64,000 nt of DNA. Source: Methylobacterium oryzae. Lineage in GTDB: Bacteria > Pseudomonadota > Alphaproteobacteria > Rhizobiales > Beijerinckiaceae. The stretch covers positions 626,501 through 690,500 of the forward strand of contig NZ_CP090349.1 of NCBI RefSeq assembly GCF_021398735.1, given 5' to 3'. The notes beneath the pieces are model-generated. The model saw only the letters and a list, made by a program, of their open reading frames with translations, did not search any database and was not told the DNA's origin. Shown here piece after piece: positions 1 to 64,000 of the stretch. Position 1 is the first letter of the stretch. Every line of letters begins with the position of its first letter. A program made the position numbers and the translations under genes.

Positions 1-246
1 CCCGGGACGGCGCGCCGGGAACGCTCTCCCCGTCCGGCACCCGCATCCCGAGGTGACGCGGCCCGGCCCGCCGTGCCGGGTCTTCGCGGACGCCGGCACG
101 GGCGCGAGGCCGCCGCCATCCCGAACCTGCGGCGACGCGGCCCGTCCCTTGCCTGACCGGACGTGATAGCGAAACAGTCCGGGTTTAGCCGGTGAGCCGG
201 TATACAACGCGGAGTTGCCGGCCCGGGGCCGGACGGCGGAGACCGC

Positions 247-3200
247 ATGGGCCTCGTCCTCTACGCGCTCAAGTTCCGGATCACGACCTACGTGCTCGCG
301 GTCCTGATGATGCTCGGCGGCGTCGGGGCGATCGTCGTCGCGCCGAAGGACGTGCTGCCGGTCGTCGACATCCCGGTCGTCGTGGTGGTCTGGACCTATA
401 CCGGCCTCTCGGCGCCGGAGATGGAACAGCGCATCACGACCTACGCCGAGTACGGCATCTCCAACAACGTCAACAACATCCGCCGCATGGAGTCGACGAC
501 GCTCCAGGGCACGGCGGTGCAGCGGATCTACTTCGAACCCACCGTCAGCCTCAATCTCGCCATCGCCCAGGTGGTGTCCTCGACCAACTCGATCCGTGCC
601 GTGATGCCCCCCGGCACGCAGCCGCCGGTGATCGTGCGCTACTCCGCCTCCTCGGTGCCGGTGATCCAGCTCGCCCTGACCTCGGCCAAGGAGAGCCTCA
701 ATCAGGTCTACGACTACGCCCAGTACCGGATCCGCCAGACCCTGGCGCAGGTCCCGGGCTCGACCCTGCCGTCACCCTTCGGCGGCGCGCCCCGGCAGAT
801 CATGGTCGACCTCGACCTCAACGCCCTCCAGGCGCTCGGCCTGACGCCGCTCGACGTCACCAACGCCATGACGGCCCAGAACCTGACCGTGCCGTCCGGC
901 CTCGCCAAGATCGGCGAGCAGCAGTACCCCGTCCAGCTCAACGGCACCCCGCCGTCGATCGAGACCCTGAACCTCGCGCCGATCAAGGTGGTGGCCGGCC
1001 AGCCCGTGCTGGTGCGCGACGTCGCCTACGTCCGCGACGGCGGCCCGCCGCAGGTCAACGTGGTCAGTTCCGACGGCCAGCAGGCCGTGCTGATGCAGAT
1101 CATCAAGAACGGCAACGCCTCGACCCTGAGCGTGGTCAACAACGTCAAGGCGGCGATGCCGACGATCCGCGCCGCCGCGCCCGAGGGGCTGGCGATCAAG
1201 CCGCTCTTCGACCAGTCGGTCTACGTCTCGAACGCCATCGAGGGGGTGCTCCACGAGGCGCTGACCGCGGCGGCCCTGACCGGCCTCGCCATCCTGCTGT
1301 TCCTCGGCTCCTGGCGCTCGACGATCATCGTGCTGATCTCGATCCCGCTCTGCGTCATGACCTCGCTCGCCGTGCTGGCGGCGCTCGGCGAGACCATCAA
1401 CGTGATGACGCTGGGCGGCCTGGCGCTCGCGGTCGGCATCCTGGTGGACGACGCCACGGTGGCGATCGAGAACACCTACCGGCTGTTCGAGGAGGGCGAG
1501 GAGTTCCGCGAGAGCGTGGTCCACGGCGCCGCCGGCATCGCCAAGCCGGCGCTGATCTCGACGCTCGCGATCTGCGCGGCCTTCACGGCCGTGTTCGCGC
1601 TCACCGACACGCCGAAATACCTGTTCACCCCGCAGGCGCTCGCGGTCGTGTTCGCGATGCTGACCTCCTACCTGCTGTCGCGGACCCTGGTGCCCCTCCT
1701 GATCGACGTGATCGTGGCGCCGGAATACCGCCGGAAGCACGCCAAGGACCGGGACGCGCACCATGACGCGCACCCGGCGCAGCTCGCGGCGCCCCGGCGG
1801 GGCCGGATCGCCCGGGCCGTCGGCCTCGTGGGCGCCCCCGCGCTGCGGCTCGCCGGCCGGATCCACGGCGCGTTCGAGCGCGGCTTCGCGCGGTTCCACC
1901 GGGGCTATGTCGGGCTGCTCCACGCGGTGCTGCGCCACCGCGTCGTCACCGTGGGCGCCGTCGGCGGCGTGCTCGGCATGACCGGCGTGCTGTTCGTCTT
2001 CGTCGGCCAGGACTACTTCCCGCAGATCGAGGCGAGCCAGATGACCATGCATCTGCGCACCCGCGTCGGCATGCGCATCGAGACCGCCCGGCAGGTCTTC
2101 GCCGAGGTCGAGGACACCGTCCGCGAGGTGATCCCGGCGGGTGAGGTCGACCAGATCCTCCAGAACATCGGCCTGCCGTCGAACAACTACAACTTCGCGT
2201 TCTCGGACGGCTCGTTCGTCTCCTACAATGACGGGCAGATGCTGATCAGCCTGAAGGAGGGGCACGGCCCGGTGGCGGGCTACATGAAGCGCCTGCGCGA
2301 GGTGCTCATGAAGCGCTTCCCCGACGTGGTCGTCTACTTCCAGCCCGCCGACATGATCACCCAGATCCTGAACTTCGGCGTCCTCACGCCGATCGACGTG
2401 CAGGTCTCCGGTCGGCACAAGGAGAAGGACCTGGAGGTCGCCCAGCGCATCGTGCAGCGGCTGAAGCACACGAAGGGCCTCGTCGACGTCCACCTGCAGC
2501 AGATCGTCAACGAGCCGCAATTCTACGTCGACGTCGATCGGCGCCTCGCCTCCGAACTCGGCCTGACCGAGCAGCAGGTGGCGCAGAACATGAACATCTC
2601 GCTGTCCGGCAGCTACCAGGTCACGCCGAACTTCTGGCCGGACCCGAAGACCGGCATCCCCTACCAGCTCTGGGTGCAGACGCCCGAGTACCGCAACAGC
2701 TCGCTCACCGACCTGCGCAACACGCCGATGTTCGTGCGCGCCGCCGCGACCTCCGGCTCCGGCCCCGGGGTGCTGACCCTGCTGTCGAGCCTCGCGGACA
2801 TCCGCCGGACGCCGACGCAGACCATGATCAGCCACGTCAACATCCAGCCGACCTTCGACATCTTCGCCTCGGTGCAGGACCGGGACCTCGGCTCGGTCGC
2901 CCGCGAGATCGACGCGATCGTCGAGGACGAGCAGAAGAACCTCGAGGCGCCGGACAAGATCGTCGTCCGCGGCCAGATCGAGAACATGCGCTCGGCCTTC
3001 CTCCGCCTGGAGATCGGCCTCGGCATCGCGCTGATCGCCGTCTACCTGCTGATGGCGGTGAACTACCAGAGCTGGGGTGACCCGTTCGTGGTGATCGCCG
3101 CCCTGCCGATGGCGTTCTGCGGCATCACCTTCGCGCTGTTCGTGACCGGGACGCCGTTCTCGATCCCGTCGATCTTCGGGGCGATCATGTCGGTGGGCAT

Positions 3201-3543
3201 CGCCTCGGCGAACTCGATCCTGCTCGTGACCTTCGCCAAGGAGCACCGGGAGGCGACGGGCTGCGGCGCCCTGGAGGCGGCGATCACCGCGGGCGAGACC
3301 CGGCTGCGGCCGGTGCTGATGACCGCCTCGGCGATGTTTCTGGGCCTCATCCCGATGGCCTTGGGCACCGGCGAGGGCGGCGAGCAGAACGCCGCGCTCG
3401 CCCGCGCGGTCATGGGCGGCATCGCCTTCGCGACGCCCGCGACGTTGCTGCTGGTGCCGTTCCTCTACGTGCTGATGCGCGGCGGCCCGGCGCAGCCGGT
3501 GCAGGATTACCTGGAGCCGGAGGGGCGGCCGGCGACCGCATAG
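247..3543 (+). CDS. RND (HAE1/AcrB-type) efflux permease
   Basis: Inner-membrane proton-driven RND pump of 1098 residues, slightly longer than the usual 1020-1050. The N-terminal membrane segment, two large periplasmic loops and a second set of membrane helices are all visible. The paired aspartates of the proton relay occur in the motif VGILVDDATVAIEN (about residues 398-411), as in AcrB TM4. The start ATG follows GGAGA at a good distance. No membrane-fusion protein or outer-membrane factor follows, because the next gene is convergent. A fusion partner may lie before the window. The substrate cannot be read from the sequence. Family call is firm; no gene name is justified. Confidence 0.93.
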   Translation: MGLVLYALKFRITTYVLAVLMMLGGVGAIVVAPKDVLPVVDIPVVVVVWTYTGLSAPEMEQRITTYAEYGISNNVNNIRRMESTTLQGTAVQRIYFEPTVSLNLAIAQVVSSTNSIRAVMPPGTQPPVIVRYSASSVPVIQLALTSAKESLNQVYDYAQYRIRQTLAQVPGSTLPSPFGGAPRQIMVDLDLNALQALGLTPLDVTNAMTAQNLTVPSGLAKIGEQQYPVQLNGTPPSIETLNLAPIKVVAGQPVLVRDVAYVRDGGPPQVNVVSSDGQQAVLMQIIKNGNASTLSVVNNVKAAMPTIRAAAPEGLAIKPLFDQSVYVSNAIEGVLHEALTAAALTGLAILLFLGSWRSTIIVLISIPLCVMTSLAVLAALGETINVMTLGGLALAVGILVDDATVAIENTYRLFEEGEEFRESVVHGAAGIAKPALISTLAICAAFTAVFALTDTPKYLFTPQALAVVFAMLTSYLLSRTLVPLLIDVIVAPEYRRKHAKDRDAHHDAHPAQLAAPRRGRIARAVGLVGAPALRLAGRIHGAFERGFARFHRGYVGLLHAVLRHRVVTVGAVGGVLGMTGVLFVFVGQDYFPQIEASQMTMHLRTRVGMRIETARQVFAEVEDTVREVIPAGEVDQILQNIGLPSNNYNFAFSDGSFVSYNDGQMLISLKEGHGPVAGYMKRLREVLMKRFPDVVVYFQPADMITQILNFGVLTPIDVQVSGRHKEKDLEVAQRIVQRLKHTKGLVDVHLQQIVNEPQFYVDVDRRLASELGLTEQQVAQNMNISLSGSYQVTPNFWPDPKTGIPYQLWVQTPEYRNSSLTDLRNTPMFVRAAATSGSGPGVLTLLSSLADIRRTPTQTMISHVNIQPTFDIFASVQDRDLGSVAREIDAIVEDEQKNLEAPDKIVVRGQIENMRSAFLRLEIGLGIALIAVYLLMAVNYQSWGDPFVVIAALPMAFCGITFALFVTGTPFSIPSIFGAIMSVGIASANSILLVTFAKEHREATGCGALEAAITAGETRLRPVLMTASAMFLGLIPMALGTGEGGEQNAALARAVMGGIAFATPATLLLVPFLYVLMRGGPAQPVQDYLEPEGRPATA

Positions 3544-3566
3544 GGGACCGCGGCGTCCGCTGCGGC

Positions 3567-3586
3567 TCCCTCCCCGGGGGGAGGGG
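3567..3586. terminator. GC-rich hairpin between convergent genes
   Basis: CCCTCCCC at 3568-3575 is followed after two bases by GGGGAGGG. It lies in the 57-bp gap between the stop codons of the convergent RND permease and cyanase genes. There is no U-tract, so this is a plausible bidirectional terminator but not a certain one. Confidence 0.35.
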
Positions 3587-3600
3587 CGCACTCCGGATCC

Positions 3601-4089
3601 CTACCCCTCCTTGAACCCGTATTCCGGGGTGTCGTCGTCGTTGCCGTAGTACTTGTACGGCAGGAACTTGCCCGACATGGTGAGCTTCACGCGGTCGCCC
3701 TTGTTGTTGGCCTCGCGGGCCATGTCCATGTTGAAGTCGATCGCCGACATGATGCCGTCGCCGAACTCCTCCTGGATCAGCTCCTTGAAGGTCGTGCCGT
3801 ACACCATCACCAGTTCGTAGAACCGGTAGATCAGCGGGTCGGTGGGCGGCATGGACGGGATCGAGCCGCGATAGGGCGGCTCGTTCAGCATCCGCTCCTC
3901 CGCGGCGGTGAGGCCGAAGAGCTCGGCCGCCCGCTTGGCCTGGGCCTTCGGCAGCTTCATCTGGCCCATGCAGGCCGCGGTGATCAGGAACGGCGACAGG
4001 CCGCCGATCTCCTCGTGGATGTGCTTCCAGCTCCACCCCTTCTCGCGCTTGATGTCGAGAAGCTTCTCGGTGAGGTCTTCGCGCTTCAT
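3601..4089 (-). CDS. cynS: Cyanate hydratase (cyanase)
   Basis: Cytoplasmic decameric enzyme that converts cyanate plus bicarbonate to ammonia and two CO2. The protein is 162 residues (E. coli CynS is 156). It carries the N-terminal helical dimer domain and the C-terminal catalytic domain with Arg and Glu in YRFYE (R89, E92) and Ser in GIMSAIDF (S115), matching E. coli R96/E99/S122. The start is set by the conserved N-terminus MKREDLTEKL; upstream in-frame sequence is low-complexity. It is transcribed alone and divergently from a sigma-54 activator gene. A -24/-12 element lies about 200 bp upstream. No cynT carbonic anhydrase or cynABD transporter is adjacent, so cyanate may arise internally or enter by another route. 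Confidence 0.96.
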   Translation of the reverse strand: MKREDLTEKLLDIKREKGWSWKHIHEEIGGLSPFLITAACMGQMKLPKAQAKRAAELFGLTAAEERMLNEPPYRGSIPSMPPTDPLIYRFYELVMVYGTTFKELIQEEFGDGIMSAIDFNMDMAREANNKGDRVKLTMSGKFLPYKYYGNDDDTPEYGFKEG

Positions 4090-4285
4090 CGTCGGCTCCC
4101 GGAGTTCGATCTGCGATGGGTCCGGTGAGGCCGCGCGCTCCGCGGCCCCACCCACCCGATGCGGGTGCACGTCCGGATCGCGACCGGTGAGGGGGAACGG
4201 TCGCGTCCGGACGCGGACATCCGCCGGGCATCGTCGCGGCGTGGCTTCGGGAGCGGCGCCGGCCGACGGGCGGACAGGCTCTCTC

Positions 4286-4301
4286 GGCAAACGGTATGCC
4301 A
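4286..4301 (-). promoter_or_regulatory. Sigma-54 (-24/-12) promoter for cynS
   Basis: On the minus strand this reads TGGCATACCGTTTGCC. The GG and GC dinucleotides have exactly the spacing of the TGGCAC-N5-TTGC consensus, with one mismatch in the -24 box. It points at cynS, giving a predicted start near 4275 and a leader of about 185 nt. The adjacent divergent gene encodes a sigma-54 activator, which strengthens the call. This is a pattern match without experimental support. Confidence 0.7.
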
Positions 4302-4357
4302 GTCTGTTTCCCGGGGAAATCGCGCGAGATGACAACGCGTTGGCGCGGCAGACGTCG

Positions 4358-4395
4358 CTCACGACATCTCGTCGAAAACGAGATATCGTGAGCGG

Positions 4396-4413
<18 letters not shown>
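4358..4413. promoter_or_regulatory. Three-dyad enhancer cluster for the sigma-54 activator
   Basis: Three 12-bp dyads of form ACGA-N4-TCGT occur at 4361-4372, 4378-4389 and 4399-4410. The first two also form a larger inverted repeat, CTC...GAG, over 4358-4392 with 14 of 15 arm bases matching around a 5-nt loop. The second and third are direct repeats 21 bp apart, two helical turns. The third overlaps the activator's own ATG at 4396. The cluster sits about 60-110 bp upstream of the predicted -24 box for cynS, a normal enhancer distance. Inference: binding sites of the Fis-type HTH of the neighbouring regulator, with probable autoregulation. Confidence 0.7.
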
Positions 4414-6288
<1,875 letters not shown>

Positions 6289-6374
6289 TCCGGCCACCCC
6301 TTGATCCGATCTTAAGGTCGCTGTGCCAACGATCGCGCCGGGCCTTCCCCGCGGAGGCGCAGCGTCTCCGACCG

Positions 6375-7655
6375 ATGCAGGACCTCTCCGATCCCGTCAC
6401 CCTCTCGGCCGGCGCCGTCCTGTTCGACGAGGGGTCGATCGGGCACTGCGCCTACCTGATCCTGAGCGGCCGCATCGCGATCTTCCGGCGGCGCGACGGC
6501 GGAGAGGCCGTGCTCGCCCGGCGCGGGGCCGGCGAGATCTTCGGCGAGATGGCGATCCTCGACGCCCTCCCGCGCTCCGCGGGCGCGCGTGCCGAGGCGG
6601 ATTGCGTGCTCGTCCCCGTGAGCGCGGCGCAGATCCAACAGCGGCTCGCCGGCGCCGACCCGATCCTGCGCCTCTGCCTCGAGGGGCTCATCGCCCGGTT
6701 CCGCGAGACCCTGCCGCGCCTCGGGCCGGCCGTGGCGGAGGGGCCTCCGGCGCCGCTGTCGCCCTCCGCCCGCGCCGATTTCGACGCGACGGTCGCGTCC
6801 CTCGCGCAGGAGCGCGCCCTGCGGCGGGCCCTGGCCCGGGACGAGTTCGCGCTGTTCCTGCAGCCGATCGTGCGGCTCGCCACCGGGCGGCTCGCCGGCT
6901 TCGAGGCCCTGATCCGCTGGCACGATCCCGAGCGCGGGCTCGTGGCGCCCGCGTCCTTCATCCCGGCCGCCGAGGCGAACGGCCTGATCCTCGCGATCAC
7001 CGCCTGGGTGATCGACGCGATCGGCCGGATCGTGCCCCGGATCCTGCAGGCCGGCCTCCAAGCCCCCGCCGCCGTCGAGCCGTCCCTGTTCGTGAGCTTC
7101 AACGTCACGGCCCAGGACCTCGCCCGGTCGGACATCCCCACCCTGATCGACGCGATGCTGCGCCGGACCGGCATCGCGCCCGACGCCCTCAAGCTCGAGA
7201 TCACCGAGAGCGCGCTGATGCAGGATCCGGCCGGGGCAGCGGCCGCCCTCGCGCGCTGCCGCGCCGCCGGCCTCGGCATCGCGGTGGACGATTTCGGCAC
7301 CGGCTACTCCTCGCTCAGCCATCTCAGCACCCTGCCGATCACCACGCTGAAGGTGGACCGGGCCTTCGTCCGGGCGATGCTGGCGGAGCCGCGCGATCGC
7401 CGGATCGTCCAGACCATCCTGCGGCTCGCCGAGGAGATCGGCGTGGTGGCGGTCGCGGAGGGCATCGAGGGCCGCGCCGAGGCGGAGGCCCTCGCCGCCC
7501 TGGGCTGCGACCTGGGCCAGGGCTACCATTTCGGCCGCCCGATGCCGGAGGCCGACGCCCTCGCGGCGGCGGCGGCCTGGAACGCCGAGGCGTGGCGCGT
7601 CGGGCTGCCCCGAGGGACCGGCCAGGGCCGGCCGAGGGTCCGCGCCCAGGGCTGA
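6375..7655 (+). CDS. cNMP-binding domain / EAL phosphodiesterase fusion
   Basis: 426-residue protein with an N-terminal cyclic-nucleotide-binding (CRP-like) fold at about 1-125, including FGEMAIL and PRSAGARAEA, and a C-terminal EAL domain at about 150-405. EAL catalytic positions look intact: FEALIRW, FNVTA, ITESAL, DDFGTGYSS, KVDRAF, AEGIEG and the terminal QGYHFGRPM. It should therefore hydrolyse cyclic-di-GMP to pGpG in the cytoplasm, possibly gated by cAMP or cGMP. No GGDEF domain is present. The start ATG at 6375 begins the cNMP domain; in-frame sequence upstream is out-of-frame translation of the preceding gene. It lies 86 bp after the activator gene and may be read with it. Confidence 0.88.
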   Translation: MQDLSDPVTLSAGAVLFDEGSIGHCAYLILSGRIAIFRRRDGGEAVLARRGAGEIFGEMAILDALPRSAGARAEADCVLVPVSAAQIQQRLAGADPILRLCLEGLIARFRETLPRLGPAVAEGPPAPLSPSARADFDATVASLAQERALRRALARDEFALFLQPIVRLATGRLAGFEALIRWHDPERGLVAPASFIPAAEANGLILAITAWVIDAIGRIVPRILQAGLQAPAAVEPSLFVSFNVTAQDLARSDIPTLIDAMLRRTGIAPDALKLEITESALMQDPAGAAAALARCRAAGLGIAVDDFGTGYSSLSHLSTLPITTLKVDRAFVRAMLAEPRDRRIVQTILRLAEEIGVVAVAEGIEGRAEAEALAALGCDLGQGYHFGRPMPEADALAAAAAWNAEAWRVGLPRGTGQGRPRVRAQG

Positions 7656-7833
7656 GGGATTTGGGGGGCCCGGCGCGGTCTTTCGCCGTCTCCGCGAGCG
7701 TGCTTTCGATGCACCGGGCGGGCGGGAAGCGCGCGGTTCCGGGCGGAAACGCTTGCATCCGGTGCGTGTTTTCGGACCATGCGTCTTCGGGTCTCGGAGG
7801 CGGGCTTTGGGCGGAGACGAGCGGGACGGGCAG

Positions 7834-9396
7834 ATGACCGAAGAGGCGGCGGGGGCATCCGCGCGGCCGGCGCCCTGGGAATTCGTGCTGCCGGAGGAGA
7901 CGGCCACCGAGGATCTCGGCCTGTTTCTCTCCGAGTTCCTGATGCCCGGGGACGTGGTGGCTTTGTCCGGAGGGCTGGGCGGCGGCAAGACCACGCTCGC
8001 CCGCGCCATCATCCGCGAGCTCGCCGGCGACGCGCGCCTGGAGGTGCCGAGCCCGACCTTCACGCTGATCCAGCCCTACGCGGCCCGCGACGGCCGGCCG
8101 ATCGTCCACGCCGACCTGTACCGGCTGCGCGATCCCGACGAGCTGGTGGAACTCGGCTTCGACGAGATGGCCGAGGGCGCGATCACCCTGGTCGAGTGGC
8201 CCGACCGGATGCCGCCCCGCGACGGCCCGGTCCTGACCGTGGACCTGTCCCTGCGGGCGGAGTTCGGCCCCGAGGCGCGTCTCGCCCGGATCGACGGCGC
8301 CGGCGGCATGCGCGCCCGCCTCGACCGGGCCCGCGCGGTGCGCCGCCTCCTCGACCGCAGCGGCTGGGACATCGCCGAGCGGACCCTGATGCAGGGGGAC
8401 GCCTCCTCTCGCGCTTACGAGCGCCTGACCAAGCCCGACGGCACCAGCGCCGTGCTGATGATCGCGCCGCCGCGGCCCGACGGGCCGCCGGTGCGGGACG
8501 GCAAGCCCTACAGCGCGATCGTGCACCTCGCCGAGAGCGTCCACGCCTTCGTGGCCCTCGACCGGGGCCTGCGGGCGCTCGGCTTCTCGGCCCCGAAGAT
8601 CTACGGCGAGGACCTGACCGAGGGCCTGCTGATCCTGGAGGATCTCGGCAGCGAGCCGGTGGTCGAGGGGGGCGCTCCGCGGCCCGAGCGCTACGCCGAG
8701 GCCGTGCGCGTGCTGGCCAAGCTCCACGCCAACCCGCTTCCCCCGGTCCTGCCCGTGGCCGAGGGGACCGAGCACAGGCTGCCGCCCTACGACATGGAGG
8801 CGCTGCTGTTCGAGGCGGAGCTGATGCCCGAATGGTACGTCCCGGCGATCCGGAACGTCAGCCTGTCGGCGGAGGCGCGGGCGGCCTTCGTCGACCTGTG
8901 GCGGGCGGCGCTCCAGGGCGCGATCCCGGACCGGCCGACCTGGACCCTGCGCGACTACCATTCCCCGAACCTGATCTGGCTGCCCGAGCGCGACGGTCTG
9001 GAGCGGGTCGGGCTGATCGACTTCCAGGACGCCGTCATGGGCCACCCGGCCTACGACGTCGCCTCGCTGCTGCAGGATGCCCGGGTCGATTCCAGCGCGG
9101 AGTTCGAGCTGCGGCTCCTCGGCCTCTATGCCCGCGAGCGCCGCGGCCGGGACCCGACCTTCGACGTCGGCGCCTTCGCCACCGCCTACGCGCTGCTGGC
9201 GGCCCAGCGGGCCACCAAGATCCTCGGCATCTTCGCGCGCCTCGACCGGCGCGACGGCAAGCCCGGCTACCTCGCCCACCTGCCGCGGATCGAGGGCTAC
9301 CTCGCCCGCAACCTCGCCCATCCGGCGCTCGCCGGTCTGCGGGCCTGGCACGCGGACCATCTGCCGGGCCTCGTCGCCCCGGCGCCCGACCCCTGA
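7834..9396 (+). CDS. tsaE-amgK: TsaE - N-acetylmuramate/GlcNAc kinase (AmgK) fusion
   Basis: Bifunctional 520-residue protein. Residues about 1-150 are TsaE, the ATPase partner in tRNA t6A37 synthesis, with Walker A GGLGGGKTT (about 46-54) and the SPTFTLI and HADLYRL motifs. Residues about 165-510 are an APH-like sugar kinase matching AmgK, with catalytic loop DYHSPN and metal-binding IDFQDA. AmgK phosphorylates the anomeric position of MurNAc or GlcNAc recycled from peptidoglycan. The murU uridylyltransferase gene follows 19 bp downstream and completes the bypass to UDP-MurNAc, which also bypasses fosfomycin-sensitive MurA. Fusions of this kind are known in Hyphomicrobiales. Start ATG at 7834 gives a clean TsaE N-terminus. 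Confidence 0.92.
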   Translation: MTEEAAGASARPAPWEFVLPEETATEDLGLFLSEFLMPGDVVALSGGLGGGKTTLARAIIRELAGDARLEVPSPTFTLIQPYAARDGRPIVHADLYRLRDPDELVELGFDEMAEGAITLVEWPDRMPPRDGPVLTVDLSLRAEFGPEARLARIDGAGGMRARLDRARAVRRLLDRSGWDIAERTLMQGDASSRAYERLTKPDGTSAVLMIAPPRPDGPPVRDGKPYSAIVHLAESVHAFVALDRGLRALGFSAPKIYGEDLTEGLLILEDLGSEPVVEGGAPRPERYAEAVRVLAKLHANPLPPVLPVAEGTEHRLPPYDMEALLFEAELMPEWYVPAIRNVSLSAEARAAFVDLWRAALQGAIPDRPTWTLRDYHSPNLIWLPERDGLERVGLIDFQDAVMGHPAYDVASLLQDARVDSSAEFELRLLGLYARERRGRDPTFDVGAFATAYALLAAQRATKILGIFARLDRRDGKPGYLAHLPRIEGYLARNLAHPALAGLRAWHADHLPGLVAPAPDP

Positions 9397-9415
9397 CCAC
9401 CGGATTCCCGACCGC

Positions 9416-10168
9416 ATGAGCGATCCCAGCCCCGCCGTCAGCCGCGCCTTCGTCCTGGCCGCGGGCCTGGGCAAGCGCATGCGGCCGGTGACCGCCACCG
9501 TGCCGAAACCCCTGGTGGAGGTGTCCGGCAAGGCCCTGCTCGACCACGCCCTCGACCGGGTCGCCGAGGCCGGGATCGGGAGCGCAATCGTCAACGTCCA
9601 CTACCTCGCCGACCTGATCGAGGGGCACCTCGCGCGCCGGGCCGAGGGGGCGGCCCCGGGACCGGCCACGACCGTCTCCGACGAGCGCGCGGCGCTGCTG
9701 GAGACGGGCGGCGGCATCCGCAAGGCGCTGCCGCTCCTGGGCGACGCGCCGTTCGTGGTGCTGAACTCGGATTCGTTCTGGCTCGAGGGGCCGGCCTCCA
9801 ACCTGCGCCGGCTGATCGAGACCTGGGACGGGGACCGCATGGACGGCCTGCTGCTGGTGGCGCCGACCGCCACCAGCCTCGGCTACGAGGGCGCCGGGGA
9901 TTTCGTGATGGATCCGGACGGCCGCCTGGAGCGCCGCGGCGAGCGCGCGGTGGCGCCGTTCATCTACGCGGGGGTGGCGATCCTCACGCCGGGCCTCTTC
10001 GCCGACACGCCGGAGGGGGCGTTCTCGCTCAACCTGCTGTTCGACCGGGCGATCGCGGCGGGGCGGCTGTTCGGGATGCGGCTCGACGGCCAGTGGCTGC
10101 ATGTCGGCACGCCGGAGGCGATCCGGGCCGCGGAGGAGCGCGTCCGCGCGAGCGCCCGGGCCCCGTAG
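9416..10168 (+). CDS. murU: N-acetylmuramate-1-phosphate uridylyltransferase
   Basis: 250-residue nucleotidyltransferase with the signature LAAGLGKRMRPVTATVPKPL near the N-terminus, typical of the GlmU/RfbA sugar-nucleotide pyrophosphorylase fold. There is no left-handed beta-helix acetyltransferase domain, which fits MurU rather than GlmU. It is placed 19 bp after tsaE-amgK in the same direction, the standard arrangement for the MurNAc recycling bypass: AmgK makes MurNAc-1-phosphate and MurU makes UDP-MurNAc. The specific name rests on context. By sequence alone it could be another NDP-sugar synthase. Confidence 0.87.
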   Translation: MSDPSPAVSRAFVLAAGLGKRMRPVTATVPKPLVEVSGKALLDHALDRVAEAGIGSAIVNVHYLADLIEGHLARRAEGAAPGPATTVSDERAALLETGGGIRKALPLLGDAPFVVLNSDSFWLEGPASNLRRLIETWDGDRMDGLLLVAPTATSLGYEGAGDFVMDPDGRLERRGERAVAPFIYAGVAILTPGLFADTPEGAFSLNLLFDRAIAAGRLFGMRLDGQWLHVGTPEAIRAAEERVRASARAP

Positions 10169-10256
10169 AGAGCCGGATCCGGGGCACGACGCGCGGAGCG
10201 CGAAGTCCTTGTCCGAAGTGTCTTGCCAAGCCGGATCTGAGCCTCTAGAAGCCCCT

Positions 10257-11912
10257 TCACACCGGCGGGCCGAGAGCACGCCGCCGTGTCAGGCGCCCGT
10301 AGCTCAGCTGGATAGAGCACCAGACTACGAATCTGGGGGTCAGAGGTTCGAATCCTTTCGGGCGCGCCATTCCCATTTCACCGCTAAAAACATCCGCTAA
10401 GACCTTGAACGGCAAGGTCAAATTTGCGGTTCTAAATCCTTCCCCGCGCTTGTAGCGAAGCCGGTCGGCGAAGGTGAGTTTGAGCACCGCGCGGCGGTCC
10501 TCGATCCGGCCTGTACTCCATAGATTCCAAGGACTTGCGATGAACGCCAAGGCGGTTCTAAGTCGCAAGTCGAAGCTGCCCTTCGGAGCCGCGCCGGAGG
10601 CGATCTTTTCGCTTAGGAGCAGCTTCTCGTTCTCCAGGCGTTGCAGCTTTTCTTCGAGCGCTCGCACCACCGCTGGGACGCTCGTTTCGACGATGCGGTC
10701 CACCAGCTGATCGACCTGCTTGTCGATCTGGGCGAGGCCAGCTTGGAGCGCCTTCGTCTCAGCCGCCACATTCTTTTGCTTGCGCGCCCACAGCTCCTTC
10801 ATCATCGCCGTCGCGGCTTGGAACAGCTGCGGCCGGGGCTGGGCGCTTTTCAGGATCGCCTCGAAGTCGCCCTCGATGACATCGCGCCGGATCGCCTTGC
10901 CGTAGCTGGCACAGGCTTTCCGGGGACATTGGTAATAGGGATGGCGTTTGCGCTGACTGCTGCCGCTCGTGGACCAGCAGGCGGTCAGAGGACCATCACA
11001 GTCGTCGCAGATCACGAACCCACGCAGCGGGAAATCGACGCTGAGGTCGGTGCGGTAGGTCGAGCGCAGACCGTTGAGGCGGTCCTGGATGCGCTGATGC
11101 GTGTCCAGGCTGATGAGCGCTTCGTGGTGGCCCTTGCGGCGAGGAATGTCCCACTTCGGCGCTTCGACATAGCCCGCATAGATTGGGTTGCGGAGCATGT
11201 CGCCTACGCGCTGATGGGGAACCTTACCGTTCTTGGGTTTGGGGTAGGAGGGATGCTCCTCCAGGAAGCGGACGACATCGGCCTGGGATTCAAATCGGCC
11301 TGAAGCGTAGCCTTCGAGCGCTTCAACGACGATCGAGGCGGCGGGCTCATCGCGAACCAGCACCCTGCCGTTCAAGCCGGAGACGCGTCCGAAGCGATAG
11401 CCGCTCGGCGCGCAGAACACGGCGAAGCCGTTCTGAAGCCGCGACTTCATACGGTTCAGCGTTTGCTCAGCGTTGTTGACGCGGTGATAGTCCGCGAACG
11501 CGACCGTTACGTTCTCCATCAGCCGAGACGAAGAACGCCCATCGAGAACACCCGCAGGCGTCTCCAGCAGCGCCCCGGTATTGGCGATCGCGCGGCGAAG
11601 GTCGGCATGGAGATAAAAATCGCGCGTGAAGCGGTCGAGGTGATCGATTAGAATGCGGTAGCGGTTCTTCTTATCGCCAGCTACGAAGGCGATCATATCG
11701 CGAAGGCCGGGGCGCTGGCTCTCGCTGCCCGTCAGCTTGTCGCGGAACACTTCTACAATCTGATAGCCGCAGCGCGCGGCATATTCACGAAGGCGCGTCT
11801 CCTGCGAGGCAAGGCCATCGCCCTCACGGTCCTGCTTCTTGCTGGAAATCCGGCAGTAAATCACGGCAAGAGTCTGCTGGCTCGTTGCCCTTCTTGTTGT
11901 TCGTGTTGTCAT
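10257..11912 (-). CDS. Large serine recombinase (element integrase)
   Basis: 551 residues. The N-terminal resolvase domain has the Y-x-R-x-S motif YCRISSKK (nucleophile Ser23). A recombinase domain, a zinc ribbon with CDDC...CPRKAC (about 300-335) and a long coiled coil (about 365-435) follow. This is the standard plan of a large serine integrase. The start ATG at 11912 follows AAGGAG. The last roughly 37 codons run antisense through the tRNA-Arg gene (RPKGFEPLTPRFVVWCSIQ) and stop in host sequence at 10257, so the C-terminus depends on the integrated state. It should integrate and excise the 10.36-26.01 kb element at the tRNA 3' end. No excision factor (RDF) is obvious. Confidence 0.93.
   Translation of the reverse strand: MTTRTTRRATSQQTLAVIYCRISSKKQDREGDGLASQETRLREYAARCGYQIVEVFRDKLTGSESQRPGLRDMIAFVAGDKKNRYRILIDHLDRFTRDFYLHADLRRAIANTGALLETPAGVLDGRSSSRLMENVTVAFADYHRVNNAEQTLNRMKSRLQNGFAVFCAPSGYRFGRVSGLNGRVLVRDEPAASIVVEALEGYASGRFESQADVVRFLEEHPSYPKPKNGKVPHQRVGDMLRNPIYAGYVEAPKWDIPRRKGHHEALISLDTHQRIQDRLNGLRSTYRTDLSVDFPLRGFVICDDCDGPLTACWSTSGSSQRKRHPYYQCPRKACASYGKAIRRDVIEGDFEAILKSAQPRPQLFQAATAMMKELWARKQKNVAAETKALQAGLAQIDKQVDQLVDRIVETSVPAVVRALEEKLQRLENEKLLLSEKIASGAAPKGSFDLRLRTALAFIASPWNLWSTGRIEDRRAVLKLTFADRLRYKRGEGFRTANLTLPFKVLADVFSGEMGMARPKGFEPLTPRFVVWCSIQLSYGRLTRRRALGPPV
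10293..10369 (+). tRNA. tRNA-Arg (anticodon ACG)
   Basis: Complete 77-nt cloverleaf. Acceptor GCGCCCG pairs with CGGGCGC, the D-arm reads AGCTCAGCTGGATAGAGC, the anticodon arm CAGA-CTACGAA-TCTG gives anticodon ACG, the T-arm contains GGTTCGAATCC, the discriminator is G and CCA is encoded. The A34 is expected to be converted to inosine. Its 3' end is the integration site of the element that follows, and the gene remains intact after integration. Confidence 0.97.
10359..10372 (+). repeat. attL core (left end of integrated element)
   Basis: CGGGCGCGCCATTC, the last acceptor bases, discriminator, CCA and four further bases of the tRNA-Arg gene. The same 14 bases occur at 26000-26013. The recombinase gene lies immediately inside. 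Short identical cores are normal for large serine recombinases. Inferred from the repeat and the gene layout. Confidence 0.7.
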
Positions 11913-11957
11913 GTGCCGGTCTCCTTGAAGCTGAATGTGTTCTCCTGTGTCGGTTCG

Positions 11958-12221
11958 TTATTCTACCGGAGCCGAATCATCTTCGAGGCATTCGGTCAGA
12001 TTGGCGACAATCTGCCCCCAGGTTTCTGGAGGAACGTCGAGTTCGACGAAGCAACGCACAATATCCCATAGCGTGCGTAGCAGCTCGGCTTCCTGGGCTT
12101 CCCCTAAGTCAATGCCATCGAGATAGGGACGATAAGCGTCCAGGTCGAAATCGGCCATTGATACGGTGGCCGCTTCTTTTGTGATCCGCTCAGAAAAGCG
12201 GTGTTCGTCGTCCATTGCCAT
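11958..12221 (-). CDS. Small hypothetical protein upstream of recombinase
   Basis: 87-residue acidic protein, no recognised family. The start at 12221 is set by an excellent GGAGG six bases upstream. The C-terminal half is helical (LGEAQEAELLRTLWDIVRCFVEL). It is transcribed just ahead of the serine recombinase with a 45-bp gap, the place where recombination directionality factors or regulators of serine integrases are sometimes encoded. That role is only a guess. Recombinase and this gene probably form one operon. Confidence 0.6.
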   Translation of the reverse strand: MAMDDEHRFSERITKEAATVSMADFDLDAYRPYLDGIDLGEAQEAELLRTLWDIVRCFVELDVPPETWGQIVANLTECLEDDSAPVE

Positions 12222-12272
12222 GGCCGTCCTCCTTCTTTGTTGCTGGGCGGGAAGAAGTACATGATACGCCAC

Positions 12273-12735
12273 AAGAAGGTTTAATGCAAGAATATATTCC
12301 TAGAAGCATGTCGTGAACTTAGGGATCACCTTTGCTCCAAGGGCAAAGCTTCCCCGTTTGGCTGTGCGATCCCATTCGCAAGCCTTTATTTGGTCCGGTT
12401 ATCTTACTTCACAGCAACCGCTGTCTTATGACTATACAACGAGGCTGCTGACTAAAAAGTGCATCATCCTCCAAGGCATTCCCAGCCTGGTACATCAGAG
12501 TATGGTCGCTGCGGTGACGGAGACAAGCCTAAGCGGCAAACGCTCGTGATCCGACGCTAAGCTTGACCGCTTGCAAGTGCCGGTCAGCGGCTCCGGCGCT
12601 CTATCCTGACCGGACGCCTGCGGCCCTACAGCGCTAGGGGGCGCGGGCCTCCGGCGTCCTATCGTCGGAGAAATGGGGATTCACAGCGCGGCTTTTCGCG
12701 GTAGAATCTGCATCCGATCACTAGGAGCGGCCAGA
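12273..12735. other. Intergenic region, gene-poor, structured
   Basis: No convincing gene. It contains a 6-bp-arm hairpin CTTTGC/GCAAAG at 12330-12348 and a structured block at 12564-12659, described separately. The AT-rich stretch at 12275-12310 probably holds the promoter of the leftward small gene and recombinase. The short open frame at 12313-12549 has no ribosome site or protein-like composition. Confidence 0.5.
12564..12659. ncRNA. Possible structured RNA or DNA element (two hairpins)
   Basis: First hairpin: TGACCG (12564-12569) with CGGTCA (12581-12586) around the palindromic CTTGCAAG. Second: outer stem GGACGCC (12612-12618) with GGCGTCC (12653-12659) enclosing an inner stem CCCTA (12624-12628) with TAGGG (12635-12639). 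It lies about 75 bp upstream of a three-gene operon of unknown function. It could be a small RNA, a 5' leader or a protein-binding DNA structure. No known RNA family is recognised. Confidence 0.3.
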
Positions 12736-13059
12736 ATGACCGCGAGACCGGATCACCAGTCCGCCGCCGAGACCTGGCGCGGAAGCTGGATCAATTTCTA
12801 TCAATACCGAGGCGGGCAATCGCATCTCGGACTTATAATTTCCGCCACGCGCGAGGAAGCCGACAAGGTGCGGGCGGTTTGGTTCGAGGGTGTGGTAGAA
12901 CGAGCCAAACTCGGCCTGGTAATGGCGGTATGGGTTCCGACCAGGGAGCCTTACGAGATCATCGGCAAATTCGAGCGTCGGATTGCCGACGATCACCCGA
13001 GCGTCGCAAAAGCAAAGAACTGCATTTTCTCTACCGCCATTCCTCACGAGTTGCTGTGA
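12736..13059 (+). CDS. Hypothetical protein, first gene of a small orphan operon
   Basis: 107 residues, no recognised domain. The start at 12736 follows AGGAG. The sequence has a balanced soluble composition and a beta-rich centre (HLGLIISATREEADKVRAVWFEGVV). Its stop overlaps the next ATG (TGATG at 13057-13061), so the two are translationally coupled. It is part of the element's variable cargo between the recombinase and the arsenic operon. Function unknown. Confidence 0.6.
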   Translation: MTARPDHQSAAETWRGSWINFYQYRGGQSHLGLIISATREEADKVRAVWFEGVVERAKLGLVMAVWVPTREPYEIIGKFERRIADDHPSVAKAKNCIFSTAIPHELL

Positions 13060-13283
13060 TGGAGAGGCGCAAGATGACGGACGCCGAACTGTTTGAAATC
13101 TTCGCAGACTTGCGAATTCTGGCGAGCAATATTCTCGGGTTCCGCGTTCTGGCCGAGGATGATACCGCCTCGGAGATTGGCCGTATCATGGCTCAATCGC
13201 AGATATATTCCGGTTCGGTCGATCTAGCGAAATTGGTTTGCCGCATCGCCGCAGCTTTACAGGCCCGCACCGAGGAGGGTTGA
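13059..13283 (+). CDS. Hypothetical protein, second gene of the orphan operon
   Basis: 74 residues, mostly helical, no recognised family. The start at 13059 shares one base with the preceding stop. An alternative ATG lies at 13074. Translational coupling with the gene before and a 4-bp gap to the gene after argue that it is real. Function unknown. Confidence 0.55.
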   Translation: MERRKMTDAELFEIFADLRILASNILGFRVLAEDDTASEIGRIMAQSQIYSGSVDLAKLVCRIAAALQARTEEG

Positions 13284-13287
13284 ACGG

Positions 13288-13530
13288 ATGGGCACGCTCC
13301 AACCGGATGGACGCGTCCCGCGCTATACCTGGTCGCTCTTATGGGTGAGAAAACGGATCGAGGCGCACCGCAGGGCTGCAGAGTTCGAGAGCGGCCGCCG
13401 GGCCGAGTTTCACGCGGCACAAGCCGATCTATGGGACTGGCACAACAGAAGCTTCCTTGACCGCGATGCACCCCTGAATGTCAGGGTTCTCGACTTCTAC
13501 CGGCCGCCGCCGCCAGAAGCCCCTTGCTGA
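13288..13530 (+). CDS. Hypothetical protein, third gene of the orphan operon
   Basis: 80-residue basic protein rich in Arg and Trp, ending in a proline run. GAGGAGG lies 15-16 bases before the ATG, within the end of the previous gene. No recognised domain. It is the last gene before the convergent arsB. Confidence 0.5.
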   Translation: MGTLQPDGRVPRYTWSLLWVRKRIEAHRRAAEFESGRRAEFHAAQADLWDWHNRSFLDRDAPLNVRVLDFYRPPPPEAPC

Positions 13531-13539
13531 AAGGACCGG

Positions 13540-14835
13540 CTACTTTGTCCCAAGGATCGGAAGCCACAGAGCTAGGGCTGCGAGTGTCGCCAGCAGCACA
13601 GGGGGCGTGATGACGAGGCCGACCTTCATGTACTGGCCCCAGGTGATCTTCTGGCCCTTGGTTTCGAGCACATGCAGCCAGAGCAGCGTTGCGAGGCTGC
13701 CGATCGGTGTGAATTTCGGTCCGAGGTCGCAGCCGATCACGTTGGCATAGACCATCAATTCGCGGGTCAGCGGCGCCAGGTCCGAAGCTTGCTGAATTGA
13801 GAGAGCCCCGATCAACACGCTCGGCATGTTGTTCATGACTGAGGACAAGATCGCGGCGGCAAAGCCGGTTCCGATCGTCGCTGCGACCGGACCGTGACCG
13901 GCAAGCCAGACCAGACCCTTCGCCAGCTCGTCGGTCAGCCCGGCATTTCGCAGGCCGTACACAACCAGGTACATGCCGAGGCTGAAGAGAACGATCTGCC
14001 AGGGCGCACCCGTCAGAACCTTCCTAATCGGGATGACACGGCCGCGAATGGCGAGGCCGAGCAGAACGGCAGCGCCGGCACATGTGACGGCCGACACCGG
14101 GACGCCGAACGGCGCGGTGAGGAAGTAGGCCAGCAGCAGCACACCAAGGAGCGGGAAGGCGGCTCGGAACACGACCGGATCGCGGATCGCATCGCGCGGT
14201 GGTTCCAGCTCATCGACCGGATAGCGCGTAGGCACGGCTTTTCGGAAATACGCCCACAGCACAATCAGAGTCGCGGCGAGAGAAACGAGGTTCACCGGAA
14301 CCATCACGGCGGCATAGCGCCCGAACGTCACGTCAAAGTAATTGGCCGAGACGATGTTGACGAGGTTCGAGATCACGAGCGGCAGACTGGTCGAGTCCGC
14401 GACGAACCCGCAGGCGATGATGAAGGCGAGAGCGGCACTCGGCTTGAAGTTCAGCCTCAGCAGGATCGCCAGCACGATCGGGGTCAGCAGTAGCGCAGCG
14501 CCGTCATTGGCGAACACGGCCGCAATGGCCGCGCCGAGCAGAATGACCAGAGGGAAGAGAAGTCGGCCCCTGCCGCCGCCCCACCTTGCAATATGCAAAG
14601 CCGCCCAATGGAAGAAACCCGCCTCATCGAGCAAAAGCGAGATGATGATGAGGGCGACGAAGGTGAAAGTGGCATCCCAGACGATATGCCAGACGACCGG
14701 GATATCGCTGAGATGGATGACGCCGAGAGCTAGAGCGACGGCTGCGCCGATCAGAGCGCTCCATCCGATCCCGAGACCTTTGGGTTGCCAGATGACGAAC
14801 ACGAGAGTGACAAGGAAGATGACAAGCGCGAGCAT
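13540..14835 (-). CDS. arsB: Arsenite efflux permease (ArsB/NhaD family)
   Basis: 431-residue polytopic inner-membrane protein with about 11-12 hydrophobic segments over its full length, matching ArsB in size and in motifs such as [18 protein letters not shown] and [12 protein letters not shown]. It extrudes As(III) using the proton gradient; no ArsA ATPase is present. It is the last gene of arsR-arsC-arsC-arsB, 15 bp after the glutaredoxin-type arsC. The start ATG is at 14835. Confidence 0.95.
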
Positions 14836-14850
14836 TGAGAACTTTTCTTG

Positions 14851-15294
14851 TTATGGGTTGGCTGTCTGAGCGGAGGAGACGCGGCAGCCGCTCTCATCTA
14901 CGACGCGTTCGCCGTCTTCTTTGGTGAACGCTCCGCGCTGCCTAGGAAGAAGGTCCAGCGCAGCTTCAGAGGGTCGGCAGAGACGCACGCCTAGCGGGGT
15001 GACGACAAGCGGGCGGTTTATCAGGATCGGGTGCGCCTCGATCGCATCGAGCAGTTGCTCGTCCGTCAGCTTCGGATCGGAAAGACCCAGCTCCGCGTAT
15101 GGCGTGCCTTTCTCGCGCAGGACCCCGCGCACCGACAGGCCTGCGCGTTCCAGGAGCTGCACAAGCAGCGCTCTCGCCGGAGGCGTTTTCAAGTACTCAA
15201 TCACATGCGGCTCGATCCCGGCATTGCGGATCATCGCCAGCGTGTTGCGGGACGTGCCGCAGTCCGGATTATGGTAGATAATAACGTCCATCAT
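14851..15294 (-). CDS. arsC: Glutaredoxin-dependent arsenate reductase
   Basis: 147 residues of the ArsC/Spx fold. The catalytic Cys lies in HNPDCGTSRNTL (residue about 12), and the conserved Arg-bearing ILINRPLVVTPLGVRLCRP is present. It reduces As(V) to As(III) with glutathione and glutaredoxin for export by ArsB. The start at 15294 follows GGAGG and overlaps the previous stop by four bases (ATGA). It coexists with a phosphatase-fold arsenate reductase in the same operon. Confidence 0.94.
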   Translation of the reverse strand: MMDVIIYHNPDCGTSRNTLAMIRNAGIEPHVIEYLKTPPARALLVQLLERAGLSVRGVLREKGTPYAELGLSDPKLTDEQLLDAIEAHPILINRPLVVTPLGVRLCRPSEAALDLLPRQRGAFTKEDGERVVDESGCRVSSAQTANP

Positions 15295-15818
15295 GCGACC
15301 TCCGGACGGGGCGACGTTGCGCCTTCCAGCTGGCCGATCTCGCGGACCTTGGCCGATAGCGCCACCTGGTCGAGGCTCGCGACCGGCAACGCAACGAAGG
15401 CGGCAATCCGGTTCTTGAGGAAGCGCTGCGCAGTGATGAAGGCCGCCTTGCGCTGCATTTCGCTGCCCTCGGCGGCGGCGGGGTCTTCGATGCCCCAATG
15501 CGCCGTAACAGGCTGGCCCGGCCAGAAGGGGCAGGTCTCTCCGGCTGCGTTGTCACAGACGGTGAAAACGAAATTCATCACCGGAGCACCCGGCACGGCG
15601 AACTCGTCCCACGATTTCGAGCGCAGCCCGTCCGTTGGGTAATCAGTTTCGGCAAGCGTCTGCAGCGCGAGCGGATGCGGCTCGCCCTTGGGCTGGCTGC
15701 CTGCTGAAAACGCCCGGAAGCGACCCTGCCCATCCTTGTTGAGCATGGCTTCGGCAAGAATCGATCGGGCCGAATTGCCGGTGCATAGGAACAGGACGTT
15801 GTAGACGCGATCAGGCAT
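15291..15818 (-). CDS. arsC: Low-MW phosphatase-fold arsenate reductase (ArsC type 2)
   Basis: 175 residues with the P-loop FLCTGNSARSI (CX5R-like) near the N-terminus and TVCDNAAGETCPFWPG downstream, matching LMW protein-tyrosine-phosphatase-like arsenate reductases that use thioredoxin or glutathione relays. The start at 15818 overlaps the arsR stop by eight bases; an alternative ATG at 15833 would add five residues. Two mechanistically distinct reductases in one operon are common in alphaproteobacteria. Confidence 0.92.
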   Translation of the reverse strand: MPDRVYNVLFLCTGNSARSILAEAMLNKDGQGRFRAFSAGSQPKGEPHPLALQTLAETDYPTDGLRSKSWDEFAVPGAPVMNFVFTVCDNAAGETCPFWPGQPVTAHWGIEDPAAAEGSEMQRKAAFITAQRFLKNRIAAFVALPVASLDQVALSAKVREIGQLEGATSPRPEVA

Positions 15819-16176
15819 GGGCTGTGTCTCCATCTGGAATGCAAAGGCAGGCGGCAAGGGCTTCGACAGCCGGAGCGCAGACTTCCGGGCGTCCTTGGCA
15901 GCAATCGCGCATCAGGAATTGGATAAGGCTGGACAGCGGATCGTAGGCGGCGCTGTAGATGATCGAGCGGCCTTCCCGGCGAGACTGGATCAGTCCGGCG
16001 TGGCTCAATTCCTTGACATGGAACGACAGGTTGGTGCCGGACACGCCGACCTCGTTCGCGAGCGCACCGGCTGACAAGCCGTCCGGCCCAGCGGTTACGA
16101 GCGCCCGCACGATGCGCAGACGGTGTTCCTGGCCGAGCGCCGCGAAGGCGGAGACCGCTTGCCGTTCGTCCATCAT
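15811..16176 (-). CDS. arsR: ArsR-family arsenite-responsive repressor
   Basis: 121 residues. The winged helix includes LSAGALANEVGVSGTNLSFHVKELSHAGLI. Instead of the E. coli type ELCVCDLC metal site in the DNA-binding helix, cysteines cluster near the C-terminus (RDCCQG...VCAP...AACLC), as in other ArsR subclasses with C-terminal As(III) sites. It starts at 16176 (or 16173). It represses its own operon and probably divergent arsH through the operator between them. Confidence 0.93.
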   Translation of the reverse strand: MMDERQAVSAFAALGQEHRLRIVRALVTAGPDGLSAGALANEVGVSGTNLSFHVKELSHAGLIQSRREGRSIIYSAAYDPLSSLIQFLMRDCCQGRPEVCAPAVEALAACLCIPDGDTAHA

Positions 16177-16183
16177 TGGTGCA

Positions 16184-16208
16184 ATATCTCAATCATTGTT
16201 GAAATGTA
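16184..16208. promoter_or_regulatory. Probable ArsR operator
   Basis: TCAA-N6-TTGA at 16189-16202 with partly symmetric AT-rich flanks, lying between the divergent arsR and arsH start codons. It fits the ATCAA-N6-TTGAT style of ArsR sites. Pattern match only. Confidence 0.55.
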
Positions 16209-16223
16209 GATGAAAGAGACGCC

Positions 16224-16970
16224 TTGGACAAGCCCGATCAATCCTTCGCAGATGGAACGCCGAACCTTTCAGAGGCGCACTTCGAGACCCCGACAAGCGA
16301 GCGCCTTGGCGCAATGAAGCCGTTCGAGCACGCGCCCCGCTTCTTGATTTTGTATGGCTCCCTGCGCGAGCGGTCTTTCAGCCGCTTCCTCGCATACGAG
16401 GCCGCCCGTCTGCTCGAAGCCATGGGCGGTAAGGTGCGGATTTACGATGCGCACGGCCTTCCATTGCCCGATGACACGACCGCCGATCACCCGAAGGTGC
16501 AGGAACTTCGCAATCTTTCAATCTGGTCCGAGGGTCAGGTGTGGGTGAGCCCCGAGCGGCATGGCAATCTGACAGGCGTCATGAAAAGCCAGATCGATTG
16601 GCTCCCGCTTTCCGAGGGCAGCGTGCGACCGACACAGGGCCGGACCCTTGCCGTCATGCAGGTGTCTGGCGGTTCGCAGAGTTTCAACGCCGTGAACGCG
16701 CTACGCGTGCTCGGGCGGTGGATGCGGATGATCACGATCCCGAACCAATCTTCGGTGCCAATGGCCTACAAGGAGTTCGATGATGCAGGCCGTATGAAGC
16801 CGGGGCCGCTATACGATCGCGTTGTGGACGTGTGTGAGGAGCTGATGAAATTTACGCTGCTTACCCGCGAGCGGGCAGATTACCTTGTGGATCGCTATAG
16901 CGAGCGAAAAGAGCGGGAGCCCAATCGTTTAAAGGCCGTGGCAGCCGATATCGGCTTCGTCAAACGCTAG
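16224..16970 (+). CDS. arsH: ArsH organoarsenical oxidase (flavoprotein)
   Basis: 248 residues, NADPH:FMN oxidoreductase fold. The FMN-phosphate motif [10 protein letters not shown] and the conserved [20 protein letters not shown] and [21 protein letters not shown] are diagnostic of ArsH. It oxidises trivalent methylated or aromatic arsenicals to less toxic pentavalent forms. The apparent start is TTG at 16224 preceded by a weak GA-rich site. An ATG at 16314 would remove 30 residues but keep the flavodoxin core. It is divergent from arsR and likely shares its operator. Confidence 0.93.
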
Positions 16971-16971
16971 C

Positions 16972-17268
16972 TCAGATATGGCTGTCCGTATCCATCCGCT
17001 GATGCAGGACGCGGATCACGTCGATCCCGGCATCCGTCCGCCGGTAAAATATGAAATGCGATCCAACGCGATATTTTAGATATCCGGCTCGAACCTCGAC
17101 AGCACGGCCGATCTTTGCGCCGTTGGCCAGTTCCGTCGCAGCGTTGACGATGTCCTGATGATAGCGGTCTGCCTGATCCGCCGACCATTGCCCAACCGTG
17201 TACCGCCAGATTTCTTCCAGGTCCGAACGGGCGAGGGGTGTGAACCTGGCGCGGGCGCTATTGCCCAT
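16972..17268 (-). CDS. parE: ParE-family toxin
   Basis: 98 residues of the RelE/ParE fold with the typical FTPLARSDLEEIWRYT start and KYRVGSHFIFYRR core. ParE toxins poison DNA gyrase. It overlaps the upstream antitoxin gene by 11 bp, the usual parDE layout. It probably stabilises the integrated element. It abuts the 3' end of arsH tail to tail. Confidence 0.9.
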   Translation of the reverse strand: MGNSARARFTPLARSDLEEIWRYTVGQWSADQADRYHQDIVNAATELANGAKIGRAVEVRAGYLKYRVGSHFIFYRRTDAGIDVIRVLHQRMDTDSHI

Positions 17269-17503
17269 GCTTCGCCCGCATCTCCGTTAGAAATGCGGGA
17301 CTGTCGAGTTCTTCCGCAGGGCCGGACTCTTCGCCAGCAATGAGGGCGGCTTGAAGCGCGGCGACCTTGGCTTCCCGCTCTTCCAACAAGCGAAGGCCTG
17401 CGCGCACCACGTCACTGGCGGAACCGTAGCGGCCGCCTTCAACCTGCCGGTCGATGAACTGGGCGAAATGGTCTCCAAGCGAGATCGATGTGTTCCGTGC
17501 CAT
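17258..17503 (-). CDS. parD: ParD-family antitoxin
   Basis: 81 residues. The N-terminal ribbon-helix-helix (NTSISLGDHFAQFIDRQVEGGRYGSASDVVRAGLRLLEERE) binds DNA and the acidic C-terminus neutralises ParE. First gene of the parDE pair. A perfect TACCAA-TTT-TTGGTA palindrome lies 25 bp upstream and is the likely autorepression site. Confidence 0.91.
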   Translation of the reverse strand: MARNTSISLGDHFAQFIDRQVEGGRYGSASDVVRAGLRLLEEREAKVAALQAALIAGEESGPAEELDSPAFLTEMRAKHGQ

Positions 17504-17527
17504 GCTGATACCTCTGTCTCAAGTATA

Positions 17528-17542
17528 TACCAATTTTTGGTA
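17528..17542. promoter_or_regulatory. Likely ParD operator
   Basis: Perfect inverted repeat TACCAA-TTT-TTGGTA in the parD promoter region, between parD and a divergent small gene. Palindromes in this position are the usual targets of RHH antitoxins. Confidence 0.55.
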
Positions 17543-17617
17543 CAGGGCGAGAGACTTGCTCGCGGAGTGGCTGGAACGGCCGTGGGATCGGATCGTTCGC
17601 AGAGCAAAGGAGACCCC

Positions 17618-17884
17618 ATGGCACACGACGACAGCTTCACCCTCGATCAGGCGATCACGGCGCAAAAGGCGCTGCGCTCATCCCTCGGCATGAAGGAAGA
17701 GGTGTTCGAAGCGCCCGAGTTCGTAGGCATGATCAGCGACGAGATCGAGCAGCACCGCAAGGCAGGTAAGACCGACCAGGAGATTGCGGCGATCATCAAC
17801 CAGGCGACCGGCAAGGGCATCACAGCCGAGGCGATTGCGGAGCATTATGCAAGCCCGGAACAGCGCCACCCGCACGGCGGATAG
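17618..17884 (+). CDS. Small hypothetical protein divergent from parD
   Basis: 88 residues, acidic and helical, starting at 17618 after a clear AAAGGAGA. Contains FVGMISDEIEQHRKAGKTDQEIAAIINQATGKGITAEAIAEHYA, which looks like a helix-turn-helix-like or oligomerisation segment. No family recognised. It could be regulatory or a third part of the stability module. Confidence 0.6.
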   Translation: MAHDDSFTLDQAITAQKALRSSLGMKEEVFEAPEFVGMISDEIEQHRKAGKTDQEIAAIINQATGKGITAEAIAEHYASPEQRHPHGG

Positions 17885-18454
17885 ACGGCATCGGCGGAAC
17901 CAGGCGTGACCCAAAAAGGGCAGCGGAAGAGGCCGGAGCTAGTTCCGAAAATCGCAGGGAAGGCCGTTACCGCGACGTGCAAGATGTGCGGTGTAATACA
18001 CCGCAATCTTGGCAAGGGGACCGCTGCGCGCCCCCGTTGCATCCCCCACGCAGTGGCGCTCCCTCGGCATCGAGCCTCATCGCACCACAGAAACGTCCGC
18101 CGTTTCATCCGTTCAGGAGGAGCGTTCCTGCCCCTCCCGAAACCCACCCAGACCAAGCGCTTCGCCGCTGGACCACGACCAGGAGGAGACTTCGCTCTCC
18201 CCTGGACCCCATGACCAAAGGCGTGTGCCGCCCTTGGAACCCTGCACCAGGTTAATCGCACCTGGACGCGACCAGGAGCCTTCGAGCCCCTGGACCCTGA
18301 TCCTGCCGGAAGCCCAACCCTCGCGCCGGATTGGATGCGCAAATTGAAGGGCCAAAGCCCATCAAAATGCGAACCCAGAAGTTCAATCTTCGTGTTTCCA
18401 CTGCAAGCAGCGCTTTTCGGCGGTTTGTAATACGCTGGCTTCCAAATCTGACCT
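17885..18454. other. Gene-poor stretch between parDE region and subtilase
   Basis: No supported gene. An open frame at 17906-18214 has low-complexity Pro/Arg composition and no ribosome site. The stretch contains an imperfect repeat at 18168-18303, listed separately. It marks a shift from about 60% GC to the AT-richer ietAS block. Confidence 0.5.
18168..18303. repeat. Imperfect 42-49 bp tandem-like repeat
   Basis: Two copies at 18168-18216 and 18262-18303 share CTGGAC-(C)nn-GACCAGGAG, a TTCG core and CCCCTGGACCC. Each copy has internal symmetry (CCAGGAG against CTCC.CCTGG). Read by eye; purpose unknown. Confidence 0.45.
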
Positions 18455-21037
18455 TTAAGCGCGGATAGCACCAGCTCGAACCTGTGGAGTAATGCGAGTG
18501 CGGACTTCATTGTAGACGTCGATTCCAGCTCCAACCCCGACCTCAAAACTTACTACGAGCGCGTAAGGGACTGATTCCGTAAGATCTCCGGCCGACGACC
18601 TACAGGAAACTCTCAGTAATAGATCTCCGTCATCAATATAGATGGCCGCCTTGTCACCCGTTCTGCGCTCATGAAAAACACTTCCCCGGACGATAGTTTT
18701 GTCCGTCGGCTGGCAGGCATCACGATCCGAAACTATCCAATATTTTTCTTCACTCCCCGAGCTGATGTCTAAAGAGGCCTGTCGATAGCCTTGATGACGG
18801 GAGTTGATAGGCGAAAACCATGCTAGTGTTGTTGTAAGTGCTCGGAACTCGGGAGCACCGTTAAGTTGAGCCGGTAACGGAACGCGATAGAGAAGAGCTC
18901 CGTTCGCATCAATAGACCCGGTCCCAAGCAGCGTAGCTCTGTTCTCTGCGCAATCGATGACACGCATTACATCTGGAAAACCGTAGCCAAATAGTCGTGC
19001 AATATCGTCACGTCGGCTTATATGCTGTCCTGTACCACGAGGGCCGAAAAAATTTTCAAGCATCTCTCCCTTTGGACCCCAGGACGAGCCATGCACTAAT
19101 AAGGCTTTAAGAGCGAGCGCCTGATAATCTGGCGATAAGTCGTTGTGATTTGAGGCTTCTCCGAGCCCCAACAAGCTATCGTAAATCTGGTGGCCAGCTC
19201 TTGTTGCTAATGCGGTCGCTACGCTCGTGCCCCATGCGAAATCCTCATGTCGCGTTCCGCCTGCAGCATTCGGGGACGCGACTTTCAGCCCAAAAAGTCG
19301 CGCAGGTGAGCGCACAGGCTGGATTGTAACGCCTCCACCAGAAGCAACAATTCTGACTGGGGTTCGACCGCCTTCAAACAATAAATCAGGCTTAATCGCC
19401 TTGCGGAAACCTAATCCGTTCGCGGAGGCGATATTGGGAAGTTGGTTGCTTGTAAAGGGATCGATTAGATTTGCAGGCAAGTTCCCGCCGTACGAATGAC
19501 TCGAGTGCGATGCGCCTATCGTCAGCGAATTAATTGACTCCGCTGGCGAAAATAAAGTCCTCTGGCTTTTAAGGCGGTTAAGGGCGGATAGAACTGCCTT
19601 CTCTCGGTCCTCAGGATCCGCCTGCTCGAAATCGCTAGCAGTCTGAAACTCTGGTACATCTATGCGATCAAGGATATTGCCGGCGCTTATCAGAAACAGC
19701 ACACGATAGCGAAAGGATAAAAAATCGATAAGCCTCCCCAAAGGACTCATGACACGCGCGAAGGGTCGCCAGGGGTCCCCTAGTGAGAGGTTGATTAGTA
19801 CCACCGCGGGTGCGGTAGGTGCTTCATCGCCATCACCAATCTTCATTCGCCTAACAGCTCGATGAATTACGTCTACTAGCAGGCGGTCGGCTGGCGTTCG
19901 TTCCGAGTCCCAGGCATCGGGCCGCATAACGGGATGCACGAACAGAAGCCTTTGTAACGGTTCTTCGTCCCGGGCGAGATCGCCGTGGACTATCAGGGAT
20001 GCCATCTCAGTACCATGAGCGCGGCGGCTTACAGGATAAACGTCGTCTAAGTCTTCTGGATCATCAACTGTGATGCGCCCTCGCAGCCTCGTGTGATTTT
20101 GTATCGGCAACCCATCTAGCAGCGCAGCTATCGGCTGCGCCAAGGGCGGAGTTTCCACAATACCAACGTCAGGCGCATCCTCGCCTGCCGGTTCTTCTTT
20201 CCGAGATTTGGCTGCGGATTGTGGGCGGAGAAACATGACTTCGTCGTTGCGAGCAAGCGTGACCGCAGGATTATTGATAAGGTCTTCGGCTCGGGCAGCT
20301 GGAATGTCGACCAAGAGTGCATCATAACGAATTTCTGACACCGTAGCGTTGTGTACAATCGTCCCACCGATAGCCGCGAGTTCAGCCTCAAGCTTTGTCC
20401 TGGCTGCATCGCGCTTGTTGCGGTCCTCATGATACCAAAGCTCAATTTCAAATCGCACAGGTTGATTGGGATTGTCGCGAAGAGTTTCACGCCAATACTC
20501 GATAGTTTCAGGCGGAACACGGTCTTGCGGGCCCCAGGGGCGAACATCAATCAACAGCGAGAATAGCTCTCTCCACTCAGATCGGCCATCGGGCATCCGT
20601 TGGCCTGAGCGAAAGCGATTCCAGAGCCCTAGAAGTTCTCGTAACGATCGAGCGTCGGGCATTGCCAAATAAATTCGGCCCGCTAGCACCTTTTCAGGGC
20701 GGTCACGATCATGGAAATCGTCAGAAGGGTCGATTTCCTCTTCGTAATCGCCTAGATACTCCAAACCCAATGCCTGAGCTTGAGTGTAGAAATCCGATAG
20801 CTGTCCAGCTACTTCAAATACAATTGCCCGCTCTGGAGCGATAACTGTCGGATCGTTCCTCAGCGCCAAAAGCTGCTGCGGACTATCCGCGACCTCTAGC
20901 AGTCGTTGAAATCTCGGTGCTAGACGATTGCCTTGTTGTTGACGGGAGGGTTTGGCTAAATTTCCACCGCCTCGTGGACCAGGCCTTGGAACAAATTGGA
21001 CAGGATCTGGTAGCTTAAGTAGAGGACGTTCCGGCAT
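18455..21037 (-). CDS. ietS: Subtilisin-like serine protease, IetS type
   Basis: 860 residues. A roughly 280-residue N-terminal region precedes an S8 peptidase domain with Asp in ALLDGLPI (near 307), His in RRAHGTEMASL (near 339), oxyanion Asn in LISAGN (near 451) and nucleophile Ser in WGTSVATALA (near 603). All key residues are present, so it should be an active protease. There is no signal peptide, so it is cytoplasmic. It overlaps the upstream AAA ATPase gene by 23 bp. This AAA-plus-subtilase pair matches IetAS, first described as a plasmid stability/incompatibility module in Agrobacterium and later scored as an anti-phage system. Substrate unknown. GC is clearly below the neighbouring chromosome. 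Confidence 0.85.
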   Translation of the reverse strand: MPERPLLKLPDPVQFVPRPGPRGGGNLAKPSRQQQGNRLAPRFQRLLEVADSPQQLLALRNDPTVIAPERAIVFEVAGQLSDFYTQAQALGLEYLGDYEEEIDPSDDFHDRDRPEKVLAGRIYLAMPDARSLRELLGLWNRFRSGQRMPDGRSEWRELFSLLIDVRPWGPQDRVPPETIEYWRETLRDNPNQPVRFEIELWYHEDRNKRDAARTKLEAELAAIGGTIVHNATVSEIRYDALLVDIPAARAEDLINNPAVTLARNDEVMFLRPQSAAKSRKEEPAGEDAPDVGIVETPPLAQPIAALLDGLPIQNHTRLRGRITVDDPEDLDDVYPVSRRAHGTEMASLIVHGDLARDEEPLQRLLFVHPVMRPDAWDSERTPADRLLVDVIHRAVRRMKIGDGDEAPTAPAVVLINLSLGDPWRPFARVMSPLGRLIDFLSFRYRVLFLISAGNILDRIDVPEFQTASDFEQADPEDREKAVLSALNRLKSQRTLFSPAESINSLTIGASHSSHSYGGNLPANLIDPFTSNQLPNIASANGLGFRKAIKPDLLFEGGRTPVRIVASGGGVTIQPVRSPARLFGLKVASPNAAGGTRHEDFAWGTSVATALATRAGHQIYDSLLGLGEASNHNDLSPDYQALALKALLVHGSSWGPKGEMLENFFGPRGTGQHISRRDDIARLFGYGFPDVMRVIDCAENRATLLGTGSIDANGALLYRVPLPAQLNGAPEFRALTTTLAWFSPINSRHQGYRQASLDISSGSEEKYWIVSDRDACQPTDKTIVRGSVFHERRTGDKAAIYIDDGDLLLRVSCRSSAGDLTESVPYALVVSFEVGVGAGIDVYNEVRTRITPQVRAGAIRA

Positions 21038-22046
21038 CTTCTTCCCATTTATCTATCTCGGGTGCACGTACCCGCTGTGTCCATATCTTCAGTTGTTTCT
21101 TCGCAATCGCACTCGTCGAGAATTTGCCATCCGACAAAACTTGTCTGCGGGCAACATCTAGAAAGAACTGCTCAGCTTCACTGAAACTTATCCGGCCTAG
21201 AGCCCTCGAGATTTGATCTGAGCTAATACCAAGGTGAATGTTGGATTGATAGCTTAAGTGTGTGAGATAGGATGCTACTTGTTTTTGTGTCGGCTGTGGC
21301 AAGGGTATTCTAACCTGAAACCGCCGCCACACCGCTCTATCCAACAACTCCGAGTGATTGGTTGCCGCGATTACAACAACATAGCTGGGCAAATCGTCCA
21401 TCTGCATAAGTAGCGATGTGACGACGCGTTTGATTTCGCCAGTTTCATGAATGTCGCCACGTTCCTTGCCAACTGCATCGAACTCATCAAAAAAGAGCAC
21501 GCATGGTGTCGTTTTGGCATAATCGAAGACGCGCCGCATCCTGCTAGCTGTCTCTCCAAGAAAGCTACCAATAATGGCTTCATAACGAACAACGAAAAAT
21601 GGTACTGCAAGACTCTCCGCGACGGCTTCGGCGAGCGACGTTTTACCGTTGCCGGGAGGTCCAACGAAAAGCGCGCTATGACGCGGCTCAAGCGAATGGG
21701 AGCGGAGAATGCTCGCTCTTTGCTGCTCTTCGATAAGCTGTCTGATGGCCTCAGCAGAAGTGTCAGGAATTATCAAGTCGTCAAGCCTACGACGGGGGAC
21801 AATTTCCGTTATAAAGTCACGAGCGCGTCCCACCTGTTCGCTAGGTGCATGCGATATTTTTGAGGCATGCTGTGGGGAATTAGAGCCGTACACTGAGCGA
21901 TATGCCTTCTCGATACGGTCTGCTACTACGTTATGTTGCTTGGCTCGTTCTTCAGCAACTATAGCCTCGACGGTCTTTTTGAGAGTATTTACGTCTCCGC
22001 TGGCGCCAGACCTAACGAGATTTATCAGCAAGTCACTGCGCGCCAT
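21015..22046 (-). CDS. ietA: AAA+ ATPase, IetA type
   Basis: 343 residues with a single AAA module: Walker A GPPGNGKTS (near 128), Walker B VLFFDEFDAVG (near 182), sensor-1 IAATNHSELLD and arginine residues in RAVWRRF, most like the FtsH/katanin-type AAA clade. The start at 22046 is chosen because GGAGG lies five bases upstream; an ATG at 22100 has no ribosome site. The gene overlaps the preceding RHH gene by 14 bp and the following subtilase by 23 bp, so the three are coupled. Expected role: ATP-dependent partner or unfoldase/sensor for IetS in plasmid stability or phage defence. Confidence 0.85.
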   Translation of the reverse strand: MARSDLLINLVRSGASGDVNTLKKTVEAIVAEERAKQHNVVADRIEKAYRSVYGSNSPQHASKISHAPSEQVGRARDFITEIVPRRRLDDLIIPDTSAEAIRQLIEEQQRASILRSHSLEPRHSALFVGPPGNGKTSLAEAVAESLAVPFFVVRYEAIIGSFLGETASRMRRVFDYAKTTPCVLFFDEFDAVGKERGDIHETGEIKRVVTSLLMQMDDLPSYVVVIAATNHSELLDRAVWRRFQVRIPLPQPTQKQVASYLTHLSYQSNIHLGISSDQISRALGRISFSEAEQFFLDVARRQVLSDGKFSTSAIAKKQLKIWTQRVRAPEIDKWEEDAGTSST

Positions 22047-22302
22047 GATTTCCTCCGCCACCTCGGCGGCGACCTCTGCGATCTGCAAGCTCCGACTCAT
22101 CTACTTCGACGCCAATTGCTTGCAGGCCGCGAAGCACCATGCTTCGAATGCTCTCTCCTCGATCGATGCTCATGTGAGCAACTTGTCTACGCACCGCTTC
22201 CGGCACCATCACCTGGATCGGGACTTCTTTATTGTGTAACGCTGCCGCACTCTTCGTAAGCCTATTGGGGCTTGCTGGCCCGGATGCCAATTTGTTTTGC
22301 AT
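22033..22302 (-). CDS. Ribbon-helix-helix protein heading the ietAS operon
   Basis: 89 residues with a central RHH segment (VPIQVMVPEAVRRQVAHMSIDRGESIRSMVLRGLQAIGV in two pieces of strand and helix) and a basic, Gly/Arg-rich tail RRGRRRGGGG. Similar in plan to small DNA-binding proteins of plasmid partition or antitoxin systems. It overlaps ietA by 14 bp. Inference: autorepressor or DNA-recognition component of the module. The start at 22302 has only a weak ribosome site. Confidence 0.7.
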   Translation of the reverse strand: MQNKLASGPASPNRLTKSAAALHNKEVPIQVMVPEAVRRQVAHMSIDRGESIRSMVLRGLQAIGVEVDESELADRRGRRRGGGGNHGAQ

Positions 22303-22322
22303 TCTACCGATTCCAAAGCAAC

Positions 22323-22346
22323 ATCATGTGTTCCTGTTTTCATGAT
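22323..22346. promoter_or_regulatory. Candidate operator of the RHH-ietAS operon
   Basis: ATCATG (22323-22328) and CATGAT (22341-22346) form an inverted pair 18 bp apart, just upstream of the RHH start codon in an AT-rich stretch. Plausible autoregulatory site; weak on its own. Confidence 0.35.
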
Positions 22347-22414
22347 TTTAGCCTATGGCGCCTTGAGGTGCAAGCCGTTGGCTCAGGCTCTGCGGGTGAT
22401 TGGATATCTTCTAG

Positions 22415-23815
22415 TTATGTAGGAAAGTCTTGGCCGATTCGATCGGACGAGTATTTGCCGGATTGGCGGATGTCGCGAAGATGTCCATCGAGTTCTCTTC
22501 GCATCCAAAACGGCGGAGTAATTACAATAAAAAACCCGTGATCTCTGGCGTCTAGCAAGGATGTTTCGTCGTTGGTAGCTCGTCTTACATCTTCGACTTG
22601 AAGCAGGGGGCGCGCCTGTTCCACGAGGTTGTCGCCAGAGCCGTTAACCTGGTTCGAATTCACGTTGAAGCCGCGCACCATCACCGATGTTTTGCCGGAG
22701 CGATGCTCTATTTCCTTCAGCGTGTCGCTGTCCGGTAGGCCGCGATAAAGCGTATGGGCGACAGCTTTCTTCCAGATGCGCGCGGTCTCGCGTCCATAGC
22801 GGGTCGCGATCTGCGCTGCTGCATTCTGAAACACGCCGAGGAAGTTGATGCCACCCTGGCGATAGAGGGTCAGGATCTCATAGAAGTTCGAGACGTATAG
22901 CTGCCCCCATTCCTCGCCGACGACGAGCGCCCGCAAGGGGCCTTGCGCATCGGCGAAGCGCTCGATCACGGCGGCCGTCATAGCGCCGACGAAGTTGCGG
23001 CTGGTCTCGGATCGGGCCGAGCCGATGATGAAGAGAGCGGTTCTCTCCCGCTTCATATTGGCGGGATCGAACGTGTTCCGGCTCGTAAGGATGCGGGCCG
23101 CCATTCCTGGCTGGAAGCCTTGCAACCGCTCGATGATGAGCGAGGCGTAGGCATTCCATTGGTCGGGCGAGGACGTCAGTCCGGCTACCAAGCGGCACAT
23201 ACCGGCTTCGTCCTGCATCCGCCGGTCTGACGCCCAGAGCAGCAGGTCGTCGGCGATCTCGTCGCGCGGCCGTCCCCAAAAATCCCACAGGCCGCCGGGC
23301 GAGCATGACCAGCGCTCGGACGGGTAGAGGGCTGTGATCTTGTTGTAGAGCGTGAAGAAGCTGCGGACGCCCTGGCTCACCCAGCGGTTCTTCGAGTCCG
23401 GGTCCTGCGGCACGAGAAAGCTCGCAGCGTCGTAAGCCGCTTCGCCGACTATGCCGCGAAGGGCAGGGTTGGCCGCTGTCCTCAGGAGACGCGTGTTGAT
23501 GTTGTAGCTTTCCGATGGGTAGCCGTGGTGATTGCCCGCGTTGATGAACAAGACGCGGTAGCCCTGGCGCTTGAGCGTCACCCACGACACCCAGGCCAGT
23601 TCGCCATCCTTCGTGTCGGTGATGATTTTGGTGAGATGGTCGGTTCTGGGTGAGACAAGGTTTACGCCCAGAAAGCGGGTGAGCTTGCCTTTTCCGGCTT
23701 GGGCATCAATCGCGACCGGCTCGGTGCCATCATAGACGAGTGGATATCCGTCGATGAATCCAAGTTCGATGCCTCGGCGGATATTCCGGTAGGTGCGAAG
23801 GGCCGGGACGGTCAT
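22415..23815 (-). CDS. TraG/VirD4-like coupling ATPase, short form
   Basis: 466 residues. A P-loop-like AQAGKGKLTRFLGVNLV (near 45) is followed by DTKDGELAW, comparable to the DPKGE motif of VirD4/TraG, and a degenerate Walker B LRALVVGEEWGQL. The usual N-terminal membrane helices are absent. The start at 23815 overlaps the preceding small gene by four bases (ATGA). Role: couples the relaxosome to a type IV secretion channel supplied in trans, as in integrative mobilizable elements. The P-loop and Walker B deviate from consensus, so activity is uncertain. Confidence 0.75.
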   Translation of the reverse strand: MTVPALRTYRNIRRGIELGFIDGYPLVYDGTEPVAIDAQAGKGKLTRFLGVNLVSPRTDHLTKIITDTKDGELAWVSWVTLKRQGYRVLFINAGNHHGYPSESYNINTRLLRTAANPALRGIVGEAAYDAASFLVPQDPDSKNRWVSQGVRSFFTLYNKITALYPSERWSCSPGGLWDFWGRPRDEIADDLLLWASDRRMQDEAGMCRLVAGLTSSPDQWNAYASLIIERLQGFQPGMAARILTSRNTFDPANMKRERTALFIIGSARSETSRNFVGAMTAAVIERFADAQGPLRALVVGEEWGQLYVSNFYEILTLYRQGGINFLGVFQNAAAQIATRYGRETARIWKKAVAHTLYRGLPDSDTLKEIEHRSGKTSVMVRGFNVNSNQVNGSGDNLVEQARPLLQVEDVRRATNDETSLLDARDHGFFIVITPPFWMRRELDGHLRDIRQSGKYSSDRIGQDFPT

Positions 23816-24042
23816 AGCAACCCTGACCGCCTGAGCGCTTCCATGTCGTTCAGCTTCCCATTTCCAAGTTGCCCACTCGGGTTTGCATCCAGCATCTGGC
23901 GAAAGCGAGCGGCCGCAGCGGCTTCCGCCCGTGCTCTCGCGATGCGCGCTTCGGCGGCATCTTCCCAGGCAAGTCGCTGGGCTGCCTGGGATTCGAGGCT
24001 GAAAAGAAATTGATGGATGGCGATGAGTTGCTGGAAGCTCAT
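23812..24042 (-). CDS. Small Ala-rich hypothetical protein in the mobilization operon
   Basis: 76 residues, almost wholly helical and Ala/Arg-rich with likely coiled-coil character. It overlaps its neighbours on both sides by four bases (ATGA), so it is clearly part of the operon. No recognised family. It may bridge the membrane protein and the coupling ATPase. Confidence 0.65.
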   Translation of the reverse strand: MSFQQLIAIHQFLFSLESQAAQRLAWEDAAEARIARARAEAAAAARFRQMLDANPSGQLGNGKLNDMEALRRSGLL

Positions 24043-24554
24043 TTGCGCAGCTCCTCCTCATCGTCCCAGGTGGCGAAGCGGAACGGAGGAGCGGCAGGCT
24101 TCACCGGAGCAATTTGGTATTCGGTATCTGCCGCAGCCTGCGCAGAGGTGATGTCTGATCCCTTGAGGAGCTGCAGCTGGGATGTGTCGTCGTTATCGTC
24201 TCTCTCATCAAAAGCCAGGCTAAGTGAGCCCACCGTGTAGCTTCCGAAAATCAGGAAAGGCCACACATCATCACTGATCGGGATTCGAAGGATGATAGTG
24301 GCAAAAAGAATAAATGAAGGGATGAGGACCATACCAAGAATGCCGCGCCCTACAAATTCGCGCGCCTCTTCAGGCGTCAGAATATGGCCGAACAATCTGA
24401 GCGGTTTGTTCCAGGCGAAAAGACAAAGAACTGTAAGACAGAGCGATGCAAATAGAGCAAATGTAAGAATAAAAGCTGCGATGACATAGATGGCTGCTCC
24501 AATAAGTGCCAGGGTGAAAGCGAACTCATTGCTTTTGCCGTTTTGCATGGACAC
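24039..24554 (-). CDS. Membrane protein of the mobilization operon
   Basis: 171 residues with about four hydrophobic segments in the first 110 (FALIGAAIYVIAAFILTFAL, SLCLTVLCLFAW, GMVLIPSFILFATIIL, WPFLIFGSYTVGSLSLAF) and an acidic cytoplasmic tail. It overlaps the next gene by four bases. Inference: supplies the membrane anchor missing from the TraG-like ATPase. No named family recognised. Confidence 0.7.
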   Translation of the reverse strand: MSMQNGKSNEFAFTLALIGAAIYVIAAFILTFALFASLCLTVLCLFAWNKPLRLFGHILTPEEAREFVGRGILGMVLIPSFILFATIILRIPISDDVWPFLIFGSYTVGSLSLAFDERDDNDDTSQLQLLKGSDITSAQAAADTEYQIAPVKPAAPPFRFATWDDEEELRK

Positions 24555-24567
24555 TCTCCATTAGCCT

Positions 24568-25470
24568 CTAGCACCCCAGGGCCAGCCCGATAGACATCTC
24601 GCGCTTGCGGGCTGGTCCAGGATCAAGACCGCGCGAGAATTTAAAGAAGCGCCCAAGCTCACGCCGCAATTCCAGCAGCTCTTCGGCTTGGCGCTTGCGC
24701 AGGGATTTGAATTCGACCTGAAGGCGGGCCCGCTCTTCGCGCTGCCGGTCGATAAGTTGCTGGCGCTCTTGCGCCTGCCGCTCCAGGCTTGCTTTCGCTT
24801 CCGCTTCGTTCTGCGAACGGACTTTCTGATATTGGCCGGTGATCCGGTGCCATAGGCCGCGCAGGCCTTTGGGCAGTCGCGCCGCTCTCGCCTTCGTTTC
24901 GGCGTCCCAGGTGCGCGTCTGATCCTGGTCGAGCCTGGCGCGCCCATCGCGGTGGCGGTGGGTCATTTCCATCTTGGCGTGGGCAAGCGTAGCAGCAGAT
25001 TTCTGGAACTTGGTTCGCGACTCCGCGACGTGTCGCTTGATCGCCGGTGTCATGCGCTCGGCCAGCGCCTTGCGGGTGGCCTCGACGGAGGGCAGAGCAT
25101 CGCCATCACCAAGGCGCGCTTTTACATCCTTGGTTTTGAGGCCGAGGACGCGCGGGAGCGAATGCACTTCGCCGTCATGGTCGATGATGACATGGCCGCG
25201 CCGGTCGCCGCGCGCGATGAAGCAGCCATGCTCTTCGAGCGCACGGGAAAAGGCAGGACCGCTATCGGACGCCAGCCAGCAGGACTGCACGACAGCCTTG
25301 AGCCAGCGTGGGTCTTGCCCCTGGCGCTTGGCCTGTTGCCATTCGGCCAGGGTGAAGTTGCGCGGATCGCGCATGCCTTCGCGCGCGATACCGCGCGGCA
25401 TGTCGTCCATCCTCATGAGGTGGGCGGCAAGGTCCTGGCCGCCGCCACGCTGCGAGCCTTTCAAGATCAT
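24568..25470 (-). CDS. Relaxase remnant lacking the catalytic core
   Basis: 300 residues. It opens with MILKGSQRGGGQDLAAHLMR, the conserved first 20 residues of a MobA/VirD2-like relaxase family, and then jumps directly to the region that normally follows the nickase domain (GMRDPRNFTLAEWQQAKR, then CFIARGDRRGHVIIDHDGEVHSLPRVLGLKTKDVKARLG), ending in a long coiled coil. The intervening catalytic Tyr/His region is missing without a frameshift, so the gene has an in-frame internal deletion near 25410. It overlaps mobC by four bases. It may still bind partner proteins but should not nick DNA. Confidence 0.75.
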   Translation of the reverse strand: MILKGSQRGGGQDLAAHLMRMDDMPRGIAREGMRDPRNFTLAEWQQAKRQGQDPRWLKAVVQSCWLASDSGPAFSRALEEHGCFIARGDRRGHVIIDHDGEVHSLPRVLGLKTKDVKARLGDGDALPSVEATRKALAERMTPAIKRHVAESRTKFQKSAATLAHAKMEMTHRHRDGRARLDQDQTRTWDAETKARAARLPKGLRGLWHRITGQYQKVRSQNEAEAKASLERQAQERQQLIDRQREERARLQVEFKSLRKRQAEELLELRRELGRFFKFSRGLDPGPARKREMSIGLALGC

Positions 25471-25907
25471 GGCTGCGCCTCCGGCTTCAGGCCGAGCGCA
25501 ACCAGCAGCAGGCGGCGAATCTCGTGGAGATCGGCAAGCGCTTGGACGAGGGCGGCTTCAGTTTCTTCCGTCGCGGGAAGCGAGCCGGTGTTTGCCGCAT
25601 GGGCAAGCTGGTTGAGGTTGCTGAAAACCCGCGAGCGGCCGAGCAGGGCGATGAGCTGGGCCAGCACCTTCCGGTCGGCAATCGAGATGCCGCTCTTGCG
25701 GATTCTGGCCGGGACCGGCTCGCTCAGAACTTTCGCGCGGATGTAGGTGCCGAGCGGAGCGCCCGCGGCCTCACAAGCCAGGCGGGCGCGCTCGGCCCCC
25801 GAAAGTCGGAAGCTGAAGGGTGCCGGTGCCTTGGCCTTTCTGATTCGGCGGGTTTTAGCGGGAGGCGGGGTTGCCGCTTCGGCTTCGAAGGTGCTGCCTA
25901 GGGACAT
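25467..25907 (-). CDS. mobC: Mobilization relaxosome accessory protein (MobC-like)
   Basis: 146 residues. Basic N-terminus (KTRRIRKAKAPAPFSFRLSGAERARLACEAAG) with an RHH-like DNA-binding segment, followed by the MobC hallmark LLGRSRVFSNLNQLAHAANTGSL and a helical tail. MobC proteins bind oriT and help the relaxase open the strands. First gene of the mobilization operon, with oriT expected just upstream. Overlaps the relaxase gene by four bases. Confidence 0.85.
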   Translation of the reverse strand: MSLGSTFEAEAATPPPAKTRRIRKAKAPAPFSFRLSGAERARLACEAAGAPLGTYIRAKVLSEPVPARIRKSGISIADRKVLAQLIALLGRSRVFSNLNQLAHAANTGSLPATEETEAALVQALADLHEIRRLLLVALGLKPEAQP

Positions 25908-25917
25908 GGCGGCACCT

Positions 25918-25987
25918 GCAAGTCATGGGACTTGCGGTGCTCCAGGAAGGCGTTCCACTGAGCCAGCGTGTCGAACAATTCGTTCGA
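25918..25987. other. Candidate oriT region (two inverted repeats)
   Basis: GCAAGTC-ATGG-GACTTGC at 25918-25935 and TCGAAC-AATTC-GTTCGA at 25971-25987, both perfect, in the 90 bp between mobC and the right end of the element. Position ahead of mobC and paired repeats fit an origin of transfer. No nic site can be assigned by eye. Confidence 0.4.
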
Positions 25988-25999
25988 AACGTCGCCGGG

Positions 26000-26013
26000 C
26001 GGGCGCGCCATTC
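26000..26013 (+). repeat. attR core (right end of integrated element)
   Basis: CGGGCGCGCCATTC, identical to 10359-10372 at the tRNA-Arg 3' end. It closes a unit of about 15.6 kb with recombinase at one end and mobC at the other. GC and gene style return to chromosomal type beyond it. Confidence 0.65.
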
Positions 26014-26029
26014 AAATCAAGTGCTTAGC

Positions 26030-26404
26030 GGATGCCCGGGCAATGCCCTTTCCCGCTGACGACTGTCGGACGACCAACCCACGCAGTCTCTGAACTCGCG
26101 ACGAGAGCGTGTTTGGTCCCGGCCTTGGTGGAGCGGGTCGAGCCTGAAGTGCTCTGATTCTGCGGCCCAGGCTTTGCTGACAGCCTCGCAGCTCGACCGA
26201 CAGCACGGTCGAATGCCGCTCCTTCGGCCCAGTACGCTGATCGAGGACGGACGTGCGCGTCTTCCACTTCGCCACGGATTTCAGGTCGATGCCGTAGCGC
26301 TCGGCCAGCGTTCGATCTGGCGCAGCCTCAGCACCACCTGCTCCCCGCTCGTCTTCTGACCTCGCCGCATGTCCGACGCCTTCGGCCCCAACTGACCCTC
26401 TCAA
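26030..26404 (-). pseudogene. Decayed IS481-like transposase fragment
   Basis: The translated fragment contains LAERYGIDLKSVAKWKTRTSVLDQRTGPKERHSTVLS, resembling the N-terminal HTH region of IS481-family transposases (AERYGINPKTVAKWKKR...TGPKEPRSTVLS). Similarity then fades into frameshifted sequence, and the DDE core is absent. It lies just outside the right attachment site. Confidence 0.6.
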
Positions 26405-26534
26405 TCAGCCCGGTCCAAAGCCAGCCGGTCAGGTCAGATTCGGAGCGACGCGCTTGGTGTGCCGTCCGCGATGAGAACAGGTCGCGGGCGCGAGCCTCGC
26501 CGCCCTCACGGATTCGTCGGCGCGGCGTCCGAGG
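26405..26534. other. Spacer between IS remnant and GH16 gene
   Basis: No gene seen. Together with 26014-26404 it separates the integrated element from the exopolysaccharide locus. Confidence 0.5.
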
Positions 26535-27479
26535 CTACGCGTACACGCGAAAGTAATCGACGCGCATATGGGTGAGCTTCTGCGCTTCGGTCAGTTGAGG
26601 GGCCGGGACATCCGTCCGCAACGCCAATGTGAGGAGCGGCCAGAAGACGTCGCCGGCTTGTTCCATCTCCGACGCGCGGGTGAGTGTCCAGATATTGAGC
26701 TGGTTCGTCTTAGGATTGATAATTGGCTTGCGCTCAAAATAAGGAATGCATTGACCGTCCTGGATCAGCACGCCGTACCGGCAGTACTGTTCGGTCATGT
26801 CGACGGGCGTGGGAACGCCGGTGCCTTCGTTGTGCTCACCGGGCTGCCCCCATTCGTGCAAGTACGCGCCGTAGAGCTTCGGCTCGAAACCCTTGTGCTC
26901 GACGATATCAACCTCTATGCTCCGTTTGGCATTGGTGATGCCATCCCGGTTGAGAAGCCAGAAGGCCGGCCACGTGAGCGGATGCCGCGGAAATCTCATC
27001 CGCGCTTCGAGATAGCCTTGGCGCCAGCCGACCGATACGACACCGCTGCGGCTGCCGGTCTGCAAATTTCCGGAAATCCACTGATAGTCGGATGTGTTGT
27101 TTCCATAGTAATTCACGACGCTCATCTTGCGTCCGATGTATTTCGCGGAAATCTGGAGGGCCGTGCCGCCCGTGGCCTCCGCATCCGCGACGATCTCGTA
27201 GGGTTTGAAGCCTTCCGCCCCGGCAAGGGGAGCGAAGGCGGAACGGCCGTAGAAACCGGACGGCCCTGTCGTGGCCTTCGGTCCGCCATTCCAGATCCGT
27301 CCGTTGATCTCCGCGAAGGGCTCATCGAAGACGAGCGTGCGGCCCTGCGTCGGATCCACGGAGGCGTCGATCGCCGCGCTCGAGCCGCTGGTCGGCAGCA
27401 GGGACGCGGCCGCGCAGATCGGTAGATCCCGGAAGCACGATTTCAGCAGATCGCGGCGTACCCAGCGAGGTTTCGTCAT
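26535..27479 (-). CDS. GH16 glycoside hydrolase (beta-glucanase-like), exported
   Basis: 314 residues with an N-terminal export signal carrying a twin-arginine-like VRRDLLKS, then a GH16 jelly-roll domain. The catalytic E-x-D-x-x-E motif is present as EVDIVE (about 187-192), with aromatic substrate-binding motifs such as WPAFWLLNRDG. GH16 enzymes cleave beta-1,3 or beta-1,4 glucans and galactans. In exopolysaccharide loci they trim or release the polymer (compare ExoK of Sinorhizobium). Last gene on the minus strand of the EPS block. Start ATG at 27479 follows CGGAG. Confidence 0.88.
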   Translation of the reverse strand: MTKPRWVRRDLLKSCFRDLPICAAASLLPTSGSSAAIDASVDPTQGRTLVFDEPFAEINGRIWNGGPKATTGPSGFYGRSAFAPLAGAEGFKPYEIVADAEATGGTALQISAKYIGRKMSVVNYYGNNTSDYQWISGNLQTGSRSGVVSVGWRQGYLEARMRFPRHPLTWPAFWLLNRDGITNAKRSIEVDIVEHKGFEPKLYGAYLHEWGQPGEHNEGTGVPTPVDMTEQYCRYGVLIQDGQCIPYFERKPIINPKTNQLNIWTLTRASEMEQAGDVFWPLLTLALRTDVPAPQLTEAQKLTHMRVDYFRVYA

Positions 27480-27611
27480 GGCTCAAGCTCCGAGTTCCGG
27501 CGTGGCAAGTGAGAGAGAACTTCGCGGCACGAACCTTCCTTTCGCGGCGACGCCATGAGCTGGGACGTGCCGGTGCCCGGCGGCGCGCCGCTGTGGTGAG
27601 GCTGACGGCTT

Positions 27612-30242
27612 TCAGGACCGGTTTCGCTCCCGTGTTTCCGCTCGCAGGATGTCCAGCGCCATGGCGCGGGCCCTGGCCATTCCGTAGCGGTGTCGATACC
27701 CGGCCTGCCGCAGACGATCGTTGGGGAACCGCATCCTCCAGAGAGGATTGCGCAAGGGCAGCGTCCGGTTGCGCAGGAAATCGTGGAGCCAGTCGACGAG
27801 GGCCGGCATCGGGATGACCCGGAAGCGGGGATCGCGGCTTATCGTGAACGCCCGCCGCATGAAGTCGCCGATCCGCGCATCGCGCGCCTCTTGATCGGAG
27901 AGATTGAAGACCTGGACCTCGCCCGCCGGCCAAGCCCCGGTCAGGGACCGCGTCATCGTCCAGATCGCCGCGTCCGTGACGTCCCGGACGTAGACGTGAT
28001 GGGAGGGCCGATGCGCTGCGAAGAGGCGCTTCGAGAGGCTCCAGTCGCGCAAGCCGATGAGATTATGGAGATCGACGACCACCGTCGGGCGCAGGATCAC
28101 GTAGGGAAGGGTCGAGGCGATCCGCCTGATGGCCTCTTCGCCGGCGAGCTTCGTTCGACCGTAGGCGCGAACGTAGTCCAGGGCCCAGTATTCGGATTTG
28201 ACGTCGACGCTGCTGGTGAGAACCGGCGCCGTCTCCGTCACGGTGCGCGCGCGGCCGCTGCCATACACGGAGACGGTGCTCATGTAGCAGAAGGCCCGGA
28301 CGCCGTCCCGCTCGGCGGCTTCGGCCAGTCGCCGCGTCGCCTCGACATTGATGGCCTGCATCCGGTCCTGCTTCCCGAGCTCGGCGGCGAGATGCATGAC
28401 GGCCGCGCAGCCGTGGACGAGGCCGGCGTAATCCTGATCCGCCGTGAAGTCGAAGGTCCGCCACTCGACCCGACCCGTGCGCGGCTGCGCCTCGGTCAGG
28501 GGCTGGGACGTGACGGCCCTGACCGCGTAGCCGCGTTCCTGCAGGTCCTCCACCAGGATGCGGCCGATCCGCCCCGTCGCCCCCGTCACGAGGACGCGGA
28601 GATCGCCCGGGACGGGCGGAGACGTTCGGAGGTCGGAGACCACGGTGTCGCGCTGCTCCCGGACCTTCAGCAGGTCGGCGAGGCGGATCGCCAGAGCGAC
28701 GATCATCTGCGTGGGATTGCAGTGGCCTCCTGTCGGGAACACCGAACTTCCCGTGACGAACAGGCCGTCGATCCCGTGAACCTGGCCGCGCGCATCGACG
28801 ACGCCCCTGGCGGCATCGTCGGACATGCGGGTGGTGCCGGTCGGGTGGGCGACATCGACGAAGCTGAGCGGGATCGGCGCCTCTTCGCGCACCCAGTCTG
28901 CCAGCTCGGGCACGGGCAGGCCCAGGCGGGCGAACTCGGAGGCGACGAGCCGCGCCGTCTCGCGCATCGTGCGGCCTTCATCTTCGTGACTGCGCCAGTC
29001 GATCAGGGGCAGCCGGCTGCCCAGGTGATCCCGCTGATCGGAGAGCATGACCCGGCTCTCGGGATCCGGCCGCTGCTCGACCATGCATTCGAGGCTCAGC
29101 TCGGAGAGCTTCCGCGGAAAGCCGTTGCGCGCGATGAAATGGTCCCAGCAGCCGCGCAGGAGCAGCGGCAGGTTCGACGTCAGCGTCAGGATGTCCTTCG
29201 CCCGCGGCTTGCCGACCAGGATCCTCCGGATCGCGTCGCCCGGGTCGTCGGGGGCGAGCGTCTCCCCGAGCCAGACCGCGCTGTTCAGGAGCTGGCGGCT
29301 TCGCTGGACGTCCGGGCTCAGGCGGAGCCCGCCCCGGAACAGCCGATCCTCGATGGTGTAGCGGCCGAACCGCCGCTGCAGCGCGCGCGATCGGTGAGGG
29401 TCGAAATGCGCGACCGGCCCGCGCAGGTGATCCATCAGGTAGCGACCCACGCGGTCGAACCTGTTGCCGAGGCCGCCCGGGACCTGATGATCGGAGGCGA
29501 GGAGGAGCCGCGCATTCTCGATCCCGCCGGCACACAGGACGACATGGCGGGCCGGCAGCTTGACGATCGCGCCGTCGGGCGCCGCGACTTGGACGCCCTG
29601 TACCCTGTCGCCCGTCCCGTTCACGTCGATCGCGACGACGGTCGCGCCGCTGATCAACGTGACGTTCGGGCCCAACTTCTCGTCCAGTTTCCGCCCGAAG
29701 CGCGTGTACTCGAACGGATAGGATTCCGCGTCGTCGCGGCTGAACTGCCAGAAGAAGGGCAGGAGCATCCGAGGATCCGGCTCGGACCAGCCCGGCTGCG
29801 AACCGAACAGGTCCCAGAAGCGCGCGTCGCTGAAATGGTTGCCGTAGGCGAGCCCGAGATACTTGGCCGTCCGCTCGAGATAAGGATCGAGTGCGTCGCG
29901 CTGGAACGGCCACCCACTCTCCGGGACCCAGGCACGCTGCTCGAAGTCGATCGTGTCGAAAGGGGCGCACCGGCCGCCCCACGTGTGCGAGCTACCACCC
30001 ACGATCCGGTTCCGGACGGCCCACTGGGTCGCGCGCGGCCGGCCGACATTCACGATGGCGTCCAGCGCGTCCGCGCTCTCCATCCGGTCGAGGCCGCCGC
30101 TCTCCAGCAGCACGACCCTCAGGCCGCCGCCGGACAGCTCGCGCGCCAAGGTGCTCCCGGCCGGGCCCGTCCCGACAATGCAGACATCGCAAGCCGCATC
30201 CAGAAGACCCTCGATTTCACGTGCGGCACGCAGTTGGATCAC
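27612..30242 (-). CDS. GMC oxidoreductase - SDR epimerase/reductase fusion
   Basis: 876 residues. Residues about 1-535 are a GMC-type FAD oxidoreductase: FAD-binding VGTGPAGSTLARELS near the N-terminus and C-terminal HPTGTTRMS...GLFVTGSSVFPTGGHCNPTQ. Residues about 545-876 are an extended SDR: NAD(P)-binding VTGATGRIGR, then STVSVYG and catalytic YGRTK (near 692). Both halves retain cofactor motifs, so a two-step oxidation/reduction of a sugar or alcohol substrate is plausible, for example C-epimerisation through a keto intermediate. There is no stop or frameshift between the domains. Located in the EPS locus. The substrate and product are unknown. Confidence 0.85.
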   Translation of the reverse strand: MIQLRAAREIEGLLDAACDVCIVGTGPAGSTLARELSGGGLRVVLLESGGLDRMESADALDAIVNVGRPRATQWAVRNRIVGGSSHTWGGRCAPFDTIDFEQRAWVPESGWPFQRDALDPYLERTAKYLGLAYGNHFSDARFWDLFGSQPGWSEPDPRMLLPFFWQFSRDDAESYPFEYTRFGRKLDEKLGPNVTLISGATVVAIDVNGTGDRVQGVQVAAPDGAIVKLPARHVVLCAGGIENARLLLASDHQVPGGLGNRFDRVGRYLMDHLRGPVAHFDPHRSRALQRRFGRYTIEDRLFRGGLRLSPDVQRSRQLLNSAVWLGETLAPDDPGDAIRRILVGKPRAKDILTLTSNLPLLLRGCWDHFIARNGFPRKLSELSLECMVEQRPDPESRVMLSDQRDHLGSRLPLIDWRSHEDEGRTMRETARLVASEFARLGLPVPELADWVREEAPIPLSFVDVAHPTGTTRMSDDAARGVVDARGQVHGIDGLFVTGSSVFPTGGHCNPTQMIVALAIRLADLLKVREQRDTVVSDLRTSPPVPGDLRVLVTGATGRIGRILVEDLQERGYAVRAVTSQPLTEAQPRTGRVEWRTFDFTADQDYAGLVHGCAAVMHLAAELGKQDRMQAINVEATRRLAEAAERDGVRAFCYMSTVSVYGSGRARTVTETAPVLTSSVDVKSEYWALDYVRAYGRTKLAGEEAIRRIASTLPYVILRPTVVVDLHNLIGLRDWSLSKRLFAAHRPSHHVYVRDVTDAAIWTMTRSLTGAWPAGEVQVFNLSDQEARDARIGDFMRRAFTISRDPRFRVIPMPALVDWLHDFLRNRTLPLRNPLWRMRFPNDRLRQAGYRHRYGMARARAMALDILRAETRERNRS

Positions 30243-30794
30243 GGTGGGCGGCTCCCGGGCTCATTCCATCGAGACTACCGTCGCGCACTTATTGCTGAAG
30301 CGCGGACGTGGACGATCGACGCGTTGAGGAGGCATGAATATGTTCAGTGTCCACTTGCCATGACGCCGGATCGTCAGTGATTCTTCGGGCACGACGCGGA
30401 TATGGACCAGCGATAGATCCGTCGACGAGCGGGCGCGACGGTTGCGCGCGGTCGTGAGGACGGCGATCCATGACGCTCCGCGGCGCGGTCCGGACGTTGT
30501 CGGCCGGTGGTGCGGCTCTCCCGTGCGACGCGCGCCTATCGCCCCGTACCGGCCGGCCGGCGCATCGCGGCTGCGAACCCTGACGCGCTCGGCGGGCCGC
30601 CGCGTCGATGCTGCTTCCGCGGCGCGCGCGACGACTTAGAGCCGTGCCCGATCGCGTTGCAATCGGGCACGGCTCTAAACCTTTGTCTTGACGCGCTCTC
30701 TCACGCCGAACCGGTATCCACTTCGGCGGAGAGCGCTCTAGGGTCGAGGTGGAGGATGGGCCGGGCCGCTGCGCGACCGGGGGCTGGCCGAGGT
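30243..30794. other. Intergenic stretch with palindromic repeat
   Basis: No gene supported. Upstream region of the GMC-SDR gene; contains the palindromic element at 30636-30741, described separately. Confidence 0.5.
30636..30741. repeat. Palindromic intergenic repeat element
   Basis: A perfect 17-bp inverted repeat (TTAGAGCCGTGCCCGAT at 30636-30652 and its complement at 30662-30678, 9-nt loop) is followed by GACGCGCTCTC...CCGGTATCCACTTCGG...GAGAGCGCTCTA. The second part matches a dispersed intergenic element I recall from Methylobacterium and Bradyrhizobium. It could act as a bidirectional terminator. Confidence 0.65.
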
Positions 30795-31907
30795 TCAGCA
30801 TGCCGATTGCCGGATCGCGTCGGCGTGAATGTGCACGATCCTCTCGGCACTGTACTGGTCGATGTGAAGCTTCCTGAATTCCGAAAACGATCTCTCCAGG
30901 ATTATATTGTCGCAGTAATACTCCATGGATTCTATGAGCGCCTCCTCGTCGTCGGGTGGGATCAGGCGCCCGAGACGTCGGTCGACCAGGATGTCGCTGG
31001 GGCCGAATTCGCAATCGGTGGATATGACGGGCAGTCCGCACCGGAGGGCTTCGCAGATCGCCAGCGACCAGCCCTCCCATCGAGACGTCGCGACGAAGAC
31101 ATCACTCGCGAAGAGCGCCCGTTGCGGGTTGTCCGGGTAGTGGACGAGCCGAACGACCTCGGACAGGCCGAGCGCCTGAATCTGGTCCGCCAGCGCCGCT
31201 TTGTCGGATCCGTGGCCGACCAAGTTGAGCCGCACGTTCCTGCGCCGCTCGTACAATCGCGCGAACGCGCGCACCAGAAGGTCCTGACCCTTCTGGAAGG
31301 CGTAGCGTCCGACATTCACGAAGGTGATGACGGCGGGGTCGGGCCGGATGTCGGCGTCCGACGCTTCGAAGTGCCTGACCGGGTTGGGAACCCAGTACAT
31401 TGGCCGTCTGCAGTTGAAATCGGCCTCGAACGCCCGGAGCTGCCGCGGCGACGTGCCGAAAACGGAAGCGATCCGCGGGAGGATGTAATGCTTCAGGAGG
31501 AAGAACTTGACCTTCGATTTCAGGCTGGCTGATTCGCGCCGCGGGTTGCCGTGCAGGTGCATCGTGATCCGCTGCGGGATGCCCAACCGGGCGAGCCAGA
31601 AGATGACGGTCGGCTCGATCTGCGGAACGATGATCAGATCGTAGCGGCCTCCTTTGCTGACATCCCTGAAGATCCGCAGGAGGTGCAGGCGCGATGTGAC
31701 CGGCCGGAAGACGCTTCTGTAAGGCCGCGGTTCCGCCGGGTAGTTCGCGTGCTGCGTGACTCGCAGCACGTCGACGGCGAACTCGGTGCCGCACTTCTGC
31801 GCGAGTTCCCCGCCGATCGTGTCGACCACTCGCTCGATGCCGGCGAAGACGGAAGACCCCGGCTGTAGATAGAGGATCTGGACCTTCTCACGATCTCCGG
31901 CCGCCAT
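30795..31907 (-). CDS. GT4-family glycosyltransferase
   Basis: 370 residues, GT-B fold. N-terminal acceptor domain (ILYLQPGSSVFAGIERVVDTIGG), C-terminal donor domain with NVGRYAFQKGQDLLVRAFARL and the EX7E-like EGWSLAICEALRCGLPVISTD. It probably adds one sugar to the lipid-linked repeat unit at the inner membrane face. The start at 31907 is set by AAGGAG nine bases upstream. Donor sugar cannot be predicted. Confidence 0.87.
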   Translation of the reverse strand: MAAGDREKVQILYLQPGSSVFAGIERVVDTIGGELAQKCGTEFAVDVLRVTQHANYPAEPRPYRSVFRPVTSRLHLLRIFRDVSKGGRYDLIIVPQIEPTVIFWLARLGIPQRITMHLHGNPRRESASLKSKVKFFLLKHYILPRIASVFGTSPRQLRAFEADFNCRRPMYWVPNPVRHFEASDADIRPDPAVITFVNVGRYAFQKGQDLLVRAFARLYERRRNVRLNLVGHGSDKAALADQIQALGLSEVVRLVHYPDNPQRALFASDVFVATSRWEGWSLAICEALRCGLPVISTDCEFGPSDILVDRRLGRLIPPDDEEALIESMEYYCDNIILERSFSEFRKLHIDQYSAERIVHIHADAIRQSAC

Positions 31908-31978
31908 CCCAACCAACTCCTTCCGTTCGAAGCTCCGGCGATCCGGGCGCGGGCCCGTCGACGATGCCGGAGTCCGAC

Positions 31979-33643
31979 TCACGCGCGATTGAGGACGGCG
32001 CCGATCACGTTCGCGCCGGCACCGATCAGGCCGTTCACCGCGTCCGACAGTTCGTCGACGGTCGTCCGCCCGGCCTCGGCGACGATCACCACGACATCCG
32101 CTCGACGGGCCGCGACCCGGGACTCGGCCGAGACGGAGAGCGGCGGCAGGTCGAGGATGACGTAGCCCCCCCGGCGCATCTGGTCGATGACGCTCTGGAA
32201 GATCGAGGAGCTGAGGGAGATGCCGGTGCCGACCGCCGTGTACGGCGACCGCGACGGCAGGACCGAGACGCCCCCGAAATCCACGAACTTGGCGAGGGCC
32301 AGATGGCTCGGATTGATGATCATGTCGGCGAGACTCGCGCCGACCCCGGCCTTGGAGTCCGGGGTCAGGAAGAAGGTTCCGGCGCCGTGGATATTCGTGT
32401 CGATCAGCCGGGCGGTCCGGCCACCTTCCTGCAGCAGGCGCGCCAAGCTCAGGCCGATCAGGGTCGTGCCGGTGCGCGGGGTGCAGCCGACCAGGGCGAT
32501 GACACAGTCGGAATCGTGGCCGCGCGCGGAGAGGGCCAGCTGGATCGACGTCCGAAGGTCGCGGACGCCCGTGGAGAATTTGACGTTGAGGAACCACGGC
32601 GCGTTGACGTTGCGCAGATCCACGGTCTCGCGGCGCCCCTCGGCCGTCTTGCGCAGGACCTCGGGCATCACGGCGAGGCAGGGGATGCCGGCCCTCTGGA
32701 CGAGATCCTGCGGCGTCCGGATCCGGCGGTCGAAGGCCTGCAGCAGCGCCACGGCCAGGAAGCCGCCGACGAGGCCGATCATCGCGCCGAGGCCGAGGAT
32801 CAGGGTCTTCCGCGGGGCCGAGGGTTTGAGGGGCTGCAGCGCCGCGCCGATCACCCGCGCGTCGGCATCGGGCGTCGGCGCGTCCGGCAGCGTGCCCTCG
32901 GTGACGGCCGCCGCGGCGGACCGCGCCTGGGAGGCGAGGGCATTGACGCGACCCTGGAGGAACTCGGCACCGTTCTTGGCCGCATCGGCCTTGGCAGCGA
33001 TGGATTGCAGGAGATAGGCCGAGACGGCCGCGTTCGCGACGCGCCGCGCCAGGTTCGGGTCTCTGGACGTGTACGAGACCTCGACAACGTACGACTGTCC
33101 GACCCGCCTGACGGTAAATCGCTCGGCGAAGTTCTCGAACTTCCTCTGCTGCAGGATGGCTGCCGTCGACGGTGGGGCGGTCCGCAGCCCCGACAATTCG
33201 GACGCGCCCGGGCCCGGCTCCTTCGGGCTCTCGGCTTCCGGAGGACCGAATTCCGGATTGTTCGCCAGCTGGAGACTGTTGAACACGTTCGCCAGCAGCC
33301 GTTCCGAGCGGAGGACCTGGAGCTCACTCTCGGCCCGGCCCACATCGAGGCTCGGCATCAGGGCGCCATCGGAGGAGCCCGAGCCCACCGGGCGCCGCGG
33401 CTCGAGCAGCAGCACAGCGGTCGCCGTGTAGAAGGGGGTCGCGGTCACCGTGTAGAGCGCCGCGCAGCCGATGCAGAATACCACCCAGACGGCCACCGCC
33501 AGTTTGTGCCGGCGGGCCGCCTTGAGGGCCGCCGAGATGACGGCCAGCGGGCCGTCCTGCACGCCGATGGAGGTCGTCTCCGGAGAATGGGAGACCGATT
33601 GGGACTGGTCCGGCGGGATCCGGTTGGTGTTGTGGATGTTCAT
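31979..33643 (-). CDS. Wzz/Wzc-type polysaccharide co-polymerase with degenerate kinase domain
   Basis: 554 residues. TM1 (LAVAVWVVFCIGCAALYTV), periplasmic Wzz-like region with coiled coil, TM2 (LILGLGAMIGLVGGFLAVAL) and a C-terminal BY-kinase-like domain. The P-loop reads GCTPRTGTTLIG (around 383-392), with Thr where the catalytic Lys is expected. Walker A' is LIDTNIHG and Walker B YVILDLPPLS. The C-terminal Tyr cluster is missing. It should set chain length and connect to the export channel, but tyrosine autokinase activity is doubtful. The expected partner is the ExoF-like export protein at 42.9-44.3 kb. Confidence 0.85.
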   Translation of the reverse strand: MNIHNTNRIPPDQSQSVSHSPETTSIGVQDGPLAVISAALKAARRHKLAVAVWVVFCIGCAALYTVTATPFYTATAVLLLEPRRPVGSGSSDGALMPSLDVGRAESELQVLRSERLLANVFNSLQLANNPEFGPPEAESPKEPGPGASELSGLRTAPPSTAAILQQRKFENFAERFTVRRVGQSYVVEVSYTSRDPNLARRVANAAVSAYLLQSIAAKADAAKNGAEFLQGRVNALASQARSAAAAVTEGTLPDAPTPDADARVIGAALQPLKPSAPRKTLILGLGAMIGLVGGFLAVALLQAFDRRIRTPQDLVQRAGIPCLAVMPEVLRKTAEGRRETVDLRNVNAPWFLNVKFSTGVRDLRTSIQLALSARGHDSDCVIALVGCTPRTGTTLIGLSLARLLQEGGRTARLIDTNIHGAGTFFLTPDSKAGVGASLADMIINPSHLALAKFVDFGGVSVLPSRSPYTAVGTGISLSSSIFQSVIDQMRRGGYVILDLPPLSVSAESRVAARRADVVVIVAEAGRTTVDELSDAVNGLIGAGANVIGAVLNRA

Positions 33644-33644
33644 C

Positions 33645-35675
33645 TCACACTTTCCGTCGGATCTTCAGGGCCCGCTCGGGCTCCAGCCGTCCCAGGAGCA
33701 CGTCCGCGGCGCCGCGCAGATTGCCGCGCAGCCGGCCGCGCCGGTCGATGAACGGCTCGGGGGCCGCGAAGCGCGTCACGTTGCTGAGAACGTTGCGGGT
33801 AATCTGGCCGAAGACTTGAGACAGGGTCATCGTGCCCTTGCGCAGCATGTATAGCGGGTTGACAATCTGCGAATAGCCGAGCCGATCGCCGGAGATGCGA
33901 CCGCCTTTCACGCCCATATGGACGCCGCGGGCCTCCATGCATTTGACGAGCCGGCCGCCTCGGGCCGCCAGGGCCGCGCCGAAATCGCGGTCCTCGAGCC
34001 AGCCGTACAGGACGAGCCGCTCGTCGAAGCGCAGCGTGCCGATGGCCGAGCGACGGAACGCCATGTTGCAGCCGTACGGGCTGAAGGCCTCGACGGGCGC
34101 CGCCGGCTCGACCGGAGCCAGCGCGGCGAGCATCCGGTCGACCTCGGTGAAGCGCAGTCCGGGCCCCTTGATGCCGTCCGCGACGACGTCGCCCGTCAGG
34201 CCGACGATGTCCGGCTCGTCTTCGAAGCGCTGCGCGGCTGCCGCGAGCCAGCCGGCCTCGGGGACGAAGTCATCGTCGAAGAAGACCACGATATCGATCG
34301 CCTCCGGCAGCGCGGCGAGGGCGGCATTTCTCTGAGTGGCGAGGCCGGGACGCCCCGTGACCACCGTCACGCCGGGCCACGCGGCCGCCTCGCCGGCATC
34401 GTCCGGGGTGACGCAGGAGATCAGGATGGCGGCGGGCTTCAGGGTCTGCCGATCCAGGATCCGCCGCAGCGTGCCGGTCACCACCTCGGGACGGCCCAGC
34501 GTCGCGATGGCGACGGCGATGCTGGGCGGAGATGGCGGTGCCGCGGATCGCGCGGCAGGGCGCGCGGCGGGGCGCGCGGTCGGCCGCACCTTCGGCGCCC
34601 GCATGAGATCGAGGTAGCCCTGCGCCGAAGCCTCCCACGAGAAGAGGGCGGCCTGATCGCGACCGCGGCCGATCAGGTCCGATCGCAGGTCCGGGCTCGC
34701 GGCCAGGGCGCGGATCTGGTCGAGCCAGCGTTCCGGCCGGTCCGGCGGAGCGAGCAGGGCCGCCGACCCGCAGATCTCCGGCAAACTCGCGCGGTCGGTC
34801 GAGACGACGGGGCAGCCGCGTGCCATCGCCTCCAGCGCCGGAAGCCCGAATCCCTCCGTGAGGGAGGGGAAGGCCAGGCACAGGGCGCGCTCCATCAGGT
34901 AGGCGAGGTCGTGGTCGGTGACGAAGCCGAGGTGGCGGACATTCTCGCCGCGCCGCAGGTCCTCGGCGGCGTAGATGGTCGCCTGGCCGCCCGCCACCAC
35001 GAGGTCGAGCCCGAGTTCGCCCAAGGCGGGCGCCAGTTTGAGCAGCAGATCGAGGTTCTTGTGGCGGGCGCGGGACCCGAGGGCCAGCACGAAGGGGCGC
35101 TCCAGGCCGTCGGCGTCCCGGTCCAGGGCCGCCGGCGCCCGGACGGCCTGTCGCGGATCCCAGGCGTGCACGTGCTCGTGCCCGTTCGGGAGCACGACGA
35201 TGTCGGAGGCTCTCACCGAGAGATGGTTGGCGATCTGTCCGGCCGAGAAGCTCGAGACGGTGGCGATCCGCGCGGCACGGCGCGCCAGAAGCGGCTGGAG
35301 CGTCCTGTAGAAGGTCCGGAACGACGCGCTGTAGCTCTCCGGCGCGTTGAACACGTTCGCGTCGTGGATGCAGACGACCTGATCGGCCTTCAGCGCGGGG
35401 GCGGTGTTGCAGAGGTTGAGCAATCGGCCGGACCAGGCGCGCGGCAGGACGAATTGCTCCCAGGCATGCCCACCCGCCGGTCCGACGGTGCGGAGCGGCG
35501 TGCCTGCGAGACGGGGATCCTCCGCATCCGGCACGGACAGCAAGGGGGCGCTCTCGCCACGAGCGGTCAGGGCCGCGCTCAGCGCCCGGGTGACGTTCAT
35601 CGCGTAGCGCTGAACCCCGGTCATCGGCTGGGTGAGGAACCGACCGTTGATTCCGAACGATCCGACTGCCGTCAT
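33645..35675 (-). CDS. Two-domain glycosyltransferase (GT4 + GT2 fusion)
   Basis: 676 residues. Residues about 1-355 form a GT4 enzyme (GVQRYAMNVTRAL, LGSRARHKNLDLLLKLAPAL, SLTEGFGLPALEAMARGCPVVSTD). A Pro/Ala/Arg linker (RPTARPAARPAARSA) at about 358-380 leads to a GT2 domain at about 390-640 with IATLGRPEVVTGTL, metal-binding FFDDDFVP (near 461) and the ED-type motif WLEDRDFG. It could add two consecutive sugars. The stop lies one base before the Wzz/Wzc start codon, so the two are co-transcribed. Confidence 0.87.
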   Translation of the reverse strand: MTAVGSFGINGRFLTQPMTGVQRYAMNVTRALSAALTARGESAPLLSVPDAEDPRLAGTPLRTVGPAGGHAWEQFVLPRAWSGRLLNLCNTAPALKADQVVCIHDANVFNAPESYSASFRTFYRTLQPLLARRAARIATVSSFSAGQIANHLSVRASDIVVLPNGHEHVHAWDPRQAVRAPAALDRDADGLERPFVLALGSRARHKNLDLLLKLAPALGELGLDLVVAGGQATIYAAEDLRRGENVRHLGFVTDHDLAYLMERALCLAFPSLTEGFGLPALEAMARGCPVVSTDRASLPEICGSAALLAPPDRPERWLDQIRALAASPDLRSDLIGRGRDQAALFSWEASAQGYLDLMRAPKVRPTARPAARPAARSAAPPSPPSIAVAIATLGRPEVVTGTLRRILDRQTLKPAAILISCVTPDDAGEAAAWPGVTVVTGRPGLATQRNAALAALPEAIDIVVFFDDDFVPEAGWLAAAAQRFEDEPDIVGLTGDVVADGIKGPGLRFTEVDRMLAALAPVEPAAPVEAFSPYGCNMAFRRSAIGTLRFDERLVLYGWLEDRDFGAALAARGGRLVKCMEARGVHMGVKGGRISGDRLGYSQIVNPLYMLRKGTMTLSQVFGQITRNVLSNVTRFAAPEPFIDRRGRLRGNLRGAADVLLGRLEPERALKIRRKV

Positions 35676-35944
35676 GCTGTCGCTCTACTCCTGTCGGAGC
35701 CCCGATTCGCGGATCGAATACGAGAACAAGAGTGTTCCACCTTTCGCGTGAGCGGCGCGGTCGGACCCGCGATCCCAGGAACCGGGATCGCGCATGACCC
35801 CGCGCGTGCGCAGAATTCGCGTACGTAATAGAGGCAAAAATCCGGGACGCTAATTATTTTATAGGCAGCATTCTGATTCTCGACAGGAAAATCCAAGTTC
35901 AGTAGCCGAGGCCCGAACGCTGCATTCGACGACACGGAGAGACC
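35676..35944. other. AT-richer spacer with probable promoter
   Basis: No gene. The stretch at 35820-35900 is locally AT-rich and probably carries the leftward promoter of the GT4-GT2/Wzc genes. No clear boxes can be assigned. Confidence 0.4.
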
Positions 35945-37252
35945 TCAGTTCGCGCCAGAGGCCTGCCGGCGCCACAGGGGCGGCTCCGCGCGCGCCTCGG
36001 GCGCGGGCTCGCGGCGGCGGACGAGACGGGACGTGGCCTCCCTTCGAAGGGCGCGACCGGCGTAGACGGCCTCGATCATGGGAAGCAGGAACCGGCCGGC
36101 CCGCGGGAAGAAGCGGAGAAGCGCGCCCTCGCGCCAGAGACTGTCGCGGATCTGCTGCGCGGGTCGGGCCGGCCGCGGTGTGGCGTACTGCGCGCTCAGC
36201 TCGACGCGTCCGAAATCGCGGGATCTGCCGCCGAGACTCAAGGTCGAGACGGTCCGGTCATCCGGCCAGATGATTGCCTTCTTCAGGGCCGCCCAACCCC
36301 GCGCCGCGTCGTCCGGGATCGCCGCGACGCTCTCGGAGCGAAGATCGTCGATGTGGGCCAGAACGCCGGTGAAGAGGTCCGGCCGCGTCGATGCGATCCG
36401 CGCCTCCCAGCCGTCGTCCTGAAGATTGGCCCGCGGCGGCGATCCCGGGACGGCCTGGGCGAAGGTGCGGACGCTCGGCAGGTCCGGTTCCAGGCAGGCC
36501 TCGATCAGGTGCCAGAAGCGCAGCACCGACGTGCGCGCGTCCCAGGGCTTGTACCAGTCGCTCTCGACACTCAGGCCGAACGTGCGGCGGAAATGCGGTG
36601 TGGCGAGGCGCTTGTAGTTGCAGCGGGCGAGCTGGAGCCCTGACCACGTCCGCTCCGGCAGGCCCTCCTGAAGCATGCGGACCGTGCTGCCGTAGAGCCC
36701 GGTATCGACCAGCACGCAGTGGCGCGCCGGGCCGGCGCAGGCCTCGAGATGCGTGCGGAAGCGGGCATCCTGTTGGGCGACCGCGGCGTGAAGGCGGGCC
36801 ACGCCGGGCTGGTTGCCGGACAGCAGCGCGGTGAAAGCCCCCTCCTCGAAGGGCTCATCCCAGGACGCCGGAAGGGCCAGATCGTCGCGTTGCGCCAGCG
36901 CCGCCGCGATCTCCGCCATCGACCGGCCGCTGAACTCCCGACCGAGTTCGGAGAGCATGCCGGGGCTCGGCGGATCGAAGGCGGTGCGGGCGGCCACGAG
37001 GCGCGAGACCATCAGGGCCGCGCGCGGGAGGTTCTGTGGCAAGCCGGTTCGCTGGAGGAAGCGCTCGTAGACGAGTTGCAGGCGCAGGCCACCCCGGGCG
37101 CAGAACAGGAGGACGGTCCTGTCCGGCGCGAGGAAGCGTTCCGCGAGCCAGAGGCGCAGGCAGAACTCGGCGAGGATCGGGCCCAGCACGCGCTGGCCGA
37201 ACGCGACCGCGTCGTCGCCCGCGGGGCCGCGTGCGGCGTCGGTCGCGCTCAC
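35945..37252 (-). CDS. EPS-associated protein resembling the C-terminal half of COG5610
   Basis: 435 residues, start GTG at 37252 overlapping the previous stop (GTGA). Motifs such as VLLFCARGGLRLQLVYERFL and LVDTGLYGSTVRMLQEGLPERTWSGLQLA resemble the segment that follows the HAD domain in COG5610 polysaccharide proteins (RDGY... and GWxGT-type motifs). The preceding gene encodes a complete HAD domain, so the pair looks like a split version of one two-domain protein. Cytoplasmic; role in EPS assembly inferred from context. Enzymatic activity unknown. Confidence 0.6.
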   Translation of the reverse strand: MSATDAARGPAGDDAVAFGQRVLGPILAEFCLRLWLAERFLAPDRTVLLFCARGGLRLQLVYERFLQRTGLPQNLPRAALMVSRLVAARTAFDPPSPGMLSELGREFSGRSMAEIAAALAQRDDLALPASWDEPFEEGAFTALLSGNQPGVARLHAAVAQQDARFRTHLEACAGPARHCVLVDTGLYGSTVRMLQEGLPERTWSGLQLARCNYKRLATPHFRRTFGLSVESDWYKPWDARTSVLRFWHLIEACLEPDLPSVRTFAQAVPGSPPRANLQDDGWEARIASTRPDLFTGVLAHIDDLRSESVAAIPDDAARGWAALKKAIIWPDDRTVSTLSLGGRSRDFGRVELSAQYATPRPARPAQQIRDSLWREGALLRFFPRAGRFLLPMIEAVYAGRALRREATSRLVRRREPAPEARAEPPLWRRQASGAN

Positions 37253-38013
37253 GGCCCGATCCTCCTGGCCCCGCTGCGGGCGGCACCGATCCAGTGCCGG
37301 TGCATCACGCGAGCGCGGACGGCATCGAGGCGGCGACGCAGCACCACGTGGCGCGGCCGGAGCAGTTGTGCCGTCCTCAGGCCCGCGGCGGCGGCCATCG
37401 TCACGTCCGCCAGCGTGTCGTCGCCGAGGTGGAGGATCTCGGCCGGGGGCACTTTCTCGCTCCGGAGAACGACATCGAAGAGCGCCCGTGTCCGCTTGGT
37501 CGCGTCGTGGTCGGCACTGGTGTAGATGCGCGCGATGGGATGGTCGGGAGCCAGCGCGTTCAGCAGATGCGCGATCGTCTCGCCGCGGTGGTACGTATCG
37601 CTCACCGCGATGATCCTGCCTCCGGCCCGCGCCCGGCCCCTCAGCCACGTCATCAGCCGGGTGTTCGCGCGCAACTGAGCGCGTTCGACCGTGATCTCGG
37701 CCCGATACAGAATATCCGCGGCCCGATCATCGAGGCCGAGGACGCGCGTCATGGCCGCGAGCATGTCGGAGAAGCGCACGTCGCCCGAGGGATTGGCCAA
37801 GTCGAGCGCCCGGTAGGCCGCTCGCTGCACCTCCAGGCGCGCGGCGTAGATCGCGCCCGGACGGCGCGCCACGCCGTGCTCCGCCGCGAGCAGCTGCGAC
37901 GCGACGGCCGCGATCTCGTGGAAGCGGCAGCGCTCGGACCGGTGATCGCGCAGGAGCAGCGTGTCGAAGACGTCGCAGGATACGATACGGGCTGCCGTCT
38001 CGGGTAGGTGCAT
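37249..38013 (-). CDS. HAD-superfamily hydrolase of the EPS locus
   Basis: 254 residues with all four HAD motifs: DVFDTLLLR (I), IAVSDTYHRG (II), the Lys in DATKRTRALF (III) and LHLGDDTLADV (IV). It should be an active phosphatase or phosphotransferase, possibly on a sugar phosphate. Translationally coupled to the following COG5610-like gene. The start at 38013 gives the usual short N-terminus before motif I. Confidence 0.82.
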   Translation of the reverse strand: MHLPETAARIVSCDVFDTLLLRDHRSERCRFHEIAAVASQLLAAEHGVARRPGAIYAARLEVQRAAYRALDLANPSGDVRFSDMLAAMTRVLGLDDRAADILYRAEITVERAQLRANTRLMTWLRGRARAGGRIIAVSDTYHRGETIAHLLNALAPDHPIARIYTSADHDATKRTRALFDVVLRSEKVPPAEILHLGDDTLADVTMAAAAGLRTAQLLRPRHVVLRRRLDAVRARVMHRHWIGAARSGARRIGP

Positions 38014-38674
38014 GATGGCTAGATCTCTCCCGATCGATGGCGATCGAACCTGATGCCTGCCCGCCGGGCCGCGTCCGGCGGATCCCTTCTGCAATGACGG
38101 TGCCGTGACGGCACCACGCTGCGCGCGATGTCCATCCTCCAACGAGTATAGCAACAATCTGTCCCGTCCGACATCAATGAAGGCGTGCTGCTACGGCCAT
38201 AAGAATTGACGAGGCGACCGCGCACCCCCCGAAAAGGCGGGTTGATCGGCCCGACCGAGGGGGAATTTCCGGGAAAGGGGGCCTTAGTGGAGCTTGGGGG
38301 CGCCCAACAAGACCGCCGTTCGGAGTAGGTCCGGGGGATCAAAGGTACGACCGCCCGCGCTGGGAGGGCGGCCGGCGCCGTCGGCCGCGACGGATCGACC
38401 GACAGGCTCGACTTGCCTGGATGTCACCTCGATCTCGCGCCTCATCCGGGGTTCAACACGTTCCTGGAAGCCCGGCTCGGGCCGGAAAGGGATGGACCTC
38501 GATCGATTCTCGATCACGGAGAATTGACTATTGTCATCGAGACAACGTGAAATGCTGAGCTCGTCAGCGATAAGTCCGGCAATTAGACTTGGGTTGTGAC
38601 TGCGTCTTCATGTATCGATTGTGGATCTCGGCGGGATGCCGTGCTAGCCAACATCCTGTTGAGCGCTCGAGACA
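38014..38674. other. Divergent intergenic region of the EPS locus
   Basis: 660 bp between the leftward HAD operon and the rightward GT2 gene. No convincing gene. It contains a short inverted repeat TTGTC-ATCGA-GACAA near 38530 and must hold both promoters; boxes are not clear. Confidence 0.45.
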
Positions 38675-39742
38675 GTGAGAGACGGGAGCGCGGAGCGACG
38701 AGCGAGAAAGACGTCTGTCGTGGTCAAGGATCCTAAGCTCGCAGTCATTATTACATGTTTCAACTACGAAAGTTTTGTCGATAAAGCGATTCAGAGTGTC
38801 GTCGACCAGCACAACGATTCTTGTGAGATCGTCGTGATAGACGATGGATCGACGGATGACTCATGGTCGATTATCCAGCGGTCCGGCGTCGCGGCATTCC
38901 GGATCCCGAACGGCGGTCAGAGGGCGGCCTGCCTGTACGGATTGGCCAAGACTTCTGCCCCGTTTCTGCTCTTCCTCGACGCGGACGACGAGCTTCTGCC
39001 GGGTGCTCTCGACCGTATTCTCGCGGAACTAGATCCGACTGTCGCCAAACTTCAGTTCTGTCTGAGATGCGTCGACTCGACGGGGGCGATCCTGGCGGAC
39101 CCATACCCCGCTCTCGGCGCGTTCCGCGGGCAGGACAGGACTGTCGGCGACATCCTGCGCTCAGGCGTCTACCAGACGCCGCCCACGTCCGGGAATGTCT
39201 TCCGCCGCGATGTCTGCGATCTGCTCCATCAATGCGCGTACGACCAAGCTGTCGATGGCGTGATCCTGTTGGCTGCCCCGTTCATGGGCGAGATCGTCAG
39301 CCTTTCCGAAAGTCTCGGGCTCTACCGTGTCCATGGCCGCAATGACTCCGGTCTGGGCCGCGTCCCGCAGGCGGCCACCGTCGAGCGGGATCTTCAGCGT
39401 TTCCAGTCACGTCTGAGGCATCTGCGCGGTCTTCTTCACGACTGGCGTCCCGGGGTCTCCCTCGTCGAGCCAGAGCAGACATACTATTTTCAGTTCCTCA
39501 AGTTCTGCATGGCGATCCTCCGGGGTGTCCGGTACGGTGGCAGGCCGTTCCTGGGCCTGATCAGATCTGTCCTGATCGAGCCGCGTTCCCTGAAGTGGAA
39601 AATGGCGAATGCGCTCTTCGTCGTCGCGACGTTTCTCGCGCCCGTTCGCTGTGCGCAGGCATTGCTCGCCTTCCGCTTCTCGCCCAAGCGCCGGCCGGTC
39701 CGACAGATCCTGCGCGCCACGATCGGTGCGGGGCATTGTTGA
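38675..39742 (+). CDS. GT2-family glycosyltransferase
   Basis: 355 residues from a GTG at 38675; a second GTG at 38720 is an equally possible start, just before the conserved LAVIITCFNYESFVDKAIQSV. GT-A motifs: VVIDDGSTDDS and the metal-binding FLDADDELLP. C-terminal hydrophobic segments may anchor it to the inner membrane. Probable role: adding one sugar to the EPS repeat unit. Confidence 0.86.
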   Translation: MRDGSAERRARKTSVVVKDPKLAVIITCFNYESFVDKAIQSVVDQHNDSCEIVVIDDGSTDDSWSIIQRSGVAAFRIPNGGQRAACLYGLAKTSAPFLLFLDADDELLPGALDRILAELDPTVAKLQFCLRCVDSTGAILADPYPALGAFRGQDRTVGDILRSGVYQTPPTSGNVFRRDVCDLLHQCAYDQAVDGVILLAAPFMGEIVSLSESLGLYRVHGRNDSGLGRVPQAATVERDLQRFQSRLRHLRGLLHDWRPGVSLVEPEQTYYFQFLKFCMAILRGVRYGGRPFLGLIRSVLIEPRSLKWKMANALFVVATFLAPVRCAQALLAFRFSPKRRPVRQILRATIGAGHC

Positions 39743-39924
39743 AAATCAGTAATGCGCCGGATTTTTCTGTTGCGCCCGGTCGCGCTTTTACACCTAGATG
39801 GCTCCGGAATATGTGGCGGCTCTCCTGTTCGGCCAGGGTCGTATCTCCCGCCTAATCGGCGCCGCGGCTTGCATGGAGTCCAGCGCAGGCCGGGGCTCGG
39901 ATCCGACACGAGCGCTCGTAAGTC

Positions 39925-40986
39925 ATGCGTATTCTCCATCTGCTGAATCACACGCGCCGACTGAACGGCCATGTCCACGCGGCCGTCGATCTCGCGTGCC
40001 AACAGGCGCAGGCCGGACACCGGGTCGCGATTGCCAGTCAGGGTGGGGATTTCGATGCGCTGCTCCGGTCCAACGGCGTCGAATCGATCTTCGCGAGCCA
40101 CGCGCGCACGCCGGCCCGGATCCTGACGTCGTTCCTCGGATGTGGCGGTGTGCTCCGGCGTTGGCGTCCCGATGTCGTCCACGCCCATATGATGACCAGC
40201 GCCGTGCTGGCTTGGCCGACCTGCAAGCTGCTGCGCGTTCCCCTCGTGACGACCGTCCACAATGAGTTCGAGAAGGGGGCCGTCCTCATGGGCCTTGGGA
40301 CCAGGGTCATCGCTGTGAGCGGTGCGGTCGCCGCGTCGATGCGGAAGCGCGGCATCGCGGCTTCCCGCATCGACGTCGTGCTCAACGGGACCATCGGCTC
40401 AGCCCGCATGCGCGGTCGGTCCGAGGAACCGCAGGCTCTGGATCATCCCGCCATCGTCTTCGTCGGAGGCCTGCATCCCCGGAAGGGATTGCCCGATCTG
40501 CTGCAGGCCTTCGACAAGGCGTTCCCCCACAATCGCGCCATGCGGCTCTACGTCGTCGGCGGCGGTCCTCACCGGGACGCCTACGAGCAGACCGCGCGCA
40601 CGCTGGCCTGCACGGATGCCATTACCTTCGCCGGGCCGCGGGACGATCCGTACCGCTGGATGCTGGGCGCCGACATCTTCGTGCTCCCGTCCCACGCCGA
40701 TCCGGCACCGCTCGTGCTCTCCGAAGCCCGGGAGGCGGGCTGCGCGATCGTCGGCACCGACGTCGACGGGATTCCCGAGCTGCTCGACGGGGGAAGGGCG
40801 GGCATTCTGGTCCCGGCAAACGATCCGGACAAGCTTGCGCAGGCGCTGATCACGCTCACGACCGATCCGAGCGCCCTGGGCGCTTTGAGAGCGAAGAGCC
40901 AGATCAACTTGGATCACCTGCGGATCGCACGGGTGGCCGACGAGACCTTGACCGTCTATCGGCGCGCTGCCGGCCTCGCGGGGTGA
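39925..40986 (+). CDS. GT4-family glycosyltransferase
   Basis: 353 residues, GT-B fold: ILHLLNHTRRLNGHVHAAVDLACQ at the N-terminus, donor domain with VFVGGLHPRKGLPDLLQAFDKA and the SHADPAPLVLSEAREAGCAIVGTD motif. Cytoplasmic, acting on the lipid-linked repeat unit. It lies 182 bp after the GT2 gene in the same direction. Donor sugar unknown. Confidence 0.87.
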   Translation: MRILHLLNHTRRLNGHVHAAVDLACQQAQAGHRVAIASQGGDFDALLRSNGVESIFASHARTPARILTSFLGCGGVLRRWRPDVVHAHMMTSAVLAWPTCKLLRVPLVTTVHNEFEKGAVLMGLGTRVIAVSGAVAASMRKRGIAASRIDVVLNGTIGSARMRGRSEEPQALDHPAIVFVGGLHPRKGLPDLLQAFDKAFPHNRAMRLYVVGGGPHRDAYEQTARTLACTDAITFAGPRDDPYRWMLGADIFVLPSHADPAPLVLSEAREAGCAIVGTDVDGIPELLDGGRAGILVPANDPDKLAQALITLTTDPSALGALRAKSQINLDHLRIARVADETLTVYRRAAGLAG

Positions 40987-41230
40987 TGCGCGTCCCGGTG
41001 CGCGGAACCCGGACACGGCTCCCACAACGCACCGCGGGCGCGGCTCGATCGCAAGCTGACCAAATTAGCTAGATTGATGCCGCCGCCGGATGCTGGTTCA
41101 GGACTGCCTTGCAGAGCGTGTCAGGATCGGAATCGCCATGTTGCTCAGATCCGGATCCATGTCGTGACCACGAGGCACGACGTCGTTCCGGGCCGGTGTG
41201 GCGCCGGTCAGTCCTCCGTGGGACACGTTC

Positions 41231-42646
41231 ATGCTCGCCTCTAAGACGCTGCGCGGCGCCGGATGGAGTGTCGCCGCGCGGATCTCCGCGCGCGCGATCG
41301 ATCTCGGCACGCTGCTCGTCCTCGCACGGATCCTGTCGCCCGCCGATTTCGGCCTGACGGCCATCGCCGCGTCCCTGATCTCGATCGTCGAGATGATCCT
41401 CGAGATCCCGCTGGTTCAGGCCCTGTTGCGTCTGCAGAAGATCGAGAAGTCGCATCTGGATACTGCATTCACGCTGGGCCTTCTCCGGGGCGGGGTCATC
41501 GCCGTCCTGATGATGGCCGCCGCTTGGCCGGTCGCCCACATCTACGACGATGTCCGACTGATCCCCATCACGCTCGCGCTCGCGTCGGCGCCGATCGCGC
41601 GAAGCCTCTACAGCCCGGCCATGGTACACCTGTTCCGCAAGATCGACTTCCGTGCGTCGTTTCTCGCGGATTTTTCCGGAAAAGTGGCCGCGGCCCTGAT
41701 CTCGATCGGGTCTCTCTACTTGGGAGCCGGCTACTGGGCCCTGGTGATCAACCCGGCTGCATCCGCGATCCTGCCGACCATCCTGTCCTACGTGCTGGCG
41801 CCTTACCGACCGGGGCTCTCCCTGGCGCGGCTGAGTGCCTTCTCGGCGTTCACAGGCTGGTTCACATCCTCACAGATCCTCGCTGCCTTCAGTTGGCAGT
41901 TCGATCGCATGTTCCTCGGTTACCACGTCGACAAGGCCGTACTCGGCCGCTACGGGGTGGCGAGCGATTTCTCCGTCCTCCCGACCCAGAGCGTCATCGG
42001 TCCGGCTATGCGGCCGGTCATGGCCGCGTTCGCGACGATGGCCGATGACCGCCTCCGCTTACGAGCCGCCTTCCTGAAGGCGGCTCGACTCACGATGATC
42101 ATCGCGCTCCCGGCTGGCGTGGGCATCGCACTGACCGCCGACCAGATCGTGAGCGTCATCCTCGGTGCGCAATGGATTTCCGCGGCACCCTATCTGCGAT
42201 GGCTGTCGCTGGCCGTCATGTTCACCGCCTATTACCAACCTGTCTCAACGCTCTGCCTCGCGATGGACGAGCCGAACGTGATGCTCAAGATCACGCTCCT
42301 CGAGTCGGTGGCGAAGGTCTTGAGCATGACACTGGGATTCTATCTCGGCGGCGTGATGATGATGATCTACGCGCGCCTTGCCACGGCCCTGTTTCACTTC
42401 CTGATCAGCGCGATCTACGCGCGGCGTCTCGTCGGTGCCGGTGTGGCGGGGCAGATCCGTAATCTCTGGCAGATTGCCCTCTCGTGCGCGGTGATGGCGG
42501 CCGCCGTCCTCGCGCTGCGGGCCGCCTTGAGCCGCCTGGATATCGGCTCGGCCGGGCTTCTCGCGGCCCTGATCCTCGGCGGCGCGGCGGCTTACGGCGT
42601 GAGCATGCTGCTGCTCGGATTCCGCCTGCGGACCCTGCGTCCATGA
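41231..42646 (+). CDS. Wzx-type polysaccharide flippase
   Basis: 471 residues with about 12-14 hydrophobic segments throughout, matching the MATE-like polysaccharide flippases. It moves the undecaprenyl-linked repeat unit across the inner membrane. ATG at 41231 is preferred over an in-frame GTG at 41198 because the membrane-proximal N-terminus LASKTLRGAGWSVAARI is typical of the family. It is followed by the export and polymerase genes. Confidence 0.87.
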   Translation: MLASKTLRGAGWSVAARISARAIDLGTLLVLARILSPADFGLTAIAASLISIVEMILEIPLVQALLRLQKIEKSHLDTAFTLGLLRGGVIAVLMMAAAWPVAHIYDDVRLIPITLALASAPIARSLYSPAMVHLFRKIDFRASFLADFSGKVAAALISIGSLYLGAGYWALVINPAASAILPTILSYVLAPYRPGLSLARLSAFSAFTGWFTSSQILAAFSWQFDRMFLGYHVDKAVLGRYGVASDFSVLPTQSVIGPAMRPVMAAFATMADDRLRLRAAFLKAARLTMIIALPAGVGIALTADQIVSVILGAQWISAAPYLRWLSLAVMFTAYYQPVSTLCLAMDEPNVMLKITLLESVAKVLSMTLGFYLGGVMMMIYARLATALFHFLISAIYARRLVGAGVAGQIRNLWQIALSCAVMAAAVLALRAALSRLDIGSAGLLAALILGGAAAYGVSMLLLGFRLRTLRP

Positions 42647-42925
42647 GGCCGGTCGCGCGAGGGCCAGCGGCGAAGAACGCAGAACTTACAGCCGCCAGCG
42701 GGCTGATCCACGAGATTGCGGAGGGTATAATTTTGGCCGCGCTCACTTCAACGGCTCGGATGAGCAGCGGCCGCAAGACAGACCTCGGGTCGTTAAATCT
42801 TGGCTAACTTGGCGGCGTCTGCTACCTTTCGATGTGGCCTTCGGGATTCTGTGCTAGGGATACCGTAGGGCGATCGCAGCGCGCAGACTTATACTCAAGA
42901 TTTGGCTCTGGTCGGGGAGAATTTG
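42647..42925. promoter_or_regulatory. Upstream region of the export gene with TTAA/CTAAC box
   Basis: No gene. CGTTAAATCTTGGCTAAC at 42791-42808 is an imperfect AT-rich inverted element about 120 bp before the export gene. Related TTAAC-containing sequences stand before two other EPS genes. Function unproven. Confidence 0.3.
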
Positions 42926-44284
42926 ATGCGTCTGCGTCTAGTTGCGGCGGCGTGCGTCCTGCTGTTCGGCAGCCCGCACGCGAATGCGGCCGCCGACGAA
43001 GCCGGTCGATATCTGCTCGGCCCTCAGGATCATCTGACGATCCGCGTCTATGATTTGCGTCGCAACACAGGCGAAGCGTACTCGTGGACGGCACTGAACG
43101 GTCAGTTCGTCGTTGCGGCGGACGGAACCGTGTCCATGCCACTGATCGGCCAGATCAAGGCGGCGGGCGGCACGCCGATCGATCTCGCGAACGCCATCGG
43201 TGTCGCTCTGAAACAGGTCGCCGATCTCGCGGAGAAGCCCGCGGCATCGGTCGAAGTCGCGACCTACCGTCCCTTCTACATCATCGGTGCGGTCCAGCAG
43301 CCCGGCAAGTACGAGTATCAACCCGGCCTGACCGTACTACAGGCCGTCAGCACGGCTCAGGGACTGATGCGCGGCACCGACCCGCGCAGTATCCAGCGCG
43401 ACGCGGTCACAACGCGCGGCGAGTTGCGAAATCTGGCCGCGGAGCGGGTCGCCTTGGCCGCCAAGCTGGCGCGTCTCGAAGCGGAGGTCGGCGGCGCGGA
43501 GACGATCGCGTTCGGCGGCGAGCTAAAAGGCACGGTGGACAGGATATACGCGGAGCAGGCCGTCCGCGGTGAGCAACTCCTGTTCGACACGCGTCGGAAT
43601 GCGCTGAAGGCCGAGATCAAGTCGATTGAACAGTCGATCGCCAGCTTTCAAAATGAAATGAGCACGCTCGATAATAAGTCCAAAACGCTGGACCGCCAGA
43701 TCGAGCTCAGTCGCGGTGAGCTCGGCCTGATCAACGATCTGGTCTCGAAGGGGCTCACGATCGCGCCGCGCAAGCTGGCTGCGGAGCAGAGTCAGGCGTC
43801 GTTCGAGAGCAGCCGACTCGACGTGCAGGTCGCCATGCTGCGCGCTCAGCAGAGCCTCACGCGCGCCGAGCGCGACATCATCGACCTCAAGGCCCGGTTC
43901 CGCCGCGAAGCTCTGTCGGAGGCCGCGGATGCCCGTCAGAAGCTCGCCTCGATCGACGAGAAGGCGCGGACAGCCGAGCGGCTCGCGGCCGATGCCGAGT
44001 CTCAGATGGTCGGCAGCACCGACGACGCGGCAGAAGCCGTGAGCGCGCGCTACGAGATTACCCGGAAGCAGGGGGTGAAGGCGGGCACATGGCTCGCCTC
44101 CGAGGAGGCCGTCGTCGAGCCCGGCGACGTCGTGCGGGTGACGCTCGTGCGCCAGCCGGCCGACAAGGCCGGGGAGACGCGGCCGTCCCCGTCGCCGCGG
44201 CCCGGATCATCGGGCGCTCCGGTGAGCCGCGGTCCGGCCACTTCGGATGCGCCACTGCGGCCAACCGAGAGTGCGAATCGCTGA
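42926..44284 (+). CDS. Outer-membrane polysaccharide export protein (ExoF/Wza-like)
   Basis: 452 residues. A Sec signal peptide (LRLVAAACVLLFGSPHANA) without a lipobox Cys is followed by a polysaccharide-export domain (LGPQDHLTIRVYDLRRN, GTVSMPLIGQIKAAG), an SLBB-like segment (YIIGAVQQPGKYEYQPGLTVLQAV), a long coiled coil at about 170-370 and a second short SLBB-like end (VEPGDVVRVTL). Lack of a lipid anchor and the long coiled coil are like Sinorhizobium ExoF rather than E. coli Wza. The start at 42926 follows GGGGAG. Partner of the Wzz/Wzc protein. Confidence 0.87.
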   Translation: MRLRLVAAACVLLFGSPHANAAADEAGRYLLGPQDHLTIRVYDLRRNTGEAYSWTALNGQFVVAADGTVSMPLIGQIKAAGGTPIDLANAIGVALKQVADLAEKPAASVEVATYRPFYIIGAVQQPGKYEYQPGLTVLQAVSTAQGLMRGTDPRSIQRDAVTTRGELRNLAAERVALAAKLARLEAEVGGAETIAFGGELKGTVDRIYAEQAVRGEQLLFDTRRNALKAEIKSIEQSIASFQNEMSTLDNKSKTLDRQIELSRGELGLINDLVSKGLTIAPRKLAAEQSQASFESSRLDVQVAMLRAQQSLTRAERDIIDLKARFRREALSEAADARQKLASIDEKARTAERLAADAESQMVGSTDDAAEAVSARYEITRKQGVKAGTWLASEEAVVEPGDVVRVTLVRQPADKAGETRPSPSPRPGSSGAPVSRGPATSDAPLRPTESANR

Positions 44285-44434
44285 GATGGTCGATGCGTGC
44301 GCGTCGCATCGATCCGGGCGGTGACCAGACGACGCGATCGCCCGATCCCGGCCCGGCACGACCGCCGGGGGTGCCGGTGCGTCGCCTGAGTGCCACCGCC
44401 GCTCCGCCGTCGATCATGCCTGGATCAGCCTGAC

Positions 44435-45910
44435 ATGAGCTTCGAACCAATAGGCGCCATCGCGGTCGTCATCGGCCTGTTCTGTCTGCTGTTCGGCAGG
44501 GAATCGGTGGTGATCGCCTTCGTGGTGTTCTGCAATCTCGGCTCGGCCGCGGCACTCCTGCTGGGCGGCGCCAACGTGCAGCCGGCGCATCTCTTCCTCG
44601 TGTTCCTGATGATCGCGACTCTGTTCCATCGCAACATCTCGACACAGGTCCTGAGTTCGTTCCGCCTGCCTGAACCGGGTTTCTGGCTTCTCTGTCTCAC
44701 TCTCTACGGGGTGGCGAGCAGCTACATCCTGCCGCGGCTCTTCGCGGGGCAGACCTATATCGTGCCGCTGGGAACGTCGTCACACCTGATCACGAGCGAC
44801 GGCGTCGTTCCCCTGGGACCAGTATCCAGCAATTTCACGCAGCCGATCTATCTCATCGGTGATCTGGTCTGTTTCAGTATCATCACCGCTTTCGGATCCT
44901 CGAAGAACGGGATTGAGACGCTCGCGAAGGCGCTCATCCTCTACGCGGCTGCCAACATATGTTTCGGCATCATCGACGTCCTCACGGCGGCAACGGGCAC
45001 GCAGGAGGCCCTGCAATTCATTCGCAACGCTCAGTACACGTTCCACGACGAGGAGAGTGTCGGCAGTATGCGGCGGATCATCGGGGCTTGGCCGGAGGCG
45101 TCGGCCTTCGCGGGAATGACACTGGGAGGTTGCGGGTTCACGGGCATGCTGTGGCTCTGTGGCCGCAAGCCCTTGGTGACGGGACCTCTGGCGTTGATCT
45201 CGCTGTTGTTCGTGATCCTGTCGACTTCCTCGACCGGCCTGGTCGGCGCCGCGGTGCTGATCCCGATGCTCTACACGATCGCGTTGCTGCGATGCAGCAC
45301 GCGTCGTCAGGACCGCTTCAGCGCCTGGCTGGTGGTCGCGGGTCCGTTGGTCGCCTGCGTCCTCGTGCTCCTGGCCTTCTCGGTCGGCGGCGTGGCTGAG
45401 CGCATCTACGATTACGTCGATACGCTTGTCCTGAGCAAAGCCGAGACGAGTTCGGGTGTTCAGCGTTCGGCCTGGAACGCCTATGCGTGGCGGAACTTCA
45501 TCGACTCGAACGGCCTGGGCGTCGGCCTCGGAACCAATCGCACATCGAGCTTTCCGCTCGCGGTGCTGTCGAATGTCGGGATTCCCGGAGCCGTCTTCTA
45601 CGTGCTTTTCCTGGCGTCGGTGTTCGGATTTCGGCGCGGAGCGCCGCGGACCTACGCGAGCGACATCCGTGCTGCTGGCCGCGTCGCCTGCCTGTCCCTT
45701 CTCCCTGGCAGCCTCATCGCGGGCCCGACCGTCGATCAGGGCTTGATATTCTACATCTTCGCCGCCACCGCCTGCGCCTATCCCGCACGTCATCCAGTCG
45801 GGCGTATCGGTGTCTCCGCAACTCCGATCGAGCCGGCCGCGGTCGCGATACGGTCGCGGCTCGCCGAACCGGCTCGCCATTCGGCTCAGAACGTATCACT
45901 CGGCACGTGA
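44435..45910 (+). CDS. Wzy/ExoQ-like polysaccharide polymerase (O-antigen ligase family)
   Basis: 491 residues, about 10-12 hydrophobic segments, with a larger periplasmic loop containing SGVQRSAWNAYAWRNFIDSNGLGVGLGTNRTSS, the region where Wzy/WaaL-type proteins carry the catalytic Arg and the G-x-G segment. It polymerises repeat units at the periplasmic face. Lies 150 bp after the export gene in the same direction. Confidence 0.82.
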   Translation: MSFEPIGAIAVVIGLFCLLFGRESVVIAFVVFCNLGSAAALLLGGANVQPAHLFLVFLMIATLFHRNISTQVLSSFRLPEPGFWLLCLTLYGVASSYILPRLFAGQTYIVPLGTSSHLITSDGVVPLGPVSSNFTQPIYLIGDLVCFSIITAFGSSKNGIETLAKALILYAAANICFGIIDVLTAATGTQEALQFIRNAQYTFHDEESVGSMRRIIGAWPEASAFAGMTLGGCGFTGMLWLCGRKPLVTGPLALISLLFVILSTSSTGLVGAAVLIPMLYTIALLRCSTRRQDRFSAWLVVAGPLVACVLVLLAFSVGGVAERIYDYVDTLVLSKAETSSGVQRSAWNAYAWRNFIDSNGLGVGLGTNRTSSFPLAVLSNVGIPGAVFYVLFLASVFGFRRGAPRTYASDIRAAGRVACLSLLPGSLIAGPTVDQGLIFYIFAATACAYPARHPVGRIGVSATPIEPAAVAIRSRLAEPARHSAQNVSLGT

Positions 45911-46474
45911 GGGCGGCCCCGGAGGCCGATGGCCGGACCGAGGGCTGGGCGTTGCTGCCGTCCGGCACCGGGGACTGCCGTTCCGTGTTCCGCTCCGGGA
46001 GCAAAACCACGGGCCGCGCCGGCGCGCCGCGACGGCCGTGCAGGGACCTCGAAAATGGCCCGGGGGCGCGGGGGACGCTCAAGGTATGCTGGGTGGATCC
46101 ACTGCCTCGAAGCCATTGATCAAATGGCTCATGGGACATCTGTCGTTTTCGTTGTTGACTTTACCCTGCTGAAGGGCGGCCAATGCTGCCTCTGTCGGCC
46201 GCAAGGCGCGGAGCGCCTGTCCGCTCGTTCAGAACGGGGACAGATCCATAGTGCGATCGTCAGGTGATGTTTCGGTCCGCGCGCATAGTGTGTTTGCAAA
46301 TTCTGCTCAGTTAACGGTAGTCATGACTGGGTTCCGAACTGATCCTATGGTATCGATCCGCAACTTCCGATCTGATTCGAGTGTCGGCGATGATCATCGT
46401 GCTCGGCGCGGCCGACCATCATGCTCCGGCATCGTCCTCCATCGCCTGACGCCGTGGCCGATGCAAAGCGAATC
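45911..46474. other. Gene-poor intergenic stretch in the EPS locus
   Basis: 564 bp without a supported gene. AT-rich sequence at 46280-46320 with CAGTTAACGGTAG is a likely promoter region for the next gene. Confidence 0.45.
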
Positions 46475-47818
46475 ATGACCGTTTCTTCAGCCTTCGATTG
46501 TCATGGGCACTCGGGAGACGAGATTTTCGATGCGATCGTATTAGGGGCCGGTATTACAGGCCTCGTATCGGCTTCAATTCTTCACGATCTCGGCTGTCGA
46601 AATATTGCCGTCATCGACGAATTCGAAAATATCGGCGGCAATCATATCGACCGGTCCATCAATGGATATACATTCGACATCGGAAGTCTAATATTTCAGG
46701 ACGATTCGCCGCTGCTGAAGTATTTTCCAGAGTTGCTGGAACATTACGTTCCGATCAAGCCGACGTGGGGAAAGCTAACACCCCAGGCTTTCGTCACCTC
46801 CTACCCGCTGTCGATCCGGGACGACATCGTCCGGGCCGGTCCATGGGGCATCTTCAGGATCGTGCTATCGGCCGCTTTCTCGCGCGTGGCGCGGCGCAGA
46901 ATCGGGAATGCGCGGGAGTTTGCTCGCTACTGGATCGGTGATTATCTGCTCAGAAGGTCCGGCCTCGAGAGCTACATGAAGCGGTTCTTCGGCGTTCCGG
47001 CCGACTGGGTCGATCTGGAATTTGCCGAGAAGCGGATGCTCTGGATCAAGGAGCACGCCAGCCCGCGCGTCTTGTTGCGCTATGTCCGCCGGCATCGCGC
47101 GCCGGGTCCGACCAACAGGCAGTTGGCGCGACCCCGCGAAGGCTTCAATGCCCTCTACGAAGTGGCCGCCCGGACCCTGCGGCAGCGCGGTTCGGTCTTT
47201 CATCTGGGCGAGCGGATCGAATCGATCACACGGCGCGGGACGCAATTCGATGTCCGCACAGGTGGCCGCCGTTTGACCGCCCAGCGACTCATCTCGACGA
47301 TCCCCATTGCGCGGGCGTTGGCCCTCTGCGGAGTCCGAGAGGATCCCGGTCTCGCCTCGGTAACGCTGATCAGCCTGTATTTCAGCTTCGACGGGAATCG
47401 CGGCTTCGACTGTTCGATCCTCTACAACTTCGCGCATGACGGCGCTTGGAAGCGGCTCACGATGTATTCCGATTTCTACGGTCGGGTGGAGGGGCGCGAG
47501 TATTTTGGAGTCGAGGTCATCGCTGGCCACGCGAACGATTCCGTGACGATCGCCGAGCAGGATTTTCGGGCACATGTCGCCAAGAACGGGCTCTTCGCCG
47601 GTGATCTGGTTTGTGAGGGCAGCCAAGTGGTGCCCTGTGCCTATCCCATCTACACCGGGCAGGCCCATGAGCGGGTGTCGCGCGCGCTCGCCCAACTCGC
47701 CGACTTCGGGATCGAGTCGTTCGGACGACAGGGCGGTTTCGACTACCAGCCGACGGCCCGTGTTTCGACGCTCAACGCGGCGGCTCACCTGATGCCGACA
47801 AGAACATCGGACGCTTAG
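46475..47818 (+). CDS. FAD-dependent amine-oxidase/UDP-galactopyranose-mutase-like protein
   Basis: 447 residues. The N-terminal FAD dinucleotide motif AIVLGAGITGLVSASIL is followed by GGNHIDRSINGYTFDIGSLIF, the substrate-proximal segment shared by UDP-galactopyranose mutases and protoporphyrinogen-oxidase-like proteins (COG1232). In polysaccharide loci such proteins interconvert pyranose/furanose or oxidise sugar nucleotides. The classical UGM active-site arginines cannot be confirmed by eye, so the exact reaction is open. ATG at 46475 is preferred over 46421. Confidence 0.72.
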   Translation: MTVSSAFDCHGHSGDEIFDAIVLGAGITGLVSASILHDLGCRNIAVIDEFENIGGNHIDRSINGYTFDIGSLIFQDDSPLLKYFPELLEHYVPIKPTWGKLTPQAFVTSYPLSIRDDIVRAGPWGIFRIVLSAAFSRVARRRIGNAREFARYWIGDYLLRRSGLESYMKRFFGVPADWVDLEFAEKRMLWIKEHASPRVLLRYVRRHRAPGPTNRQLARPREGFNALYEVAARTLRQRGSVFHLGERIESITRRGTQFDVRTGGRRLTAQRLISTIPIARALALCGVREDPGLASVTLISLYFSFDGNRGFDCSILYNFAHDGAWKRLTMYSDFYGRVEGREYFGVEVIAGHANDSVTIAEQDFRAHVAKNGLFAGDLVCEGSQVVPCAYPIYTGQAHERVSRALAQLADFGIESFGRQGGFDYQPTARVSTLNAAAHLMPTRTSDA

Positions 47819-47936
47819 TCGAGTCGATTCTGCCGGCGGGCGCCGCGCGCCGCCCTCTGAGACCGGGGCCTCCCCCGCCTCGGTCGTGACCTCGGCGGTT
47901 CGGCGAGGAGGCCGGGGCCGCCGACGCGGGGCCGTC
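47819..47936. terminator. GC-rich inverted repeats between convergent genes
   Basis: GGGGCCTCC and GGAGGCC arms around 47865-47915, and a GGCGG/CCGCC hairpin near 47840, lie between the convergent flavoprotein and GT4 genes. Plausible bidirectional terminator without a U-tract. Confidence 0.35.
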
Positions 47937-49082
47937 TCACTGGACCAGATAGGCGCGGCTCGGCTCACGCGGAGGACGAGGGGCCGCCAAGCGCTCGCGC
48001 GCGAGGACCCCGTCGACGAAACGGCTGATCTCGTCCGCGAAGCGGCCGACACCGAAGTCGGCTGCGCGGCGGACGAGGCGCTCTGGCTCCACCCCGATCG
48101 CCCGACAGCGCTGGACGGCATCGATCAGCGCGTCGACGGACTGCTCGTGGAAGAAGGTGCCGGTCACGCCGTCGATGACCGTCTCGGTGACACCACCCTT
48201 GCCGAACGCGACGACCGGCCGTCCGCTCGCCATGGCCTCGACCGGGACGATGCCGAAATCCTCTTCTCCGGGGAAGATCAGGGCTTGGCACCGTGCGTAG
48301 TGGTGTTTCAGGACCTCGAAGGGCTGCGGCCCGAGGATCTTGATGTGCGGACCGGCCATGCTGCGCAGTTCACGCAGCATCTCGCCGCCGCCGATCACCA
48401 CGAGCGGCTGCCCCAACCGGTTGAAAGCCTGGATCGCCAGTTCCGGCCGCTTGTAGCGAACCATTTCGCCGACCATCAGATGGTAGTCACCGCGCTGGCC
48501 ATCCGGAGCGATCTCGAAGGCCGCCGTGTCCACGGGCGGATGGATGACCTTGGCTTGGCGTCGATAGTAGGTCTCGATGCGTCGCGCGACCGTGTCCGAG
48601 TTGGCGATGAACTCGTGGACCCGGCCCGCCGAGACCGCGTCCCAGTTGCGCACGTAATGGGCCACCGGCGGCATCAGCAGGCGCGTGAGCAGCCCCGTCC
48701 GCTCGCGATAATCGTGGTACATGTTCCAGACGTACCGCATCGGTGAGTGACAGTAACAGATATGAAGCGCGTCGGATGGCGGGATGATCCCCTTCGCCGG
48801 ACCCGATTCGCTGCTGATGATCAGATCGTATCCCCGCAGATCGAGCTGCTCGAGGGCCATCGGCATCAGGGGTAGATAGGATTTGTATCGGCTGGTCGCG
48901 AACGGCAATCGGCCGATGAACGAGGTCCTGACCCGGTGCGCCCTGATGGTCGGCGACATGGATTGCGGGGCGTAGGCGTGCGTGAAGATGTCGGCTTCCG
49001 GATAGAGGTCGCAGAGCGCCTCGACGACCTTCTCGCCGCCGCGCATCCCGATGAGCCAGTAATGGACGATCGCGACTCTCAT
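47937..49082 (-). CDS. GT4-family glycosyltransferase (mannosyltransferase-like)
   Basis: 381 residues, GT-B fold. N-terminus VAIVHYWLIGMRGGEKVVEALCDLYPEADIFTH and core CYCHSPMRYVWNMY, HPPVDTAAFEI, FPGEEDFGIVPVEAMASGRPVVAFGKGG closely fit the WbaZ/mannosyltransferase branch of GT4. It is transcribed toward the flavoprotein gene. Probable sugar added: mannose or a related hexose, by family resemblance only. Confidence 0.87.
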   Translation of the reverse strand: MRVAIVHYWLIGMRGGEKVVEALCDLYPEADIFTHAYAPQSMSPTIRAHRVRTSFIGRLPFATSRYKSYLPLMPMALEQLDLRGYDLIISSESGPAKGIIPPSDALHICYCHSPMRYVWNMYHDYRERTGLLTRLLMPPVAHYVRNWDAVSAGRVHEFIANSDTVARRIETYYRRQAKVIHPPVDTAAFEIAPDGQRGDYHLMVGEMVRYKRPELAIQAFNRLGQPLVVIGGGEMLRELRSMAGPHIKILGPQPFEVLKHHYARCQALIFPGEEDFGIVPVEAMASGRPVVAFGKGGVTETVIDGVTGTFFHEQSVDALIDAVQRCRAIGVEPERLVRRAADFGVGRFADEISRFVDGVLARERLAAPRPPREPSRAYLVQ

Positions 49083-50274
49083 CGCTCGGAACCTGCTTCC
49101 CCGATCGCCGCGCAGCTCTCACCGAGTCGCCCGGTGGATGTCCGATCGGTCGCTGGCAGGCAGCTGCTCCACAGGCAAGGGACCATGATTGCGCTATTCT
49201 CAGTCTTGATCGGAAACGTGCGCCTTCGGCTGGACCTGTGTGGTTCGAGCCTCGGGAGCCGCGGGGATTGATGACTTTCAGACGGGATCGACGGGTCTCA
49301 CGCCATCCGCTGCGGATGGACGTTGCAGGCAGGCCCGGTCGACTTGGCGGGTATGCTCCGGGGCCGCATCAGGCTCCGCGCTCCCACCCGTCGGCCGAAC
49401 AGGCGCAGACCACCCGGCGTGCCGCGCCACCCGGCACTCTGTTCTCTCTCGGCGCATGCATCATGAGTGGCCCCAATCCGTACTGGCTCCGGCATTGTGG
49501 CCGCTCCTGCACGTTGGATGCCGCTTAGCCATCCGCAGGATACTGAGTTCGCCCATCCGGGTCACGCTGCGGAACCCGCCGCCATAGGGATTAGTCCCGC
49601 GGCATCGCAATAGGGCCGCGCACGCACGGTCCGTCGCGGCGCGGCGGCCGATGCCACCGATCCGGCACGCGTCTCATCCCGCTGACCGCGCCTGAGGTAC
49701 TGTATCGGAAGTCCATCCATAGAGCGCGCCCCGCACCTTGTCATGATCGCCCTCGGCGCGAAATTGATTTCGTCGCGCCATTCAGCAACATCCCGGCGAT
49801 CGCCGCCGCAGCGATCTCCCGGAATGCCTGCGGCGGGACGTCTGGACATTGCACCGCGATCCCATGCGCGAGCGTCCCGGTCCGGACGGGTGGCCCGCGC
49901 GCGCGGGAGAAGCACAGAGCTGCAAGTGGCTCAGCTCTCGACCATCAACCGTGGGAACGCGCGGCATTCCTCGGGCCGGACGGACGCAGTGCACAATGAT
50001 GGGTGAGCATCCGGCCAAGGTCGGTGTCTCGTGACATTGCTTGGATTGCGGCATCGAGGCGGATTCGTGTCTGGGTCGAGAGGCAGAGGCCCGGTGCCAC
50101 TGTGCTTCATCCTGCGGGATCGAAATCTATTCTTGCATTTTTGGGCGGAAAATATACTGACATTTAGGGTACGGTTAAGCTTGAAACAGGCGCGATGATT
50201 TGATATCCCGTCGTTAACAATTGATTAACCGTTGCTGCGCCTGGCGGCCACCTGCCGTCACGAGGAGCCAGAAC
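49083..50274. other. Long intergenic region upstream of the initiating transferase
   Basis: 1.19 kb without a supported gene on either strand; short open frames have no ribosome sites and low-complexity composition. The last 130 bp are AT-rich, with GTTAA-CAATTGA-TTAAC at 50213-50229 and a related ACGGTTAAGC at 50171-50180, and probably form the regulated promoter of the ExoY-like gene. Confidence 0.5.
50213..50229. promoter_or_regulatory. GTTAA-N7-TTAAC palindrome ahead of the ExoY-like gene
   Basis: Perfect 5-bp-arm inverted repeat 46 bp before the start codon, in the AT-rich promoter region. A possible regulator site; related TTAAC sequences occur before two other EPS genes. Confidence 0.35.
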
Positions 50275-51033
50275 ATGCTGCGCGACGTCGGCCCACCGCT
50301 TCAGCCTGCCTTGCGTGCGCCGCAGTACGGTGTCGAGCTGGCGGACCAAGTGGGCGATGCCGCGGAGGCTGTCGCGGAGGCCGTTCTGCCAACGGCGCCG
50401 TTCGTGGCGCGCGGCCTGCGGTTGGGTTGGGCGGCCAAGCGCGGGCTCGACATCACGGTGGCGGCCACGGCCCTCTTCCTCTTGCTGCCGTTGCTGATCC
50501 TGATCGCCGCCCTCGTGTATGCCGGTGATCGCAAGGCGCCGATCTTCCGCCACATGCGGGTGGGCCGGGACGGTCGCCGCTTCGGGTGCCTGAAGTTCCG
50601 CTCCATGGTGACGAATGGCGACGCTGTTCTGGCGGCCCATCTGGCCGCCAATCCTCTGGCCCGGGCCGAGTGGGCGGCGACGCACAAGCTCAGCGACGAC
50701 CCGCGCGTCACCGCCGTCGGCTACGTGCTGCGCAAGACCTCGCTCGACGAGCTGCCGCAGCTCTGGAATGTGCTGCGCGGCGAGATGAGCTTGGTCGGTC
50801 CGCGCCCGATCGTGCCGGCCGAAGTCGCCCGCTACGGGCGGGCATTCCCCACCTGTTTCGCCGTGCCGCCGGGCGTGACGGGGCTGTGGCAGGTCTCGGG
50901 CCGCTCCGACACGACCTATGCCGAGCGCGTCGCGCTGGATCTGGACTATGCCACCCGGTGGACCTTGCACCGGGATCTCGCCATCATGCTGCGCACGGTT
51001 CCCGCGGTTCTGGCGCAGCGCGGGAGCCGATGA
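50275..51033 (+). CDS. Undecaprenyl-phosphate sugar-1-phosphate transferase (ExoY-like)
   Basis: 252 residues. Monotopic PGT fold: membrane segment [20 protein letters not shown], then [26 protein letters not shown] and [13 protein letters not shown], the hallmarks of ExoY/WcaJ/RfbP C-terminal domains. It transfers the first sugar phosphate to undecaprenyl phosphate and starts EPS repeat-unit assembly. The start at 50275 follows GAGGAG. No N-terminal CoA-binding/flavodoxin-like region, so it is the short ExoY form. Confidence 0.92.
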
Positions 51034-51189
51034 GGCGCGGGTGGTCCCCGAGCCGCCCCGCGCCGGGGCGCGGCGTGCTCTGGCCCTGCGCGACGGCGCA
51101 GCACGAACCGCGCTCCCAGATCCGGTTCGGGGCAGCACTCTGCTGGTCCGACAGATGAGGGCCGGATCGGATTGTGGCGGGTGCCAGCG

Positions 51190-51414
51190 ATGACCGAACG
51201 AGACCCGTACCGGCACGAGGATCCGATCTGGTACGATCGGATCGAGGCGGATGAGCCGCCTGGCGTCATCCTCGATCTGCTGGCGCACGCGTTCGTGCCG
51301 ATCGTGGCGGCTCTCGGTGCGGTGAGAGCGCTGTACTGGCTACCGACTCGACTGTGGTGCCGGGCCGCGCGCTCGATCCTGCGCGATCGGACCACCGCTG
51401 CGAAGCGGCTCTGA
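51190..51414 (+). CDS. Small hypothetical protein
   Basis: 74 residues (start ATG 51190) with one moderately hydrophobic stretch (GVILDLLAHAFVPIVAALGAV) and a basic C-terminus. No recognised family. It follows the ExoY-like gene by 156 bp. Weak support; could be non-coding. Confidence 0.35.
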   Translation: MTERDPYRHEDPIWYDRIEADEPPGVILDLLAHAFVPIVAALGAVRALYWLPTRLWCRAARSILRDRTTAAKRL

Positions 51415-51844
51415 GCCGAGCGCAGCATCGTCACAGTCGAGCATTCGCCGGGCTCGAGCGGCCTGTCGTGATACGTCATCCGCCGACGGACCCGCGACGC
51501 GGCCTCCAGCCGTCCGAGCTCCGGTGAGCGTGATGCCACGCTGAACGCGCATCTGAGCGTCCGTTCACCGCCCACCTCTCGGGCACGCAGGCCGGTTATG
51601 TCCGGAGCATACCGAACTCGGAGCCGCGGCGCCGGTTGTGGGAGCTTCATCAGGTCGAGATTGACAATATTAACGCTATGAAGTAGCGCTATTGACTATT
51701 CTGAAAATTGACAGACGTGATGGATCCCGAACGGGATCAGATGTCATTTGCCCATATCGAGTGGCGAGTGCTTGTATGAGGTTCTCGGAGGCAGGGGCTG
51801 CCATTCGGCGCTGGCACTTTGGCTGGCCGCCGCGCACGCGCAGG
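51415..51844. other. Intergenic stretch
   Basis: No gene seen. The stretch at 51660-51730 is AT-rich and may hold the promoter of the next small gene. Confidence 0.4.
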
Positions 51845-52066
51845 ATGACCGCCAGCGAGCGCTCCCTCTCGGTCGGTGCCTGCCAAACGTGCGGGGCAAA
51901 GGTGGAGATCTCCAACGCATACTGCGTTCCCTGCGCCACAGAATACGCCGACTGCGATGTCGCATATTTTGATCGATGGTTGCTGGTCTTTATCTGGGTT
52001 GCTGCAGGTGTAACGCTGTTCGGCGTAATCTATTTTATGTTGAGATTCTTCGGTGTCGTATCATAG
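51845..52066 (+). CDS. Small zinc-ribbon membrane protein
   Basis: About 73 residues from ATG 51845 (in-frame ATGs at 51776 and 51692 would extend it). A CQTC...CVPC pair suggests a zinc ribbon, followed by one transmembrane helix WLLVFIWVAAGVTLFGVIYF. Unknown function; the pairing of a small zinc ribbon and TM helix is common among regulatory or chaperone-like small membrane proteins. Confidence 0.5.
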   Translation: MTASERSLSVGACQTCGAKVEISNAYCVPCATEYADCDVAYFDRWLLVFIWVAAGVTLFGVIYFMLRFFGVVS

Positions 52067-52548
52067 AGATGTTCACGATCCTTCGTCGCTCGGCGTTCGC
52101 GTCATCGCCGACGTCGGATTGTGGAGCGGTCGGAAGGCTCACCGATCGGAGCGGAACGGCGCAAGCGGCATTCTCAGGATTCGGTGCGCGATGCCGCGCC
52201 ATCGATTCCAGGTCTGGGACGTATAGGTCCCTGGTCAGGAAAGGTGGCACGTTCCCGGTATCGGATGGCGATCGCGTCGATGCGCCGGCTGTCAGGTTCG
52301 TGCACGCTCCTGTCCCGGACCCAGGGACCTGGCTCGGTGATCACGGGCGGGCCGGCGCTCGAGCGTTGGTATACGGTCCGTCCAGCTCGATATCCCGGTG
52401 GATGAGAGATCTGAGTACCTCTATCGGGTGATGGATGCTGGCCATTGCTCGGTAGAATGGCTGTGGGACCCGCTGTTCAGGGCGCGATCACGGCTGACGA
52501 TACAATCGAGTCGGGTCTGAACAGGTTGCGGGTGAGGGTGAGGGCAGG
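52067..52548. other. Intergenic stretch
   Basis: About 480 bp with no supported gene, repeat or clear promoter. Confidence 0.4.
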
Positions 52549-53061
52549 ATGCGCGGCTTGGTTTCGACGGCGACGCTCTCCGGAGTGCTGGCGCTTGTCT
52601 TCAGCATGCCCGCATCGGCGGCCTCCGATATCACGGTCGCTGCCATCGCCACCGGTCGCCTCTATGTTGTCGGGACAACCGATCGCCCGCACACGGCCGT
52701 GATTTTGGACAACCGGTTCAAAACGGAGTCCGACGAGAACAGGAAGTTTCAGTACGAGTTGGTGTACCATCCCGCCAATTGTGTGGTTTCCGCCGCAATC
52801 GATGGGACGATACATGAAGCGGTTGTCAGCAATTGTGGGCAGCAGGTGGTGCCCGGAACTTGGCTGGACCCGAAGCCCGCGATGACGAGGCCGACTCCTC
52901 TGGAACGGGTGCTCTCACCGACGGTCGAGGTGCCCTCCACCGTCTTCTGCCCCTCGGTTCAGACAGAGCGCTCGCAGGATCCGGCACGCATCGAGCTTGC
53001 TGACCGCACACCACCGGTCTTCACCGTCGTGACGGGGATGAATTTCTCGCCGCGCTACTGA
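52549..53061 (+). CDS. Exported hypothetical protein
   Basis: 170 residues with a clean Sec signal peptide (LVSTATLSGVLALVFSMPASA, cleavage after ASA). The mature part is short beta-rich sequence (ITVAAIATGRLYVVGTTDRPHTAVILDN, FQYELVYHP) with Cys residues that could form disulfides. No family recognised. Possibly a small periplasmic carbohydrate-binding or immunoglobulin-like domain, which is a guess. Confidence 0.65.
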   Translation: MRGLVSTATLSGVLALVFSMPASAASDITVAAIATGRLYVVGTTDRPHTAVILDNRFKTESDENRKFQYELVYHPANCVVSAAIDGTIHEAVVSNCGQQVVPGTWLDPKPAMTRPTPLERVLSPTVEVPSTVFCPSVQTERSQDPARIELADRTPPVFTVVTGMNFSPRY

Positions 53062-53309
53062 CGCTTGGCCGCAGGTGTGAAGAAGGCGGAGAGGATGGGT
53101 GCGGCGCATCGTCGGGATCCTCCCCGGAAGGAGTCCGCGAACGGACTTCTGTGCGGCGTCGGCTGACGGAGCGCACGGCGAAAGCGATGGCCGCTTCGCC
53201 GGCTTGGGGGCCGTAGTCGGGACCGGCGTGGCGGGTGAGAACGCACCAAGGCGTGCCGGTCGATACGGAGAACTTGCCGTTCACTCTCGAGCCGCGTCGA
53301 AGAGCGACG

Positions 53310-53837
53310 TCAGCATCCTGAGCATACGCTCTTCGCGGCGCCGCGTCCGCCCTTAAGGAGCGCCGCCATCGCCGCTTCGCGATTGTACTCCGACATGATC
53401 CTCTTGGTGGCGAGATCCTTATCGAAGCCGGGAATGTTGTCTTTCTGTGTGGCCGAGGCTTCTCCGACGCCGGCACCGTTCGACATGCGGGACAGGCCGG
53501 AATAGATCGGCGGCTTCGTCAGATTCTCCGGACGGAGACTCTTCCAGCTCATGCGGTTGCGCATCGAGGAATCGAGAACCGCCAGAGGGTTCACACCGTT
53601 CTGGCCGATCTGCGCGTCCGTGAGCTTCAGAGTGCCGGGAATGACGATGGGGAGCGGATCGATATCGGACTCAGCACGCGGCGCCGCGGCGCCCACGAGC
53701 GGGCCCGTCGACGCGGTTGCCGCAGGCATCGCGGTCGGGGGCGGCAAGGCGCTGTAGGCAGTCGGCATCAGCGGCGCGTGGGAGCACGCGCCTAGAGTGA
53801 GCACCGCCACGAGCGTTCCGATTCGTCTGAAAGCCAT
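53310..53837 (-). CDS. Putative lipoprotein
   Basis: 175 residues. The signal ends in a lipobox LTLGAC, so the mature protein should begin with a lipidated Cys. The rest is Pro/Ala-rich, then soluble with a C-terminal Cys pair (SVCSGC). Start 53837 is chosen because it gives a normal lipoprotein signal. Function unknown. Confidence 0.65.
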   Translation of the reverse strand: MAFRRIGTLVAVLTLGACSHAPLMPTAYSALPPPTAMPAATASTGPLVGAAAPRAESDIDPLPIVIPGTLKLTDAQIGQNGVNPLAVLDSSMRNRMSWKSLRPENLTKPPIYSGLSRMSNGAGVGEASATQKDNIPGFDKDLATKRIMSEYNREAAMAALLKGGRGAAKSVCSGC

Positions 53838-54513
53838 GGTCGCCCTCGCGCTGCGCCGGGCCATTCTAGCCAAGCTTGCGCATGACATACCAGTGTTGGG
53901 CGGGGCGAGTCCAACCCCTATAAACTGGCTACAGCAATCTCCGAAGTACGCAATGACCAAAAGTAGTATAGGGGCTCAGTGGCCATTCTTGCCGGCGGAT
54001 CTCGGCGATGGGCTCCGTCTCGCGACAAGTGACTTTCGGCCCTGATATGAACAGCTCCGATTTCCGTGCACTTAAGACAAATCGAATTTCGATGATGTAT
54101 CTAACGCAGTAGATTTGTCGATTGAAGCGCGCAGCTACGCCCTCGGTTGTCCCTGTCCTTCATGCGAAGTTGGTTGCGGTGTTCGGGTCGGAAGGTGTCC
54201 GTGCCCGCGAGAGCGGGGTCGCGGGTCTCCGGGCATTTAAAGATAGCCCCGATAGATCGTCCTCGCCGTCGAAGAGGCTGCGCCTACTGGCCCAGTTGGG
54301 CACGAGATCGCCACAGTTCGGCCGAGCACGTTCGATCTGTGAGCATTCATGACGCTGCCTGCAGGTAGGACGCCACGCGACACGCAGGTTGGGGGCGGCC
54401 CGGGCGGTGCGGGGCAAGCCGACGGCCGACGACGTCAATTGACCGAGTCGGCCGCCGCACGAGCGCGCGGCCGGCAGGCAGGGGCCGCGCAGATCCGCAC
54501 CGCGCTCCGTCGG
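53838..54513. other. Gene-poor intergenic stretch
   Basis: 675 bp without a supported gene. Locally AT-rich at 53930-54130; short open frames on both strands lack ribosome sites. Confidence 0.4.
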
Positions 54514-55521
54514 TCACCGTCCCCGGAACGCGGCGTCCAGCGCGTGCGAGACACGCGCCAGGATCCCGGCGCGGGCGGCGGCGTCGGAGCCAATATGCGG
54601 GTCGCGCTGCACGCACGGGTCCGCGTAGGTGAACGGCGTGGCGTCCGGGCCCGCCACGAGGGCGCCGTCCGCCGCCTCGCTTATCGCGCAGGCGCGGACG
54701 GTCTGCGCGCCCCGGGCGACCACGGGCTGGGTCGGCCCGGCCGGGTTGTCGAAGACGTGCTGCGCTCCGGGAAAGACGGTCAGGTCGACATCGGCGCCGG
54801 CCGCCCTCAGCCGCTCCGCGTAGGCCGCGCAGGTGGCGGCGGGATTGTAGTCGTCGCTGCCGCCACCGAAGATCCGGATCGGCCGATCCGCCACGGCCGT
54901 GTCGTCCCGGAAGCGGATGGAGCAGTCCGGGTAGACCGGCAGGTAGAGGGCGGGGATCACCCCGGAGCGGTTCCAGGCGGCGTCGAAGCGCTTGAGGCTG
55001 GCGTAGAGCGCGGCCTGCCCGCCGCGCGAGAAGCCCATTACGGCGATCCGCGCCGGGTCGACCCGCGGATGCTTCGCCAGCACGCCCAGCGCCCGGTAGA
55101 TGTCGAGGATCAGGTTCGTGCGCGCCAGGAGGCTCTGGTCGGTGTTGACGCTGGTCAGGCCGCGCCCGGTGAAGCCGTCGATCGCGAAGGTCGAGATCCC
55201 GCGCGCCGCCAGCGCCCGCTGCCAGAACTCGATGTTGCCGCCCAGACCCCCGGAGCCGTGCATCAGGATCACGGTCGGCAGGCGCTCGGTCCCCGCCTTG
55301 GCGATGCGCAGGATCCCCGCGACCGTGACCGGCTTCGCTCCCTCGGACGTGCCGGTGAGGAACTGCCGGTCGGTCAGCGTCAGGCTCTCGAACGGGTGAA
55401 CCTCCATGCGGGCGGCGTAGCTGCCGAGATCGGCGACGCCGTCCGCTGCGGGCCCGGCGGAGGCCGCCGGCGTGATGCCGGCCAGCAGACAGGCCGCCAG
55501 GAACAGGATCGATCGCCGCAT
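54514..55521 (-). CDS. Exported dienelactone-hydrolase-family esterase
   Basis: 335 residues with a Sec signal peptide (ILFLAACLLAGITPAASA). Alpha/beta hydrolase fold: LMHGSGGLGGN near the oxyanion region, nucleophile Ser in GFSRGG, acid probably in GGGSDDYNP, and His in PGAQHVFD. It is likely periplasmic. Substrate unknown; carboxyl esters or lactones by family. Confidence 0.82.
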   Translation of the reverse strand: MRRSILFLAACLLAGITPAASAGPAADGVADLGSYAARMEVHPFESLTLTDRQFLTGTSEGAKPVTVAGILRIAKAGTERLPTVILMHGSGGLGGNIEFWQRALAARGISTFAIDGFTGRGLTSVNTDQSLLARTNLILDIYRALGVLAKHPRVDPARIAVMGFSRGGQAALYASLKRFDAAWNRSGVIPALYLPVYPDCSIRFRDDTAVADRPIRIFGGGSDDYNPAATCAAYAERLRAAGADVDLTVFPGAQHVFDNPAGPTQPVVARGAQTVRACAISEAADGALVAGPDATPFTYADPCVQRDPHIGSDAAARAGILARVSHALDAAFRGR

Positions 55522-55636
55522 CGGAACGCTCCGCCACCGGGCGGCAGCCTAGCAGCGGCGCGGGTGGCCTGTCGCCGCGGGAGGGACCGGAACCGGTTTC
55601 CTCTCGCTGCCCGATGTCAGGCCCCGGGGGCGAGGG

Positions 55637-57448
55637 CTACGCGGCCGCGCGGTCGGCCAGGTAGGCGCGCCAGCCGCCGAAGCGCGTGATGTCGGCCGCC
55701 CCGTCGAGGCCGGCTTGCTCGACCAGGAAGCCCTTGGGCGCCGTGCCGTCGGCGAGCCGCAGCGTGCCGATGCCGAGCGGTGCCGGGATGGCGGCGACGA
55801 AGCGTCCGAACGCGGCGGGCGGTAGGGCCCACACCTCGGTCTCGATGGGGGCGCCGTCCCCGGCCGCCACCCGGAGCAGCCCCGGGCGCTGCGGCGGGCC
55901 GCCCGGCAGGGCGTAGAGCCGATAGTCCCGGGCTGTCGGCACGGCGCGCAGGAAGCGCCCGCCGCAGCCGGCCAGCTCGCGGTTCAGCGGCAGTCCCGAG
56001 AGATGCGCCCCGACGACCGCCAGCTCGATCGCGTCCGGTCCGGCCGCAGCCGGCCCCGGCTCCACGACCGGCACCGGCATCGTGCCCGCGCCGATCCGCG
56101 GCGCCGAGGCCGCGTGCAGGCGTGCCCCGAGGGCGGCGAGGAGCCCGTCCGAGCCGCGCGGCGCCAGCAGGGTGATCCCGGCGGGGAAGCCGTCGGCGCG
56201 GGGCCGGCCCGGCACCGCCAGGGCGCACCAGTCCAGCAGGTTGACGAAGTTGGTGTAGGTGCCGAGCTCGCTGTTCGGCCCGATCGGGTCGGCCGCGACC
56301 GCCGCGCAGGTCTGCGGGCGCGGGTAGGTCGGCACGGCGAGGACGTCGATCCGGTCCCAGACCGCGTCCGCGGCCCGGCGCAGCGCCGCGAGGCGGTAGA
56401 GGCCCGCGAAGGCGTCGGCCGCGCTGTGGCGCTCGGCGGAGGCGATGACCGCCCGCGTCGTCGGGTGGAGGATGTCGGGGCGCGTCTCCATCACCGGGCG
56501 GATCGCCGCGTAGCGCTCGGCGACCCAGGGGCCGTCGTAGAGCAGAGCCGCGACGGCGAACATCGGCGCGAGATCGACCGGCGCCGCCGCCCCGGCGAGG
56601 GCTTCGAGATCGGCGACCGTCGCCGCGAAGGCCGCCTCGGAGAGCCCGTCGCCGCCGAAGCGGAGGCTCGCCCCGTCCGGGAGCCCGAGGCGCAGGCCCG
56701 GCGGGAGGGCGGCGGGGGCGGCCGGCACCGGCAGGGCCCGCGACCAGGGATCGGCGGCATCCGGACCCAGCATGACCCGGAAGGCCGCGTCGGCGTCGGC
56801 CACGGTGCCGGCGAAGACCGAGAGCGTGTCGAGGGTCCGGCAGGCCGGCAGCATCCCGCGGCTGGAGATCGCCCCGAGGGAGGGCTTCAGCCCGACGACG
56901 TTGTTGAGCGCCGCCGGCACCCGGCCCGACCCCGCCGTGTCGGTGCCGAGCGCGAAGGCGACGATCCCATGAGCCACCGCCACGGCCGAGCCGCTGCTGG
57001 ACCCGCCGGGCACGTAGGCCGGATCGATCGCGTTACGCGGGGCCGGGTAGGGGGTGCGCAGGCCGACGAGCCCGGTGGCGAACTGGTCGAGGTTGGTCTT
57101 GCCGATCAGGATCGCGCCGGCCGCGAGGAGCCGCGCCACCGCGGGCGCGGTCTCGGCGGGGGTGTGGGCGAAGTCCGGGCAGGCGGCGGTGGTCGGCAGC
57201 CCGGCGACGTCGATGTTGTCCTTGACGGCGAAGGGCACGCCCCAAAGCGGCATCGCCGCGGGGTCGAAGGGCGGGAGAGCCGCCGCGGCTTCGCGAGCAT
57301 CCGCCTCCGGGACGAGCGCGAGGAAGATGCCGGGATCGTCCACCGCGGCGAGCCGCCGGTAGGCCTCGGCCACGACGGCGCGCGGGTCGAGGCCTTCGGC
57401 GTAGGCCGCGTGCAGGAGCGGGATGGTCGGGAAGGGGGGCACGGTCAT
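55637..57448 (-). CDS. atzF: Allophanate hydrolase
   Basis: 603 residues. Amidase-signature domain with the Lys-Ser-Ser triad: K in FAVKDNID (near 76), Ser in GGSSSGSAV (near 150) and Ser in DTAGSGRVPA (near 173). Residues about 480-603 are the C-terminal allophanate-hydrolase domain (ELAVVGAHLSGLPLNREL...ETEVWALP...GWRAYLADR). It hydrolyses allophanate to ammonia and CO2. No urea carboxylase accompanies it; instead it is last in an operon with an ABC transporter and a deacetylase-fold hydrolase. The start at 57448 lies 16 bp after the preceding stop. Confidence 0.9.
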   Translation of the reverse strand: MTVPPFPTIPLLHAAYAEGLDPRAVVAEAYRRLAAVDDPGIFLALVPEADAREAAAALPPFDPAAMPLWGVPFAVKDNIDVAGLPTTAACPDFAHTPAETAPAVARLLAAGAILIGKTNLDQFATGLVGLRTPYPAPRNAIDPAYVPGGSSSGSAVAVAHGIVAFALGTDTAGSGRVPAALNNVVGLKPSLGAISSRGMLPACRTLDTLSVFAGTVADADAAFRVMLGPDAADPWSRALPVPAAPAALPPGLRLGLPDGASLRFGGDGLSEAAFAATVADLEALAGAAAPVDLAPMFAVAALLYDGPWVAERYAAIRPVMETRPDILHPTTRAVIASAERHSAADAFAGLYRLAALRRAADAVWDRIDVLAVPTYPRPQTCAAVAADPIGPNSELGTYTNFVNLLDWCALAVPGRPRADGFPAGITLLAPRGSDGLLAALGARLHAASAPRIGAGTMPVPVVEPGPAAAGPDAIELAVVGAHLSGLPLNRELAGCGGRFLRAVPTARDYRLYALPGGPPQRPGLLRVAAGDGAPIETEVWALPPAAFGRFVAAIPAPLGIGTLRLADGTAPKGFLVEQAGLDGAADITRFGGWRAYLADRAAA

Positions 57449-57463
57449 TCCTCGCAGCGAGGC

Positions 57464-58378
57464 TCAGGATTCGTCGCCGGTGGCGCGGTACCAGTCGAGG
57501 ATCTCGACCCCCTGCATGAACACCGCGTCGTCGCGGGCCAGGATGGCGTCGAGCAGCCGCTCCAGCAGGCCGATCCGGTGCGGCACGCCGGTGATGTAGG
57601 GGTGGATCGCGAAGCTCATCACCTTGGCCCCGCCGAGGGAGCCAGGGCCGGCGGCCTCGGCGGCGAGCCGGTCGAGATGGGCGAGCGCCCGTTCCACGAA
57701 CTCGTCGGCCCGGTGGTGCTGGATGGCCAGCAGCGGGATGTCATTGAGCTCGACCGAGTAGGGGAGGGCGACGAGGTCGCCCGTGCGCGTCGCCACCCGG
57801 CAGGGGCGGTCGTCGACCACGAAGTCGCCGACGTACTCGAGGCCGGCCGCGCGCAGGTGGTCGGGCGTGTCGAGGGTCTCGGTGAGGCCCGGTCCCAGCC
57901 AGCCGCGCGGCGGGCGCCCCGTGGTCTGGGTGATCGCCGCGATGGTGCGAGCGATCATCGCCGGCTGGTCCGGGATCCGGTGCGTCGGGACCTGGTGGAA
58001 GCCGTGGGCCATGAACTCCCAGCCGGCCGCGTGGGCGGCCTCGGCGACGCGGGGATAGGCCGTGCAGACCGAGCCGTTGATCGACAGCGTCGGGCGGATT
58101 CCGCGGCTGGCGAAGGCCTCGAGGAAGCGCCAGAACCCGACCCGCATCCCGTACTCGTGCCACGCCCAGTTGGGGATATCCGGGAGCAGGCTCGCGGCGG
58201 TCGGCGGCACCAGGATCTGGCGCGGCATCGGGTTGTCGATCAGCCAGTGCTCGACGTTGACCACCGGCCAGACCGCGACGTGCTTGCCGCCCGGCAGCGT
58301 CAGGCGCGGCCGGTCGACGGCGGCGCGGTAGGCGAGGCGGTTCTCGGGCCGGCGGGGATCGTCGGGCGCGGTGTCCAT
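57464..58378 (-). CDS. Polysaccharide-deacetylase-fold hydrolase (PuuE-like)
   Basis: 304 residues of the NodB-fold carbohydrate esterase 4 superfamily: WPVVNVEHW near the N-terminus, then ASRGIRPTLSINGSVC and WEFMAHGFHQVPTH with metal-binding histidines, and SFAIHPYITGVPHR near the end. Lack of a signal peptide and closeness to the PuuE allantoinase subgroup suggest a cytoplasmic C-N hydrolase acting on a cyclic amide rather than on sugars. Start codon overlaps the ABC ATPase stop (TGATG). Adjacent to allophanate hydrolase; likely earlier step of the same pathway. Confidence 0.78.
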   Translation of the reverse strand: MDTAPDDPRRPENRLAYRAAVDRPRLTLPGGKHVAVWPVVNVEHWLIDNPMPRQILVPPTAASLLPDIPNWAWHEYGMRVGFWRFLEAFASRGIRPTLSINGSVCTAYPRVAEAAHAAGWEFMAHGFHQVPTHRIPDQPAMIARTIAAITQTTGRPPRGWLGPGLTETLDTPDHLRAAGLEYVGDFVVDDRPCRVATRTGDLVALPYSVELNDIPLLAIQHHRADEFVERALAHLDRLAAEAAGPGSLGGAKVMSFAIHPYITGVPHRIGLLERLLDAILARDDAVFMQGVEILDWYRATGDES

Positions 58379-59160
58379 CAGGCGGCGGCCCGCGGGGCGT
58401 GGTGGCTGTGGAGCTGGGCCGCCAGCATCCGGCGCAGGTCGTTGAAGGCCGGGCTCGACACGTCGCGCCGCCGCGGCAACTCGACCGGGTGGATCGCCTC
58501 GATCCGGCCGGGGCCGGGCGACATCATCACGATGCGGTCCGCGAGGAAGATCGCCTCCTCGATGGCGTGGGTGACGAACAGGATCGTCAGCCCCGTCCGC
58601 GACCACAGGTCGAGCAGCTCGTCCTGCAGTCGCTCGCGGGTCATGGCGTCGAGCGCCCCGAAGGGCTCGTCCATCAGCACCACCTCGGCCTCGTTGGCGA
58701 GCACCCGGGCGATGGCGACCCGCTGCTTCATCCCGCCCGAGAGCTGGTGCGGGTAAGCGTCGGCGAAGGCCTGGAGGCCGACGAGGGCGATGTAGCGCTC
58801 GGCGGTGTCGCGCACCTCGGCGGCGGGCCGCCCGCGGGCCTTCGGGCCGAAGCCGATATTGTCCCGCACCGTGAGCCACGGGAACAGGCCGTAATCCTGG
58901 AAGACCATGCCGCGGCTCGGCCCCGGCCCGGCGATCGGCTTGCCCCACATCAGGGCCTGCCCGGCGGTCGGGGCCTCGAAGCCGGCGGCGACCCGCAGCA
59001 GCGTCGACTTCCCGCAGCCCGAGGCGCCGAGCAGGCAGACGAACTCGCCGCGGGACACCGTGAGGTTCGCCTCGCGCAGGGCCTCGGTCCGGCGGCCGCC
59101 CGCCGTGTAGGTCTTGGAGACCGCCCGCATGTCGAGGATCGGGATCGTCGGATCAGCCAT
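58378..59160 (-). CDS. ABC transporter ATP-binding protein (SsuB/TauB/NrtD type)
   Basis: 260 residues: Walker A GASGCGKST (near 43), Q-loop VFQDYGLFPW, signature LSGGMKQR (near 139), Walker B VVLMDEPFGALD and switch His in VTHAIEEA. Energises uptake by the permease and binding protein encoded just upstream. Overlaps the permease gene by eight bases. Confidence 0.93.
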   Translation of the reverse strand: MADPTIPILDMRAVSKTYTAGGRRTEALREANLTVSRGEFVCLLGASGCGKSTLLRVAAGFEAPTAGQALMWGKPIAGPGPSRGMVFQDYGLFPWLTVRDNIGFGPKARGRPAAEVRDTAERYIALVGLQAFADAYPHQLSGGMKQRVAIARVLANEAEVVLMDEPFGALDAMTRERLQDELLDLWSRTGLTILFVTHAIEEAIFLADRIVMMSPGPGRIEAIHPVELPRRRDVSSPAFNDLRRMLAAQLHSHHAPRAAA

Positions 59161-60013
59161 GATTCGGGCTCCAGGCGAGCAGCCGGCGGCCGAGCTGCAT
59201 GACCAGCCAGTCGGAGACGAAGCCCGCGACCCCGATCACCGCCATGCCGCAGATCACGATCTCGGTGCGCGAGAGCTGGCGCGCCTCCATGATGATCGCC
59301 CCGAGGCCGGTCTGGACGCCAGTCATCTCGCCGACCACGATCACCACCCAGGCGAAGCCCAGCCCCAGCCGCAGGCCGGTGAAGATCGACGGCAGCGCCG
59401 CCGGCAGCACCACGCGGACGAACTGGGCCGGCCCGGTGCAGCCCAGCATCGCGGCCGCCTCGAACAGGCGCGGCTCAACGGAGCGGACCCCGAACACGGT
59501 GTTGACTAGGATCGGGTAGAACGCCCCGAGGAACACGAGGAAGAAGGCCGAGCGCGGCCCGAGACCGAACAGGATCATCGCCAGCGGCAGCCACGCGGTG
59601 ACCGGCACGGGCCGCAGGACTTGCAGGACGGGATCGAGCAGCGCCCGGATCAGCGGCACGCGGCCGATCAGCAGGCCGAGCGGCAGGGCGGCGGCGGCCG
59701 CCAGCGCGAAGCCGCCGTAGACCCGGCTCAGCGACGCCGCGAGATGGGTCCAGAGCGTGCCGCTGAACGCGTCGTCGTTGACGCCGCCGACCGCGAGATC
59801 TCGCATCTCGGCCCAGACCTCCGCGGGGGGCGGGATCAGGCTGTAGGGCCGGCCCGCGGTGGTGACCTGCCAGACCGCGACGAGCGCGGCCGGCACCACG
59901 CAGGCGAGCGCCAGCCGGCGCAGGTGGGCGAGCCCGGGCCCGGATCCGGCCCGGCGGGAGGGCGCCGGCGTCACCGCCGCCGGCAGGGCGCCGGCCTCGA
60001 TCCCGGTGCTCAC
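59153..60013 (-). CDS. ABC transporter permease (SsuC/TauC type)
   Basis: 286 residues with six predicted membrane helices and the EAA loop EAAAMLGCTGPAQFVRVVLPAALPSIFTGLRL. The start is GTG at 60013, overlapping the binding-protein stop (GTGA). Inner-membrane channel subunit of the importer. Confidence 0.92.
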   Translation of the reverse strand: MSTGIEAGALPAAVTPAPSRRAGSGPGLAHLRRLALACVVPAALVAVWQVTTAGRPYSLIPPPAEVWAEMRDLAVGGVNDDAFSGTLWTHLAASLSRVYGGFALAAAAALPLGLLIGRVPLIRALLDPVLQVLRPVPVTAWLPLAMILFGLGPRSAFFLVFLGAFYPILVNTVFGVRSVEPRLFEAAAMLGCTGPAQFVRVVLPAALPSIFTGLRLGLGFAWVVIVVGEMTGVQTGLGAIIMEARQLSRTEIVICGMAVIGVAGFVSDWLVMQLGRRLLAWSPNHG

Positions 60014-60960
60014 GCCCGCCCCAGCGCGTCGACGAAGCGGGTATCGATGAAGCCGGGCTCCGGCAGCCGCTTGATCTGCTTGAGCGCGAGCATGTGCTGC
60101 GCGTAGGCGTCGGCCTGCCGGATCTCGTTCGGCCCGAGGCGCCAGGTCAGCTCGACGTTCGGGGCCGAGAGCTCGAGCGCCTCGCGCTTCTGGCCGAGCT
60201 TCGCCACCGCCATGGCGATCATCGCGTCGCGGTCGCCGGCCGCGAAGTCCGTCGCCTTGCGGTGGATCTCCAGCATGGTCCGGACGAGGTCCGGCCGCTC
60301 GGCCAGCGTGTCGCGGTGGGCGCCGAACACCATGTTCAGCGCGCCCATCTCGGTGCCGTAGGGGTACTCGACGAGCTGGCCGACGCCCGAGGCGAGGCTG
60401 ACGCCGGGGCCCGGCTCGGCGCCGACATAGGCGTCGACGTCGCCGCGGGCGAGGGCGATGTGCATCTCCGAGAAGGAGACGCGCACGGGGGTGATGTCCT
60501 TCACCGAGAGCCCCTCCATGCGCATCCGCTCCAGGACGAAGACCTCCTGGGTGCTGCCGGGCCAGATCGCGACGCGCTTGCCGCGCAGGTCCTTGATGGC
60601 GTGGATGTCGGAGCCCTTCTTGGCGATCACCGCCATCCCGCGGTTGCAGGTGGAGGCGATGACCACGAGCGGCTCGCCGGCGGCGGCGCCCAGCGTCGCG
60701 GCGGCGATCCCGAAGGTGCCGAAATCCACCGACTTGGTGACCACGGCGTTCTTGCACTCGGTCGGGCTCTCGAAGGGCACAACCTCCACATTCACCCCGG
60801 GCGGGGTGAAGCGCGCGTAGAAGCTCGGCGCGATCGAGTGGATCAGCTTGAGGGAGCCCATCCGGATCGTGACGGGCGCGCCCTGGGCGCGGGCCCGGGC
60901 CAGGGGTCCGAGGGCGAGGCCGGCCCCGAGACCGGCCAGGAGGGTGCGGCGGCGGATCAT
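60010..60960 (-). CDS. ABC transporter substrate-binding protein (NMT1/SsuA-like)
   Basis: 316 residues with a Tat-like export signal (RRRTLLAGLGAGLALG...ARA). Periplasmic type II binding fold of the SsuA/THI5/NMT1 group, with VDFGTFGIAAATLGAAAGEPLVVIA and VDAYVGAEPGPGVSLASG. First gene of the operon. The ligand is unknown; family members bind sulfonates, nitrate, pyrimidine precursors or small amides. Confidence 0.9.
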   Translation of the reverse strand: MIRRRTLLAGLGAGLALGPLARARAQGAPVTIRMGSLKLIHSIAPSFYARFTPPGVNVEVVPFESPTECKNAVVTKSVDFGTFGIAAATLGAAAGEPLVVIASTCNRGMAVIAKKGSDIHAIKDLRGKRVAIWPGSTQEVFVLERMRMEGLSVKDITPVRVSFSEMHIALARGDVDAYVGAEPGPGVSLASGVGQLVEYPYGTEMGALNMVFGAHRDTLAERPDLVRTMLEIHRKATDFAAGDRDAMIAMAVAKLGQKREALELSAPNVELTWRLGPNEIRQADAYAQHMLALKQIKRLPEPGFIDTRFVDALGRA

Positions 60961-61039
60961 CGAACGGCTCCTGAAGGGTCCCGATGTGCCGAGGCTACGG
61001 GCACCACCTGTTGCGAGGAAGTGCTATTTTCTGAGTATG

Positions 61040-61060
61040 CCGTTGCCATAAACGCAACGG
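61040..61060. promoter_or_regulatory. LysR-type operator (T-N11-A palindrome)
   Basis: CCGTTGC-CATAAAC-GCAACGG, a perfect 7-bp-arm palindrome containing T-N11-A (T61044 to A61056), between the divergent binding-protein gene and the LysR gene. This is the canonical LysR-family recognition layout. Confidence 0.7.
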
Positions 61061-61077
61061 CCGGGCAGGATAGGGGC

Positions 61078-61974
61078 GTGAAGCACCTGCGCACCGTCAC
61101 CTACGTCGCCGAGGTCGCCCGCGCCGGCTCGATCCGGCGCGCCGCGGAGCGCTTGAACCTCACGCCCTCGGCCCTGACCCGGCAGATCCAGGATCTCGAG
61201 TACGAGCTCGGCACGCCGATCTTCGAGCGCCTGCCGCAGGGGATGCGGCTCAACGCGGCCGGCGAGCTCTTCGCCCGGCACATCCGCGACCAGGCCGCCG
61301 ATCTCGACCGGGTCCGCTCGCAGATCGCCGACCTGTCGGGCGTGCGGCGGGGGCACGTGGCGCTCGCCTGCAGCCAAGCCTTCGTCACCCAGGTGGTGCC
61401 CGAGGAGGTCGAGGCCTACCGCGCCCGCTTTCCGCAGGTCGGCTTCACCGTGCAGGTCCGCGACCACGCCCAGGCGGTCACCGCGCTCGCGGCTTTCGAG
61501 GCCGACCTCGCCCTGATCCTGCAGCCGCCGCCCTCGGCGGAGCTGCACCCGCTCTATTCCGGCCATCAGACCCTGTGCGCGCTGATGCGCAGAGGCCACG
61601 CGCTGGCGGCGGAGAGCGGGCCGGTGCGGCTGCGCGACTGTCTCGCGCACGCCCTGGCGCTGCCCGACCGATCGCTCGCCATCCGCCACCACATCGAGCA
61701 CGCGCTGGCCCGGCGGGGCGTCGAGCTGCGGCCCGTGGTGGAGTCGGGCTCGCTGGAGTTCCTGCGCAACCTCACCCTGCGGGAGGACGTGGTGAGCCTG
61801 CAGGTGCCCAGCGGCATCCCGGAGGATCCGCGCCTGCACAGCCGGCCGATCGACACCCGCGACCTCACCCCGATGACGCTGATCCTGGCGCAGCTGCGCG
61901 GGCGCTCGCTGTCGGTGGCCGCCGCCAAGTTCGCCGATCAGCTAGTCGTCCGGCTGAACCGGGAAGGGGCCTGA
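61078..61974 (+). CDS. LysR-family transcriptional regulator
   Basis: 298 residues from GTG 61078. N-terminal HTH (HLRTVTYVAEVARAGSIRRAAERLNLTPSALTRQIQDLEYELGTPIFER in segments) and a C-terminal substrate-binding-like effector domain. Divergent from the ABC/deacetylase/atzF operon with a perfect T-N11-A site between them, so it very probably controls that operon, with the pathway substrate or an intermediate as inducer. Confidence 0.92.
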   Translation: MKHLRTVTYVAEVARAGSIRRAAERLNLTPSALTRQIQDLEYELGTPIFERLPQGMRLNAAGELFARHIRDQAADLDRVRSQIADLSGVRRGHVALACSQAFVTQVVPEEVEAYRARFPQVGFTVQVRDHAQAVTALAAFEADLALILQPPPSAELHPLYSGHQTLCALMRRGHALAAESGPVRLRDCLAHALALPDRSLAIRHHIEHALARRGVELRPVVESGSLEFLRNLTLREDVVSLQVPSGIPEDPRLHSRPIDTRDLTPMTLILAQLRGRSLSVAAAKFADQLVVRLNREGA

Positions 61975-61986
61975 CCGGCGCCCCGC

Positions 61987-63564
61987 TCAGGCGGGCAGGC
62001 CGGCTTCGGCCAGCGCCTCGGCGTATCGCTGCCCCAGGGCGGCGACCGGGAAGGGGATCCGCGCCAGGAAGCCCGAGACCGTCAATCCGGGCTCGATCGC
62101 CAGGAGCTCGGCGACCGCCGGCCGGGCGCGCTCCGGCTGGCCGAGCCCGACATGGGCCACGGCGAGCGCCCGCAGGGCGACGGCGAAGCGCCGGTTCTGC
62201 GCCAGCGCCCGCTCAGCCCACCGGATCGCCTCGGGATAGTCGGCCTCGCTGACCGCCGCGACCGCCATCACGCCCGACATCAGCCAGCCGCGCGGATCCC
62301 GCGGGTTGAGCTGCAGCGCCCGCTCGACCATGGCGCGTCCCGCCTCCGCGCGGCCGCACATGGTCTCGATCCAGCCCGCGAGGGTGAGCGCCAGGGCGGA
62401 GTTCGGGTTGACGAGCAGCGCGCGGCCGAACAGGTCGCGCGCCCGGTCCCGCCCGGTCTCCGACATGTTCCAGACCGCGAAGGCCGCCATCCACAGCACC
62501 TGCGCGTCCCCGGGCGCGCGCTCGACCGCGCCCCAGGCCAGCCGCACGGCCGCCGCGCGCTCCGCCTCGCCCTGCGCGATCCAGCCCTGGAAATGGCACT
62601 GCGCCCGGCAATAGGCCGCCGCGGCCATCGCCGGGGCGTAGCCCGGGTCGAGCGCCAGGGCCTCGTCCAAGTGATCGAGCGCCGCCGCCATGCCGGCGGC
62701 GGTGAAGTCGGCGAGCCGGGCATTGGCCCGGAGCAGCCGGTCGTAGGCGTCCGGATGGGCCGGCGCGTCGCGGCCGAGCCGGCCGATCTCCGCCAGCTGG
62801 AGGGTGGGCTCGATCGCGGCGGCGGCGCGCGCGGCGACCTTCTCCTGCAGGGCGAAGACGTCGTCGAGCCCGCCGTCGAAGCTGTCGGCCCAGAGATGGG
62901 CGCCGGTCCCGGCATCGACCAGCTGGCCGGTGATTCGCAGGCGCGACCCGCCGCGGCGCACGCTGCCGGCGACCACGTAGCCGACGCCGAGCTCCTGCCC
63001 GACCCGGCGCACGTCGATCGCCGCGCCCCGGTAGGTGAAGGTCGAGTTGCGCGCGATCACGAACAGGCCGCTAACGCGGGACAGCGCCGTGATGATCTCC
63101 TCGGTGATCCCGTCGGCGAAGTAGGCCTGCTCCGGATCCGCGCTCATGTTGGTGAAGGGCAGGACCGCCACCGCGGGTAGGCGCGGCCCGGTGCGCCACG
63201 TGACGCTCGCCTCCGCCGCGTCTTCCGGAGCGATCCCGGGCGAGACCTCCGATGCGGCCTCCCGCACGGCGCCGACGAAGCGCACGCCCTTGCGCGGGAG
63301 CGTCCGGATCCAGCGCTGCTCGGTTCCGGTGTCGCCGATCGCCGTCCGGGCCGCGTTGATCCGGCTGCCGAGGGTCGCCTCGGAGACGATGCGCCCGTTC
63401 CAGACCGCCTCCAGCAGGTCGTCGCGGCTCACCACCCGGTCGCGCCGCTCGATCAGCACCCGCAGGAGGTCGAAGACCTGCGGCTCGACGGCGATCTCGG
63501 CGCCGTCCCGGCTGAGCTCGCGCCGCGCAGAATCGAGGGTGAAGGGTCCGAACCGGTAGATCAC
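61987..63564 (-). CDS. CadC-like winged-helix regulator with TPR domain
   Basis: 525 residues. N-terminal OmpR/CadC winged helix (about 1-100, FGPFTLDSARRELSRDGAEIAVEPQVFDLLRVLIE), then an adenylate-cyclase-associated segment (VAVLPFTNMSADPEQAYFADGITEEIITALSRV) and several TPR-like helical repeats to the end. No transmembrane helix is evident, so it is cytoplasmic. Members of this group act as transcriptional regulators with TPR-mediated sensing or oligomerisation. Divergent from an exported alpha/beta hydrolase gene. Confidence 0.85.
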   Translation of the reverse strand: MIYRFGPFTLDSARRELSRDGAEIAVEPQVFDLLRVLIERRDRVVSRDDLLEAVWNGRIVSEATLGSRINAARTAIGDTGTEQRWIRTLPRKGVRFVGAVREAASEVSPGIAPEDAAEASVTWRTGPRLPAVAVLPFTNMSADPEQAYFADGITEEIITALSRVSGLFVIARNSTFTYRGAAIDVRRVGQELGVGYVVAGSVRRGGSRLRITGQLVDAGTGAHLWADSFDGGLDDVFALQEKVAARAAAAIEPTLQLAEIGRLGRDAPAHPDAYDRLLRANARLADFTAAGMAAALDHLDEALALDPGYAPAMAAAAYCRAQCHFQGWIAQGEAERAAAVRLAWGAVERAPGDAQVLWMAAFAVWNMSETGRDRARDLFGRALLVNPNSALALTLAGWIETMCGRAEAGRAMVERALQLNPRDPRGWLMSGVMAVAAVSEADYPEAIRWAERALAQNRRFAVALRALAVAHVGLGQPERARPAVAELLAIEPGLTVSGFLARIPFPVAALGQRYAEALAEAGLPA

Positions 63565-63767
63565 GGGGCGTTCCTGGGCGGGGCCATGTCCGCGTTCCGC
63601 GCCCTGCTCACCGAACCGGTCTCCGCGGCGGAGGGCGCTCTAGCACGGGCCCGGGCGGGCATAAATCATGGGCCTCTGAAGGTGTCCTCAAGGTCCTCTC
63701 AAAGCGCGGTGTCGAGCATCGGGATAGATTTCGCTCCATCGAAGACTTTCCGACGAGGGAGCCGTCC

Positions 63768-64000
63768 ATGGCCCGCGAGACCGATCCCGACACATCCGCC
63801 TGGAGCCGCCGCCGCCTCCTGAAGAGCGCGGTAGCCACCGCCGCCCTCGCCGAGCTCGGCCTCGGCGGGACCGCGCGGGCGCAGGGTGCCGCGGTCCCCG
63901 GCGCCCCGGTCCCCGGCGCCATGCCGGGCGTCCTGAAGCAGGTCGAGGCCGGCGTGCTCGACGTCGGCTACGTCGAGGCCGGTCCCGCCGACGGGCCGGC
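63768..64000 (+). CDS. Tat-exported alpha/beta hydrolase, truncated by window end
   Basis: Only the first 77 codons are present. Twin-arginine signal SRRRLLKSAVATAALAELGLGG is followed by VLKQVEAGVLDVGYVEAGPADGP, the typical first strands of an alpha/beta hydrolase of the haloalkane-dehalogenase/epoxide-hydrolase type. Start ATG 63768 gives the Tat signal at the usual distance. The catalytic part lies beyond the window. Confidence 0.7.
   Translation, partial: MARETDPDTSAWSRRRLLKSAVATAALAELGLGGTARAQGAAVPGAPVPGAMPGVLKQVEAGVLDVGYVEAGPADGP

What the first reader, a model, noticed from the sequence alone, without database searches (positions are those of the whole stretch)
18455..22302. RHH-IetA-IetS: a three-gene stability/defence module
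The AAA ATPase and subtilase match the IetAS pair, with all catalytic residues present. All three genes overlap (14 and 23 bp), and an RHH DNA-binding gene leads the operon behind a palindrome. The RHH gene is not part of the standard description of IetAS and could be its regulator or the recognition subunit. The block is AT-richer than its neighbours, suggesting separate acquisition. Proteolytic abortive defence is the obvious model.
Basis: partly seen in the sequence, partly recalled or inferred. Interest (0 to 1): 0.7.

Follow-up and report, generated by a model that had tools for sequence, protein, structure and literature searches.

The report
IetAS operon led by RHH gene
A known bacterial gene pair, a protein-unfolding motor and a protein-cutting enzyme, is led here by a small gene that probably makes a DNA-binding switch for the operon itself, because repeated DNA boxes of the kind such switches bind lie just before it and before some other defence-like operons led by its relatives.

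Summary
The three minus-strand genes, both overlaps, the palindrome and the catalytic residues are as described. The AAA/subtilase pair is IetAS (PADLOC IetS 5.7e-300, IetA 1.1e-144), but far below NCBIfam's equivalog cut-offs. The leading 89-aa gene is under purifying selection and probably ribbon-helix-helix (RHH). It is not an obligate part of IetAS: an RHH gene precedes ietA in 26 of 75 usable loci of one genome scan, and in 2 of 5, 0 of 14, 1 of 21 and 4 of 17 loci of four other samples. All 29 RHH rows of an 80-row IetA tree fall in one weakly supported 44-row group. Two RHH types share the slot, with the same 14-bp overlap in 17 of 25 loci. Upstream of type A (the window's) lie TCATGA boxes best spaced at 8/16 bp; upstream of type B, TGAYRTCA boxes at 11/22 bp, also in four held-out loci; 52 RHH-less loci show neither. 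Type-A-like RHHs also lead methylase and ATPase operons, with TCATGA upstream in 3 of 4. This favours a portable autorepressor, as omega is for epsilon-zeta, over a recognition subunit. Substrates and trigger stay unknown. New variant of a known kind.

The parts
22324..22345 (-). Putative operator: TCATGA-AA-ACAGGA-AC-ACATGA, boxes at 8-bp period, 21 bp before the RHH start codon
   Evidence: 3-box score reached by 0.04% of 2627 background segments; TCATGA-N10-WCATGA, a pattern taken from this site, occurs once in the 6.65-Mb genome, here; palindrome arms 22320-22349; similar arrays at the other 5 type-A loci
22033..22302 (-). Type-A RHH gene, 89 aa, putative autorepressor
   Evidence: 167 homologues; AF2 model pLDDT 67; PDB fold matches weak, but 35 of 50 listed rows are proteins I know as RHH; no Pfam, NCBIfam or PADLOC hit
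22033..22046 (-). 14-bp overlap of RHH stop and ietA start, GGAGGA just upstream: likely translational coupling
   Evidence: sequence; the same 14 bp in 17 of 25 RHH loci recounted, 3 of 5 type A and 14 of 20 type B
21015..22046 (-). ietA, AAA+ ATPase, 343 aa
   Evidence: PADLOC PDLC04232 1.1e-144; Pfam AAA 1.1e-32; below NCBIfam cut-off, 227.5 of 510 bits; these scans used the longer ORF from 22100
18455..21037 (-). ietS, subtilisin-like S8 protease, 860 aa
   Evidence: PADLOC PDLC04233 5.7e-300; Pfam Peptidase_S8 2.1e-10; D308/H341/S605 invariant in 33
22415..25907 (-). Neighbours, context only: VirD4/TraG-like (22415-24061), a gene without family hit at the place of a relaxase (24568-25470), MobC/NikA-like below Pfam cut-off (25467-25907)

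Best explanation
This is a three-gene form of the IetAS toxin-antitoxin/defence pair: an RHH autorepressor, an AAA+ partner (antitoxin/unfoldase) and a subtilisin-like protease (toxin/effector) in one operon, probably translationally coupled, beside mobilisation genes. RHH dimers are inferred to bind side by side on the tandem 8-bp boxes just upstream and hold transcription low; the 14-bp and 23-bp overlaps would couple translation. IetA would normally restrain or feed IetS; loss of the element, or an unidentified sign of invasion, would free proteolysis and stop the cell. Shown: genes, overlaps, catalytic residues, purifying selection, clade distribution, boxes and their spacing. Inferred: RHH fold, DNA binding, repression, coupling. 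From literature on relatives: the pair acting as toxin and antitoxin. Unknown: trigger and substrates.
For: IetA/IetS profiles and triad. TCATGA 10 times in 1140 nt upstream of six type-A genes against 30 in 140,859 nt of the same loci; pair score z 7.7 at 8 bp and 9.3 at 16 bp. TGAYRTCA in 13 of 17 type-B loci, 16 in 3146 nt against 11 in 242,615; z 21.6 at 11 bp and 16.9 at 22 bp in 16 loci; four held-out viral loci z 10.3 at 11 bp. 52 RHH-less loci: z -0.4 to 0.9. Type-A-like RHHs stand before a type IIG RM enzyme (L132), an M.Eco57I-like methylase (L133), a C5 methylase (L143) and a protein with HATPase domains (L169); TCATGA is upstream in L132, L133 and L169, not in L143. PMC3874152 (passages): RHH regulators omega and PaaR precede antitoxin and toxin genes; omega binds cooperatively to repeats in its own promoter. 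PMC5006074 (passages): a related subtilase/AAA pair tested as toxin and antitoxin in E. coli.
Against: Both motifs were first noticed by eye on most of the loci later scored; held out were only four viral type-B loci (two close to loci already used) and four non-IetAS type-A-like loci. Other spacings also score above the shuffles (type A up to z 5.0 at 13 bp; type B 3.1 to 12.4 apart from 11 and 22 bp; held-out up to 6.3), and each motif scores on the other type's loci (z up to 5.9), so the spacing and type specificity are relative. Four of 17 type-B loci and one of four held-out ones lack an exact TGAYRTCA. L143 lacks TCATGA. No sigma-70-like promoter passes the scan at 22280-22450. The RHH fold rests on a modest model without a fold match at E <= 0.001; the type-B model matched no RHH structure.
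Confidence: 0.7

Rival explanations
1. The RHH protein is a recognition or adaptor subunit: it senses DNA (or an invader's protein) and delivers substrates to the IetA motor and IetS protease. In other lineages different DNA-recognising proteins take the same slot.
For: In some RHH-less loci the nearest upstream gene encodes a DNA-recognising protein: HsdS (L037, with a 14-bp overlap; L056, 223 bp away), PglXI methylase (L084), XRE HTH (L066), weakly HTH_8-like (L080).
Against: Many IetAS loci show no such neighbour; type-A-like RHHs lead operons that were not IetAS; conserved operator-like boxes are what a regulator predicts.
Confidence: 0.15
2. The RHH gene is a partition or mobilisation protein of the host island that merely lies next to ietA.
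For: Type-B-like RHHs follow ParA-like genes (by eye) in L144, L145, L147 and L146, and a type-A-like one is beside the ParA-like gene of L146; mobilisation genes flank the window operon.
Against: Same place before ietA in 26 of 75 loci from many lineages, overlapping it by 14 bp in 17 of 25 recounted RHH loci; 13 of 27 contigs above 5 kb bearing a listed type-A RHH share their length with one of 119 listed IetS contigs. ParA was not searched for beside ietA.
Confidence: 0.08
3. The RHH protein is itself the labile antitoxin (as some RHH proteins are), with IetA a co-factor.
For: Gene order and small size; several weak fold matches are TA antitoxins such as TacA, AtaR and KacA.
Against: Pairs without RHH are common, and in SGI1 the AAA protein was reported as the antitoxin (PMC5006074, passages).
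Confidence: 0.07

Closest known systems
IetAS (pTiC58 toxin-antitoxin pair; defence system in PADLOC)
   Same: Adjacent, overlapping AAA+ ATPase and S8 subtilase genes with catalytic residues kept; PADLOC IetA/IetS models match
   Different: Extra RHH gene with its own boxes; below the NCBIfam equivalog cut-offs
SGI1 S026-S025 (AAA antitoxin / subtilisin toxin)
   Same: Same kind of pair on a mobilisable island; maintenance role (PMC5006074, title and passages)
   Different: The passages I saw describe two genes; its upstream region was not examined here
omega-epsilon-zeta and PaaR-PaaA-ParE three-component TA systems
   Same: RHH regulator gene first, then antitoxin, then toxin; for omega, repeats in its own promoter (PMC3874152 passages)
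   Different: Other toxin and antitoxin families; 8-bp (type A) or 11-bp (type B) spacing rather than omega's heptads
RM operons with their own controller (C) genes
   Same: A small DNA-binding gene leads methylase operons at L132, L133, L143
   Different: C proteins are HTH (recalled); here RHH

Membership tests
IetAS | AAA+ ATPase next to S8 subtilase, same strand | tested here: met
IetAS | Walker motifs and Asp-His-Ser triad intact | tested here: met
IetAS | PADLOC IetA and IetS profile match | tested here: met
   1.1e-144 and 5.7e-300
IetAS | NCBIfam IteA/IteS equivalog cut-off (the narrow anti-phage family) | tested here: not met
   227.5 of 510 and 55.3 of 900 bits
   26 of 75, 2 of 5, 0 of 14, 1 of 21, 4 of 17
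IetAS | Toxin/antitoxin or anti-phage activity | not testable with these tools
   -
Three-component TA of the omega-epsilon-zeta kind | Regulator gene precedes antitoxin and toxin | tested here: met
   gene order only
Three-component TA of the omega-epsilon-zeta kind | Regulator has the RHH fold | tested here: inconclusive
   supportive fold matches, none at E <= 0.001
Three-component TA of the omega-epsilon-zeta kind | Tandem repeats in the regulator's upstream region | tested here: met
Three-component TA of the omega-epsilon-zeta kind | Repression by the regulator | not testable with these tools

The most novel reading that the evidence does not exclude
Two RHH repressor families, each with its own operator code (TCATGA every 8 bp; TGAYRTCA every 11 bp), are portable control cassettes placed in front of unrelated defence operons (IetAS, methylase/RM, HATPase-type). 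Their operators could then be used to find undescribed defence operons, and a cell could sense an invader through displacement or titration of the repressor.
Probability: 0.28. Interest if true: 0.7.

Novelty: new variant of a known kind. Interest (0 to 1): 0.5.

Why it matters
IetAS is treated as a defence system of unknown mechanism in the passages I read (PMC11878078, PMC9958689). A clade-specific third gene with a predicted operator gives a direct handle on when the protease is made, and the same regulator-operator unit may mark other defence operons. In the PLSDB gene table of Paracoccus albus plasmid p2 the RHH gene is not listed although the DNA encodes it; that table is known to be incomplete, but small leading genes like this may be missed by annotation-based surveys.

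Tried and rejected
Homology of type-A and type-B RHH: hhalign probability 9%, E 0.0037, over 22 columns: not claimed. AF2 of type B: the fold search found no RHH; its RHH nature rests on weak Pfam RHH_1 (best 0.0017) and CopG_antitoxin (best 0.057) matches in 6 of 18 members each, weak MetJ matches (E 0.36, 0.43) and the alignment. PDB sequence search with type A: nothing relevant. Viral contigs with the type-A profile: none of 92 pattern matches encodes a relative. tblastn of the RHH on plasmids: 4 of 72,556 records, P. albus and three B. glumae. Sigma-70 scan: none. A literature search about MADS listed nothing relevant among its first 10. In the listings and the passages I opened I saw no RHH gene with ietAS; the 2009 pTiC58 paper is not held, so this is no proof of absence.

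Counting notes. Genome scan: of 80 loci kept (308 matched) five (L011, L013, L016, L022, L054) were dropped because ietA's start was missing; 75 remain. Broken, partial or weak RHH copies count as present: L010 (split between two frames), L038 and L041 (split), L095 (cut short), L030 (5.9e-6); L025 (0.0035) counts as absent. Class sample: 5 loci with ietA at 49% identity or more; the window itself, L099 (no ietA in the stretch) and the distant L100-L121 are left out. Phylum sample: L218-L231; the distant or ietA-less L232-L246 and further matches are left out; two of the 14 had under 200 nt upstream. Plasmids: P. albus plus 20 picks of the 59 other listed hits (621 records matched). Viral: 17 of 23 loci, leaving out L184 and L185 (no ietA) and the distant L189-L192; L181 and L187 are near-duplicates. 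Motif counts used 17 of 23 type-B rows (L030, L038, L041, L053, L094, L095 left out), the spacing test 16 (L035 left out as well; 60 shuffles of two-base blocks), the cross-type control 15. The 52 RHH-less loci were read over 200 nt before ietA, the RHH loci over 130 nt before the RHH core. Type-A-like RHHs outside ietAS: a fifth hit, L134 (1.0e-5), lay in no clear gene and is left out of '3 of 4'; in L146 TCATGA overlaps the gene's own start codon and is not counted. The 22 viral type-B-like RHHs without ietA (L195, L196, L198-L217) were not examined further. The 35 RHH rows of 50 are by recalled protein names; 52 rows matched. ParA-like names are by eye.
Full report
What is there. The window holds, on the minus strand, an 89-aa gene (22302-22033), an AAA+ ATPase and an 860-aa subtilisin-like protease (21037-18455). 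IetA's listed start at 22100 is probably not the real one: 66 of 81 homologues begin MAR[S/A/G]DLL and the other 15 a close variant at the same place, which puts the start at 22046 and the protein at 343 aa. PADLOC names the pair IetA and IetS. NCBIfam's narrower equivalog cut-offs are missed by far, so this belongs to another branch of the family. The triad D308/H341/S605 and N454 are invariant in an alignment of 33. The block has GC 0.523 against 0.61-0.64 around it.

The leading gene. It matches no Pfam, NCBIfam or PADLOC model, but has 167 homologues and evolves as a protein: in the core, synonymous differences 0.69-0.95 against non-synonymous 0.04-0.25 (15 pairs). The predicted model is modest (pLDDT 67); its weak PDB matches are mostly RHH proteins such as AmrZ, Arc, CopG, ParG, AtaR and TacA (35 of 50 listed rows by recalled names, none at E <= 0.001). 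RHH is therefore likely, not proven.

How often it goes with ietAS. A scan of GTDB genomes with an IetS alignment kept 80 loci, 75 with ietA's start. Window-type RHH (type A) stands before ietA in 5 (L009, L010 broken, L012, L014, L017), and a different RHH-like gene (type B) in 21. The class sample gave 2 of 5, the phylum sample 0 of 14, sampled plasmids 1 of 21, and viral contigs 4 of 17. In a midpoint-rooted IetA tree of 80 rows all 29 RHH rows (6 A with the window, 23 B) lie in a group of 44 rows with 61/93 support; 15 rows of that group lack RHH, and the other 36 rows have none. Of 27 listed type-A RHH homologues on contigs above 5 kb (the window's own entry left out), 13 share the contig length with one of 119 listed IetS relatives. 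So the RHH gene is a recurring part of certain IetAS lineages, not of IetAS in general.

Two types, one slot. Types A and B are not demonstrably homologous (hhalign probability 9%, E 0.0037, 22 columns). They occupy the same place before ietA, with a 14-bp overlap in 3 of 5 type-A and 14 of 20 type-B loci recounted, an 11-bp overlap in two and a gap of 2 to 35 bp in six. The AGTGAY of IetA's Ser-Asp codons can supply the RHH stop. In RHH-less loci the nearest gene before ietA can be HsdS (L037, L056), a PglXI methylase (L084), HmaC/DUF499 (L061) or an HTH protein (L066; weakly L080), or nothing clear.

Operator-like boxes. Reading the upstream DNA showed TCATGA words before type-A genes and TGAYRTCA words before type-B genes. 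Counted: TCATGA 10 in 1140 nt against 30 in 140,859 nt; TGAYRTCA 16 in 3146 nt (13 of 17 loci) against 11 in 242,615 nt. All six type-A loci reach a 3-box score that at most 0.054% of 1843 to 2627 background segments reach. The best spacings are 8 and 16 bp for A (z 7.7 and 9.3) and 11 and 22 bp for B (z 21.6 and 16.9); four viral type-B loci not used for the motif peak at 11 bp (z 10.3). Fifty-two RHH-less loci give z -0.4 to 0.9. In the host genome TCATGA-N10-WCATGA occurs once, at this site. The limits: the words were chosen after looking at most of these loci; the set is small; two of the held-out loci are close to used ones; other spacings also score (A up to 5.0, B up to 12.4, held-out up to 6.3); the motifs score partly on each other's loci (z up to 5.9); no sigma-70 promoter was found by the scan.

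The RHH outside ietAS. Type-A-like RHHs lie directly before a type IIG RM enzyme (L132), an M.Eco57I-like methylase (L133), a C5 methylase (L143) and, on a plasmid, a 722-aa protein with HATPase domains (L169). TCATGA stands upstream in three of these four, doubled at 8-bp spacing in L169; L143 has only ACATGA. These loci were found by the protein, not by the motif. In the class and phylum samples the type-A profile matched 4 of 385 and 2 of 398 genomes, the window's own among both. The type-B profile matched 6 of 385: two with IetAS, four where the RHH follows a ParA-like gene (L144, L145, L146, L147), as partition RHHs do (recalled).

Reading. A regulator explains the boxes, their link to RHH type, and the RHH's presence before other operons. 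A recognition subunit of IetAS does not predict these, though it is not excluded. The arrangement is that of omega-epsilon-zeta and PaaR-PaaA-ParE, where an RHH regulator gene precedes antitoxin and toxin and, for omega, binds repeats in its own promoter (PMC3874152, passages). A related AAA/subtilase pair was tested as antitoxin and toxin from SGI1 (PMC5006074, passages), and IetAS's defence mechanism is called unknown in PMC11878078 and PMC9958689 (passages). A recent predictor lists RHH among the three commonest domain families of its uncharacterised predicted defence proteins (PMC13092281, passages). I therefore file this as a new variant of IetAS with its own putative autorepressor.

Noticed in passing
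window 16972-17503 (-): ParD/ParE toxin-antitoxin pair near the operon (Pfam ParD 9.3e-32, ParE 8.1e-21).
   Followed up: partly
window 14851-16970: Likely arsenic-resistance cluster (ArsR-like, arsenate-reductase-like and ArsH-like by eye; only 16224-16970 was tested, Pfam FMN_red).
   Followed up: partly
window 22415-25907 (-): VirD4/TraG-like and MobC/NikA-like genes beside the operon; in Paracoccus albus plasmid p2 (L135) the operon also sits between MobC/relaxase and a T4SS coupling gene.
   Followed up: partly
L169 3001-5414: Plasmid operon of a type-A-like RHH and a 722-aa protein with HATPase domains, with TCATGAAGTCATGA upstream; possibly an undescribed defence operon.
   Followed up: partly
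L058, L063, L064, L071, L081, L084: ietAS directly behind a large methylase-like ORF; only L084's was tested and is PglXI-like (BREX). IetAS may be an add-on of BREX there.
   Followed up: partly
L061, L055, L060, L067: ietAS behind DUF499/HmaC-like ATPases; only L061 was tested, the others by eye.
   Followed up: partly
L124 71-337 (+): An 88-aa ORF that looks RHH-like by eye precedes a distant IetAS pair; no Pfam or PADLOC hit.
   Followed up: no
L146 6127-7582 (-): A ParA-like gene followed by a type-A-like and then a type-B-like small gene, a possible common source of both RHH types.
   Followed up: no
L170, L171, L172, L182: RHH-IetA-IetS operons lie on contigs classed as viral in IMG/VR, so possibly carried by prophages.
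   Followed up: no
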